The notes beneath the pieces were generated by a model that saw only the letters and a program-made list of their open reading frames with translations, was not told the origin of the DNA and did no database searches. A program made the translations under genes and the position numbers. Positions 1-49,319 of a stretch of 49,319 nucleotides of DNA are shown here, piece by piece. The stretch is from an uncultured Hellea sp. (GTDB lineage: Bacteria; Pseudomonadota; Alphaproteobacteria; Caulobacterales; Maricaulaceae): contig CAJQGR010000069.1 of NCBI GenBank assembly GCA_905477785.1, forward strand, positions 1-49,319, in the 5' to 3' direction. How positions within the stretch are numbered: the stretch's first letter is position 1; every line of letters begins with the position of its first letter.

Positions 1-56
1 ACTTGTATTACAACCAATTAGTGTGGTTAACACCGAAATATCATTGGTATGGAATC

Positions 57-1265
57 ATGAATAATATATTAAAAATATGGCGAGAAAAAATTATACAAAA
101 TTTACCTGAACGTCAGCTTTTGGTGAGATCCAACGGTTATGTAAAATTTTTCCTAATCAGCACAAGTCATCAAGTAATTATAATTGGAACTATCACAGCT
201 ATAATAGCATGGTGTATTTTCACCTTCTTCAGCTATGTCTGGGGTTACAATCCACTCAGAGCTCCCTGGAAGGAAGCAAAGAAGATTGAGTTAAAATATG
301 AAGGAGCATTAGACACAGTGAAAACTCGTGAAGAGGCAGCACTAAAACTATTAGATAAACAGAAAAATGAATTTGAAAAAATTACACAAACAATTGAAGA
401 AAAGCACTCAATAATAACAAAGATTGCTTCAATAACTAACCTAAAAGCAGAAGACCAAACAGAAAAGTTTTTGAGCAATAGATCCATTGTAATGTCCCCT
501 CATTATTTGGATAAATATCCCAGAAAATCAATAAATCAAACTTTGGAGAGTTTGGTTAGTTGGGCTGAACCAAAAACCTATGAATCACTGAATTTAATTA
601 ATGAAGCTCAGAATGAATTATTATTAAAAAATGAAGATGGAATTTTAGACTTAATAGAATTTAAAAGAGCAGTAATTAAATCTACTGGAATATCTGTAAA
701 TGATATTCTTAGTAATTCTAATGATGGTTTTGGAGGACCTTTATTAAAAAATGAAAATAATATAAATCATATAATTCCAGATAACATTCAAAACTTTAAA
801 TTAAGAATTAAAGAAGCTGAAACGCTCGCTAATATAGTTAAATCACTTCCTACAGCTTATCCGGTTTCTTCAATTAAAAGATTAACATCACCGTTTGGGA
901 AAAGAAAAGATCCTTTTACAAATCAATACACTGAACACCAAGGAATAGACTTTGGCACAGGTGGAGAAAGAGAGTCGTCTATAATTGCACCATCCGAAGG
1001 AAAAATAATATTTAAAGGAAACAATGGCGGTTATGGTCACTCTCTTAAAATAGATCACGGTTATGGACTAATTACAATATATGGCCATTTAAAGCGAAAT
1101 AATGATGGCATTGAAGTAGGAGATTATGTTAAGAAAGGAGATAAAATTGGTATAATGGGATCAACTGGTAGGAGTACTGCTCCTCATTTACATTATGAAG
1201 TTCATTTTAATGGAAGGGCCATAGATCCTAATAGGTTTTTGAAAGCAGGTTATTATGTTCAATAA
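57..1265 (+). CDS. M23-family peptidoglycan endopeptidase with N-terminal membrane anchor (DUF5930-type)
   Basis: Predicted zinc-dependent cell-wall endopeptidase acting in the periplasm. The reading frame is open from base 3 (TTG), but ATG at 57 is preferred because GGA lies just before it and the protein then begins like the family (PERQLLVRSNG near residue 17). Residues about 40-62 form one membrane segment, about 70-270 are helical and charged (coiled-coil-like), and about 275-395 are the LytM/M23 domain. Zinc ligands are visible: H294 and D298 in HQGIDF, and the HLH pair (377 and 379). The YGHL motif is also present. The gene overlaps the following bactofilin gene by 11 bp, a pairing known in other bacteria where bactofilins position M23 enzymes. 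Family call is firm; substrate bond is not known. Confidence 0.88.
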   Translation: MNNILKIWREKIIQNLPERQLLVRSNGYVKFFLISTSHQVIIIGTITAIIAWCIFTFFSYVWGYNPLRAPWKEAKKIELKYEGALDTVKTREEAALKLLDKQKNEFEKITQTIEEKHSIITKIASITNLKAEDQTEKFLSNRSIVMSPHYLDKYPRKSINQTLESLVSWAEPKTYESLNLINEAQNELLLKNEDGILDLIEFKRAVIKSTGISVNDILSNSNDGFGGPLLKNENNINHIIPDNIQNFKLRIKEAETLANIVKSLPTAYPVSSIKRLTSPFGKRKDPFTNQYTEHQGIDFGTGGERESSIIAPSEGKIIFKGNNGGYGHSLKIDHGYGLITIYGHLKRNNDGIEVGDYVKKGDKIGIMGSTGRSTAPHLHYEVHFNGRAIDPNRFLKAGYYVQ

Positions 1266-1716
1266 AATAAATACATCCACATCTAAAACTTCTGACAAAC
1301 AAGAAATATACATAAAGAAATCCCATCCTCCCGTTCAAAATAAATTAGCCCCGTCTATCTTAGGGTCAGATCTCACTGTGATTGGTGACATCAAAACAAA
1401 AGGTGATGTCCATATAGACGGACGTGTAGATGGAAACATAACAGCAAGTGGTGTTATAATTGGAGAAAAAGGCACCGTAATTGGAAAAATAATAGCAAGA
1501 TCAGCCCGAATACGCGGAAACGTCACAGGAAAAATAGATGCCACAAAAATAGAATTGACAGAGACAGCTAGTGTAAAGGCTGATCTAACACAAGATCAGC
1601 TAATTATAGCAAATGGCGCATTTTTTGATGGAAAATGCAACAGAAAAACTTCATCTAAATTAAAAAATGAACAAATAATTACAGAAGACAGCAATAAAAA
1701 TAGTACAAAATTATAG
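1255..1716 (+). CDS. Bactofilin (polymer-forming cytoskeletal protein)
   Basis: A 153-residue protein with the bactofilin (DUF583) core at about residues 35-125: a glycine- and isoleucine-rich right-handed beta-helix with short repeats such as GDVHIDGRVDGNI and KIIARSARIRGNV. The N-terminal 30 residues and the C-terminal tail are Lys/Asn/Ser-rich and probably disordered, as in the family. Bactofilins polymerise without nucleotide and scaffold cell-wall enzymes at the membrane. The ATG lies inside the end of the upstream M23 gene, so the two are very likely translationally coupled and work together in localised peptidoglycan remodelling (inference from context). Confidence 0.9.
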   Translation: MFNKINTSTSKTSDKQEIYIKKSHPPVQNKLAPSILGSDLTVIGDIKTKGDVHIDGRVDGNITASGVIIGEKGTVIGKIIARSARIRGNVTGKIDATKIELTETASVKADLTQDQLIIANGAFFDGKCNRKTSSKLKNEQIITEDSNKNSTKL

Positions 1717-1729
1717 ATGATATTAAATT

Positions 1730-1755
1730 AAAAAGTAATTATATAAGTTAATTAC
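1730..1755 (-). terminator. Possible intrinsic terminator of prfB
   Basis: Read on the minus strand, a 7-bp stem (GTAATTA / TAATTAC, loop 7) begins directly after the prfB stop codon and is followed by TTTTTAATTT. The stem is A/T-rich, so termination would be weak. On the plus strand there is no T-run after the stem, so it would not serve the bactofilin transcript well. Confidence 0.4.
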
Positions 1756-2863
1756 CTAGTTTGACGTATCCATATTTATAGATAGGGCTGCGGACATAAA
1801 CTGATCGAGGTCTCCATCAAGCACTGCTGAAGTATTTGAAGTCTCTACAGAGGTGCGTAAATCTTTAACCATCTGATAGGGCTGTAATACATATGATCGT
1901 ATTTGATGACCCCATCCAATTTCTGACCTATTATCAGCAGAAGCTTGTGCCTCAGCTTCCCTTCTCTGCATTTCATCTTCATATAGTCGTGACCTTAACA
2001 TATCCCATGCCGTGGATCTATTTTTATGTTGTGATCTATCATTTTGGCATTGCACAACAATACCAGTGGGTTCATGTGTTATGCGAACAGCCGAGTCTGT
2101 TTTATTAATATGTTGACCACCTGCTCCAGATGCTCTGTAGGTATCAACTCGGCAATCAGACTCATTCAAATCTATATCAATAGTATCGTCAATTTCTGGA
2201 TAAACCCATACAGAAGCAAAACTAGTATGACGTCTATTACCGGAGTCAAAAGGTGATATACGGACCAGTCTATGGACTCCAGACTCATTTTTAAGCCATC
2301 CATATGCATTTTGTCCACAAACTTTTATAGTAGCCGACTTTATTCCAGCTTCATCTCCACTTTGCTCCTCTATTATCTCAGTTTTCATACCACGAGAATT
2401 TGCCCATCTTAGGTACATTCTTTCAACCATTTCGGCCCAGTCTTGGGCTTCTGTACCTCCTGCGCCTGGATGAATTTCTAAATAACAATCATTTCCATCA
2501 ACCTCACCAGATAATAAAGCATCTAACTCGTATTTCTGCGATGATCTACGTATCTCCTCTAAAGCTGCCACTGCAGCTTCAAGAAGATCCTGATCACCTT
2601 CAGACTCACTTAATTCAACTATTTCAAGATTCTCACTTAGATCTGAGATTAGTGATTTAATTCGATTAAACGAATCTTCTAAGATAGAACGCTCGCGCAT
2701 TAATTTTTGAGATTTTTTTGGGTCATCCCAAAAATCTTGTCGTTCGGTTAATGCATTAAGTTCAGCCAACCTTTGCTCAGATGGTTCCCAGTCAAAGACG
2801 CCTCCTTAACAGTTCAATTGACTGCTCTATATCTTCTTTCATTTGTAAAATATCAGCGCGCAT
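1756..2863 (-). CDS. prfB: Peptide chain release factor 2, expressed by programmed +1 frameshift
   Basis: Release factor RF2 reads UGA and UAA stop codons and triggers peptide release. ATG at 2863 (5 bp after the mrcA stop) opens a short zero frame of 23 codons ending in CTT TGA C. An internal AGGAGG lies 3 nt before the CTT. A +1 slip on CTT TGA joins this to the main frame, giving a protein of 368 residues, the usual RF2 length. In the full protein the SPF stop-codon recognition motif is at about 203-205 and the GGQ catalytic motif at about 248-250. Gene callers that ignore the frameshift start at an internal TTG near 2769 and lose 31 residues. The autoregulation is known from E. coli: low RF2 favours slippage over termination. 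Confidence 0.96.
2792..2806 (-). promoter_or_regulatory. prfB: RF2 programmed +1 frameshift site
   Basis: On the minus strand the bases read AGGAGG CGT CTT TGA: a Shine-Dalgarno-like stimulator at 2806-2801, a 3-nt spacer, the slippery CTT at 2797-2795 and the in-frame UGA at 2794-2792 followed by C. This is the same arrangement as the E. coli prfB recoding site (AGGGGG, 3 nt, CTT TGA C). Confidence 0.95.
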
Positions 2864-2868
2864 AAAGT

Positions 2869-5604
2869 CTAATATAACCCATCATCAAGTATTTCATCAA
2901 CCTCTTTAGAATTGAGCTCTGTGTTTTCTATCGTAGAGTCTAAAGCTCTTGGTTCTTCTTCATTTTTTCCTTCGCCAAAGTCAAAATCAAATAAACTTCC
3001 AGAATCCTGTTTACTGCCTCCTATTTGGATCACAGAATTTAAAGCACCTACTTTAGGTTCAGTTCCAGGTCTAAAAGCCTCTAAAATAACATCTTCAGCT
3101 CCAATATAAGAAGGCTCACCTGTTGTTCTATTAACAGGTGAAAGTTTAACATTTTTAGGAATTCTGAAAGGAAATTTTGGCTTACCCTCAAGTGCCTCAG
3201 ACATAAAATTAGTGAAAATCGGACTTGCTGCAGAAGACCCAGATTCACTTCCCATTTGCTCAGGTATATCCATACCAATATAAACGCCTGCTACAAGATT
3301 TGGAGAAAACCCGATAAACCAGGCATCGTAGGAGTCATTTGTTGTTCCAGTCTTACCTGCCATAGGCCTTCGTAGCGAACGAACTTTATAGCCTGTTCCA
3401 TTATCAACAACGCCCTTTAGCATATATGTAATTTGATAAGCAGTGATAGGGTCTATAATCACTTCTCGCTCGTCAGGCATACTTGGTGGTAATTCACCTT
3501 GATAATCTGTTTTTTTACAATCAGTGCAAACTTTATCATTACCATAAAAAATTGTTTTGCCTGTCCTATCTTGTACTCTATCTATAATAATTGGTTCTAC
3601 CTTTTTACCTCCATTCACAATAGACGAGTAAGCGATAGCTAATTTTGAAAGAGTAGTTTCGCCAGCTCCTAACGACCACGCTAATTCATTTTTAGTCTCA
3701 TCATATATACCAAATTTTTTAATGTAATTATTAACGGGAACCATACCAATATCATTAGCTAGGCGAACTGTCATGGCATTACGTGACTTTTCTAAACCCA
3801 ATCTGAGAGTACTCAATCCATAAAATCTTCCCGCGTTATAATTTGAGGGCTTATAAAACCTTTCACATTGATCTTCTTTGGCTAAGTTTTTATTGTTACC
3901 TCTGAGAGGCTTTTGTCCATCCTCATCTGTCTCTAACAATTCTAAAGTCCCAAGTCTATTTTCAACGCAGTCAGTGTCTTTTCTTTCAATAACAAATGGA
4001 GCATCTAAAACTTGGCTTGCTGGAGTGTACCCGTTATCTAATGCAGCTGCATAAACAAACGGTTTCAAAGCAGACCCCGGCTGCCGTCTAGCTTGCGTAG
4101 CTCTATTAAACTGACTTTGTTCAAAACTATATCCCCCGACTATTGCTAAAACTCTACCGCTATTTGGATCCATAGCTATCAAACCTCCATTTACTTTAGG
4201 TACTTGCTTTAAACTATAGAGTTTTTCAGTTTGTTTAGAATTTATTTTTACATTAGATAATTTACTTTGAACCAATATAAGGTCACCGGAATTAAGCACA
4301 TCGGATACTTTTTGTGGTGCTTTACCAACAGATCCTTTTTTAAGAGCTCGCTTAGCCCATTTCACTCCATCTAAATCTATTATTCCTGAAACATCAGTTT
4401 TATTATTTTTTTCGCCTTCATTAGATAAGTAATCACTTTTTTCTTCTGAAAAAACTATTTTGGCAGTATTTTTATCAACCTCCATAACTAATGCGAGGCG
4501 CCAATCACCTATATCTTTTGGTTTATCAAATTCAGATAATTTTTTTCGCCAGTCTTCAAAATTATTTAAATTACCTAAAGGTCCGCGATAACCTTGGCGC
4601 ATGTCAACTTCTTCAAGACCCTTACGGAGTGCTCTTCTTGCAGCTAACTGCAAGCGTGTATCTAATGTTGTACGAATTGAAAGACCACCGCCATATAATT
4701 CGTCATTGCCATACATTCTTTTAATTTGCTTTCGAGCCTCCTCCACAAAATACTCAGAGGCTAGATATTCATCCCCTACAAATCGATCAACGACAACAAT
4801 ATCACTTTCCATAGCTTCAGATACAGATAGTTCATTTGCGTAACCATCTTCAAGCATTCGCGTGAGAACATAATTACGTCTACTTAAAGCTCTTGCTTTT
4901 TTAGTAGGGTTAGTAACTTGATAATTATTTGGGGCTTTAGGTAAAACTGCTAAATAAGCAATTTCATTTAAAGACAACTCTTTCATTGGTTTACCAAAGT
5001 AATTCAATGATGCTGCAGCAACACCATAGGCTCCGCGACCAAAATAGATGTCATTTAGATATAATTCTAATATTAAATCTTTACTGAGTGCCTTCTCAAT
5101 AAGACCCGAAATTACAACCTCTCGGATTTTTCGTGTTATATTTCTTTCATTACCCACTAAAAAATTTTTGGCGACTTGCTGAGTAATAGTTGAACCACCC
5201 TCTAGTCTTTCATTTTTTAATATATGGCTGACGTTTGCTAGCATAGCCCTTGCAAAGCCTTTCTCATCAAATCCATCATGACTATAAAATCTTTTATCCT
5301 CTGCTGCGACAAATGCAGATTGCAGCTGTTTAGGTATTGAAGCTATAGGAACAAAAATTCGTGCCTCTGTTCTAAATTCTGAAATCAATTTTCCATCACC
5401 AGCATGCACCCGAGACATAACAGGTGGTTTATAGTTAGCTAGGCTTTCAATACTAGGCATGTCTTTTGTGGCTTTTGCAACAAACACAAATATAGCAATT
5501 GCTGTAAATGCAATCAAACCTCCAAATCCTATAACTAGGAATTTAAAAACCGTCTTAAAAATTGGTTTTTCACTTTTTTTTGATATGAGGTTTGTGTTGC
5601 TCAT
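2869..5604 (-). CDS. mrcA: Penicillin-binding protein 1A (class A bifunctional transglycosylase/transpeptidase)
   Basis: Polymerises and crosslinks peptidoglycan at the outer face of the inner membrane. The 911-residue protein has a short cytoplasmic tail and one membrane segment (about 17-43). The GT51 glycosyltransferase domain shows EDKRFYSHDG (E102 catalytic), GGSTITQQ (about 136-143) and RKIREV. After an OB-like insertion comes a transpeptidase domain with SALK (S511 nucleophile), SRN (607-609) and KTGT (751-754). The C-terminal ~100 residues are Ser/Glu-rich and low in complexity. The gene sits between the amidase gene and prfB on the same strand, an order conserved in alphaproteobacteria; only 5 bp separate it from the prfB start, so prfB is probably co-transcribed. 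Confidence 0.96.
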   Translation of the reverse strand: MSNTNLISKKSEKPIFKTVFKFLVIGFGGLIAFTAIAIFVFVAKATKDMPSIESLANYKPPVMSRVHAGDGKLISEFRTEARIFVPIASIPKQLQSAFVAAEDKRFYSHDGFDEKGFARAMLANVSHILKNERLEGGSTITQQVAKNFLVGNERNITRKIREVVISGLIEKALSKDLILELYLNDIYFGRGAYGVAAASLNYFGKPMKELSLNEIAYLAVLPKAPNNYQVTNPTKKARALSRRNYVLTRMLEDGYANELSVSEAMESDIVVVDRFVGDEYLASEYFVEEARKQIKRMYGNDELYGGGLSIRTTLDTRLQLAARRALRKGLEEVDMRQGYRGPLGNLNNFEDWRKKLSEFDKPKDIGDWRLALVMEVDKNTAKIVFSEEKSDYLSNEGEKNNKTDVSGIIDLDGVKWAKRALKKGSVGKAPQKVSDVLNSGDLILVQSKLSNVKINSKQTEKLYSLKQVPKVNGGLIAMDPNSGRVLAIVGGYSFEQSQFNRATQARRQPGSALKPFVYAAALDNGYTPASQVLDAPFVIERKDTDCVENRLGTLELLETDEDGQKPLRGNNKNLAKEDQCERFYKPSNYNAGRFYGLSTLRLGLEKSRNAMTVRLANDIGMVPVNNYIKKFGIYDETKNELAWSLGAGETTLSKLAIAYSSIVNGGKKVEPIIIDRVQDRTGKTIFYGNDKVCTDCKKTDYQGELPPSMPDEREVIIDPITAYQITYMLKGVVDNGTGYKVRSLRRPMAGKTGTTNDSYDAWFIGFSPNLVAGVYIGMDIPEQMGSESGSSAASPIFTNFMSEALEGKPKFPFRIPKNVKLSPVNRTTGEPSYIGAEDVILEAFRPGTEPKVGALNSVIQIGGSKQDSGSLFDFDFGEGKNEEEPRALDSTIENTELNSKEVDEILDDGLY

Positions 5605-5675
5605 CAGATAAATTATTAAAACTCTCTAGCGTTATTTATTAAAAATAGATTGATGCGTTATAATAATGAAATTAT

Positions 5676-6791
5676 TTACTCATCAAAGTACTTATTGACC
5701 GAACGAACAACTGACTTCAAGACTTTCTTTCTGTGTACTCCCGAGTTTAAAAGTTTTTCATCATGAATATTAGACAAAAAACCCATCTCTAGTAATACTG
5801 CTGGTACATCTGGAGCTAAAAGTACATAATAACCTGCTCTTCTGTGTGAGTTTCCTATTAACCGCGTTGTTAATTTAAGCTCTGCCAAGAGTATATCTGC
5901 AAATTTTTCTGATTGGTTTGATGTATTTCTTTGTGCAAGCTCAACGAGTATATCACTAACAGATTCAGTTTGCGCTGCTAGATCAACATCTAAAATCCAA
6001 TTCTGAGAATTAACCAATCGTTTAGATCTACTTTTCGCTCGATCAGCCAAAGTGTAAACTGATGCACCTCTAGCTGATTTATTTGACGTAGAGTCTGCAT
6101 GAATAGAAATAAATAAATCAGCGCCTTTTTCTCTAGCTATCCTTATACGTTTTTCATGATCGATATATTCGTCATTTGAACGAGTTAGCATTACTTGATA
6201 CTTTCCTTCTTCTAACAAAAGATTTTTTAACTCCTTGGATGTTTTGGTGGTTATAAACTTTTCAAATGTTCCATTACTACCAACAGCACCAGGATCACGG
6301 CCACCATGACCAGGATCGATTACTATAATTGGCTTTATAACTGATTTTTTTGAAAAAGGAGCGATTCTTGGCTTAGGTATATCCGAATTTAAAAAATTAA
6401 TATTTTTTGTTTTAGCTTTTTGGTCGAAGGTAATAAAAATTGTATTATTTATTACCTCATTTGACAGCATCTGAGCTAAGGGTAGCAAATCCAGAACGAT
6501 ACGAAGACCATTTTCTCTATTTGCCAATCTTATTTGAGCAATATCGCTATATCCATTTATAATCTTTGGAGTAGATGATAAGCCTTTTTTATCATTTAAA
6601 AGAACAGCGTTAGGTAAATCGATAACAATTCTAGGCTTTCCATCTAAAAGAGTAAAAATATTTGGAGAAACTTTCTCAGTAAATTCTAAAGATAAAATAT
6701 TACCATCATAGGTTATGTTATCCAACGTTGTCGCAAATATTTGACAAGTTTGCGACAACCAAAATATAAAAATTAAATAAAACTTTATCAT
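5676..6791 (-). CDS. amiC: N-acetylmuramoyl-L-alanine amidase with AMIN domain (AmiC type)
   Basis: Cleaves the amide bond between MurNAc and the stem peptide, typically during daughter-cell separation. Residues 1-20 are a signal peptide ending in IFA. An AMIN domain (about 24-120, peptidoglycan targeting) precedes the Amidase_3 domain (about 153-368). Zinc-site residues are recognisable: H162 in GHGGRDPG, E177, H231 in SIHAD, and catalytic E335 in LLEMGFLSN. At 371 residues it is normal in length and lacks a LysM tail. It lies upstream of mrcA on the same strand (71-bp gap) and is divergent from rne, an arrangement common in alphaproteobacteria. The symbol amiC is by family; amiA/B/C orthology was not tested. 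Confidence 0.92.
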   Translation of the reverse strand: MIKFYLIFIFWLSQTCQIFATTLDNITYDGNILSLEFTEKVSPNIFTLLDGKPRIVIDLPNAVLLNDKKGLSSTPKIINGYSDIAQIRLANRENGLRIVLDLLPLAQMLSNEVINNTIFITFDQKAKTKNINFLNSDIPKPRIAPFSKKSVIKPIIVIDPGHGGRDPGAVGSNGTFEKFITTKTSKELKNLLLEEGKYQVMLTRSNDEYIDHEKRIRIAREKGADLFISIHADSTSNKSARGASVYTLADRAKSRSKRLVNSQNWILDVDLAAQTESVSDILVELAQRNTSNQSEKFADILLAELKLTTRLIGNSHRRAGYYVLLAPDVPAVLLEMGFLSNIHDEKLLNSGVHRKKVLKSVVRSVNKYFDE

Positions 6792-7131
6792 ATTTTATAA
6801 AATAAACACTCTAAATGAATATATTATTACTTTTTAATCAAAAAGTTTACTCATAAAAGCTTTGCGAAAATTTAAAATATAGGGCAATAAGAAAATAATG
6901 GAATCTATACGGTATATCAATGCTGACATATATCCATTTAATTAGCGTGCTAAAAAGCACAAAAGAAAGTTATCATGCAAATATCGCCTCCTCATCCAAA
7001 AATTAAAATAAGCGATGCCGTAAGAGATATTTGTGATTTATATAAAAGTATTTACAGAAATTTATCTGAGCACCTCCTTTTTGTTCATAAAACAATTCAT
7101 TTAACGGAGATGAAGCTCATTGGAGAATATA
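6792..7131 (+). promoter_or_regulatory. Divergent amiC/rne intergenic region with long putative rne leader
   Basis: This 340-bp gap has no convincing gene. It is A/T-rich near the amidase end and contains a short hairpin (GTGC, six bases, GCAC; about 6947-6960) followed by an A-rich run. Closer to rne are two CCTCCT motifs (6987-6992 and 7073-7078) and two GGAG motifs (7106-7109 and 7122-7125). The second GGAG is the probable ribosome-binding site of rne. The CCTCCT blocks could pair with the GGAG sites. RNase E is known in enterobacteria to control its own mRNA through its leader; that it does so here is inference. Confidence 0.4.
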
Positions 7132-9585
7132 ATGGAAAAGAAAATGTTAATCGACGCTTCCCACCCGGAAGAAACACGCGTCGTAATTGTGGATGGCAAC
7201 CGAGTTGAAGAATTAGACTTTGAAAGTAGTAATAAATTACAAATCAGGGGTAATGTCTATCTAGCAAGAGTAAGTCGAGTTGAACCTTCTCTTCAAGCAG
7301 CCTTTGTGGAATATGGAGGAAATAAATCAGGATTTTTGGCGTTAAGTGAAATTCATCCTGACTACTACCAAATACCGCATGAAGATAAAGTAGCACTATT
7401 AGAGTCAGAAGCAGCTGAACAAGAATCAGAAAATCTGGCGGATGAGGATAATGAAGAATTAGATGAAACCCTTACTGACAAAAATATTGACCCTGATTTA
7501 GATGACATTTCTGATGAAAATGATGAAGAAGTCGCTATTGAACAGGTCAAAGTAGCTCATTCAAGGCGAAAAAGGCAATCAAGACGGCGTTATAAAATTC
7601 AAGAGGTAATTAAACGTGGTCAGATATTACTAATACAAGCAGTTAAAGAAGAACGCGGAAATAAAGGTGCTGCTATGACGACCTACCTCTCACTCGCAGG
7701 TAGATATTGCGTTTTAATGCCAAATACAGCCCGCGGTGGTGGAATATCCCGAAAGATTTCAACAAGTACTGATAGAAAAAGACTCAAAGCTATAATGAAT
7801 GAACTCGAAGTACCAAAAGGTATGGGTGTAATAGTTCGAACAGCCGGTGCAAAACGTACAAAAGCTGAAATAAAAAGAGACTTTGAGTATCTATCACGTC
7901 TATGGAGCGAAATTCGAGATACTACACTTAAATCAATAGCTCCTTCCTTAATTCATGAAGAAGGAAATTTAGTTAAACGTTCAATCAGAGATATGTACAA
8001 CAAGGATATAGAAGAAGTATTAATTCAAGGTGAAAGCGCTTATAAAACTGCAAGGGCATTTATGAAAATGCTCATGCCAAGTCATGCTAAAAATGTAAAA
8101 TCTTACAAAGATAAAATACCCTTATTTCTGAGATACAATGTTGAGAAACAAATTGAAAATAGTCTCAAATCAATAGTTCAGTTAAAATCAGGCGGTTACC
8201 TAGTAATCCACCCAACTGAAGCTCTCGTTTCTGTAGATGTAAATTCAGGCAGGTCGACCAAAGAACGAAATGTAGAACGCACGGCACTCAAAACAAATAT
8301 AGAAGCAGCTGAGGAAGTTGCACGTCAAATGCGCCTAAGGGACCTGGCAGGATTGATCGTTATTGATTTTATAGACATGGATGAACATAAGAATAATCGA
8401 GCGGTAGAGCGTACTATGAAAAATGCATTAACGCGCGATAGAGCTAGAATACAAACATCGAGAATATCACAATTTGGACTCATGGAAATATCAAGGCAGA
8501 GAAAGCGCAGGAGCTTACTAGAAGGCTCCACCGCTCACTGTGAGCATTGTGAAGGTGTAGGTAGAAAAAGGTCGATAGAGTCTTCTGCACTAACAGCCAT
8601 TAGAGCTGTCGAAGAGTATGGAATACGGGGTAAAGCTAAACGAATTCTTTTAAAAGTTAGCACTGATGTTGCCTTATATCTTTTTAATGAAAAAAGAGAA
8701 CTTTTACAGCGAATAGATAAGCAATCAGGTCTTTTTACAGAGCTAGTTGGTGATGATAAGCTTATGCGTCCTCAATACGAAATCGAGTTATTAGAAAAAT
8801 CTTCAAGTAAAATTTCGGACCCTTTAGAAATTATAGAAAAAGAGTTTCTTAAAAAGAAAAGTAGTAAAACTAAAAAACCAACAGGCAAATCTGATGATGA
8901 TGAAAACATAAATAGCATTAGCTCTAATAAAGATCAGGATCAAGAGACTGACGTTAAAAAGAAAAGAAAAAGAAGAAGAGGAAAGAAAGACAACCATAAT
9001 CAGTCTCAAGAAGAAATAGTTGCAAACTCCAACTTCATACCAGAAGAACCGGTAACGCAACCAGAAACCCAAATAAAACAACCACCAAATAATATTAATA
9101 ACTCAGAACCTGTAGAGAAAAAAGTTCGTTCTGGCCGTAGAAAAGCTCCAAAAAGAAAAGAGGACAGCACGCAATTAAATTCTGACAATAAAATTAACAC
9201 GAAAATAGAGAAAGATAAAAAAAAGGAAGTTAAAGTAGAAAAAAATAAAGCAAATACTGGTCGAAGAAAAGCACCAACTAAGAAGAAAAAAGACAAAGAA
9301 CTTGATGTTCCTTCTTCGTCGAAAAACAGTAATCTTGGAACTCAAAAACCTGCAGTAAAAAAAACTAAAGGCGAAACTGTAAAAACTATAACAAAAATGA
9401 AATCAAAAACTCCAGCGCGGCGTAAAGCACCAGGGAAACCTTCAAAACAGAAAGCAGAAAAGCCAGCTAAAGTTACTAACCACAAAAAAACAACCTTAAA
9501 GGAGAAAAAGAAATCAAAGGAAACAATCAAAGAGACTGAAAAAAAACCAAAGGCAAATTGGTTTGGCATTAAAAAGAAAGAATAA
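7132..9585 (+). CDS. rne: Ribonuclease E/G family endoribonuclease
   Basis: Single-strand endoribonuclease, core of the RNA degradosome, acting in mRNA decay and rRNA/tRNA maturation. ATG at 7132 is chosen over an in-frame TTG at 7120 because GGAG lies 6 nt before it and the product then starts MEKKMLIDASHPEETR like relatives. Order: S1 region (about 35-170) split by an acidic insertion at about 92-138, as in alphaproteobacterial RNase E; 5' sensor and DNase I-like catalytic region with VSVDVNSG and IDFIDMDEH; zinc-link CEHC. After about residue 575 the scaffold is Lys/Arg-rich and disordered, with three RRKAP repeats (about 668, 710 and 762) and a final NWFG-containing tail. Total 817 residues. 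The tail may hold the PNPase-binding site (inference). Confidence 0.94.
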   Translation: MEKKMLIDASHPEETRVVIVDGNRVEELDFESSNKLQIRGNVYLARVSRVEPSLQAAFVEYGGNKSGFLALSEIHPDYYQIPHEDKVALLESEAAEQESENLADEDNEELDETLTDKNIDPDLDDISDENDEEVAIEQVKVAHSRRKRQSRRRYKIQEVIKRGQILLIQAVKEERGNKGAAMTTYLSLAGRYCVLMPNTARGGGISRKISTSTDRKRLKAIMNELEVPKGMGVIVRTAGAKRTKAEIKRDFEYLSRLWSEIRDTTLKSIAPSLIHEEGNLVKRSIRDMYNKDIEEVLIQGESAYKTARAFMKMLMPSHAKNVKSYKDKIPLFLRYNVEKQIENSLKSIVQLKSGGYLVIHPTEALVSVDVNSGRSTKERNVERTALKTNIEAAEEVARQMRLRDLAGLIVIDFIDMDEHKNNRAVERTMKNALTRDRARIQTSRISQFGLMEISRQRKRRSLLEGSTAHCEHCEGVGRKRSIESSALTAIRAVEEYGIRGKAKRILLKVSTDVALYLFNEKRELLQRIDKQSGLFTELVGDDKLMRPQYEIELLEKSSSKISDPLEIIEKEFLKKKSSKTKKPTGKSDDDENINSISSNKDQDQETDVKKKRKRRRGKKDNHNQSQEEIVANSNFIPEEPVTQPETQIKQPPNNINNSEPVEKKVRSGRRKAPKRKEDSTQLNSDNKINTKIEKDKKKEVKVEKNKANTGRRKAPTKKKKDKELDVPSSSKNSNLGTQKPAVKKTKGETVKTITKMKSKTPARRKAPGKPSKQKAEKPAKVTNHKKTTLKEKKKSKETIKETEKKPKANWFGIKKKE
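9133..9432 (+). repeat. rne: Three RRKAP repeats coding for RNase E scaffold
   Basis: Three copies of a basic motif lie in the C-terminal scaffold of RNase E: GRRKAP at 9133-9150, GRRKAP at 9259-9276 and ARRKAP at 9415-9432. They are 42 and 52 residues apart and separated by Lys-rich linkers. The codons differ between copies (for example CGT AGA, CGA AGA and CGG CGT for the two arginines), which argues for protein-level conservation rather than recent DNA duplication. Confidence 0.75.
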
Positions 9586-9664
9586 AGATGAAGCGATTAA
9601 GCTCAACAATTAAATCCAAAACCCCGTACTGAATATTAGTGGAATGAGTTATTATAAGTAAGTG

Positions 9665-9685
9665 GTTAAACTTATAAAGTTTAAC
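9665..9685. repeat. 9-bp inverted repeat between rne and rplY
   Basis: GTTAAACTT and AAGTTTAAC form perfect 9-bp arms around a 3-nt centre. It sits in the 226-bp gap between rne and rplY, 80 bp after the rne stop. There is no T-run, so it is a poor intrinsic terminator; a protein-binding palindrome or an mRNA 3'-end stabilising hairpin are alternatives. The rest of the gap shows no gene. Confidence 0.35.
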
Positions 9686-9811
9686 TGCCTTTGCCTCTTG
9701 CATCCACCTCACTTTTACCATAAACAGCGCGCGATATAGTAATAAAAAGCTTCTCTTTAAGAGTACAATAAATAGTCTGATAAGATTTAAGAGATTAAAA
9801 AGGTAAAATCA

Positions 9812-10456
9812 ATGAGTGTTGTTCTTGACATAACTGTTCGCGATAAAACAGGTACAGGAAAATCGCGTGAAACCCGCAATAATGGTATGATACCTGGCAT
9901 AGTTTATGGAGGTGATGAAGCTCCTATTTCCATTGCAGTCAAACATAATGAAGTGTTAAAAGCTATAAATTCAGGTCAGTTTATATCAAGCATGATCGAG
10001 CTTTCACACGAAGGTGACAAACATAAAGTTATCACTAAAGATATCCAATTCCACCCTGTTACAGATATGCCACTACATATTGATTTCTACAGAGTGACTT
10101 CAAAATCTGAAATCGAAGTAGAAGTTTCCGTTAACTTTATTGGGGAAGAGAATTCTCCAGGTCTAAAACAAGGTGGCGCACTCAACGTAGTTAGGTATGC
10201 TGTTGAAGTAAAATGTCCAGCGGGAAATATACCAGACAATATAGAAGTTGATATTTCTGCTATGGAAATAGGTGACGCAATTCATATATCGGATGTGGAG
10301 CTACCAAAAGGTGTAGTGCCATCAATATCAGATCGAGACTTTACTATTGCTACTATAGTTAACTCACGTACATCTAAAACCGATGAGGAAGAAGAAGTTG
10401 ATGCAGGTGAAGAGCCAGAAACTGAGGAAACAGCTGAAACTGACAACGAAAGCTAG
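9812..10456 (+). CDS. rplY: 50S ribosomal protein L25/Ctc (long form)
   Basis: 5S rRNA-binding ribosomal protein of the long (Ctc/TL5) type: an N-terminal L25 beta-barrel (residues about 4-92, with GMIPGIVYGG) followed by the C-terminal TL5 domain (about 100-185). The 214-residue protein ends in a strongly acidic tail (Glu/Asp/Thr-rich, after about 190), common in alphaproteobacteria. ATG at 9812 is preceded by AGG about 9 nt upstream. It is followed by pth and ychF on the same strand, a widely conserved trio linked to translation. Confidence 0.95.
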   Translation: MSVVLDITVRDKTGTGKSRETRNNGMIPGIVYGGDEAPISIAVKHNEVLKAINSGQFISSMIELSHEGDKHKVITKDIQFHPVTDMPLHIDFYRVTSKSEIEVEVSVNFIGEENSPGLKQGGALNVVRYAVEVKCPAGNIPDNIEVDISAMEIGDAIHISDVELPKGVVPSISDRDFTIATIVNSRTSKTDEEEEVDAGEEPETEETAETDNES

Positions 10457-10514
10457 TATCTTGATATCCTGGCTTCGTGGGCTTTTAGAAAAACCAAAGC
10501 GAGCGGAGCATAAA

Positions 10515-11084
10515 ATGCGGTTAATTGTAGGGCTTGGCAATCCAGGAGAAGTTTATCAGTATAACAGGCACAATATAGGTTTCATGGTAATTGATAGCTT
10601 GGTAGATAAATACGACTTATCACCCGCAAAAAGTCAGTTTAACGGCCTAGTATACACTGGAAGAATTAACGATAATAAAGTTATATTGCTAAAACCTTCA
10701 ACATTTATGAATAATTCAGGCAGGTCTGTAAGAGCCGCAATGAACTTTTATAAAATATCTATAGATAATATTATAGTTTTTCATGACGAATTAGACCTTA
10801 TTCCGGGAAAGGTTAGAGTAAAGATAGGAGGAGGCATTTCTGGTCATAATGGACTTCGCTCCATCAGAGATAATTGCGGTGCAGAGTTTAAAAGAATTCG
10901 TTTAGGAATTGGGCACCCAGGTCATAAAGACCGAGTTCATAAATATGTGCTAAGTAATTTTAATAAATCAGAAGAAGATCTTAAAAATAGTATTTGTTTT
11001 GGGGCTGCTAAATATACAGATCTACTTATAGGTAACGAATTTGAATTGTTTCAAACACGTATCAATGAGTATATAAAGGGCTGA
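10515..11084 (+). CDS. pth: Peptidyl-tRNA hydrolase
   Basis: Releases peptides from peptidyl-tRNAs dropped from the ribosome. The frame is open further upstream, overlapping rplY, but ATG at 10515 gives the family start MRLIVGLGNPG and is preceded by GGAG about 7 nt away. The 189-residue product has the motifs GLGNPG (6-11), the catalytic histidine in YNRHNIGF, the asparagine in PSTFMNNSG, and HDELD followed by GGGISGHNGLRS. Length is normal. It lies 58 bp after rplY and 3 bp before ychF, so the three are likely one operon. Confidence 0.96.
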   Translation: MRLIVGLGNPGEVYQYNRHNIGFMVIDSLVDKYDLSPAKSQFNGLVYTGRINDNKVILLKPSTFMNNSGRSVRAAMNFYKISIDNIIVFHDELDLIPGKVRVKIGGGISGHNGLRSIRDNCGAEFKRIRLGIGHPGHKDRVHKYVLSNFNKSEEDLKNSICFGAAKYTDLLIGNEFELFQTRINEYIKG

Positions 11085-11087
11085 GAG

Positions 11088-12185
11088 ATGGGTTTTAAAT
11101 GCGGTATTGTTGGACTTCCAAATGTAGGAAAGTCAACCCTCTTTAATGCACTAACAAAAACAGCCAATGCACAAGCAGCTAATTATCCATTTTGCACAAT
11201 TGAACCTAACATTGGGGATGTTGCGGTTCCAGAATCACGCCTAGAGATAATAGCAAAAATAGGTAAATCAGCAGAAATTATACCCGCTAGAATGAATTTC
11301 GTAGATATAGCAGGCTTAGTCAAAGGGGCCTCTAAAGGTGAAGGCATGGGAAATCAATTCCTTGCAAATATTAGAGAAACAGATGCTATAATATATGTTT
11401 TAAGGTGCTTCGATGATGACGACATAACTCATGTGGATGGAAAAATAGATCCTATTTCAGATTACGAAACAATAGAAACAGAACTCATGCTAGCCGATCT
11501 CGAAAGTCTTGAGAAGAGAAGAGGTGGTCTTGAAAAAAAAGTAAAACAAAATGATAAAGAGGCTATTTTAACTCTCCAATTAATTGAAACTGCGATTAGT
11601 TTTTTAGAAAAAGGACAGCCAGCACGTAATGCAATAATAGACGAAAAAGACACTAAAGCATGGAGAATGCTACAGCTTTTAACTTCAAAACCGGTTTTAT
11701 TTGTTGCAAATGTTGACGAAGAAAGTGCTGAAAATGGAAACGCATATTCTGAAAAAGTAATATCGCATGCATCAGAAATAGGTGCTAAAGTAGTAATTAT
11801 TTCTGCCCAAATTGAATCTGAGATGTCTTTATTAGACCCTGATGAACAAAAAGATTACTTAAATTCTATTGGACTAAAAGAACCTGGGTTAAACCGCCTA
11901 ATAAAATCAGGGTATTCACTTCTAGGACTAAAAACTTATTTTACTGTAGGTCCAAAAGAAGCTAGGGCTTGGACTTTTTATAAAGGGTGGAGCGCTCCAA
12001 AATGTGCTGGTGTTATTCATGGTGACTTTGAAAAAGGATTTATCAAAGCTGAAACCACAGCTTTCAAAGATTATGTTGATAACAATGGCGAGCAAGGGGC
12101 AAAAGAAGCAGGAAAGGTTAGGCAAGAAGGAAAAGATTACATCGTCAAAGATGGGGACATAATTCTCTTTAAGTTTAATGTATAG
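11088..12185 (+). CDS. ychF: Redox-regulated ATPase YchF (OLA1 family)
   Basis: TRAFAC-class P-loop ATPase that binds ribosomes and is linked to stress and translation control. The 365-residue protein shows the G1 loop GLPNVGKST (about 8-16), the G3 region DIAGLVKGASKGEG, a coiled-coil insertion (about 125-200), NVDEE in place of a canonical GTPase NKxD, and a C-terminal TGS domain (about 280-363). The NxxE-type G4 is what makes this family prefer ATP. It starts 3 bp after the pth stop and is therefore almost certainly co-transcribed with it. Confidence 0.96.
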   Translation: MGFKCGIVGLPNVGKSTLFNALTKTANAQAANYPFCTIEPNIGDVAVPESRLEIIAKIGKSAEIIPARMNFVDIAGLVKGASKGEGMGNQFLANIRETDAIIYVLRCFDDDDITHVDGKIDPISDYETIETELMLADLESLEKRRGGLEKKVKQNDKEAILTLQLIETAISFLEKGQPARNAIIDEKDTKAWRMLQLLTSKPVLFVANVDEESAENGNAYSEKVISHASEIGAKVVIISAQIESEMSLLDPDEQKDYLNSIGLKEPGLNRLIKSGYSLLGLKTYFTVGPKEARAWTFYKGWSAPKCAGVIHGDFEKGFIKAETTAFKDYVDNNGEQGAKEAGKVRQEGKDYIVKDGDIILFKFNV

Positions 12186-12232
12186 TTTTTAAATATTAAT
12201 ACACTTTATATTTTGAGTTTATTTAAGAAACC

Positions 12233-12877
12233 TCACAAGTTCACTCTATCAGTATCTATTAAAGTATGACTTTCGATGAAAGCTTCGGCCTCCCATTCTT
12301 GAAAATCAACATCAGACATTAACTCAGAAATGTAAGTATCCGCTCTTTCAGACCTAGGTATACCGTAACTTTCAAAGCGCGTGGCAGCTGGAGTGTAAAA
12401 CGCATCAGCAATACACCAATCATTAAAAAGAAAAGGGCCATTATGCTTAGATAAGAGATCATCCCAAAGCTCCACCATTATATGGGCATCATCAAGACAT
12501 TTTTTTGGGAGCTTTGATATGGTACGACGGCGAAGATTCATAGGGGCCTCCGTCCTTAAACTTTCGAACCCTGTATGCATTAATTTAACAACGCGTTTTG
12601 CTTCAATTTTATCATTCAGATTTTTTGGCCAAAGGTTTGGGACAGCCTTCGCACAAAATTCTGAAATAGCTAAACTATCAGCGATTCTATCACCATTTAC
12701 CTCTAAAACTGGGACAGTGCCTTGGTCAGTTAAATTAAAAAGTTTTTCTTTGTATCCGTCAACATCAAGATCTATAACTTCTGTTTCAAAAGGCAATTCA
12801 GCTTTTTTTAAAACTAACCAAGGTCTAAGCGACCAAGATGAATAATTATAATTTCCTATATATAATTTAAGTGACAT
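12233..12877 (-). CDS. Glutathione S-transferase family protein
   Basis: A 214-residue cytosolic GST-fold protein. The N-terminal thioredoxin-like domain (1-80) begins KLYIGNYNYSSWSLRP, with a serine in the usual activating position, a GTVPVL cis-proline loop and a DSLAISEF glutathione-binding segment. The all-helical C-terminal domain follows (about 90-205). Substrate cannot be told from sequence. It lies 5 bp downstream of the cca gene on the same strand and is probably read from the same transcript; its 3' end converges on ychF across a 47-bp gap. Confidence 0.85.
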   Translation of the reverse strand: MSLKLYIGNYNYSSWSLRPWLVLKKAELPFETEVIDLDVDGYKEKLFNLTDQGTVPVLEVNGDRIADSLAISEFCAKAVPNLWPKNLNDKIEAKRVVKLMHTGFESLRTEAPMNLRRRTISKLPKKCLDDAHIMVELWDDLLSKHNGPFLFNDWCIADAFYTPAATRFESYGIPRSERADTYISELMSDVDFQEWEAEAFIESHTLIDTDRVNL

Positions 12878-12882
12878 AAATC

Positions 12883-14115
12883 TTAATATTCTAAACCTTT
12901 TGCAAACTGCAAGAGGTTTTCTCTAGTTGATTCAAATCCACTTTCAATCCAGATTGTCTCTAGAGCGTTAAGCATCAAGCCCATTTGGGGACCAGGTGTA
13001 ATACCTATTGATTTTAAGTCACGGCCTTTTACTGGAAATATTGGAATTTTTATTTTTTGAGAAGATTTTATTAATAATTTTAAATCATGGTATTTATTAT
13101 ACTCATCCTGACTTGTTATATCATAAGTACACCGATCAAAAAAGACTTGATGCCCTTCCTTATAAATAAAATTCATAATATCTATATTAAGCATATCTTT
13201 TTGAATTTCATATTGGCTAGTAGACCATAACTGCAGTCTCTTAGTTTCTTTTGAACTCATTCTTAATCGATCACAAAGCGTATTTACTTTTTTAATATCT
13301 CGATGGATGAGTGTCATAATTCTTAACAGTGGGTCAACTGATATAGTATTACTTCTTTCAAGATCCTCTAATTTTTTTAATCCAGAAACTCCTTTTAGCT
13401 CAGGTAAAATGTACTTAAGGACCCCAGTAGATTCCATTAAATAAAGAGCATGAAAAACAGAATTAGCTGAAAGCAAATTTTTCAATTCCATCCATAGTCT
13501 CTCTGGAGATAGACGAGAAAGACCTTCTAAGTTTGCTTTAATAACCGATAAGGTTTCAGGATTAACGCTATCTTTTGTTCCATAACAAGATAAAAATCTG
13601 AAGTAACGAATTATTCTCAAATAGTCTTCCCGTATTCTATTTTCAGGATTACCCACAAAACTAATTTTAACAGGTCTCAGATCTTTCAAACCCTTACCTG
13701 TCGGATCAAAAACCTGACCCTTAAAATTAGCATACAAGGCATTTATAGTAAAATCTCTTCTTTGCGCATCAACTTCCCAATTAGATTTGAAGATAACCTC
13801 AGCATGTCTGCCATCCGTATTAAAATCACTTCTTAAGCTAGTAATTTCGAATGTATTTTTCTCTATTACGGCGGTTATTGTGCCGTGCTTAATACCCGTA
13901 GTTAAATACTTTATTCCAGCATTTTCTAAACATTTTTTAACTTCATTTGGCTTTAATTGAGTTGCTAAATCGATGTCGGAGACTTCAAATCCAAGAAGTG
14001 CGTTTCTTACACAACCGCCAACAAAACGAATTGTCTCTTCAGGAAAAGCTTTGAATAGTTTTTTTATATTCAAGCTATCCATCCAGTGGTGTTCTTCAGG
14101 TTTTAAAAATATCAT
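12883..14115 (-). CDS. cca: CCA tRNA nucleotidyltransferase / poly(A) polymerase family
   Basis: Class II nucleotidyltransferase that adds or repairs the 3' CCA end of tRNA. The head domain shows FVGGCVRNALLG, the metal-binding SDIDLAT (DxD), RRDFTINAL and DPTGKGLKDL, then the neck signature REDYLRIIRYFRF and a helical RNA-binding part. The 410-residue length is typical of alphaproteobacterial enzymes. An alternative start at residue 12 (ATG at 14082) exists, but the longer start keeps the HHW/MDS segment that resembles relatives. Poly(A) polymerase activity cannot be excluded from sequence. Neighbours NUDIX and DUF1285 form the usual alphaproteobacterial cluster. Confidence 0.9.
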   Translation of the reverse strand: MIFLKPEEHHWMDSLNIKKLFKAFPEETIRFVGGCVRNALLGFEVSDIDLATQLKPNEVKKCLENAGIKYLTTGIKHGTITAVIEKNTFEITSLRSDFNTDGRHAEVIFKSNWEVDAQRRDFTINALYANFKGQVFDPTGKGLKDLRPVKISFVGNPENRIREDYLRIIRYFRFLSCYGTKDSVNPETLSVIKANLEGLSRLSPERLWMELKNLLSANSVFHALYLMESTGVLKYILPELKGVSGLKKLEDLERSNTISVDPLLRIMTLIHRDIKKVNTLCDRLRMSSKETKRLQLWSTSQYEIQKDMLNIDIMNFIYKEGHQVFFDRCTYDITSQDEYNKYHDLKLLIKSSQKIKIPIFPVKGRDLKSIGITPGPQMGLMLNALETIWIESGFESTRENLLQFAKGLEY

Positions 14116-14169
14116 AATTTTTATATATTTGTGTTTATTTATTAATACCTATTAATTCCATTGATATTA

Positions 14170-14784
14170 TTAATAATCAATTTCGAATACACTTAAAAAA
14201 CTTCTTTGGTACAGTCTATAAATTATCATTGCAGTCATGCCCCAAATATTTCTATAAACACCATCAACAGATTTATAAGGCATATCGTAAATAGTTAAAG
14301 TTTTACCTTTATATTTTACACTTCGGGCAACATGATTGTCTGAGTTCATTAAAAATTCTAACGGTACTTCAAATATATCATCTACTTCACTAGGTTCAAT
14401 AATAAATTTAGCATTAGGTTCAACAATTCCAACAAACGGTGTTACTCTGTAATTACTCACCGAATCGAAAGAAGGGAGACGACCAATCACAGTAATATCT
14501 CTCGGAAGTAACCCAATTTCTTCTTTCGTTTCTCTCAGAACAGTCTCTAAAGCATTTTCATTATTTTCCCTTTTGCCTCCAGGAAAGGCAATTTGACCAG
14601 GATGTTCAGGCATAGTCTCAGGCCGTTGAGTTAATATAACACACGGCTCTTCTCGCATTACTATAGACAGTAATACAGATGCAATCTTTTGGTACTTCTT
14701 TTTTGCCAAATCTTCACCATTCAAAATCTCAGTCGGCAGAAGCCCAGATTCTATTTTTTCAAGTAATTGTTTAGGGATTTTCAC
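14170..14784 (-). CDS. NUDIX hydrolase, CoA pyrophosphatase (NudL) type
   Basis: Predicted to hydrolyse coenzyme A or its derivatives. The 204-residue protein carries the UPF0035-type signature just before the NUDIX box (TQRPETMPEHPGQIAFPGG), then a full NUDIX box with ETVLRETKEEIGL. Both together mark the NudL/CoAse group rather than generic NUDIX enzymes. It lies 9 bp after the DUF1285 gene and 54 bp before cca, on the same strand, in the usual alphaproteobacterial order. Confidence 0.88.
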   Translation of the reverse strand: MKIPKQLLEKIESGLLPTEILNGEDLAKKKYQKIASVLLSIVMREEPCVILTQRPETMPEHPGQIAFPGGKRENNENALETVLRETKEEIGLLPRDITVIGRLPSFDSVSNYRVTPFVGIVEPNAKFIIEPSEVDDIFEVPLEFLMNSDNHVARSVKYKGKTLTIYDMPYKSVDGVYRNIWGMTAMIIYRLYQRSFLSVFEIDY

Positions 14785-14793
14785 TTATAAGAC

Positions 14794-15384
14794 TTATATC
14801 AAATGCGCATTAATGGGCCCCAAAGGAAAAAAAGAACCACAAGACCATACACCAAGCTGATTGCCATTATCAAACTGAACTTCGGATGCTAGGTCAACTA
14901 AAGCATAAAAAACAGATCTGGATAATAGACCCTCCAAACCACCTCGAACAATAACGTAGGGGCTTGGCTCCATCGTTGATAAGTTAGTTTCAACTCGCAA
15001 TGGATTGGTAGAGCTCAGCTTAATCATTTCACCAAGATTTGTTTTAAAAAATATTTTTTGCCTTTGTTTTTCTACCTCAATACTCATATCTATTATCAAA
15101 AAATGACTACGTTCAACCAATATCTTTATTTTTTCAACAGGTGTTACTAGATATGTTTCACCGTCTGATTCCTTCCTTAATATCGATGCAAAAAGTTTAA
15201 TCAGCTTATGTCTTTTAATTTGTGAACCTTCATGCCACCAAGTACCATCAGATTTAATTATCATGTCCATCTCACCACAATAATCAGGATTCCAACTGTC
15301 AACGGGATAATTTCCATTGTCAGTATCGTTCAAGGCAATCATTAAATCTTGTAAAGATATATTTTGGTTTGAATCTTTTTCCAT
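14794..15384 (-). CDS. DUF1285 domain-containing protein
   Basis: A 196-residue cytosolic protein matching DUF1285, seen from the segment MDMIIKSDGTWWHEGSQI, LIKLFASIL and YLVTPVEKIKI. Function is not established for the family. In alphaproteobacteria it regularly precedes a NUDIX hydrolase and cca, as it does here, which hints at a nucleotide- or RNA-related housekeeping role (inference only). The ATG at 15384 is the first in frame and gives normal family length. Confidence 0.85.
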   Translation of the reverse strand: MEKDSNQNISLQDLMIALNDTDNGNYPVDSWNPDYCGEMDMIIKSDGTWWHEGSQIKRHKLIKLFASILRKESDGETYLVTPVEKIKILVERSHFLIIDMSIEVEKQRQKIFFKTNLGEMIKLSSTNPLRVETNLSTMEPSPYVIVRGGLEGLLSRSVFYALVDLASEVQFDNGNQLGVWSCGSFFPLGPINAHLI

Positions 15385-15498
15385 GAAATTTTATACCAAT
15401 CCTATAATAATGATTAACAATATAACCATTACCTTTATGGTCAATATAATATAGATTTTATTCAATGTAATTTATTACGAATAAAAAAGGATTTTGAT

Positions 15499-16065
15499 GT
15501 GATAAAAAAATTTAAAATAATAATCATTATTTTGACTGCTATATTCATTTATAGCAATAATTATGCAGAGAGCCCAATTGAGGACCCTAACGCAACAATC
15601 GAACTACCCAATAAAAAACTTACAAAAAAGGGAATGCGTATAAATGGACCTGTAACATCAGTATCTGCTGGTGCTTTATTACTAGCAAGCTTTGATAAAA
15701 ATTATAATTTCCAAATTGACTTTAAAGAATTTAATAATGCAAAAAAATATATATTTAATAGTGCAGATGTTGATAAATCGGGGGTAATTAGTCCATTTGA
15801 ACTCGAAGACTGGAGGAAATCAGCACTCGGTTCTTTAGATGCACCTCCTGGAAATTTAGCATTTGATAGAGACTATGACCAACGAGTTACCAAAAATGAA
15901 TTTAACAAAGCTCTAGTTTCTATTTTCAACTCAGGCGATAAAAATAATGATGGTGTACTAAAATTTAGCGAACTAGTTAATGTTTTCGAAATATCTAACC
16001 GCAACGTAACTATTAGTAACAATGAAGATGAAGTTCAGAATAAGATAAAATTAAAAAACAAATAA
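15499..16065 (+). CDS. Secreted EF-hand calcium-binding protein
   Basis: A 188-residue exported protein: residues 1-24 are a signal peptide, with a GTG start preceded by AAGGA. Four EF-hand-like loops occur in two pairs, at about 66-77, 90-101, 123-134 and 147-158. Loops 2 (D-V-D-K-S-G) and 4 (D-K-N-N-D-G, then E158) are canonical; loops 1 and 3 lack the central glycine and are probably weak or structural. The family suggests calcium binding in the periplasm or outside the cell; partner and role are unknown. It is the first of three small envelope genes on this strand. Confidence 0.82.
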   Translation: MIKKFKIIIIILTAIFIYSNNYAESPIEDPNATIELPNKKLTKKGMRINGPVTSVSAGALLLASFDKNYNFQIDFKEFNNAKKYIFNSADVDKSGVISPFELEDWRKSALGSLDAPPGNLAFDRDYDQRVTKNEFNKALVSIFNSGDKNNDGVLKFSELVNVFEISNRNVTISNNEDEVQNKIKLKNK

Positions 16066-16130
16066 GTATAATTATTAATCTTTCCTTACGAAATTCATAT
16101 TAATCATAAATTTGATATTAGGATAAGTTT

Positions 16131-16634
16131 ATGATTAATTCAAAAGTACTCATTAGTTTTATCATTTATATGATTTTAATGGGGTGCCAGGTACTCGAAG
16201 GTGGTAAAAAAGCTGCAAAAATACCTTTTCAAGGAGTCTATAAAACTGGCCAGATAACTGGGAAAACACTCTATAAAACCGGTGAAATAACAGGGAAAAC
16301 AGTTTACAAAACAGGTGAAGTTGCAGGAAAATCTGTATACTATAGTGGGAAATATACTGCAAAAGGTGTTTACAAAGCAGGAAAGTTTACCGGTAACAGG
16401 GTTTTAGATACTGGTAAAGGTGTATATTTTATAGGTTCTATACCAGTAAAAATTACAAATGAGGCACTTGATACTTCAGTAAAAGTTCTAACAGTAACTA
16501 CAAAAACAGTAGGATTAGGCGGAAAAGTCATCACGACAACAAGAAAAATTCAAGCAAATGAATTAGAAGCTGAGTTAATGGCAATTCGTGGTGCAAGTAA
16601 TGTGCTAAATGTATTAGTAAAAGCCGCGATGTAA
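16131..16634 (+). CDS. Lipoprotein with tandem 11-residue repeats, function unknown
   Basis: A 167-residue predicted lipoprotein with lipobox LMGC (C19). I do not recognise the family. Residues 31-96 are six in-register 11-residue units with consensus x-T-G-K-x-V-Y-K-T-G-E, very regular in the middle four. The rest (97-167) is Thr/Val-rich and then helical. Eleven-residue periodicity is known from amphipathic helices that lie on membranes (synuclein- and LEA-like proteins), but the glycines every unit could equally favour a beta structure. It sits between the EF-hand protein and another secreted protein, all on the plus strand with short gaps. Confidence 0.7.
   Translation: MINSKVLISFIIYMILMGCQVLEGGKKAAKIPFQGVYKTGQITGKTLYKTGEITGKTVYKTGEVAGKSVYYSGKYTAKGVYKAGKFTGNRVLDTGKGVYFIGSIPVKITNEALDTSVKVLTVTTKTVGLGGKVITTTRKIQANELEAELMAIRGASNVLNVLVKAAM
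16221..16418 (+). repeat. Six tandem 33-bp units coding 11-residue repeats
   Basis: The coding region for residues 31-96 of the lipoprotein repeats with an exact 33-bp (11-codon) period and no indels between units. Units 2 and 3 differ in protein at only one position (L for V). DNA similarity is partial, so the array is old enough to have diverged at synonymous sites. Confidence 0.75.
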
Positions 16635-16698
16635 TATATCATAAAATAAGTAATTAAAAAAATTATATTTAATTACAAACCATATCATGATAGACATT

Positions 16699-16744
16699 TA
16701 TATGGAGGCATTATGCGAATATATATGGAGGCATTATGCGAATA
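16699..16744 (+). repeat. Perfect 23-bp tandem duplication of a ribosome-binding site and start codon
   Basis: Bases 16699-16721 and 16722-16744 are identical. Each copy holds GGAGG, a short spacer, and ATG CGA ATA, so the translation start of the next gene is present twice. The first ATG (16713) opens a 10-codon frame that ends at TAA (16743-16745), just past the second ATG (16736), which starts the real gene in a different frame. Confidence 0.9.
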
Positions 16745-17341
16745 ATATTAGTTTCTATAATTACAACAATTTCATTAATTTGTTATACTTCAGGTTATGC
16801 GGCGAATAAAAAATTTATCAACACAATTAACACTTCAGTCACATTTCCTATTAAATTAGATATAAACTTGAGTGACGACATGCTTCATCGAGCAGAGAAC
16901 CTTCCTAAAAGATTAAAAGATAGAAACGGATCCAAGTTAAACTCAGGGTTTTCAGGTAATGGTTTTTATGGTGATAAGGAATTAAAAAAGCTTATTTCGA
17001 AGTTAGAAATAAGTATAAAAAATCAATTTAAAAAATTTAATATTGAAATTTCTGAAGATGCAGAAACTATTCTTAGCGTTACACTAGTTGATGCTAAACC
17101 AAACCGTCCTACCTTCAGGCAGTTAGCTAAAGAACCAAGCTTATCATATCAGAGCTTTGCAACTGGCGGTGCCAAAATACAGGCAGAGTTGTTATCCCCT
17201 AGCGGCAAAGTAATCGGAAAATTTATATATGAGAACTATGAAACTGATATAAAAAATTCACGTTATGGCAGCACTTGGAAAGACTCCAAAAGAGCATTTT
17301 ATTGGTTTGCGATGAAGTCTGCAAAAGCTTTAAAGCAATAA
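16736..17341 (+). CDS. Secreted protein of unknown function
   Basis: A 201-residue protein with an N-terminal signal peptide (about 1-22, ending near GYAA). I cannot place it in a named family with confidence. After the signal there is a mixed alpha/beta region: a lysine-rich helix (about 85-103) followed by beta-like segments (ETILSVTLVDAKP) and an aromatic C-terminus (AFYWFAMKSAKAL). This build resembles small periplasmic or outer-membrane-associated proteins that assemble near the envelope, but that is only an impression. The start is the second of two identical 23-bp copies; the first gives an out-of-frame 10-codon upstream frame. It ends 3 bp before queE, which runs the other way. Confidence 0.65.
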   Translation: MRIILVSIITTISLICYTSGYAANKKFINTINTSVTFPIKLDINLSDDMLHRAENLPKRLKDRNGSKLNSGFSGNGFYGDKELKKLISKLEISIKNQFKKFNIEISEDAETILSVTLVDAKPNRPTFRQLAKEPSLSYQSFATGGAKIQAELLSPSGKVIGKFIYENYETDIKNSRYGSTWKDSKRAFYWFAMKSAKALKQ

Positions 17342-17344
17342 AGC

Positions 17345-17986
17345 TTACATAATACCAAGATATTTATGTGTTTGTATACTTAGACGCCACTTAGGGTTTT
17401 CTAAACAAAATTTTATCACGGCTTTCTCATGAGAAAGATTTCCTTTTCCGAGATAAGAATCATCCCTAGGTTGAAGACAGAAAAAATCAAAGTCCATATT
17501 TTCATATTTACTAGGTTCATTTTCTTTCTGAGGGTAGACTAGCTTTAGTTCATTTCCAAAAGTTTGTTTTATTTCTGTATTAGCCTTTGGCGAAACACAA
17601 ATCCAATCTATTCCCTTGGGGGCTTTTATTGTACCATTAGTTTCTACAGCGATCTTAAAGTTCTTCGAGTGCAGCGCTTGAATTAGGGCGTTATCTAACT
17701 GTAAAAGAGGTTCGCCTCCAGTGCAAACAACCCATCTTTGACTACGTTTTAGTCCTATTTTCTCAACAACTTCTGCTAGTTCATCAGCAGTATTAAACTT
17801 GCCACCATTAACTCCATTTATACCTATAAAATCTGTATCACAAAACTTGCAGATAGCTCCTTTTCTATCGACTTCCCTTCCACTCCACAGATTACATCCA
17901 CTAAATCGTAAAAATACAGCTGGGACACCTGCTTGGACGCCCTCGCCTTGAATTGTTAAATATATTTCTTTTACAGAATATGTCAT
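17345..17986 (-). CDS. queE: 7-carboxy-7-deazaguanine synthase (radical SAM)
   Basis: Converts 6-carboxytetrahydropterin to 7-carboxy-7-deazaguanine in queuosine (preQ0) biosynthesis. ATG at 17986 is preferred over one at 18004: it overlaps the queC stop as ATGA and gives the family start MTYSVKEIYLTIQGEG. The radical-SAM cluster cysteines are C31, C46 and C49 in a CX14CX2C pattern typical of this QueE type, followed by VVCTGGEPLLQ. The 213-residue length is normal. The following gene in the pathway, queC, is directly upstream on the same strand. Confidence 0.93.
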   Translation of the reverse strand: MTYSVKEIYLTIQGEGVQAGVPAVFLRFSGCNLWSGREVDRKGAICKFCDTDFIGINGVNGGKFNTADELAEVVEKIGLKRSQRWVVCTGGEPLLQLDNALIQALHSKNFKIAVETNGTIKAPKGIDWICVSPKANTEIKQTFGNELKLVYPQKENEPSKYENMDFDFFCLQPRDDSYLGKGNLSHEKAVIKFCLENPKWRLSIQTHKYLGIM

Positions 17987-18681
17987 GATGCGTAATTCAG
18001 CCAACCCTTAGATCTTAAATCACAAGCCGGACACGCATTACATCCATATCCCCATTCATACCTAGTCGTGCGGTGGCCTTTATAACACGAATGGCTATCT
18101 TCAACTATAATATCAATTAATTTTTTTCCGCCAAGTTCTTCAGCTAGATTCCAAGCCTCTGATTTTGACATGTGCATTAACGGAGTTTCTAAAATAAACT
18201 CTTTATCCAACCCCAATGATATTGCTTTCATTTGAGCATCAAGTGTTTCTTTTCTGCAATCAGGGTAGCCAGAAAAGTCCGATTCACACATACCGCCAAT
18301 AAGGGTGTTTATTCCTCTCCTATAAGCGATAGCTGCTGCAAAATTCATAAAAATTAAGTTTCTGCCAGGCACAAACGTTGAAGGCAATCCTTCTTCGTTC
18401 AATGTAATTTCCATATTGCGTGTTAAAGATGTATTACTAATTTTTCCTAAAGAATTTAGATCTACAATATGATCATCGAAAATTTTTTTATTCCACTCTG
18501 GAAAACTTGAGCGAACTTTACGCAGTACTGTTTTACGACACTCCATCTCAACTAAGTGTCTTTGATCATAATTAAAGCCTACAGTTTCAATATAATCATA
18601 CTTATCAATTGCCCACGCAAGACAAGTGGCTGAGTCTTGTCCCCCTGAGAACATAATCAAAGCTTTAGTTCCATATTTCAT
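17983..18681 (-). CDS. queC: 7-cyano-7-deazaguanine synthase
   Basis: ATP-dependent conversion of 7-carboxy-7-deazaguanine to preQ0. The 232-residue protein has the PP-loop SGGQDS (about 12-17), the central GMCESDFSGYPDC segment and the C-terminal zinc site of four cysteines in CYKGHRTTRYEWGYGCNACPAC (split here: CYKGH, then CNACPAC). It is the promoter-proximal gene of the queC-queE pair. The 136-bp gap before it, shared with the divergent ABC exporter gene, shows no recognisable preQ1 riboswitch. Confidence 0.95.
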   Translation of the reverse strand: MKYGTKALIMFSGGQDSATCLAWAIDKYDYIETVGFNYDQRHLVEMECRKTVLRKVRSSFPEWNKKIFDDHIVDLNSLGKISNTSLTRNMEITLNEEGLPSTFVPGRNLIFMNFAAAIAYRRGINTLIGGMCESDFSGYPDCRKETLDAQMKAISLGLDKEFILETPLMHMSKSEAWNLAEELGGKKLIDIIVEDSHSCYKGHRTTRYEWGYGCNACPACDLRSKGWLNYAS

Positions 18682-18817
18682 AATTGGGCATATACCGATT
18701 AAAGTTTACTCTGACCAGTACCCTAATACTCCCTTTTGAAACTATTTTTATCACTTCTGAAAATAGAATAAATTAAGAACTGCTTTCATAAAGTTGTCTT
18801 AGAGTTTATGATAAAAT

Positions 18818-20689
18818 ATGAGTTCGAATAATAGCAATATGAATGCAACACTAGAAAATGATGTTAATAAACGTGATAAAGCAAAAAATGTTAAACCATT
18901 AAGACAGCTTTGGCCATTTATTATCAATTACCCAATTATAATTTTGAATTTTTTATTATTTTTAATTCTAGCTGCGACTTTAAACCTAGGTATTACGGAG
19001 GCATTCCGTGTAATAGTGGATTGTGGATTTAATGAAGAAAAATTAATACCAAAAAGTTGTTCCCGTTACGCCATGGGCGATATTAATAATTTAGGTTCAT
19101 ACTTTAAATTTGGAATGATTATCGGCTTAGGTTTAGCCATATTTAGTGCATTAAGGTTTTACTTTATAAGTATATTAGGTCAAAGAGTTATAGCCGATAT
19201 ACGAAAAAGTATTTATGCAAAATTAACTACTCTCTCTTCTGAATACTTTGAACGTGTACATACTGGAGAAGTATTATCCAGACTAACTACTGATACAACT
19301 TTAATTGAAACAGTAATTGGTTCATCAATTTCATTTGCAATAAGGTCTATCGCCGTATCAATTGGAGCATTGATATGGATGTTTTTTATTAGCTGGAAGC
19401 TAACACTAATGGTAGCTGCAATTGGCCCTATTATAATAATTCCTGCAATTATAATAGGTCGAAAAATTCGTACTCTTTCGATCGAAAGTCAAGATAACTT
19501 AGCACAAGCCTCTGCAAGAGCAGGAGAAAGTATAAGTTCAATTCAAACAGTACAAGCATTTACACGTGAGAAAAAAGAAATATCTGATTTTAATAATTCA
19601 GTCGAAAGCACATTTAATGCGCATAAGAAGAGAATATTTGTAAGAAGCTTTATGACCTTTATAATATTTGGACTTGGAATTATAAGCATTATAGGGGTTA
19701 TGTGGTTTGGAGCTAATGTTGCAGTTAATTCAGAGCTAATAGATGGAAAGCCTAGTTTATCAGGCGGCCAGATAACTCAGTTTATTTTTCTAGCATTTAT
19801 GGTAGTATCAAGTTCAGGTTTTTTAACAAGCACCTGGACGGAGCTTCTAAGAGCATCGGGAGCAACTCAAAGGATCATGGAACTTCTTAAAGAAGACCCA
19901 GTTATTAAAAGCCCTTTAAACCCAAAAGCCATTTCTGTTCTAAAGGGTAATATCGAATTTAATAATGTATCATTTAGCTATCCATCACGTTTAAATGATA
20001 AAGCTCTTGATGGTATAAATTTATCAATAAAGTCTGGTGAAGTAGTTGCTTTTGTAGGGCCATCAGGTGCAGGTAAAACAACCATATTTAAGTTATTATT
20101 GAGGTTTTATGATATACAATCTGGAAGCATAACAATTGATGGAAACCCCATTAAGCTCTTGCGAACTAAAGATTTAAGAAAGCAATTTTCTATTGTGCAA
20201 CAAGGTAGTCCATTATTTTCAGGCTCAGCAATGGACAATATAACCTACGGCCGTGAGGGCGCAAGTATTGAAGAAGCGTATAAAGCCAGCAAAATGGCAT
20301 TTGCTGATGAATTTATTAAAAAATTACCCAAAGGGTACAATACTGACCTTGGAGAAGCTGCTGAAACACTTTCTGGAGGACAAAAGCAAAGAATAGCAAT
20401 AGCTCGTACAATTTTAAGAGATGCGCCAATACTTCTTCTAGACGAAGCTACAAGTTCTTTGGATTCAGACAGTGAAAAAGAAATTCAGAAAGCAATTGAG
20501 ACAATGACGCAATCCAAAACGACGCTAATAATAGCTCACCGCTTATCAACTGTACTCAAAGCCGACAAAATTGTGGTCTTGGATCATGGAAAAATTATTG
20601 AAATAGGTACACACAAAGACCTATTGGAAAATAAAAGGTTATATTCTCGTTTATCAAAACATCAATTTAATGATTCAGAAATCCTGTAA
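18818..20689 (+). CDS. ABC transporter, fused permease/ATPase (MsbA-like exporter)
   Basis: A 623-residue half-transporter: a type I exporter membrane domain with six predicted helices (about 35-340) and a C-terminal nucleotide-binding domain. Walker A GPSGAGKTT, Q-loop VQQGSPLF, signature LSGGQKQR, Walker B ILLLDEATSSLD and the H-loop in IAHRL are all intact. It most resembles the lipid/drug exporter group (MsbA/LmrA-like), but the cargo cannot be read from sequence. An unusual extracytoplasmic loop near residues 70-85 contains two cysteines. It has a second possible ATG at codon 8. Its last 28 bp overlap the end of the convergent SOUL gene. Confidence 0.88.
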   Translation: MSSNNSNMNATLENDVNKRDKAKNVKPLRQLWPFIINYPIIILNFLLFLILAATLNLGITEAFRVIVDCGFNEEKLIPKSCSRYAMGDINNLGSYFKFGMIIGLGLAIFSALRFYFISILGQRVIADIRKSIYAKLTTLSSEYFERVHTGEVLSRLTTDTTLIETVIGSSISFAIRSIAVSIGALIWMFFISWKLTLMVAAIGPIIIIPAIIIGRKIRTLSIESQDNLAQASARAGESISSIQTVQAFTREKKEISDFNNSVESTFNAHKKRIFVRSFMTFIIFGLGIISIIGVMWFGANVAVNSELIDGKPSLSGGQITQFIFLAFMVVSSSGFLTSTWTELLRASGATQRIMELLKEDPVIKSPLNPKAISVLKGNIEFNNVSFSYPSRLNDKALDGINLSIKSGEVVAFVGPSGAGKTTIFKLLLRFYDIQSGSITIDGNPIKLLRTKDLRKQFSIVQQGSPLFSGSAMDNITYGREGASIEEAYKASKMAFADEFIKKLPKGYNTDLGEAAETLSGGQKQRIAIARTILRDAPILLLDEATSSLDSDSEKEIQKAIETMTQSKTTLIIAHRLSTVLKADKIVVLDHGKIIEIGTHKDLLENKRLYSRLSKHQFNDSEIL

Positions 20690-21291
20690 TGTATTTCATT
20701 ACGCCTTAGCATAGGTGGAATGAATGGGGCATCGTAAAAAGCGTACTCAGGTTCTCCGTTGGTATTAATTTTTTTAGACAACACATAATTATCTAATTTA
20801 GTTTGATGTTTTTTTAGATTTCTTATTGTCGCACGACCAGAAAACCTGATGCTGACTGTGGAATAAGGCTCTGTTTCTATAATCCTTATATCTTTATCAG
20901 TGGGTATTGGTAAATTTTGTCTATTATATTTATTAGGCATCATAAAATTTACAACCCATTTACCTTCCATCTCTTGCTTTTGGAGAACTGGAGCAGTCAT
21001 GGCTATTTTTTCACTAATTTTTTTTTGTCCTACTGGCGATGTCATGGAAATTCTTTTTGATGAAATATTATCTCCAAATATATAGGCGGCTAATTTTCTA
21101 AACCCTAGAGTACCTGTTTCATCTCTATTTCCATTGACTGTAACCTCAGCAATCAACATTGATGGATAATTCCTGACCTCATAATTGTTATCTACCATCT
21201 GTACGGTGTAGTCTGGAGTTTCAATTGCCATAGCGATTTGAGATATATTTAGTAAAAAGAATGAAGTTATAAATATTATAATTTTATACAT
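20662..21291 (-). CDS. SOUL-family haem-binding protein, exported
   Basis: A 209-residue protein with a signal peptide (residues 1-22, ending AMA) and one SOUL domain (about 26-205) recognised by YEVRNYPSMLIAEV, the repeated SMTSPV / AMTAPV strands and the VNFMMPNKY segment. SOUL proteins bind haem or related tetrapyrroles; the bacterial exported form has no settled role. The 3' end overlaps the 3' end of the ABC exporter on the other strand (20662-20689), so the two transcripts are complementary there. Confidence 0.88.
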   Translation of the reverse strand: MYKIIIFITSFFLLNISQIAMAIETPDYTVQMVDNNYEVRNYPSMLIAEVTVNGNRDETGTLGFRKLAAYIFGDNISSKRISMTSPVGQKKISEKIAMTAPVLQKQEMEGKWVVNFMMPNKYNRQNLPIPTDKDIRIIETEPYSTVSIRFSGRATIRNLKKHQTKLDNYVLSKKINTNGEPEYAFYDAPFIPPMLRRNEIHYRISESLN

Positions 21292-21394
21292 TATTTGCCT
21301 CTTTCTTGATTACGTATGTATCAATCAATTAGGTTTATAAATCTTAAATATAAATTATCGCTCAAGAAGAATATGATAAATATAGGGATTACAT

Positions 21395-22354
21395 TTACCT
21401 ATTAGTTAAAACCATAGCAGCTGCACCATATAAAGCTACAAAATGAGCTTTAATTATACGTACAGGAATATCTTGCATAAACCATGTACCATGGCCTCTA
21501 GATTGAAATCTCTCGACAAAATTTGACTCAGAAATAAATGAAGAAATATGACGCGTTACTCCGCCAGCTAAAACAACGCCCCCAGTTGCCCCAGTTGTAA
21601 AAGCTACATTACCAGCAAAAGTTGCTAAGACATTACAAAATATTATGACTGATTGCCTTGCTATTGAGTTAGGATTTGCTTCTGCTGCTGCCACTATTTC
21701 ATTTTCTCGTGTGCAAACGGTAGGCTTGCCCAATATGCTGCAAAGGCCCGAATACACACGGAAAAGACCGGGGCCAGAAATTAATGTTTCAGATGAAACA
21801 TAACCAATTTTTTTTTGCCAATAGTTTAAAATTGAAATCTCTATTTCACTTTGAGGGGAAAAGCTTGAATGGCCACCTTCAGTTGAAATAATTCTTGGGG
21901 GTCTACCTGGTAATATACATGAAACTCCAAGGCCAGTTCCAGGACCCAGCACTGCAACAGGTTTATTATAATTTACTTTTCCAGAAATTAATATTTCAAA
22001 CCCATCATCGGGTATTACTGTCGCACCATTTGCCATTGCAACAAAGTCGTTAAGAACTACCGCTTTGCTGAATCCAAATTCATTAATCAAATCATTCTCA
22101 GAAACTATCCAATCCACATTCGTCATTCGAATTTCATTATCAAATTTTGGGCCAGCAAAAGCGAAAGCAGCCTGTTTTGGTTTGACTTTTTTTGAAATTA
22201 GATATTCACGAACGACATCGTGAAAATGCTGATAATGTTTTACTGAAAACCGCTCAGAGTGATGAAGCTCAATAGTTCCCAAAGCTGTTCTTTCAGCTAA
22301 AGCTAACCTACAATTAGTACCCCCTACATCTCCAACTAAAATTGAAGAGGGCAT
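21395..22354 (-). CDS. glk: Glucokinase (bacterial Glk family), copy 1
   Basis: Phosphorylates glucose to glucose 6-phosphate. The 319-residue protein has the phosphate-binding GDVGGTNCRLA (about 8-18), LNDFVAMANG, GPGTGLG and the EGGH motif, all typical of the non-ROK glucokinase family. It is the last gene of zwf-pgl-edd-glk: its ATG overlaps the edd stop by one base (TAATG), so translation is coupled. A second glucokinase lies at 27674-28642, clearly diverged from this one in sequence. Confidence 0.92.
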   Translation of the reverse strand: MPSSILVGDVGGTNCRLALAERTALGTIELHHSERFSVKHYQHFHDVVREYLISKKVKPKQAAFAFAGPKFDNEIRMTNVDWIVSENDLINEFGFSKAVVLNDFVAMANGATVIPDDGFEILISGKVNYNKPVAVLGPGTGLGVSCILPGRPPRIISTEGGHSSFSPQSEIEISILNYWQKKIGYVSSETLISGPGLFRVYSGLCSILGKPTVCTRENEIVAAAEANPNSIARQSVIIFCNVLATFAGNVAFTTGATGGVVLAGGVTRHISSFISESNFVERFQSRGHGTWFMQDIPVRIIKAHFVALYGAAAMVLTNR

Positions 22355-24198
22355 TATAAAATCCAGCTTGGTTTACCCAAGACTGAGGCTCCGTCTTCTG
22401 AATTTCCTGCCACAGAACGTAAAGGCTCAAACATATTCATGCCCAAACTATTTAAGTTTTCCACCACTGGAGTTTCAGCATTTTTACGCGATAGCCATTT
22501 ATCTTCAGATACTACATTTACAGTACCAGCTTTCGCATCAAGTCGAATTATATCACCATCATTTATTTTACTAATATTACCTCCAGAAATTGCTTCTGGA
22601 TGCATATGAATAGCGGTGGGAACCTTTCCAGACGCCCCAGACATTCGTCCATCAGTAACCATAGCTATCTTAAATCCTCGATCTTGGAGAGATCCTAAAA
22701 TAGGTGTTAACTTATGTAATTCAGGCATTCCATTTGCTCTAGGCCCCTGAAACCGTAAAACCACAACAAAATCCTTATCTAGTTTTCCTTCTTTATACAT
22801 TTCAACTAAACTGTTCTGATTGTTAATTACTACTGCAGGTGCCTCAACAATCCAGTTTGCACTTTTGACAGCTGATACTTTTATTACAGACCTCCCTATA
22901 TTACCGGTCAACAGTTTAAGCCCGCCATTTTTTTGAAATGGCTCGCTAACAGTAGTTAATACCTTATTATCAAGACTTTGCTTAGGACCTTCCCTATATA
23001 ATATTGTATTCAGTTCGGCATGGGTATTTTTTATCGGTTCATAGGTATATGCAGCAAGACCACCCTCACCAGCAACTGTTTTCACGTCTGTATGTAAGAG
23101 TTTAGAGTCAATTAACTCTCTAATGAGGTATGACATACCTCCAGCAGCATGAAAGTGATTAATATCAGATACCCCGTTTGGGTATATCTTACAGATCAAT
23201 GGTACTATCTCAGCAATATCAGAAAAATCATTCCAATTAATAATAATTCCCGCGGCAGCTGCTATAGCAATCATATGAATAGTAAGGTTTGTTGAACCAC
23301 CTGTTGCCATAAGACCCACAAGACCATTCACAATCGCTTTTTCATCAATAATATGTCCTATGGGTGTTAATTTGCCTGATATATCAGTCATCTGTACAGC
23401 TCTTCTGGTAGTTTGAGCGGTTATAGCATCTCGAAGTGGTGTATTTGGATGCACAAAAGAAGCACCAGGCAATTGCAGACCCATAATTTCCATTAACATT
23501 TGATTAGTATTAGCTGTACCATAGAATGTACATGTTCCTGGAGCGTGATAAGATGCAGACTCAACTGCCAATAGTTCATCTCTTCCAACCTTTCCTTCTG
23601 CGAATAGCTGTCGCACTTTTATTTTTTCAGGATTCGGAATTCCGGATGGCATCGGTCCGGCTGGGGCAAAAATTTGGGGAATGTGACCATATTTCAATGC
23701 ACCAATCAAAAGGCCAGGTACAATTTTATCACAGACACCTAGATGAATTGCTGCATCAAACATATCATGGGAAAGAGCAATAGCAGTAGAATAAGCAATG
23801 ATATCTCTAGAAAAGAGTGATAATTCCATTCCGTCTTGTCCCTGTGTAACCCCATCACACATAGCAGGTACACCGCCTGCAACCTGTGCAGTAGCACCAT
23901 TTCGTCTTGCTGCATGTTTAATGAGGTCAGGAAATCTAGCGAAAGGTTGATGCGCAGATAACATATCATTATATGCTGTAATAATTCCAATATTAGCCCA
24001 TTTGGCTCCAAGTATTTCCGTCTTTTCCAAAATAGGGCAAGCAGCAGCAGCATGTGCTACATTTCCTTCCGATAGTCTTTTTCTTCGCGGTCCGGGACGA
24101 ATGTTTTTTTGAATGGCATCTAAGTAACTTTTGCGAGAATACTTTGATCTCTCACAAATACGGTCTGTTACTTTGGCTAAATGCGAATTTATAGTCAT
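22354..24198 (-). CDS. edd: 6-phosphogluconate dehydratase
   Basis: Dehydrates 6-phosphogluconate to KDPG, the committed Entner-Doudoroff step. IlvD/Edd family with cluster cysteines in AMCDGVTQG and GVCDKIVPG, and the substrate region [16 protein letters not shown] at 24198 is chosen because the pgl stop is 1 bp before it and GAGAG lies about 9 nt upstream; a GTG at 24213 inside pgl is the alternative. The 614-residue length matches the family. The partner aldolase gene eda is not in this window. Confidence 0.95.
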
Positions 24199-24199
24199 T

Positions 24200-24919
24200 T
24201 TAATTACTCTCACATGTGATCACTGTAAGACGGTCTGAAGCAGATAATAATGCTTTCACTGGTGCATTAGACTGTGTGTTTTTAATACTAGATTGAAAAA
24301 CTTTTGCTTTTTCTTCTCCTGGTATTAGTAACAAAATATTTCTTGATTGAATTACAGATGAGTAGGTTAAAGAAATTCTATCAGTGTGCTCGCCTGCTAC
24401 TTTGCATCCAGTTGCGTCAACTGCTACAACAGAACGTTTATTTTTTGGATCCAGAGCAGAAATCAATCCATTTGAATTAGGAAACCAAGATGCAGTATGA
24501 CCGTCTAAACCCATTCCCATAACGCATATATCAAAAGGTTTCGGTATCCCAGAAATTTGCTTTTCAATAGAATCTATTGCTTGGTATGGAGTTGCATCTT
24601 TAGTTTTTAATCCTAAAAATTTTGCATTTTTAGCTTTACCACTGAATAAACAATCATTCAAAAATGTTTCATTAGATCCAGTCAAACCCACTTCAACCCA
24701 ACGGTCATCTACTAAACCAATAATAACATTATCCCACGGTAAGTCATAGAGGCTTAAAGCTTCATATACTAATCGCGGACTAGAACCTCCTGAAAGCATG
24801 ACACTTGCCTGACCTCGTGAAGCAATTGATGAAGATATGATGCCTGCAATACATTTACTTGTATTCGCAATAAAGTCTTTAGTAGAAGAGTAGGAAATAT
24901 ATTTATATTGCTTTTTCAT
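24200..24919 (-). CDS. pgl: 6-phosphogluconolactonase
   Basis: Hydrolyses 6-phosphogluconolactone to 6-phosphogluconate. DevB/SOL-type family, seen from LSGGSSPRLVYEAL near the N-terminus and GMGLDGHTASWFPNS. ATG at 24919 is used; the frame is open further upstream, inside zwf, but the family starts here and the zwf stop is 10 bp before. The 239-residue length is normal. It is the second gene of the zwf operon. Confidence 0.94.
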   Translation of the reverse strand: MKKQYKYISYSSTKDFIANTSKCIAGIISSSIASRGQASVMLSGGSSPRLVYEALSLYDLPWDNVIIGLVDDRWVEVGLTGSNETFLNDCLFSGKAKNAKFLGLKTKDATPYQAIDSIEKQISGIPKPFDICVMGMGLDGHTASWFPNSNGLISALDPKNKRSVVAVDATGCKVAGEHTDRISLTYSSVIQSRNILLLIPGEEKAKVFQSSIKNTQSNAPVKALLSASDRLTVITCESN

Positions 24920-24929
24920 ATCAAAAAAA

Positions 24930-26414
24930 TCAGGACCATAAATGATTGGATTTAGACAACATATCATTTGCTTTATCGGGACCTTCAGTTCCCGCATTGT
25001 ACTTATCAATAGAAGTATCAGATAGTCTCCAAGCATTAAGAATACCATCAACCCACTGCCATGCTGACTCTACTTCCCCTCGGCACATAAATAAGCTTAA
25101 GTTTCCCCTAACTACATCCATCAATAGCCTCTCATATGCATCTGGGTATCTAACTGTAAAGTTATCAGCATAACTCAGGTTTAATGGAAGTGTCTTGAGG
25201 CGCATACCGCCAGCCCCAGGCTCTTTCACCTCAAACCAAAGTTTAACTGCCTCATCAGGCTGAAGTCTAATAACTAATTTATTTGGTTTTACTGGAGTAT
25301 CTCCAAAAATTGAATGTGGAACAGGCTTGAACTGAATTACAATTTCTGATCGTCGCGAAGACATTCTTTTTCCAGTTCTTAGGTAAATTGGAACACCAGC
25401 CCAGCGCCAATTTTCTATTTCTGCCTTAATCGCAACGTAAGTTTCGGTTGAACTCTCTTTTGAACCAACATCAGTCAAATAATCAGAAAAAATATTATTT
25501 TCTTTATTACCACCTATATATTGTCCGCGAACTGTATTCTGATTTACATCTTCAAGAGTAATATGCTTTAACGCTTTCAAGACTTTAATTTTTTCTGCTC
25601 GCACATCATCTGCCTCTAAGGAGGCAGGTGCCTCCATGGCTGTCAAACAGAGAAGCTGTAAAAGGTGGTTTTGTACCATGTCTCTAAGGGCACCAGCATT
25701 ATCGTAATATGCACCTCTGCCTTCTACACCAATTGACTCAGCAGCAGTAATTTGAACGTAATCAATTGCTTGATTAGACCAAAGTGGTTCAAGCAATATA
25801 TTGCCAAAACGTAAAACTAAAAGATTTTGTACAGTTTCTTTACCAAGATAATGATCTATTCTATATGTATTATTTTCATCAAAAACTTGACCAACACCTT
25901 CATTAATTTTTAAAGCAGACTCATAATCAGTTCCCAAAGGCTTTTCTAAAACAACACGAGATTTTTCATTAACAAGACCTACTTTATCAAGTTTAACGCA
26001 TATTTTAGAAAACATCGAAGGAGGCATTGCAAGATAAAATATACGAATGAGTTCATTTGAAGAGGACAGATTATTCTTTAACACTTTCCAATTGTCGTTA
26101 TCAAGTACATCAATCTTTACATAATAAACTAATTCTAAAAATTTACTCCATAAATTTTGATCAAAGGAAACATCATCAGAAAACTCATGATAGCATTTAG
26201 TTATTAAATCATGGTACTCAGAACGAGTATAATCTGATCTAGAAACCCCAATAATTCGACTATCGTCTGATATTTGACCGTCACAGTATCGGTGATAAAG
26301 AGCTGGTAGAAGCTTTCTACGTGCCAAATCTCCAGTTCCGCCAAATACAATAATTTCAAAAGGTTCAACAGGAACAAAAGATGAGCCTGAACTCGTATCA
26401 ATCATATTTTCCAT
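24930..26414 (-). CDS. zwf: Glucose-6-phosphate 1-dehydrogenase
   Basis: Oxidises glucose 6-phosphate with NAD(P), entry to the Entner-Doudoroff and oxidative pentose phosphate routes. The 494-residue protein has the nucleotide-binding FGGTGDLARRKLLPAL (about 24-39) and the active-site segment RIDHYLGKE. It is the first gene of zwf-pgl-edd-glk. A perfect palindrome TGACAGCGCTGTCA ends 47 bp before its ATG and overlaps the stop codon of the upstream LacI-family gene, so it is very probably a target of that repressor. A second ATG three codons in is possible. Confidence 0.96.
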   Translation of the reverse strand: MENMIDTSSGSSFVPVEPFEIIVFGGTGDLARRKLLPALYHRYCDGQISDDSRIIGVSRSDYTRSEYHDLITKCYHEFSDDVSFDQNLWSKFLELVYYVKIDVLDNDNWKVLKNNLSSSNELIRIFYLAMPPSMFSKICVKLDKVGLVNEKSRVVLEKPLGTDYESALKINEGVGQVFDENNTYRIDHYLGKETVQNLLVLRFGNILLEPLWSNQAIDYVQITAAESIGVEGRGAYYDNAGALRDMVQNHLLQLLCLTAMEAPASLEADDVRAEKIKVLKALKHITLEDVNQNTVRGQYIGGNKENNIFSDYLTDVGSKESSTETYVAIKAEIENWRWAGVPIYLRTGKRMSSRRSEIVIQFKPVPHSIFGDTPVKPNKLVIRLQPDEAVKLWFEVKEPGAGGMRLKTLPLNLSYADNFTVRYPDAYERLLMDVVRGNLSLFMCRGEVESAWQWVDGILNAWRLSDTSIDKYNAGTEGPDKANDMLSKSNHLWS

Positions 26415-26461
26415 TTATTCTTCTTTAGTTTTAAAATAGTTATCGAGCTTAGAGCTGAAAA

Positions 26462-26475
26462 TGACAGCGCTGTCA
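26462..26475 (-). promoter_or_regulatory. Operator 1 of the LacI-type regulon (zwf operon)
   Basis: Perfect 14-bp palindrome TGACAGCGCTGTCA with a central CG, the form expected for a LacI-family operator. On the minus strand it is preceded by T, giving TTGACA as a -35 box; 17 nt further the bases TCTAAG could serve as a weak -10. Its TGA is also the stop codon of the repressor gene. It is identical to the sites before glk2 and the symporter gene. Confidence 0.85.
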
Positions 26476-27492
26476 ATTATCTAGTGTGTTTTGAGTATTT
26501 GTAGATTCTCTAATAATAAGCTTATGTTCAAAATGATAGCTAGACAATTCATCGTCTTTTGAAGGAGGATTAATTAATAAATCAGCAGCCATGTGTCCCA
26601 TCTCATAGATAGGCTGCTTAACAGTAGTTAGCTGTGGAAACAATATTTGCGCTAATGGAGTATCATCAAATCCTCCGACTGATAATTTATTTGGTACCTC
26701 CATACCTAGTCGACTTGCTACACTCACAACACCAGCAGCCATATCATCATTGCTCGCGAATATAGCAGTAGGCGATTCTTTAAGTCCTAATAAATACTCA
26801 GCCGCCTCAACGCCTGACCTGAAAGAAAAATCACCCTCAGCGATAAAACTTTCATTAACTTTTAAATTGGCTTTTTTCATTGCTAACTTATAACCTTCAA
26901 ACCTCAATGCTGAAGCACTATGTTCACTATGACCTTTTATAAAACCAATTTTTTTATGGCCATTCCTAATCATATAATCGGTCATTTCGTATGATGCTTG
27001 GACATCGTCCATCTTGACAGATGACACACCATTTACTTCAATTGTTGGGGCAACAGGAACGTAAGGTATTTTTAATTTTCTTAAAATTCTTAAAATATCT
27101 CTATCGTCACACAAAGGTGGAGTCAAAATCACCCCGTCTACAGGTAGCCTTTCAAGCAATTTTTCAACTTCATCTCCAGCATTAGCTTTCACCATACTTA
27201 GCGGCTCAATTACGAGGTAATAATTATTATCTCTGCAGGCTTTAATTGCTCCTTTTTGAATATTTGCAATATAATTAGGACTAGGGTTATCATAAAGTAA
27301 GGCTATAAGATATGATTTGGAACTCGCTAAGCCTTTAGCAGCTAAGTTTGGTGAATAACGCAACTCTTTAGCAGCCTGTAAGACTCTATCACGTGTCGTC
27401 TTGGCTACATTTGGCTCATTATTTAGAACTCGTGAAACTGTCTTCATTGAGACTTTAGCATACTTAGCAACATCTGTGATTGTTGTTTTCAT
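26473..27492 (-). CDS. LacI-family transcriptional regulator
   Basis: A 339-residue DNA-binding regulator. Residues 1-55 form the LacI-type helix-turn-helix and hinge (TITDVAKYAKVSMKTVSRVL; hinge helix NLAAKGLASS), followed by a periplasmic-binding-protein-like effector domain (about 60-330). Position between the Entner-Doudoroff operon and glk2, and three identical palindromes at zwf, glk2 and the symporter gene, indicate that it controls this local sugar regulon, probably as a repressor relieved by a sugar or sugar phosphate (inference). The glk2 operator lies 114 bp before its own start in the shared divergent region, so self-control is possible. It is a LacI protein, unlike HexR (RpiR family) of gammaproteobacteria. 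Confidence 0.92.
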   Translation of the reverse strand: MKTTITDVAKYAKVSMKTVSRVLNNEPNVAKTTRDRVLQAAKELRYSPNLAAKGLASSKSYLIALLYDNPSPNYIANIQKGAIKACRDNNYYLVIEPLSMVKANAGDEVEKLLERLPVDGVILTPPLCDDRDILRILRKLKIPYVPVAPTIEVNGVSSVKMDDVQASYEMTDYMIRNGHKKIGFIKGHSEHSASALRFEGYKLAMKKANLKVNESFIAEGDFSFRSGVEAAEYLLGLKESPTAIFASNDDMAAGVVSVASRLGMEVPNKLSVGGFDDTPLAQILFPQLTTVKQPIYEMGHMAADLLINPPSKDDELSSYHFEHKLIIRESTNTQNTLDN

Positions 27493-27606
27493 AAGATCAT
27501 TCTTATTTTGTGTAAATTATTAGATAGAATGGCGTAGGTAGAGGCAAAGGTCAATGAAAGCTCCATACTTATTTAAATAAATTGTAATAAGTGGTAATAG
27601 ATTTAT

Positions 27607-27620
27607 TGACAGCGCTGTCA
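27607..27620 (+). promoter_or_regulatory. Operator 2 of the LacI-type regulon (glk2 / lacI divergent region)
   Basis: Second identical copy of TGACAGCGCTGTCA, 53 bp before the GTG start of glk2. The preceding T makes TTGACA (27606-27611), with TATTCC 17 nt downstream as a weak -10. It lies in the 181-bp divergent region and could also affect the repressor gene. Confidence 0.85.
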
Positions 27621-27673
27621 TTTCTATCTATTCCATACGTCATAAATATACAAAAAATACAAAAGGGGAAATA

Positions 27674-28642
27674 GTGGTTAAACCCATGATAGTTGGAGAT
27701 ATTGGAGGAACAAATGTTCGTTTCGCTATCGCCAGCACAGATAATAACGGACTACCTAATCTCAAGCATATCTGGAGCTCACCTTCCAAACATTTTGTTG
27801 GATTTGGCGATGCTTTAGAACACTTCTTAACTTTGGCTTCACCTAATCAAAACCCAATTGAAGGTATATTCGCTTTAGCAGGCCCAATTGACAAAAACCT
27901 AGTGAAACTAACCAATAATAGCTGGACAGTAAGGAAAGATGACCTAATTTCACGCTTTGGTTTTGAACGCTTAGTATTTATGAATGACTTTGCTGCAACC
28001 GCAAGATCAATCCCTGAATTACCTCCTAAAGCTTTCAAGGTACTGCAAACAGGAGATGTCTCTGGTATTTTATCTGCTAGGCCAACCACAGCAATTGCAG
28101 GGGCAGGTACGGGCCTAGGCCAAGCTCTACTTATAGCGAATGGCCCTAATAAGTGGACAGTTCTACCAACAGAAGGCGGGCATCAACCTTATGCTCCCTT
28201 GGATAAGCTTGAGATGGAGATACATAAAACGTTAAAGAGTATATTAAAGTATGTTTCTTTTGAGGATATTTGCTCAGGAAAGGGCCTCGAAAATGTTTAT
28301 CAAGCTCTCTTAAAAATAAACGGCTTAGAGGATAAAAAATTAGATGCAAAATCTATCACTGAAGAAGCAAGTCATGGTAGCTTAGTTGCAATACAAACTT
28401 GCAAATTCACAGCAAATACTTTGATGAACTTTATTGGAAATGCTGTGCTTTCTAGTGGTTCATGGCAAGGAGCTGTTTTAGCTGGTGGAGTTTCACAACA
28501 CCTAAAAACATATCTTGGAACGGAATCAGCATTAGAAAAATTTAAAAATAAAGGTAAAATGACACAAAGAATGGAAAATGTTCCACTTCGTTTACTAATT
28601 GACCCCACTGCACCCCTAATAGGAGCAGCATCCAGTAATTAA
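27674..28642 (+). CDS. glk: Glucokinase (bacterial Glk family), copy 2
   Basis: A 322-residue glucokinase with GDIGGTNVRFAI (about 8-19), MNDFAATARS, GAGTGLG and EGGHQPYAP. GTG at 27674 is preferred to ATG at 27686 because the 10-mer AGGGGAAATA stands directly before it, just as before the symporter ATG. It diverges from the LacI-type gene and converges on the GH3 gene (49-bp gap). With copy 1 in the zwf operon, the locus has two glucokinases under the same operator; they differ widely in sequence, so a recent duplication is unlikely. One may prefer another hexose (speculation). Confidence 0.9.
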   Translation: MVKPMIVGDIGGTNVRFAIASTDNNGLPNLKHIWSSPSKHFVGFGDALEHFLTLASPNQNPIEGIFALAGPIDKNLVKLTNNSWTVRKDDLISRFGFERLVFMNDFAATARSIPELPPKAFKVLQTGDVSGILSARPTTAIAGAGTGLGQALLIANGPNKWTVLPTEGGHQPYAPLDKLEMEIHKTLKSILKYVSFEDICSGKGLENVYQALLKINGLEDKKLDAKSITEEASHGSLVAIQTCKFTANTLMNFIGNAVLSSGSWQGAVLAGGVSQHLKTYLGTESALEKFKNKGKMTQRMENVPLRLLIDPTAPLIGAASSN

Positions 28643-28691
28643 AATCTGAAAGCTAATTATTAACTCTCAGATCTTACTAGTTTGCCATTTA

Positions 28692-31232
28692 TTAATCTAT
28701 ACAGATAGCGTCCCCTTCATTAGAGACTAATTTTACATCAGATATACTAATTGTGAGTTTATTAGAGGTTTCCAGTAACAGAGTACTATTTACAAACTCC
28801 ATGTCAGAAGCAGCAGCAAAGCATGACAGTTTTACTGATAACTCAGCCCATTCGTTTCCATTTAATCCTGAAGAAATTTTATCCAACGGAAGAGATTTTG
28901 AACAGTTTGTACCACAATCAACAGAAAGAGATAACTTATCATCAGAGCTTACATCATCAAATCTAACTCTCATATAAATTGCCATATCAGCAGTATTTTG
29001 CCTCGATAAATCGGCTGGAGGGTTTTTGTTGATAGAGAAAGCACCCTTTCCTTCTCCATTAAAGCTAATAGTACGAATATTTTCTTGAACGCCGTCATCA
29101 GCAGAATAAACAGTAACTATTTTACCAGGCGAGAGATCTCTAGAAGTTTTTATTACTGTTTCCCCAAACTCATCAGAAACTGTCATATTAAACGGGTACA
29201 TTGCATTACCAGCTTTGAAAAAGTCACTATCGTTAATAACTTTTAAGTCCATTCCTGCATTTTCAGACAAAAGACCAACGTTACCAGGGCTAGAATAAGA
29301 TAACCCGTAACCATAAGCAAAAAGTGGATCATAGTTTTCATCATCATAATTTAAAGATGTTTGAGTAGCAGTTTTAGGCCAAGAGTAAGGCAACTTTCCT
29401 ACAAAATCATAATCTATTTCTCCTTCCACATTAGTAAAAAGCAAATCAGTAGCGTACCCCCCCTCTGAGCCAGGAAGCCAAGCAGCCACAAATGCATCAC
29501 TCGAGTTAATTTCTCTGTTCATCCATAAAGGACGTCCTGTTAGAAATATAGCTACAGTTGGTATGCCTTCAGATTTGTACTTCTGCAAAAGCAAGAGGTC
29601 AGTATCATCACCCGGCTTATAGGCTAAGTTTTCTCGATCCCCTCTAAACTCAGCATATGGCTCTTCACCAAAAATAACTATAGCAGCGTCAGGCTTTCCT
29701 TTATAATTACCTTTATCATCTGCCAGTATCACCTTACCATTAGCACTTTCGACATGCCTTTTTATTCCATCAAGAAATGAAGTTCCTCCTGGAAAGTCAG
29801 AATTTTTATTTCCATCTCCTTGCCAAGATAAAGTCCATCCACCAGATTGTTTACCAATATTGTTTGCACCATCACCAGCAACTAGAATAGTTGAAATTGG
29901 AGACAATGGAAGAATACCATTATTTTTGATTAAAACTTGACTTTCTCTTACTGCTTGACGGGCAACCTCTTTTGAAACAGGGTCTTTCAAAACATCATAA
30001 TCTCCCGCTCCTGGTCTCGCTGAAGGTTTGCCAGCATTCATTAATCCTGATCTAATTTTTACGCGCAATATTCTTCTGACAGCATCATCAAGTCTATCCA
30101 AATCTATTTCACCATTTTCTGCTTGTTTCAGGGTATTTTCAAAAAGACCCTTCCAACTATCCGGAGCCATATACATATCTAATCCAGCATGTAATGCAGC
30201 CGGGCAACTTTCTACTGTGCAATTATCAAGTTGCCCATGACCATTCCAATCACCAACAATAAATCCGTCAAAGCCCATCTGACCCTTGAGTACATCAGTT
30301 AACAGTCCTTTATGTCCATGTAATTTTACACCTTGCCAGCTAGAAAATGATGCCATAACAGACTGAGCCCCTGCATTTATAGCAACAGGGTAAGCAGCAC
30401 CGTGAATGTCCCTTAACTCTTCTTCAGTATCAGCATTGTCCCCTTGGTCTATACCTAATGTAGTACCTCCATCACCCAGAAAGTGCTTGGCTGTCGCTAT
30501 TACGTTATTACCTTTTAACCAATTTTCAGAACCTGGTTCTCCTTGGATACCTTTTATCAATTCACCTGCATAAGATGCGGTTACGTCTGGATTTTCAGAG
30601 TATCCTTCATAAGTTCTTCCCCATCTATCATCTCTAACCACTGCAATGGTTGGAGCAAAAGTCCACTCTTGTCCGCCTACCCTTATTTCTTTAGCAGTAA
30701 TTTCACCAATCTTACCCATTAGTGATGGGTTTCTTGTGGCACCAAGTCCAATATTATGAGGAAAAACAGTAGCGCCTGGGACATTATTATGGCCATGCAC
30801 TGCATCAGTACCCCATATCAAAGGAATAAAAGGGACACCTTCGCCATATGCATGTTTTGATGCTTCATAAAATTCATCCGCCAGCTTAATCCATTCGGAG
30901 GCCGGGGACCTATTATCACCGTTTGGGGCTGAGTTGCCACCATTAAGGACTGAACCCAGGGGATAGACTTTCAGATCCTCAGGAGTAAGTGACCCTATAT
31001 CACCCTGGATTACCTGACCTACTTTATGCCGAAGAGTCATCCCCTCCATTAATGATGTAATTTCTTCCTCTATTACAGGATCAAGACCTACAGGGCTTTG
31101 AGCCACTGGCCATATAGATGGATTTACCGCTCCAGCCATTGAAGTTTCACTTTGATTTTGAGCAGAACACGCTATCAAAGAAGCGCTCATAATTAAAGCT
31201 GAGACCGATTGTATTAAATATTTACTATACAT
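28692..31232 (-). CDS. Glycoside hydrolase family 3 lipoprotein (exo-beta-glucosidase/glucanase)
   Basis: Predicted to release glucose from the non-reducing ends of beta-glucans. The 846-residue protein has a lipoprotein signal (lipobox LIAC, C22), an N-terminal GH3 TIM-barrel domain (about 55-400) with KHFLGDGGT and the nucleophile D328 in VGDWNG, a GH3 C-terminal alpha/beta sandwich (about 430-650) and a C-terminal beta domain (about 690-846) resembling carbohydrate-binding modules of marine exo-1,3/1,4-glucanases. Whether it faces the periplasm or the outside is not clear. It follows the symporter gene by 55 bp and shares its operator. Laminarin is a plausible source, but linkage specificity cannot be read. 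Confidence 0.88.
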   Translation of the reverse strand: MYSKYLIQSVSALIMSASLIACSAQNQSETSMAGAVNPSIWPVAQSPVGLDPVIEEEITSLMEGMTLRHKVGQVIQGDIGSLTPEDLKVYPLGSVLNGGNSAPNGDNRSPASEWIKLADEFYEASKHAYGEGVPFIPLIWGTDAVHGHNNVPGATVFPHNIGLGATRNPSLMGKIGEITAKEIRVGGQEWTFAPTIAVVRDDRWGRTYEGYSENPDVTASYAGELIKGIQGEPGSENWLKGNNVIATAKHFLGDGGTTLGIDQGDNADTEEELRDIHGAAYPVAINAGAQSVMASFSSWQGVKLHGHKGLLTDVLKGQMGFDGFIVGDWNGHGQLDNCTVESCPAALHAGLDMYMAPDSWKGLFENTLKQAENGEIDLDRLDDAVRRILRVKIRSGLMNAGKPSARPGAGDYDVLKDPVSKEVARQAVRESQVLIKNNGILPLSPISTILVAGDGANNIGKQSGGWTLSWQGDGNKNSDFPGGTSFLDGIKRHVESANGKVILADDKGNYKGKPDAAIVIFGEEPYAEFRGDRENLAYKPGDDTDLLLLQKYKSEGIPTVAIFLTGRPLWMNREINSSDAFVAAWLPGSEGGYATDLLFTNVEGEIDYDFVGKLPYSWPKTATQTSLNYDDENYDPLFAYGYGLSYSSPGNVGLLSENAGMDLKVINDSDFFKAGNAMYPFNMTVSDEFGETVIKTSRDLSPGKIVTVYSADDGVQENIRTISFNGEGKGAFSINKNPPADLSRQNTADMAIYMRVRFDDVSSDDKLSLSVDCGTNCSKSLPLDKISSGLNGNEWAELSVKLSCFAAASDMEFVNSTLLLETSNKLTISISDVKLVSNEGDAICID

Positions 31233-31287
31233 TAAGGTTTCCTTTCACCATATTTGCATTGATAGATTGAGTTTATAGCTCTTGTTT

Positions 31288-32880
31288 TTACCAGAAAGCC
31301 GCATAAAGCGCTATCAGGGTTAGACCTATAATTCCTGACCACATATTAAAGCTCGTGGATGTCTTAAAGTTTATATCACCCAAGTTAACTGATTGCTCCT
31401 TACTAGGAGCACTTGTGAGCTTTGACACAATCACACCTAATGCTGTGCAGCCTAGGAATATTGCCCAGATTCGATTTACAAACTGAAAGTCAGGGAAGAT
31501 GATAGCTACTGCAAATGATAAAACAATAGATGCAATTAGCATGGCATATGCTCCTGATGAGTTTGCGGATTTATAAAACATACCCAACAAGAAAACAGAG
31601 ACCACTCCTGGAGCTACGTACCCAGTTAATTCTTGAACGGTTTGAAAAGCACTTTCCATATTTTGAAAAATTGGCTGAGCAATTATAACTGCAAAGATCA
31701 TTGCGCTGACTGCTGTTAGCCGCCCAATCATTACGTAATGAGTCTCAGTACGTCCTGATTTAGCCGTTTTATAAATATCCATGGTAAATATTGTTGATAT
31801 GGAGTTCATCATTGAAGCCAAAGAAGATACTATCGCTGCAACCAAAGCTGCAAATATTAAACCGCGTAAACCGCTTGGCATTATGCGCATTACCTCAGGA
31901 TATGCCTTGTCCGTTTTGTCTGCTAACACTTCTGCATTTAGTGCACTAAATTCAGGCGTGGCAAGCATAACAGCGGCTATACCAGGTAATACTATAATAA
32001 GCGGCATCAATAACTTCAAAGCAGCAGCAAAGACCAAGCCTTTTTGAGCCTCTTTAATATCTTTAGCTCCCAAAGCGCGTTGGATGATATATTGATTAAA
32101 ACCCCAATAATTAAGATGAAGTATCCAAAGTCCGCCTAATAGAGTCCAAATACCAGGCATTGTATCATAACCATACTGATCTTTTTCAAATATCATATCA
32201 AATTTATCAGGAAGCTCAGTATACATTCTTTTAAAACCACCAAGAACACCACTATCTCCGCCGATTATACCCATAGTAAGCCAAGCAATAATAAATCCAC
32301 CGATTACCAATATGACTACTTGGATAATATCAGTTAATGCCACCGCCTTTAATCCGCCCCAATATGAATAAAGTATAGCAAACCCTCCAAGAGCTGCCAT
32401 ACTCGGCAGTATTGCAAGACCTGTGAGAGTATTTACAGCAAGAGCGCCCAACCAAAGAACAGTTGTTAGGTTAACTGCAGTATATAGAAATATCCAATAT
32501 CCTGACATCAAGGTTTTCACACCTGATCCGTATCGCGTTTCTAAAAACTGTGGCATTGTATAAATTTCACGTTTAAGAAATATTGGTAAAAAGTATTTCG
32601 CTACCAATATTAGGACTATTGCCGCTTGCCACTCATAAGCAGCAATTGCTAAACCAATACGAAAGCCCTCACCTGACATTCCTATTATTTGCTCAGCAGA
32701 TATATTGGCCGCTATCAGAGAAGCGCCAATAGCCCACCAAGGAAGGGACTTTCCTGCTAAAAAATAATCTTCCGTGTTTTTAGAATGACCGTCTTTTTCT
32801 CGTGATACATACAAAGCAACGCCCAACAGCATGACTGCGTAAGCACCAAGAACCCATAAATCTAAACTCGATAATGACAT
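31288..32880 (-). CDS. Sodium/solute symporter (SSS/SGLT family), probable glucose transporter
   Basis: A 530-residue inner-membrane protein with about 13-14 hydrophobic helices. The start region EDYFLAGKSLPWWAIGASLIAANISAEQ (read here as EDYFLAGKSLPWW and ASLIAANISAEQ) is the SSS signature, closest in feel to SGLT-type sugar:sodium symporters. Context with GH3, two glucokinases and zwf supports uptake of free glucose, which would then need Glk for phosphorylation. ATG at 32880 is preceded directly by AGGGGAAATA. The palindrome at 32936-32949 is 55 bp upstream. First gene of a symporter-GH3 operon. Confidence 0.88.
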   Translation of the reverse strand: MSLSSLDLWVLGAYAVMLLGVALYVSREKDGHSKNTEDYFLAGKSLPWWAIGASLIAANISAEQIIGMSGEGFRIGLAIAAYEWQAAIVLILVAKYFLPIFLKREIYTMPQFLETRYGSGVKTLMSGYWIFLYTAVNLTTVLWLGALAVNTLTGLAILPSMAALGGFAILYSYWGGLKAVALTDIIQVVILVIGGFIIAWLTMGIIGGDSGVLGGFKRMYTELPDKFDMIFEKDQYGYDTMPGIWTLLGGLWILHLNYWGFNQYIIQRALGAKDIKEAQKGLVFAAALKLLMPLIIVLPGIAAVMLATPEFSALNAEVLADKTDKAYPEVMRIMPSGLRGLIFAALVAAIVSSLASMMNSISTIFTMDIYKTAKSGRTETHYVMIGRLTAVSAMIFAVIIAQPIFQNMESAFQTVQELTGYVAPGVVSVFLLGMFYKSANSSGAYAMLIASIVLSFAVAIIFPDFQFVNRIWAIFLGCTALGVIVSKLTSAPSKEQSVNLGDINFKTSTSFNMWSGIIGLTLIALYAAFW

Positions 32881-32935
32881 TATTTCCCCTAAAAATATTT
32901 TACCCTAATATAATTATAAGGATAATTCAGCATTA

Positions 32936-32949
32936 TGACAGCGCTGTCA
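32936..32949 (-). promoter_or_regulatory. Operator 3 of the LacI-type regulon (symporter-GH3 operon)
   Basis: Third identical copy of TGACAGCGCTGTCA. In the direction of the symporter gene it is preceded by T and followed by T, as at the other two sites, so 16 bases (TTGACAGCGCTGTCAT) are shared and contain a perfect -35 box. The remaining 220-bp gap to ruvX is A/T-rich and shows no other gene. Confidence 0.85.
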
Positions 32950-33100
32950 ACTCAAAGGGTTCAATTTAAAGGTTAAAATAGAAAGAAACAAACAAGAAAT
33001 TTAAGTAAATTAAAAGATTTAATAAATTGCAGATATAAACTATTAAGATTAATCGTAGTAAATTTATAAATCAGATTATAGAAATAACCATATATCAAAA

Positions 33101-33556
33101 ATGACCATAATAAATTTAAATGAACTTGCTTGTACAACTGGAGCTCTGATTGGAATAGATCCAGGTACTAAAACACTTGGTATTGCATCTAGCGATATAA
33201 CTCGATTGATAGCAACACCTATAACAACAATTAAAAGAACAAAATTTTCTCAAGATGCTGAAAAATTATTTACAATTTATGACAATTACAAAGCTTCAGC
33301 AATTGTTGTTGGCTTACCCATAAATATGAACGGAACGTACGGACCTCGCACTCAATCTGTAAAGGACTTTTGCAATAATTTATTGAGTATTAGAGATTTG
33401 CCTATTTTTTTCTGGGATGAACGACTATCCACAATAGCAGTCAAAAGAGGAATGATTGATGCAGACCTCACTAGAAAAAAACAAAAAAAGTATATTGATA
33501 AACTCGCAGCCTCCTACATATTGCAAGGGGTCTTAGACAGACTAAGAGCTAAATAA
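33101..33556 (+). CDS. ruvX: Putative pre-16S rRNA nuclease (YqgF/RuvX family)
   Basis: RNase H-fold nuclease, thought to mature the 5' end of 16S rRNA and historically called a Holliday junction resolvase-like protein. The 151-residue product has the first catalytic aspartate in IGIDPGTKTLGIA (D20), IVVGLPINMNGT in the middle and FFWDERLST with the acidic pair near the C-terminus. Length is normal. It is the first gene of the ruvX-pyrB-pyrC-plsY cluster on the plus strand and ends 44 bp before pyrB. Confidence 0.92.
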   Translation: MTIINLNELACTTGALIGIDPGTKTLGIASSDITRLIATPITTIKRTKFSQDAEKLFTIYDNYKASAIVVGLPINMNGTYGPRTQSVKDFCNNLLSIRDLPIFFWDERLSTIAVKRGMIDADLTRKKQKKYIDKLAASYILQGVLDRLRAK

Positions 33557-33582
33557 ATATTTAAAAATTGAATACTTGACAT

Positions 33583-33601
33583 TGTACGAAATTTTCGTAC
33601 A
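33583..33601 (+). promoter_or_regulatory. Palindrome at the pyrB start, candidate autoregulatory operator
   Basis: TGTACGAAATTTTCGTACA is a perfect inverted repeat: 9-bp arms around one central base. It ends on the A of the first candidate pyrB ATG (33601) and lies just after TTGACA (33576-33581), the place where a repressor would block RNA polymerase. The second ATG (33610) is 29 nt after the TTGACA, about where transcription would begin. The adjacent gene itself encodes a helix-turn-helix domain. Confidence 0.6.
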
Positions 33602-34767
33602 TGCAGATAATGACTTATTCAAAAAATATTATAGATAACATATTCGGCGGAATTCGCCCGACCTCAAGAGCTTTAGGTAAAGCTGCGACAACAATACAAG
33701 GCTGGTATGATAGTGGAACTATTCCACAAAAACACTGGGCTGATATAATAAATGCAGCGAAATCTTTTGACCATACTTTAAACTCAGAAGACTTCTTCCC
33801 AAAGCAACTTTCGAGACTGGAGTCATTTGGCTATCCTTTTAATAAACTCCATTGTCTTTCCATTGATGATTTTAACAGACCCGACATTGAAACACTGTTA
33901 TCGCTAGGCGCACATTATCTTGATCTCAATATCCAAAAAAATCCAAATAACAGAGTATTAAAGGGTAAAACATTAATTAATCTATTTTTTGAAAATTCCA
34001 CAAGGACAGAAAAAAGTTTTGAATTGGCAGGCAAACGACTTGGGGCGGATGTAATCTCAATGCAGATCGCTAATAGTTCTGTTAACAAAGGGGAAACCCT
34101 AATGGACACCGCAGTAACGCTAAATGCAATGAATCCAGATATTATTATAGTTAGACATAGCGCATCAGGAGCCCCTGCATTACTATCGCAAAAAGTTAGT
34201 TGTTCAGTCATTAATGCTGGTGATGGAATTCACGAACATCCTACACAAGCACTCCTGGATGCACTAACAATAAAATCTGCGTTTAAAAAAATTTCTGGGT
34301 TAAGAGTAGCAATTTGCGGTGACATACTCCACTCACGGGTGGCGAGGTCAAATGTAAAATTACTTAACATGCTTGGTGCAGAAGTACGCTTAATTGGTCC
34401 TAAAACCTTATTGCCCTCTGAAGCTGAAACTTGGGGGGTAAATATTTTTAATAATATGAAGGATGGACTAGAAGACTGTGATATAATTATGATGCTGCGC
34501 CTTCAAATAGAGCGAATGTCTGATGCATTAATACCTTCTAAGCGTGAGTACTTTCATTTCTACGGATTAGATAAAGAAAAAATTGCGTATACAAAAAGGC
34601 GAACATTAGTAATGCATCCGGGCCCTATGAACCGAGGAGTAGAAATTAGCTCTGAAATAGCAGATGATGAAAAAATTAGCTTGATAAAAAAGCAAGTTGA
34701 GACTGGGGTCGCCATGCGAATGGGAATATTACACGCTCTGTCTAATTCTCAGGACAGCATAAAATGA
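33601..34767 (+). CDS. pyrB: Aspartate carbamoyltransferase fused to an N-terminal Cro/CI-like HTH domain
   Basis: Catalytic subunit of ATCase (carbamoyl phosphate + aspartate, second step of pyrimidine synthesis), 388 residues instead of the usual ~310. Residues about 8-65 are a helix-turn-helix of the type found as small stand-alone alphaproteobacterial proteins ([25 protein letters not shown]). A linker (66-83) leads to the ATCase domain (84-388) with STRT (133-136) in the carbamoyl-phosphate site, K162 in NKGET and the HPTQALLD motif. The frame is continuous and has no ATG, GTG or TTG between HTH and enzyme, so the fusion must be translated as one chain. No clear ribosome-binding site is seen; starts are 33601 or 33610. 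pyrC overlaps its stop. Confidence 0.9.
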
Positions 34768-36038
34768 ATATCACTACCATAATTAATGCAAGAATTATTA
34801 ACCCAGAAGATGGTTATGACAAACTTGGTTCTATTCTCATTGAGTCAGGCTTAATATCAGATTTTGGACCTGATGTGCAAGCCAAAGGACAGATAATTGA
34901 TGCTAATGGCCTTATATGTTCACCAGGTCTTATTGATATGCGAGTAAATACTGGAGAGCCGGGTAAAGAAAACCGTGAAACTATATCAACAGCTGCCAAA
35001 GCGGCGGCAGCAGGTGGTATTACCTCAATTGTTTTAATGCCTGAAACCAATCCTGCAATTGACGATATTTCATTAGTTGATTTTATAAATCGTAAATCAG
35101 AAAATGCACCTATTAACATCTATGCGGCTGGAGCCCTTACCAAAAGTTTAGATGGGAGCACTTTAACAGAGATTGGGTTAATGTCAGAAGCTGGCGCAGT
35201 AATGTTTTCAAATGGAGCATTACCAATTAAAAGCGCTCAAACAATGAGAAGACTATTGTCTTACTCTAGTAATTTTGATTGTTTAATATCTAATCGACCT
35301 ATCGAGAGTTCATTAAGTATTAACACAGCTGCTCATGAAAGTGATTTCTCACTACGCTTAGGACTTCCATCATCTCCTTCAGTTTCTGAGCGCATTATAG
35401 TAGAGCGCGATATAGCCCTTGCAGAGCTCACAGGTGGGAAATTATTGATAGATTTAATTTCAGCTTCAGAGTCATTAATTGCAATTAAACAAGCTAAACT
35501 CAAATATTCTAATATTTCATGTTCAGTTAGTATTAATCATTTAAGTTTAAATGAAAAAGATATTGGTGACTATCGAACATTCGCTAAATTAGACCCACCA
35601 TTAAGAGAGGAGTCCGACCGACTAGATTTACTAAATGGTATTAATGATGGAACCATAGACGTAATAGTTTCATCTCACGATCCTCGTCCAGCAGGAGAAA
35701 AACGTTTACCTTACTCCCAAGCAGCTTCAGGTGCCATAGGGCTTGAAACACTTCTAGCAGCAGGTCTGTCATTAGTTGCAGACAAACAACTAAACTTGAT
35801 GAATTTTCTTGCAACTTTAACTTGCAATCCTGCTTCCCTCTTAGGCCTAAAAAGTGGAAGAATAAAAAAGTCAGCACCTGCAGATCTTATAATATTTGAT
35901 CCTAATGCCCCTTGGGTATGTAAAGGTAAGAGTTTACTATCGAAATCAAAAAACACACCTTTCGATGGAAGGTTAATGACTGGAAGAAATATAAAAACCA
36001 TATGCAAAGGAAAGCTTGTATTTGACTCAAGTAATTAA
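34764..36038 (+). CDS. pyrC: Dihydroorotase-like protein PyrC', metal-site histidines missing
   Basis: A 424-residue amidohydrolase-fold protein of the multifunctional-complex dihydroorotase type. The usual PGLIDMHVH zinc motif reads [14 protein letters not shown], so both HxH ligands are replaced (R and N), and the later histidine-bearing region reads [11 protein letters not shown]. It is therefore probably inactive as a dihydroorotase. Such pseudo-dihydroorotases encoded next to pyrB are known in other bacteria to be needed for assembly of active ATCase; the same role here is inference. ATG overlaps the pyrB stop as ATGA, so production is coupled. A separate active PyrC should be encoded elsewhere. 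Confidence 0.88.
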
Positions 36039-36056
36039 GAAATATACGAGCATAAA

Positions 36057-36635
36057 ATGCAAATTCTTATTACTATTTTAGTAGGCTACTTATTAGGATC
36101 AATCCCATTTGGCTTCATTATAGTTCACCTCAATGGAAAAGGTGATATACGTAAAATTGGGTCTGGAAATATAGGTGCAACTAACGTTCTAAGGACTGGC
36201 TATAAAAGTATTGCAATACTGACTTTATTTTTAGATGGATCTAAAGCTGCAATAGCTTTTTTAATTTTTGATTATTTCTATGGTGGAAGTTTTGGATTAA
36301 TAGCTGGTGGATCAGCATTAATTGGACATTGCTACCCAGTATGGCTAAAATTTAAAGGCGGAAAAGGTGTAGCTACTTTTTTTGGTTTCCTTCTAGCATC
36401 ATGCTGGATAATTGGAATATTAATGGCATTAGTTTGGCTAATAGTTGCCTTAATATCAAGAATATCTTCTCTTTCTGCTATTATAGCAGCAATTTTAACA
36501 CCACTGACCGCATTGTTTTTTAATAACTCTAATCTCGCAATAGTATCTGGAATTTTAACTATTGTTATTATTATCCGACACATAGAGAACATTATTCGTA
36601 TCGCTAATGGAACAGAAAGTAGGTTTGGAAAGTAA
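36057..36635 (+). CDS. plsY: Acyl-phosphate:glycerol-3-phosphate acyltransferase
   Basis: Integral membrane enzyme making lysophosphatidic acid, the first step of phospholipid synthesis. The 192-residue protein has about five membrane helices and the three PlsY motifs: GSIPFG near the N-terminus, IGSGNIGATNVLR (about 36-48) and KFKGGKGVATFFG (about 98-110). It lies 18 bp after pyrC on the same strand. In related genomes dprA usually follows; here the next gene is topA after 170 bp. Confidence 0.94.
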   Translation: MQILITILVGYLLGSIPFGFIIVHLNGKGDIRKIGSGNIGATNVLRTGYKSIAILTLFLDGSKAAIAFLIFDYFYGGSFGLIAGGSALIGHCYPVWLKFKGGKGVATFFGFLLASCWIIGILMALVWLIVALISRISSLSAIIAAILTPLTALFFNNSNLAIVSGILTIVIIIRHIENIIRIANGTESRFGK

Positions 36636-36805
36636 GAAATCACAAAATTTGATTGCAACGAATTCGCATAAATTCAACAAACACTAAATTAAAACAATTA
36701 ATTGAAATGGTTGACAATTTTAAAGTCATCGCCCAAACGCACAAATAAATGTATATTAAAGTACGTCCTAAAAATAATACACTACACAAATAAGAGGTCA
36801 CACTC
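36636..36805 (+). other. 170-bp gap where dprA is usually found
   Basis: Non-coding, A/T-rich stretch between plsY and topA. TTGACA at 36711-36716 may be part of a topA promoter, though no good -10 follows at 17 nt; AGAGG at about 36791-36797 is the topA ribosome-binding site. No remnant of dprA is visible in any frame. Confidence 0.5.
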
Positions 36806-39355
36806 ATGAATCTTGTCATTGTTGAGTCGCCCGCAAAAGCTAAAACTATAGAAAAATACTTAGGTAAAAATTATGAAGTTCTAGCAAGTTTTGGGCATAT
36901 ACGTGATCTGCCTAGTAAGAATGGATCGGTAGACCCTAACAATGAATTTAAAATGTCTTGGTCAATTGATACCCAGTCAAAAAAACGGGTAAAAGATATA
37001 GAAATTTCCCTCAAAAAGGCGAACAAACTTATACTAGCTACTGACCCAGACAGAGAGGGAGAGGCAATTTCATGGCATTTACTAGATGTTTTATCCGGTA
37101 AAAAAAATCTGCTCAAAGGCAAAACGATTGAGCGTGTTGTTTTTAATGCAATAACAAAAAAATCAGTTATTGAAGCTATTGCTAAACCACGGCAACTCGA
37201 TATGGAACTTGTTGAAGCTTATCTAGCAAGAAGAGCTCTTGATTATCTTGTTGGGTTCACATTATCACCAATACTATGGCGGAAGCTACCAGGCGCCAGA
37301 TCTGCAGGAAGAGTTCAATCCGTTGCTCTTCGTTTAATTTGTGAACGGGAAACCGAAATCGAAAAATTTGATCCAAAAGAGTATTGGTCTATTAATGCAA
37401 TAATAGAAAACTCAAAAGGAAACAATTTTCCAGCTAGACTTGTAGCTCTAGATGAAAAAAAATTAGAAAAATTTTCTTTAGTAAACAAAGAACAAGCCTT
37501 AAAAGCCAAAGATGCCTTGGCTTCTTCGAAACTAAGTGTTACTTCAATTGAAAGTAAACCTATAGCACGTAATCCTCAAGCTCCATTCATGACATCAACG
37601 CTTCAACAAGAAGCATCACGTAAATTAGGATTTTCTGCAACTCAAACAATGCGAACCGCTCAAATGTTGTATGAAGGTGTCGATATAGGCGGAGAAACGA
37701 CTGGCCTAATAACTTATATGCGTACAGATGGAATATCGATGATTGGTGAAGCAATAAGCGATTGTAGAGCTAGTATAGAAGAAAATTTTGGAGAAAAATA
37801 TCTACCTGGTCAACATAGAGTTTATAAAACAAAAGCAAAAAATGCTCAAGAAGCTCACGAAGCTATACGCCCAACAAGTTTTTCAAGGACCCCCGAAAGC
37901 TTATCGCTTTCAGGGGATATGAAAAAACTATATGAGTTAATTTGGAAGCGCACCATGGCATCACAAATGTCGGCAGCAAAACTTGAGCGCACTACTATCC
38001 AAATGGAAGACAAAAAAAATTCTGTGGCATTAAGGTCAACAGGTCAAATAGTTAAATTTGATGGCTTTTTGAGACTTTATGAAGAAACAAAGCCGATGAC
38101 CGCAGAAGAAACAGATAGTCAGTCAAATACTCTTTTACCTCCATTAGCAATAAATGATGAAGTAAAGGCTATTGATGTAAAAGCTGATCAGCATTTTACC
38201 CAGCCGCCTCCTCGATACTCAGAAGCGAGTATTGTGAAGAAAATGGAAGAATTAGGAATTGGTAGGCCATCAACCTATGCCTCCATTCTAAAAGTACTTC
38301 AAGATCGGGGATATGTCAGCCTAGATAATAGGCGTTTTACTCCAGTAGATAAAGGACGATTACTTTCAGCTTTTCTTGAAAACTTTTTTGGAAAATATGT
38401 TCAATATGACTATACTGCTAAATTAGAAGAAAATCTTGATAAAGTATCTGCGGGAAATTTAAACTGGAAGATTTTACTAAGAGAATTTTGGAATGAATTC
38501 TCTAGTTCAGTTGATGAAACTAAAGACCTTAGGGTAACCAATGTATTAGATGCTTTAAATGATGCACTTCGTTCATCAGTATTTCCTAATAGGGAAGATG
38601 GAGTAGACCCACGAAAATGTAATTCATGTGAAGATGGCAAACTCAGTCTCAAACTAGGAAAATTTGGAGCATTTGTCGGGTGCTCGAACTACCCTGAATG
38701 TAAATTCACAAGACCTTTCGGCGGCGAGGATATAAGGATTCCAACCGAAGACAAACTTTTGGGGCAACATCCAGATAATGGTGCTGATATTGTTTTAAAA
38801 TCTGGTCGTTATGGACCTTATGTTGAAATGGAAACTGATAAAAAACCTAAACGTACAAGTTTACCTAAAAGTTGGCCCTACGATTTGATGGATTTAGATA
38901 AAGGTTTGCGCTTAATTAACTTACCAAGAAAAATCGGAGAACACCCAGAAGATGGAAACCAGATTATTTCAGCTTTAGGGAGATTTGGACCCTATATTAA
39001 GCACAATAAAACCTACGTTAGTTTAAAAGATCCAGAAGATATGTTTAATTTAGGAATGAACAGAGCAGTTGAATTAATTGCTGACAAAATTGCCAATCCA
39101 GGTCGAAGAGCTAACAGTGCAACTGTATTAAAAGACCTAGGTAAGCACCCCGAAAGTAATAAAGCAATTACAATTATGTCTGGACGCTATGGACCATATA
39201 TCAAATATGAAAAAATAAATGCAACCTTACCAAAAAACAAAAATCCAGAAGACATAACTTTAGAAACAGCTTTGGAATATATAAATGCTAAAATTTCGAA
39301 AAGTCCAAAAAAAAAACCAGCTACAAAAAAGAAAAAAAGCAACCAAAAAAAATAA
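36806..39355 (+). CDS. topA: DNA topoisomerase I
   Basis: Type IA enzyme that relaxes negative supercoils. The 849-residue protein begins with the toprim domain (MNLVIVESPAKAKTIEKYLG, acidic DPDREGE at about 80-86), then the cleavage domain with the catalytic tyrosine Y304 in TYMRTDG. At the C-terminus there is one four-cysteine zinc finger (CNSCEDGK through CSNYPEC) and three repeat units each holding a GPYV/GPYI motif, then a Lys-rich tail. This layout is typical of alphaproteobacteria. It is followed by rnr 36 bp later. Confidence 0.97.
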   Translation: MNLVIVESPAKAKTIEKYLGKNYEVLASFGHIRDLPSKNGSVDPNNEFKMSWSIDTQSKKRVKDIEISLKKANKLILATDPDREGEAISWHLLDVLSGKKNLLKGKTIERVVFNAITKKSVIEAIAKPRQLDMELVEAYLARRALDYLVGFTLSPILWRKLPGARSAGRVQSVALRLICERETEIEKFDPKEYWSINAIIENSKGNNFPARLVALDEKKLEKFSLVNKEQALKAKDALASSKLSVTSIESKPIARNPQAPFMTSTLQQEASRKLGFSATQTMRTAQMLYEGVDIGGETTGLITYMRTDGISMIGEAISDCRASIEENFGEKYLPGQHRVYKTKAKNAQEAHEAIRPTSFSRTPESLSLSGDMKKLYELIWKRTMASQMSAAKLERTTIQMEDKKNSVALRSTGQIVKFDGFLRLYEETKPMTAEETDSQSNTLLPPLAINDEVKAIDVKADQHFTQPPPRYSEASIVKKMEELGIGRPSTYASILKVLQDRGYVSLDNRRFTPVDKGRLLSAFLENFFGKYVQYDYTAKLEENLDKVSAGNLNWKILLREFWNEFSSSVDETKDLRVTNVLDALNDALRSSVFPNREDGVDPRKCNSCEDGKLSLKLGKFGAFVGCSNYPECKFTRPFGGEDIRIPTEDKLLGQHPDNGADIVLKSGRYGPYVEMETDKKPKRTSLPKSWPYDLMDLDKGLRLINLPRKIGEHPEDGNQIISALGRFGPYIKHNKTYVSLKDPEDMFNLGMNRAVELIADKIANPGRRANSATVLKDLGKHPESNKAITIMSGRYGPYIKYEKINATLPKNKNPEDITLETALEYINAKISKSPKKKPATKKKKSNQKK

Positions 39356-39391
39356 GCATATCAAGAAAATGTTAACGGGATAAAATTTATT

Positions 39392-41602
39392 ATGGAGTTA
39401 AGCCGCGACAGCATCTTAAAAGCCGTCAGCGAACACCCTGACAGGTATGACAATAAAGCATTAGCAAGATTACTAAAAATTAAAGGTCCTGACAGGCGAC
39501 TCTTGAGGCAATTATTAAATGATATGGTAGAAAATGGTATTTTAGATAAATCTAAAAACAAAACATTTAAGAAAACAGCTGATTTATCAGGAGTAATGGT
39601 AATCCAAATTATAGAGATAGATGAGCATGGAGATATGCTTGGTAAACCTGAAATATGGGAAAAAAAACTACCTCCACCACAAATTATTATTAGGGAAAGC
39701 TCTTCTGGCATCAGGGCGAAATCATATAACAAAGCTACAGTCGGTGTTGGTTCACGCGCACTTTGCCGAATAAAAGAAATAGATGGCATCATAATTGGAC
39801 AAGTTATAAAACGTTTAGGCAATGGACCATCTAAGCAACTCGGCGTTTTAATGCAAAATGGTAGAGGTTGGATAATACAGCCCGTGAGTAAAAAATCTCG
39901 TCACGTTTACAAACCAATCAAGGTTCCTAGTAAAGCAAATTTAAATGACCTTGTATGGTTTCAATCGTCACGTAGAAATATTAAAGACACACGACTTGCA
40001 GAAATTATCGAATTTATTGGTTCTGCGCAAAAAGGGAATACTGCATCTTTAATTTCATTATATGAACATAATGTTCCAATGGGCTTCTCAGAGGATGTTA
40101 TAAGTCAAGCTAAAGCTCTTAGGTTGCCTGGAGTTTCAAAGAATCATATTGACTTAAGGCATTTAAATCTAATCACAATAGATCCAGATGATGCTAAAGA
40201 TTTTGATGATGCAATAACAGCAAAGCCAACAGAAAATGGAGGCTGGGATGTTTGGGTCGCCATTGCTGACGTAGCAGCTTACGTAACACCAGATAGTCCC
40301 TTGGACATAACAGCACGTTTAAAAGGAAATTCAGTTTACTTACCTGACACAGTTGAGCCTATGCTACCACATATACTTTCCTCTGACTTATGTTCTTTAA
40401 AACCCAATGAAGACAGGGCCTGCATAGCAGTTAATATTATATTCAATAAAAATGGAGTAAAAGTTTCCCACTGCTTTCACAGAGGGATCATGCGATCTAA
40501 TGCTCGCTTAACATATGCACAAGCCCAAGAACTTCATAAAAATAATTATATAGATCAGTCACCAATGGTTAATGAAGCCATACAAAATATCTTTGGGGCA
40601 TATACGTCCATTAAAAAAGCACGAGAAAACAGAGCCCCACTTAATATAGAATTACCCGAACGAAAGGTTCATATCGATGAAAAAGGTAACGTCTCAAACA
40701 TCACTATTAAAGAAAGATTTGATGCCCATAAATTAGTAGAAGAGTTTATGATACAGGCTAATGTTGCAGCAGCAGAGTCTTTAGCAGAAAAAAATATTGC
40801 TACTTTATCACGCCTTCACGAAGCGCCAAAAAATGAAAAACTAAAAGGCTTAGCAGATTATTTGTCAGTATTAGATTTAAAACTATCATTAGGGGAACGT
40901 ACAACTACACAAAAACTAAATAAATTATTGAAAAAAGCAGAAATAAAAGGTCTATCAGAAAGTGTAAGTATGGCAGTTCTCCGCAGCCAGAGCCAAGCAG
41001 TCTATGATGCAGAGCTAAAAGGGCACTTTGGACTAAATTTAACTCACTATACTCATTTTACCTCTCCTATTCGAAGATACTCAGATTTATTGGTTCACCG
41101 TGCACTTATAAATGCTTTTGATTTAGGTGAAGATGGGTCAACAAAAAGTGAAATATCTCGTTTAAAAGAAACTGCAGAACACATATCAAACACTGAAAGG
41201 CGAGCAATGGCTGCTGAACGTGACTCAAAGGATAGGTATATTGCAACATACTTAGAGAAGCAGGTTGGCGTAATATTTAATGCTCGTATAACTGGTGTCA
41301 CAAAATTTGGACTTTTCATTACATTAGATGAAACGGGAGCAGATGGATTAATACCTTGCAGGAGTCTTGGACGTGAATACTTTATACTTGATGAAAAAAG
41401 AAAGTCTCTAATAGGAAGTGACAGCGGTGACACTTATAAGTTTGGAAGACAAATAAAAGCAAAACTAATAGAAGCAACACCAGTAACTGGAGGTTTGGTT
41501 TTTGAAATGCATTCCAAACCTGATAAGGGATCAATACCTAAAGTTCATAATTTTCGTCGAGATAATTACCCAAAACGAAACCGCCGGAGAAACAAAAGGT
41601 GA
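39392..41602 (+). CDS. rnr: Ribonuclease R
   Basis: Processive 3'-5' exoribonuclease able to degrade structured RNA. The 736-residue protein has an N-terminal helix-turn-helix-like and cold-shock region, the RNB catalytic domain with TIDPDDAKDFDDAI (four metal-binding aspartates) and HYTHFTSPIRRYSDL, then an S1 domain (about 630-710) and a basic, Arg/Lys-rich tail. Length is normal for an alphaproteobacterial RNase R. The DUF983 gene that often follows it is absent: the stop overlaps the GTG start of the NUDIX gene by 4 bp. Confidence 0.96.
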   Translation: MELSRDSILKAVSEHPDRYDNKALARLLKIKGPDRRLLRQLLNDMVENGILDKSKNKTFKKTADLSGVMVIQIIEIDEHGDMLGKPEIWEKKLPPPQIIIRESSSGIRAKSYNKATVGVGSRALCRIKEIDGIIIGQVIKRLGNGPSKQLGVLMQNGRGWIIQPVSKKSRHVYKPIKVPSKANLNDLVWFQSSRRNIKDTRLAEIIEFIGSAQKGNTASLISLYEHNVPMGFSEDVISQAKALRLPGVSKNHIDLRHLNLITIDPDDAKDFDDAITAKPTENGGWDVWVAIADVAAYVTPDSPLDITARLKGNSVYLPDTVEPMLPHILSSDLCSLKPNEDRACIAVNIIFNKNGVKVSHCFHRGIMRSNARLTYAQAQELHKNNYIDQSPMVNEAIQNIFGAYTSIKKARENRAPLNIELPERKVHIDEKGNVSNITIKERFDAHKLVEEFMIQANVAAAESLAEKNIATLSRLHEAPKNEKLKGLADYLSVLDLKLSLGERTTTQKLNKLLKKAEIKGLSESVSMAVLRSQSQAVYDAELKGHFGLNLTHYTHFTSPIRRYSDLLVHRALINAFDLGEDGSTKSEISRLKETAEHISNTERRAMAAERDSKDRYIATYLEKQVGVIFNARITGVTKFGLFITLDETGADGLIPCRSLGREYFILDEKRKSLIGSDSGDTYKFGRQIKAKLIEATPVTGGLVFEMHSKPDKGSIPKVHNFRRDNYPKRNRRRNKR

Positions 41603-42342
41603 TAAAACATTTAAGTACATCTCTTGGGTCTTCAAAATTAACAAAATCAGAACTAAGTAAGCGTAAAATTTTAGATCGCGCACCTCGCCCTCGATTAGCA
41701 TCTACCATAGTATTAATTCATGGACCAAGAAATAATCCAAAAATACTTATGGGAAAAAGATCCATAAAACATGACTTTATGCCTAGTGTTTATGTATTTC
41801 CTGGAGGAAGGGTTGATAGATGTGATAGTTATGTAAAATATACAGGAGAGCTTTCAAAGCGTACAGAAATGATATTGGAAACAGCATTCACTGCTCGCAA
41901 AGCTAGAGCTTTAGTGTTAGCTTCAATACGAGAGACATATGAAGAAACTTCTTTAATGATTGGTAAAAATGAATCTAAAAATACAACTTCTAAATCCACT
42001 TGGAATGACTTTCAAAAAGCTGGTATTACGCCAAGCTTAGACGGTATTGAAGTATTTGGAAGAGCCATAACCCCTCCTCATAGACATAAAAGGTTTGATG
42101 CATGGTTTTTTATAAAAAATATCAAAACACAGAAAATTCCTGACATTTCTGATACGGCTGAATTACAAGACGTAGCCTGGTTTACCCTTGAGCAAATTTG
42201 GGAACTAAACCTCCAACGTGCTACCAAAATGATGTTAAAAGTTTTAGAGGAGTATTTAAATTATAAATCACCTCCACCTTATATATTTTTCTCACGTAAC
42301 GAAAGTGGTAAATTCATCACTGATACCTATCCAAAAGCGTAA
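41599..42342 (+). CDS. NUDIX-domain hydrolase (RNase R-adjacent type)
   Basis: A 247-residue NUDIX-fold protein. The box retains RETYEETSLMIG, but the usual glycine and glutamate part (GX5E) is separated by a long insertion, as in the family that follows rnr in alphaproteobacteria. FPGGRVD and ITPPHRHKRFDAWFF are other family marks. Substrate unknown. The start is GTG at 41599, inside the rnr stop (GTGA), so translation is likely coupled. Confidence is high for family, low for function. Confidence 0.85.
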   Translation: MIKHLSTSLGSSKLTKSELSKRKILDRAPRPRLASTIVLIHGPRNNPKILMGKRSIKHDFMPSVYVFPGGRVDRCDSYVKYTGELSKRTEMILETAFTARKARALVLASIRETYEETSLMIGKNESKNTTSKSTWNDFQKAGITPSLDGIEVFGRAITPPHRHKRFDAWFFIKNIKTQKIPDISDTAELQDVAWFTLEQIWELNLQRATKMMLKVLEEYLNYKSPPPYIFFSRNESGKFITDTYPKA

Positions 42343-42351
42343 ATTGGCGTG

Positions 42352-42380
42352 TTGACATAACGCATTAACTAAACTAATTG
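42352..42380 (+). promoter_or_regulatory. Possible rpmG promoter
   Basis: TTGACA at 42352-42357, a 17-nt spacer and TAATTG at 42375-42380, 32 bp before the rpmG start, just after the NUDIX gene ends. The -35 is perfect and the -10 is weak. Confidence 0.4.
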
Positions 42381-42411
42381 CGCATTCACAATAATAAGAG
42401 GTACTAGTTCA

Positions 42412-42579
42412 ATGGCGAAGCCAACCACAATCAAAATTCGTTTAAATAGTACAGCTGGTACTGGCTACTTTTACGTTACAAAAAAGAACTCTAGAACAAT
42501 GACAGAAAAAATGGTCAAAAAGAAATATGACCCAGTTGTTAGAAAACATGTAGACTTCAAAGAAGGTAAGATTAAATAA
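42412..42579 (+). CDS. rpmG: 50S ribosomal protein L33
   Basis: A 55-residue ribosomal protein, too short for many ORF screens. The translation reads [20 protein letters not shown] at the start and has the family marks [10 protein letters not shown] and [19 protein letters not shown] near the end. It lacks the CxxC zinc pairs, so it is the cysteine-free L33 form common in alphaproteobacteria. AAGAGG lies upstream of the ATG. Position after rnr-NUDIX and before divK is conserved in the class. Confidence 0.96.
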
Positions 42580-42600
42580 ATAATTTTTATGTTTTTTAAC

Positions 42601-42963
42601 TTATTTCACCAAACTTTTTATAGTATCTAAAAATATTGTTATCGATATGGGCTTAGATAGATAAGCTTCACACCCTCCTTCAAGTATTCTTTCTTTATCG
42701 CCCTTCATCGCAAAAGCAGTTATAGCTACTATTGGAATAGCTGCTAACTCTTCATCATCTTTGATCCATTTTGCAACTTCAAGGCCTGAAACTTCAGGTA
42801 ATTGTATATCCATTAATATTAAGTCGGGTAAAAATTTTCTAGCAATATCAATTGCTTTAAGTCCTTCACGTGTTTGTTGCGTTTCATACCCACTTGTCTC
42901 TAAAAGATCATTAAAGAGCTTCATATTTAATTCATTATCTTCAACTATGAGTATTTTTTTCAT
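42601..42963 (-). CDS. divK: Single-domain response regulator DivK
   Basis: A 120-residue receiver domain with no output domain, matching DivK, the cell-cycle regulator that carries phosphate between PleC/DivJ-type kinases in Caulobacter and relatives. The acidic pocket (E8, D9), phospho-acceptor D52 in LMDIQLP, T in ITAFAM and K in YLSKP are all present. ATG at 42963 is preferred to one at 42978, which would add five residues. It is on the minus strand, convergent with rpmG (21-bp gap) and divergent from dinB. pleD does not follow, unlike in Caulobacter. Confidence 0.9.
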
Positions 42964-43109
42964 ATTTTCTTTTATCATAGTTTTAATTAATCAATTATTA
43001 TTAAAATTAAATCTTTATTTTTATAAATACTCAATTACGATCACATTAATAGCTAAACCAGTTCAGTTAAATAAAGAGAAAACTCTTAATAATAAAAAGT
43101 TTAGAAAAT

Positions 43110-44366
43110 ATGGATGTCACCTATAGTCTTTGTCGTGATTGTGGCATGTATTCAAAATTCAAGAAATGTTTTTCGTGCAATTCATTTAATATTTTAAGCC
43201 ATAAAGAAATAAAAACCTTAAATATTGCACACATTGATTGCGACTCATTTTTTTGCTCAATTGAAAAAAGGGATAATCCTGAAATACGTGATAAACCCGT
43301 AATAGTTGGAGGAGCAAGACGTGGAGTAGTCTCTGCTGCTTGCTACAATGCTCGTGTTTTTGGTGTTCGGTCTGCAATGCCAATGTACCAGGCATTAAAA
43401 TTATGTCCTGATGCAGTTGTTCTATCAGGAAATATGAACAAATATAAGAAAGTGGGTTTAGAGATTAAAAATATGATGCAAGATCTCACACCTTTAGTTG
43501 AACCGCTTTCAATTGACGAGGCATTTTTAGATTTAAAAGGGACAAGAAAGATCCATAAAATGGACCCCTGTCAAATTTTAGTAAATCTTCAGAATAAAAT
43601 TATGAATAGAGTAGGAATTACTGTTTCGGTTGGATTATCTTATAATAAATTCTTAGCAAAAACAGCTTCAGATCTTAACAAACCAAATGGTTTTGCAATA
43701 ATCGGAAAGGATGAGGCAGTAAACTTCCTTTCCGATAAACCAGTTAGTTTTATTTATGGAGTTGGGCCATCTTTTAGAAATAAACTTATGAAAGTAGGTA
43801 TTAATAAAATATCAGATATTAGGGCCTGGACTGATAAAGAAATGTTTTTACAATTTGGTGATGCTGGCTTACGCATTGCGCAACTTGCAAGAGCTGAAGA
43901 CAAACGTGCAGTTAAAAGCCACAAAAAACGTAAATCTATATCCTCAGAGACAACTTTTAATAGTGACATAAGTTGTTTAGATACACTGAGTAATTTACTG
44001 TGGAACGTGTCTTTATCTACAGCCGATAGAATTAAGAGACTAAACTTGGCAGGGTATACTATCACCCTAAAGTTAAAGACTAGAAACTTCAAAACTATAA
44101 CTAGAAGAAAGACATTACCTCAAGCTATACAATTAACAGATGCAATATTTGATAACTGCTTACCTATGCTAGAAAACGAAGCAAAGGGTCAGAAATTCCG
44201 GCTCATTGGGGTCTCAATCTCAAATCTAAGTGAACCATTAGGAGATCATGGAAGTCTGCTCGACCCTATGGCTGTAAAACGTAGAAAAGCTGAACGAGTT
44301 ACTGACAGTATTCGCAATAAGTATGGTAAAAATTCTATAATAAAAGGACGTCAATTTAAACTTTAA
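43110..44366 (+). CDS. dinB: DNA polymerase IV (Y-family translesion polymerase)
   Basis: Error-prone translesion DNA polymerase. The 418-residue protein starts with a small zinc-ribbon-like segment (C8, C11, C20, C23; CX2C-X8-CX2C) found in alphaproteobacterial DinB. The polymerase follows with AHIDCDSFF (metal-binding aspartates), SIDEAFLDL (catalytic D and E), VGLSYNKFLAK and helix-hairpin-helix motifs near YGVGPSF, then the little-finger domain. No obvious LexA box is seen in the 146-bp gap shared with divK, though that gap is A/T-rich. The C-terminus (IIKGRQFKL) may hold a weak clamp-binding motif. Confidence 0.93.
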   Translation: MDVTYSLCRDCGMYSKFKKCFSCNSFNILSHKEIKTLNIAHIDCDSFFCSIEKRDNPEIRDKPVIVGGARRGVVSAACYNARVFGVRSAMPMYQALKLCPDAVVLSGNMNKYKKVGLEIKNMMQDLTPLVEPLSIDEAFLDLKGTRKIHKMDPCQILVNLQNKIMNRVGITVSVGLSYNKFLAKTASDLNKPNGFAIIGKDEAVNFLSDKPVSFIYGVGPSFRNKLMKVGINKISDIRAWTDKEMFLQFGDAGLRIAQLARAEDKRAVKSHKKRKSISSETTFNSDISCLDTLSNLLWNVSLSTADRIKRLNLAGYTITLKLKTRNFKTITRRKTLPQAIQLTDAIFDNCLPMLENEAKGQKFRLIGVSISNLSEPLGDHGSLLDPMAVKRRKAERVTDSIRNKYGKNSIIKGRQFKL

Positions 44367-44375
44367 TTATAATAT

Positions 44376-44873
44376 TTATTCTATAAATGACTTAAGGTAA
44401 TCATATTTATAGTCATCATCAATACTATGTGCATTCCGCCAATAGACCGCAGTATCTAAATTTAAAACATTACCATTTGAATCAATAACAAATACTGTAG
44501 GTGTTCCAAATTCACCTTTGACTCCATATTTTCTGATTAAATTTATATTTTTATCCTTATCACCTACATCAATATATACGATCTCATAGTTATTTTTTAA
44601 GAGTTTTTTAAATCGAGAACTATTTAAAGTAGTTGCGAATGAACGACTGTCATGACACCAATTAGCTCCAAAAACTATCAAGCCATATTTTTGCTGGGCT
44701 TTAATAATTTCTATTAAAGAATTAATCTTAGATTCTGCCTTACCCAATTCATTATATGGCATATAAATATTATTTGATATGTTAGCTTTGGTATTAAAAT
44801 ACTGATTGTGATTGGGGTAAATCGTACATGAATTAAGTAAGAATAAGGATGATAATAAAAAATATTTATACAT
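44376..44873 (-). CDS. Thioredoxin-like lipoprotein with a monothiol active site
   Basis: A 165-residue exported protein with a lipoprotein signal (lipobox LNSC, C16) and a thioredoxin fold (about 45-160). The active-site position reads GANWCHDSR, so only the first cysteine of CxxC is kept (CxxS), and the cis-proline region is FGTPTVFVIDSNG. This suggests a thiol-binding or transfer function, not a classical disulfide reductase, at the envelope (inference). It converges on dinB across a 9-bp gap and stands alone on its strand before the ligA operon. Confidence 0.78.
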   Translation of the reverse strand: MYKYFLLSSLFLLNSCTIYPNHNQYFNTKANISNNIYMPYNELGKAESKINSLIEIIKAQQKYGLIVFGANWCHDSRSFATTLNSSRFKKLLKNNYEIVYIDVGDKDKNINLIRKYGVKGEFGTPTVFVIDSNGNVLNLDTAVYWRNAHSIDDDYKYDYLKSFIE

Positions 44874-44974
44874 AATTTCACAATATACTTTGTAGTTCTA
44901 GATTATTTAAATAAACAATATTTAAGTTAAACTTAAAAATATTATTAAATTCATATTCTATAAAAGATTTGATT

Positions 44975-48705
<3,731 letters not shown>

Positions 48706-48710
48706 TTGCC

Positions 48711-49319
48711 TTAAAAAAGGCGTTCTATAAGACGACTCCAATAACCTTTATCACGCGGCTTTTTGATTTCGTCATCTAGATTAACACCGTACTCCTCTAA
48801 TAAATTATAACTGTCTTGATACCATTCACCTGATGGGTAGTTATACCCTAAAACTGATCCAACTAATTTAGCTTCACTTATAATTCCTAAAGAAACATAG
48901 GCCTCAACTAATCTATGCAGGGCTTCTTCTGCCTGAGATGTTGTTTCATAATTTTTAACAACATTTTTAAATCTTCCAATAGCAGCAAGATGTTGATTTT
49001 CTTTGAGATAATAGCGACCTATGGTCATCTCCTTACCCGCTAAATGATCATGGGTTAACTCTAACTTAAGTCGAGCATCTCTCGCATAATCACTACTTGG
49101 GTATCGTCGTACTACCTGCTGCAAAGCTGCTTCAGCATTTACTGTTGTCTCTTGATCTCTTCCCACATCATATATCTGGTCATAATAATTCATCGCAATC
49201 AAATAATATGCATAAGGAGTGCTATCACTACCCGGGTGTAGTCCTATAAACCGTTGAGCAGAAACAATAGATTCTTCATAGTCAGTAGAGCGGTAATTGG
49301 CATATGCCTGCATAAGCAT
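48711..49319 (-). CDS. bamD: Outer membrane protein assembly factor BamD (5' end beyond the window)
   Basis: Lipoprotein of the BAM complex that inserts beta-barrel proteins in the outer membrane. Only the C-terminal 202 residues or so are visible; the signal peptide and lipobox lie past the window end. The visible part is a chain of TPR-like repeats with YYLIAMNYYDQIYDVGRDQ, VVRRYPSSDYARDAR and KEMTIGRYYLKENQHLAAI, all BamD marks. The order bamD-recN-ligA is conserved in alphaproteobacteria, where lpxC usually lies upstream. Confidence 0.92.
   Translation of the reverse strand: MLMQAYANYRSTDYEESIVSAQRFIGLHPGSDSTPYAYYLIAMNYYDQIYDVGRDQETTVNAEAALQQVVRRYPSSDYARDARLKLELTHDHLAGKEMTIGRYYLKENQHLAAIGRFKNVVKNYETTSQAEEALHRLVEAYVSLGIISEAKLVGSVLGYNYPSGEWYQDSYNLLEEYGVNLDDEIKKPRDKGYWSRLIERLF

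Follow-up and report, generated by a model that had tools for sequence, protein, structure and literature searches.

Helix-phased length variation in the glycine-rich spacer of an alphaproteobacterial lipoprotein family with a DUF3313-like gene partner

Introduction

What is the 11-residue repeat of a small lipoprotein encoded by an uncultured Hellea species, and what might it do in the cell envelope? The window analysed here is a stretch of 49,319 nucleotides (contig CAJQGR010000069.1, assembly GCA_905477785.1), and the gene lies at positions 16131-16634 of its forward strand. A preliminary description, made from the letters of the window, saw in it a lipoprotein with six perfect 11-residue repeats of unknown fold, each with a glycine pair said to be unusual for a helix.

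Several known systems are of use for comparison. Braun lipoprotein Lpp is a lipid-anchored helix with a terminal Lys; the window lipoprotein differs from it by a C-terminal domain and has no Lpp-like terminal Lys. SlyB is a glycine-zipper outer-membrane lipoprotein, and SlyB-type helices are hydrophobic two-helix units. The likeness here is that of a lipoprotein with predicted G-x-x-x-G helices, but the window family has no Pfam match to the SlyB kind. Perilipins and synucleins contain 11-residue amphipathic units with a helical period of 11/3, perilipin 4 being rich in Thr, Gly, Val and Lys (PMC5889406, PMC8064757 and PMC9796804), net basic, and unfolded in solution (PMC5889406 and PMC8064757). 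Finally, in coiled coils the heptad has a period of 3.5 and the hendecad one of 11/3 = 3.67, with a stutter giving 7+4=11 (PMC4786415).

Results and Discussion

A lipoprotein gene and its relatives

The ORF is a real gene as judged from its sequence: its 167 amino acids begin with a signal-peptide-like start and the lipobox L-M-G-C19, continue with a segment in which Tyr, Lys, Thr and Gly are abundant, and end with a 63-residue C-terminal part (Table 1). Cys19 is invariant in all 29 aligned sequences, as in a bacterial lipoprotein processed by signal peptidase II, and the assignment to lipoproteins made in the preliminary description therefore stands at the level of sequence. Other invariant columns of this alignment, which omits two truncated sequences (L002, L029) and the named duplicates L031-L037, are P32, G95, G97, L113, T123 and G131. 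P105, a second proline, is frequent without being invariant. Asp was found at position +2 in none of 62 distinct sequences, themselves selected by a lipobox pattern, which fits the outer membrane by the E. coli sorting rule, although the host order may differ. The protein is thus predicted to be anchored most likely at the periplasmic face of the outer membrane.

Table 1. Positions in the window of the parts of the lipoprotein gene and of its two neighbours
Feature	Position	Strand	Basis
EF-hand protein, upstream gene	15499..16065	+	Pfam EF-hand_1, E 7e-13
Signal peptide, residues 1-18, lipobox L-M-G	16131..16184	+	Sequence
Predicted lipidation site Cys19 and short linker up to conserved Pro32	16185..16226	+	C19 and P32 invariant in the 29-sequence alignment
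Spacer, residues 33-104: five full 11-residue units from Tyr37, partial units at the ends	16227..16442	+	Lag analysis, spacer lengths, hydrophobic spectrum, helical wheel
C-terminal domain, residues 105-167, length near-constant	16443..16631	+	Lengths in relatives, low-confidence model, dN/dS
Secreted DUF3313-like protein, downstream, probable operon partner	16736..17341	+	Co-occurrence, adjacency, DUF3313 matches

With a profile built from the 29 sequences (E <= 0.001), the lipoprotein family was detected in 88 of the 398 genomes of the order, belonging to 13 of 59 genera. Class-wide, the same profile (E <= 1e-4) found only the window's own genome among 385 genomes drawn from the class. The single protein used as a query recovered 35 of 99 relatives. 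Eight loci carry names, seven of Hellea and one of Robiginitomaculum; Hellea balneolensis is placed by NCBI in the Robiginitomaculaceae, Maricaulales, Alphaproteobacteria.

At E up to 1, the window protein matched nothing in Pfam, NCBIfam or PHROGs and no PDB chain, so that the initial remark that it belongs to no named family was correct for these libraries. The family profile had one PDB hit (E 0.95) and the repeat alone had two (best E 0.61), all taken as chance. Among the matches listed in a literature search, there was no paper on the lipoprotein family. Membership of DUF6726 (PF20487) was considered and rejected. The likeness is that of short alphaproteobacterial lipoproteins, with a weak match spanning the signal peptide and the residues directly after the Cys: 7 of 29 relatives matched at E up to 1 (best 0.00045), and 6 of 10 members searched singly did so with at best 21.8 bits. 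The window protein itself had no match, all relatives stayed below the curated cut-off of 27 bits, and the four loci above this cut-off differ, by eye, in having neither the repeats nor the C-terminal domain. A viral origin was rejected as well: one stretch of a viral contig fitted a pattern, but none coded for a relative.

Imperfect units in strict register

Between residues 34 and 104, 28 of 60 residue pairs are identical at lag 11, compared with a mean of 6.2 and a maximum of 16 in 20,000 shuffles, and the identity fraction at lag 11 was reached by no shuffle at any lag from 4 to 24. The proposed 11-residue register without indels is therefore real, and far above chance. Six units do stand in register, but they are not perfect: those starting at residues 31, 42, 53, 64, 75 and 86 agree with the nine fixed positions of the consensus xTGKxVYKTGE at 5, 8, 9, 5, 6 and 5 positions respectively, so that only one of the six matches throughout. 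Similarly, the glycine pair attributed to each unit is present in four of the five full units (those of Tyr37, 48, 59 and 81), but the fourth, at Tyr70, has Gly and Ala. Beneath the 11-residue period, a 4+7 lattice can be seen, with lags 4, 7, 11, 18, 22 and 29 raised.

The most alike adjacent units have 26 of 33 bases in common, which indicates that the array was not freshly duplicated. The repeat region is under purifying selection. Between the window and its near relative L031, dN was 0.08 for a dS of 1.44 in the repeat region, and 0.025 for a dS of 0.64 in the C-terminal domain, dS being saturated in several of the more distant pairs. Between L033 and L034, the 59 repeat codons showed 0 nonsynonymous changes, with a pS of 0.46.

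Spacer lengths share the phase of an alpha-helix

The spacer was measured between two proline anchors. Once repeated sequences had been removed, 109 hmmsearch rows left 51 with both anchors and 23 without. Among the former, the mis-anchored L027 was replaced. Among the latter, manual anchoring brought back L016, L087 and L101, while the truncated L029, seven tandem paralogues, a paralogue on contig C91 and 11 short members lacking the first proline were set aside. Merging of identical spacers then gave 51 distinct ones. These 51 spacers have 15 distinct lengths, from 22 to 84 residues (22, 29, 32, 36, 40, 44, 47, 51, 58, 62, 65, 66, 69, 73 and 84). Once sorted, these lengths are separated by steps of 7, 3, 4, 4, 4, 3, 4, 7, 4, 3, 1, 3, 4 and 11, and we read them as sums and differences of 11- and 7-residue units. 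Between these anchors the window spacer measures 73 residues, and those of two close relatives 62 and 51, that is, one and two units fewer in the alignment; the spacer of L074 consists, by eye, of 7-residue units only.

The 15 lengths have a common phase at a period of 3.66 residues, with a resultant of 0.86; expressed in turns of 3.66, every length is at most 0.26 turn from a whole number. Among 20,000 random sets, each of 15 integers within the observed range, none attained this resultant in the band 3.5-3.7, and 4 did so when any period between 2 and 12 was allowed, the observed lengths being drawn from related sequences. At periods 2, 2.75, 5.5, 7 and 11, the resultant was between 0.08 and 0.21 (0.20 at 2, 0.21 at 5.5, 0.11 at 11), and its low values at 11 and 5.5 show that the phase is not the plain outcome of 11-residue duplication. 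Pooled self-similarity over 36 regions, obtained with a looser anchor and including two mis-anchored ones (L027, L045), had peaks at lags 7, 11, 18, 22 and 29 (z 16 to 31) and a weak excess at lags 4, 15 and 25 (z 2 to 3).

Hydrophobic power, pooled over the spacers, has its main peak at 100 degrees (z 46) and a second one at 162 degrees (z 29); the charge peak is at 100 degrees and the small-residue peak at 98 degrees. Together, the phase of the lengths and the hydrophobic peak at 100 degrees argue for an alpha-helix made of hendecads and heptads. The 11-residue helical period initially evoked is thus supported by sequence patterns across relatives. As to the unknown fold, the term remains apt for the C-terminal domain, but for the repeat the comparative evidence points to an alpha-helix.

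Gly, Thr and Val have a low helix propensity in water. Their high content in the spacer would suit a non-helical segment, either beta-rich, amyloid-like or a disordered linker of which composition alone matters, and so would the hydrophobic harmonic at 162 degrees and a resultant of 0.53 at period 2.2 (five per eleven, strand-like). The AlphaFold model of the whole protein (9 sequences) also leaves the repeat unstructured and does not draw it as a helix; at a pLDDT of 34, structure prediction, one of the checks first suggested for the repeat, was uninformative. A further point against the helix is the hydrophobic moment of the window spacer taken as a single sequence: its value of 0.19 is exceeded by the highest among 2,000 shuffles, 0.29. 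However, the lengths hold the helix phase better than strand parity (period 2), and the lack of nonsynonymous changes between L033 and L034 is unlike what a free linker would show. We consider a non-helical spacer improbable.

Another kind of helical protein deserves mention, since LEA and antifreeze proteins have 11-residue helical repeats and Hellea is marine: the lipoprotein could be a stress-protection or ice-binding protein on the envelope (LEA group 3 or type I antifreeze-like). No Pfam model of such a family was matched, by the whole protein at E up to 1 or by residues 1-107 at E up to 10, where only Moricin came up (0.42). Furthermore, the conserved C-terminal domain and the gene partner described below are foreign to both kinds, neither of which includes, to our knowledge, anything of the sort. 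This explanation appears very improbable.

A small-residue face along the helix

The distribution of residues around the putative helix was derived from 136 unfiltered units, supplied by the 33 spacers (out of 51) that are 40, 51, 62, 73 or 84 residues long. In an earlier wheel count, of 84 hendecads, residues were limited at all 11 positions; its composition is partly circular because the pattern restricted every position, and only the 136-unit count is free of this bias. The latter gives the same picture, less strict. At position 4, 106 units have Gly and 135 a small residue; at position 8, there are 87 units with Gly, 102 with a small residue and 32 with Tyr. The two positions are jointly small in 101 units and jointly Gly in 58 (mean 5.9 and maximum 13 in 1,000 shuffles), which is how often the glycine pair occurs across the family. 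Position 3 is small in 128 units and position 11 is Val in 60. Charged residues occupy position 5 in 125 units and position 9 in 89, but position 2 in only 39 (Gly in 31), and the aromatic position 1 is Tyr in 87. On an 11/3 wheel, the small or apolar positions 3, 7, 11, 4 and 8 occupy the arc from 196 to 327 degrees and the charged ones that from 33 to 98 degrees, with a moment of 0.33 against a shuffle maximum of 0.06 for the 136 units.

The glycine pair is thus a G-x-x-x-G placed on one helical face, with Val, Thr and Ala. A G-x-x-x-G flanked by small residues is the classic spacing for close helix packing. This makes the pair compatible with a helix, and the suspicion that it would be unusual there is not sustained, all the more so as the 11-residue lipid-binding helix of perilipin 4 also contains Gly, at 5 per 33 residues (PMC8064757). 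The sequence pattern combines 11- and 7-residue units with a continuous core strip, as does a hendecad/heptad rod. Such coiled coils, in which 7- and 11-residue units interchange (PMC4786415), are among the closest likenesses for reading the spacer as a lipid-anchored rod; the difference is that the spacer core would be Gly/Val/Thr/Ala, not Leu/Ile.

How would such a helix be used? A first alternative to the rod is that the spacer lies on the membrane as a 3-11 helix, like perilipin 4. As in perilipins and synucleins, the spacer has 11-residue units and an 11/3 period; its apolar arc is rich in Thr, Gly and Val, its net charge is positive (mean +0.11 per residue), and it has 6.2 Gly per 33 residues in the window and 7.0 as a family mean, versus the 5 of perilipin 4. 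Printed hydrophobic moments are 0.257 for perilipin 4, called the lowest among known lipid-binding helices, and 0.30 for alpha-synuclein (PMC5889406). The window spacer lies below these, with 0.19 over its whole length and an average of 0.23 in 33-residue windows on a Fauchere-Pliska scale, the comparison with printed values being rough. Besides, the small-residue strip exceeds the needs of lipid binding, and 20 of the 51 spacers have only 40 residues or less. The bacterial protein also differs in having its own lipid anchor, a C-terminal domain, a G-x-x-x-G strip and, in relatives, 7-residue units; we claim no sequence homology. The membrane-lying helix is our second choice, possible but rather unlikely, and we prefer the rod or bundle, to which we would still give somewhat less than an even chance.

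A second alternative takes the same wheel into the membrane, where several amphipathic helices would form an outer-membrane-inserted oligomer, as a barrel or zipper bundle with the charged arc inward. The opposition of the charged arc (positions 5 and 9, and 2 in part) to a wide small or apolar arc, the aromatic position 1, and a small face suited to close packing in the membrane would agree with this. Yet a charge comes every 3-4 residues, lengths of 22-84 residues do not correspond to a single membrane thickness, and no PDB relative was found by sequence; we find this arrangement quite improbable.

The C-terminal domain

In contrast to the spacer, the part from the second anchor to the end is near-constant, with 62-65 amino acids in the anchored rows and a single exception of 69 (L075); the mis-anchored L027, and L035, cut by a contig end, were left out of these lengths. 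A model of 75 residues built from 8 sequences, headed by the Hellea balneolensis relative in place of the window protein, has a mean pLDDT of 53 (64-67 in the best blocks), and from it we would guess a beta-beta-alpha-beta topology. Foldseek comparison of this model with the PDB gave 296 matches, none of them at E <= 0.001 (best 0.27), and no fold homology is therefore drawn.

A DUF3313-like gene partner

The gene directly downstream codes for a protein with a signal-peptide-like start and, by eye, no lipobox. All 12 regions clustered for the window's family contain a gene of the same kind. The profile built on these 12 members matches 310 of 398 genomes at E <= 0.001; close relatives of the partner (E 5.6e-75 or better, the next best being 1.1e-39) are found in 34 genomes, which are exactly the 34 genomes of the window's family holding the lipoprotein. 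In 32 of the 34, the partner adjoins the lipoprotein gene downstream on the same strand, with 78-168 bases between the matched stretches; of the remaining two, one is 2069 bases off and the other on a different contig. These are not 34 independent events, because 12 of the genomes themselves supplied the profile and all the holders may belong to a single clade, within which the gene pair could be co-inherited. In addition, genes identified by eye as queE and queC lie close by in 9 of the 12 regions, and some of the linkage is thus plain synteny; the pair stands without them in the other three.

Nine of the 12 partner members have a DUF3313 match at E up to 1, the strongest at 1.1e-6, whereas that of the window has none, and two relatives searched singly reached 23.5 and 14.6 bits, compared with the Pfam cut-off of 26.1 bits. 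Against the PDB, the partner profile hit nine protocadherin sequences (best E 0.0076), treated as chance. Common ancestry of the lipoprotein and its partner was rejected, with a profile comparison probability of 0.6 per cent.

A helical rod of variable length

The reading that we favour, tentatively and at a little below even chances, is a lipid-anchored helical rod that carries a C-terminal domain and works with the DUF3313-like partner. The arrangement that we infer, for helix, packing, location, partner contact and spacer role alike, would be as follows. The lipidated Cys19 would anchor the protein, most likely at the periplasmic face of the outer membrane, and the 72-residue spacer would be one long alpha-helix of 11-residue (three-turn) units, to which relatives would add 7-residue (two-turn) units. 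Through these units, one face would be lined by Gly, Thr/Ala and Val, and the side across from it by Lys/Glu. By its small face, the helix may pack closely with others, in glycine-zipper style, into a rod or bundle, leaving the charged arc to water. The rod would keep the small alpha/beta C-terminal domain at a fixed distance or at a given point along the membrane, and there the domain may meet the co-encoded secreted protein. Rod length would then evolve in steps that keep the C-terminal domain facing roughly the same way.

A more specific version, which we regard as doubtful, is that of an envelope ruler of a new class: an outer-membrane lipoprotein with a glycine-zipper helix whose reach evolution re-tunes by near-whole turns, longer or shorter, keeping the facing of its end domain, with a DUF3313-type partner. 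If true, spacers of 22 to 84 residues would, when helical throughout, reach about 3 to 13 nm.

Eleven-residue helices, glycine strips and lipid-anchored rods are all of known kinds; their combination is new, and the comparison across the family is more interesting than the single protein. The family constitutes a natural series in which one apparent helix is cut, in phase, to many lengths. Such a series would allow tests of helix length and register against the position of a periplasmic domain, and also of whether glycine-rich 11-residue helices pack together or rest against the membrane. For DUF3313, a poorly known kind, the family moreover supplies a candidate partner.

Other genes of interest

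The upstream EF-hand gene adjoins the lipoprotein gene in three clustered regions of the same genus and in 0 of 18 other regions. Its product weakly resembles lanmodulin (25.5 bits, far under the model cut-off of 135).

In a second family (f2), different genes surround the shorter lipoproteins. In part of it (L070, L071, L072 and L088-L090), the lipoprotein family is represented twice, by a first member and, close to it, a diverged second one.

The window genome has a second lipoprotein-like gene, on contig C91 (L078:5754-6425), located after genes identified by eye as surE and pcm. Its product begins with two or three similar repeat units (by eye), differs in its C-terminal part and has no Pfam match. 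Weak hits of this kind were also seen in other genomes of the genus.

Lastly, one genome of the genus carries the DUF3313-like partner as two tandem copies downstream of the lipoprotein gene (G004:C13:20127-21569).
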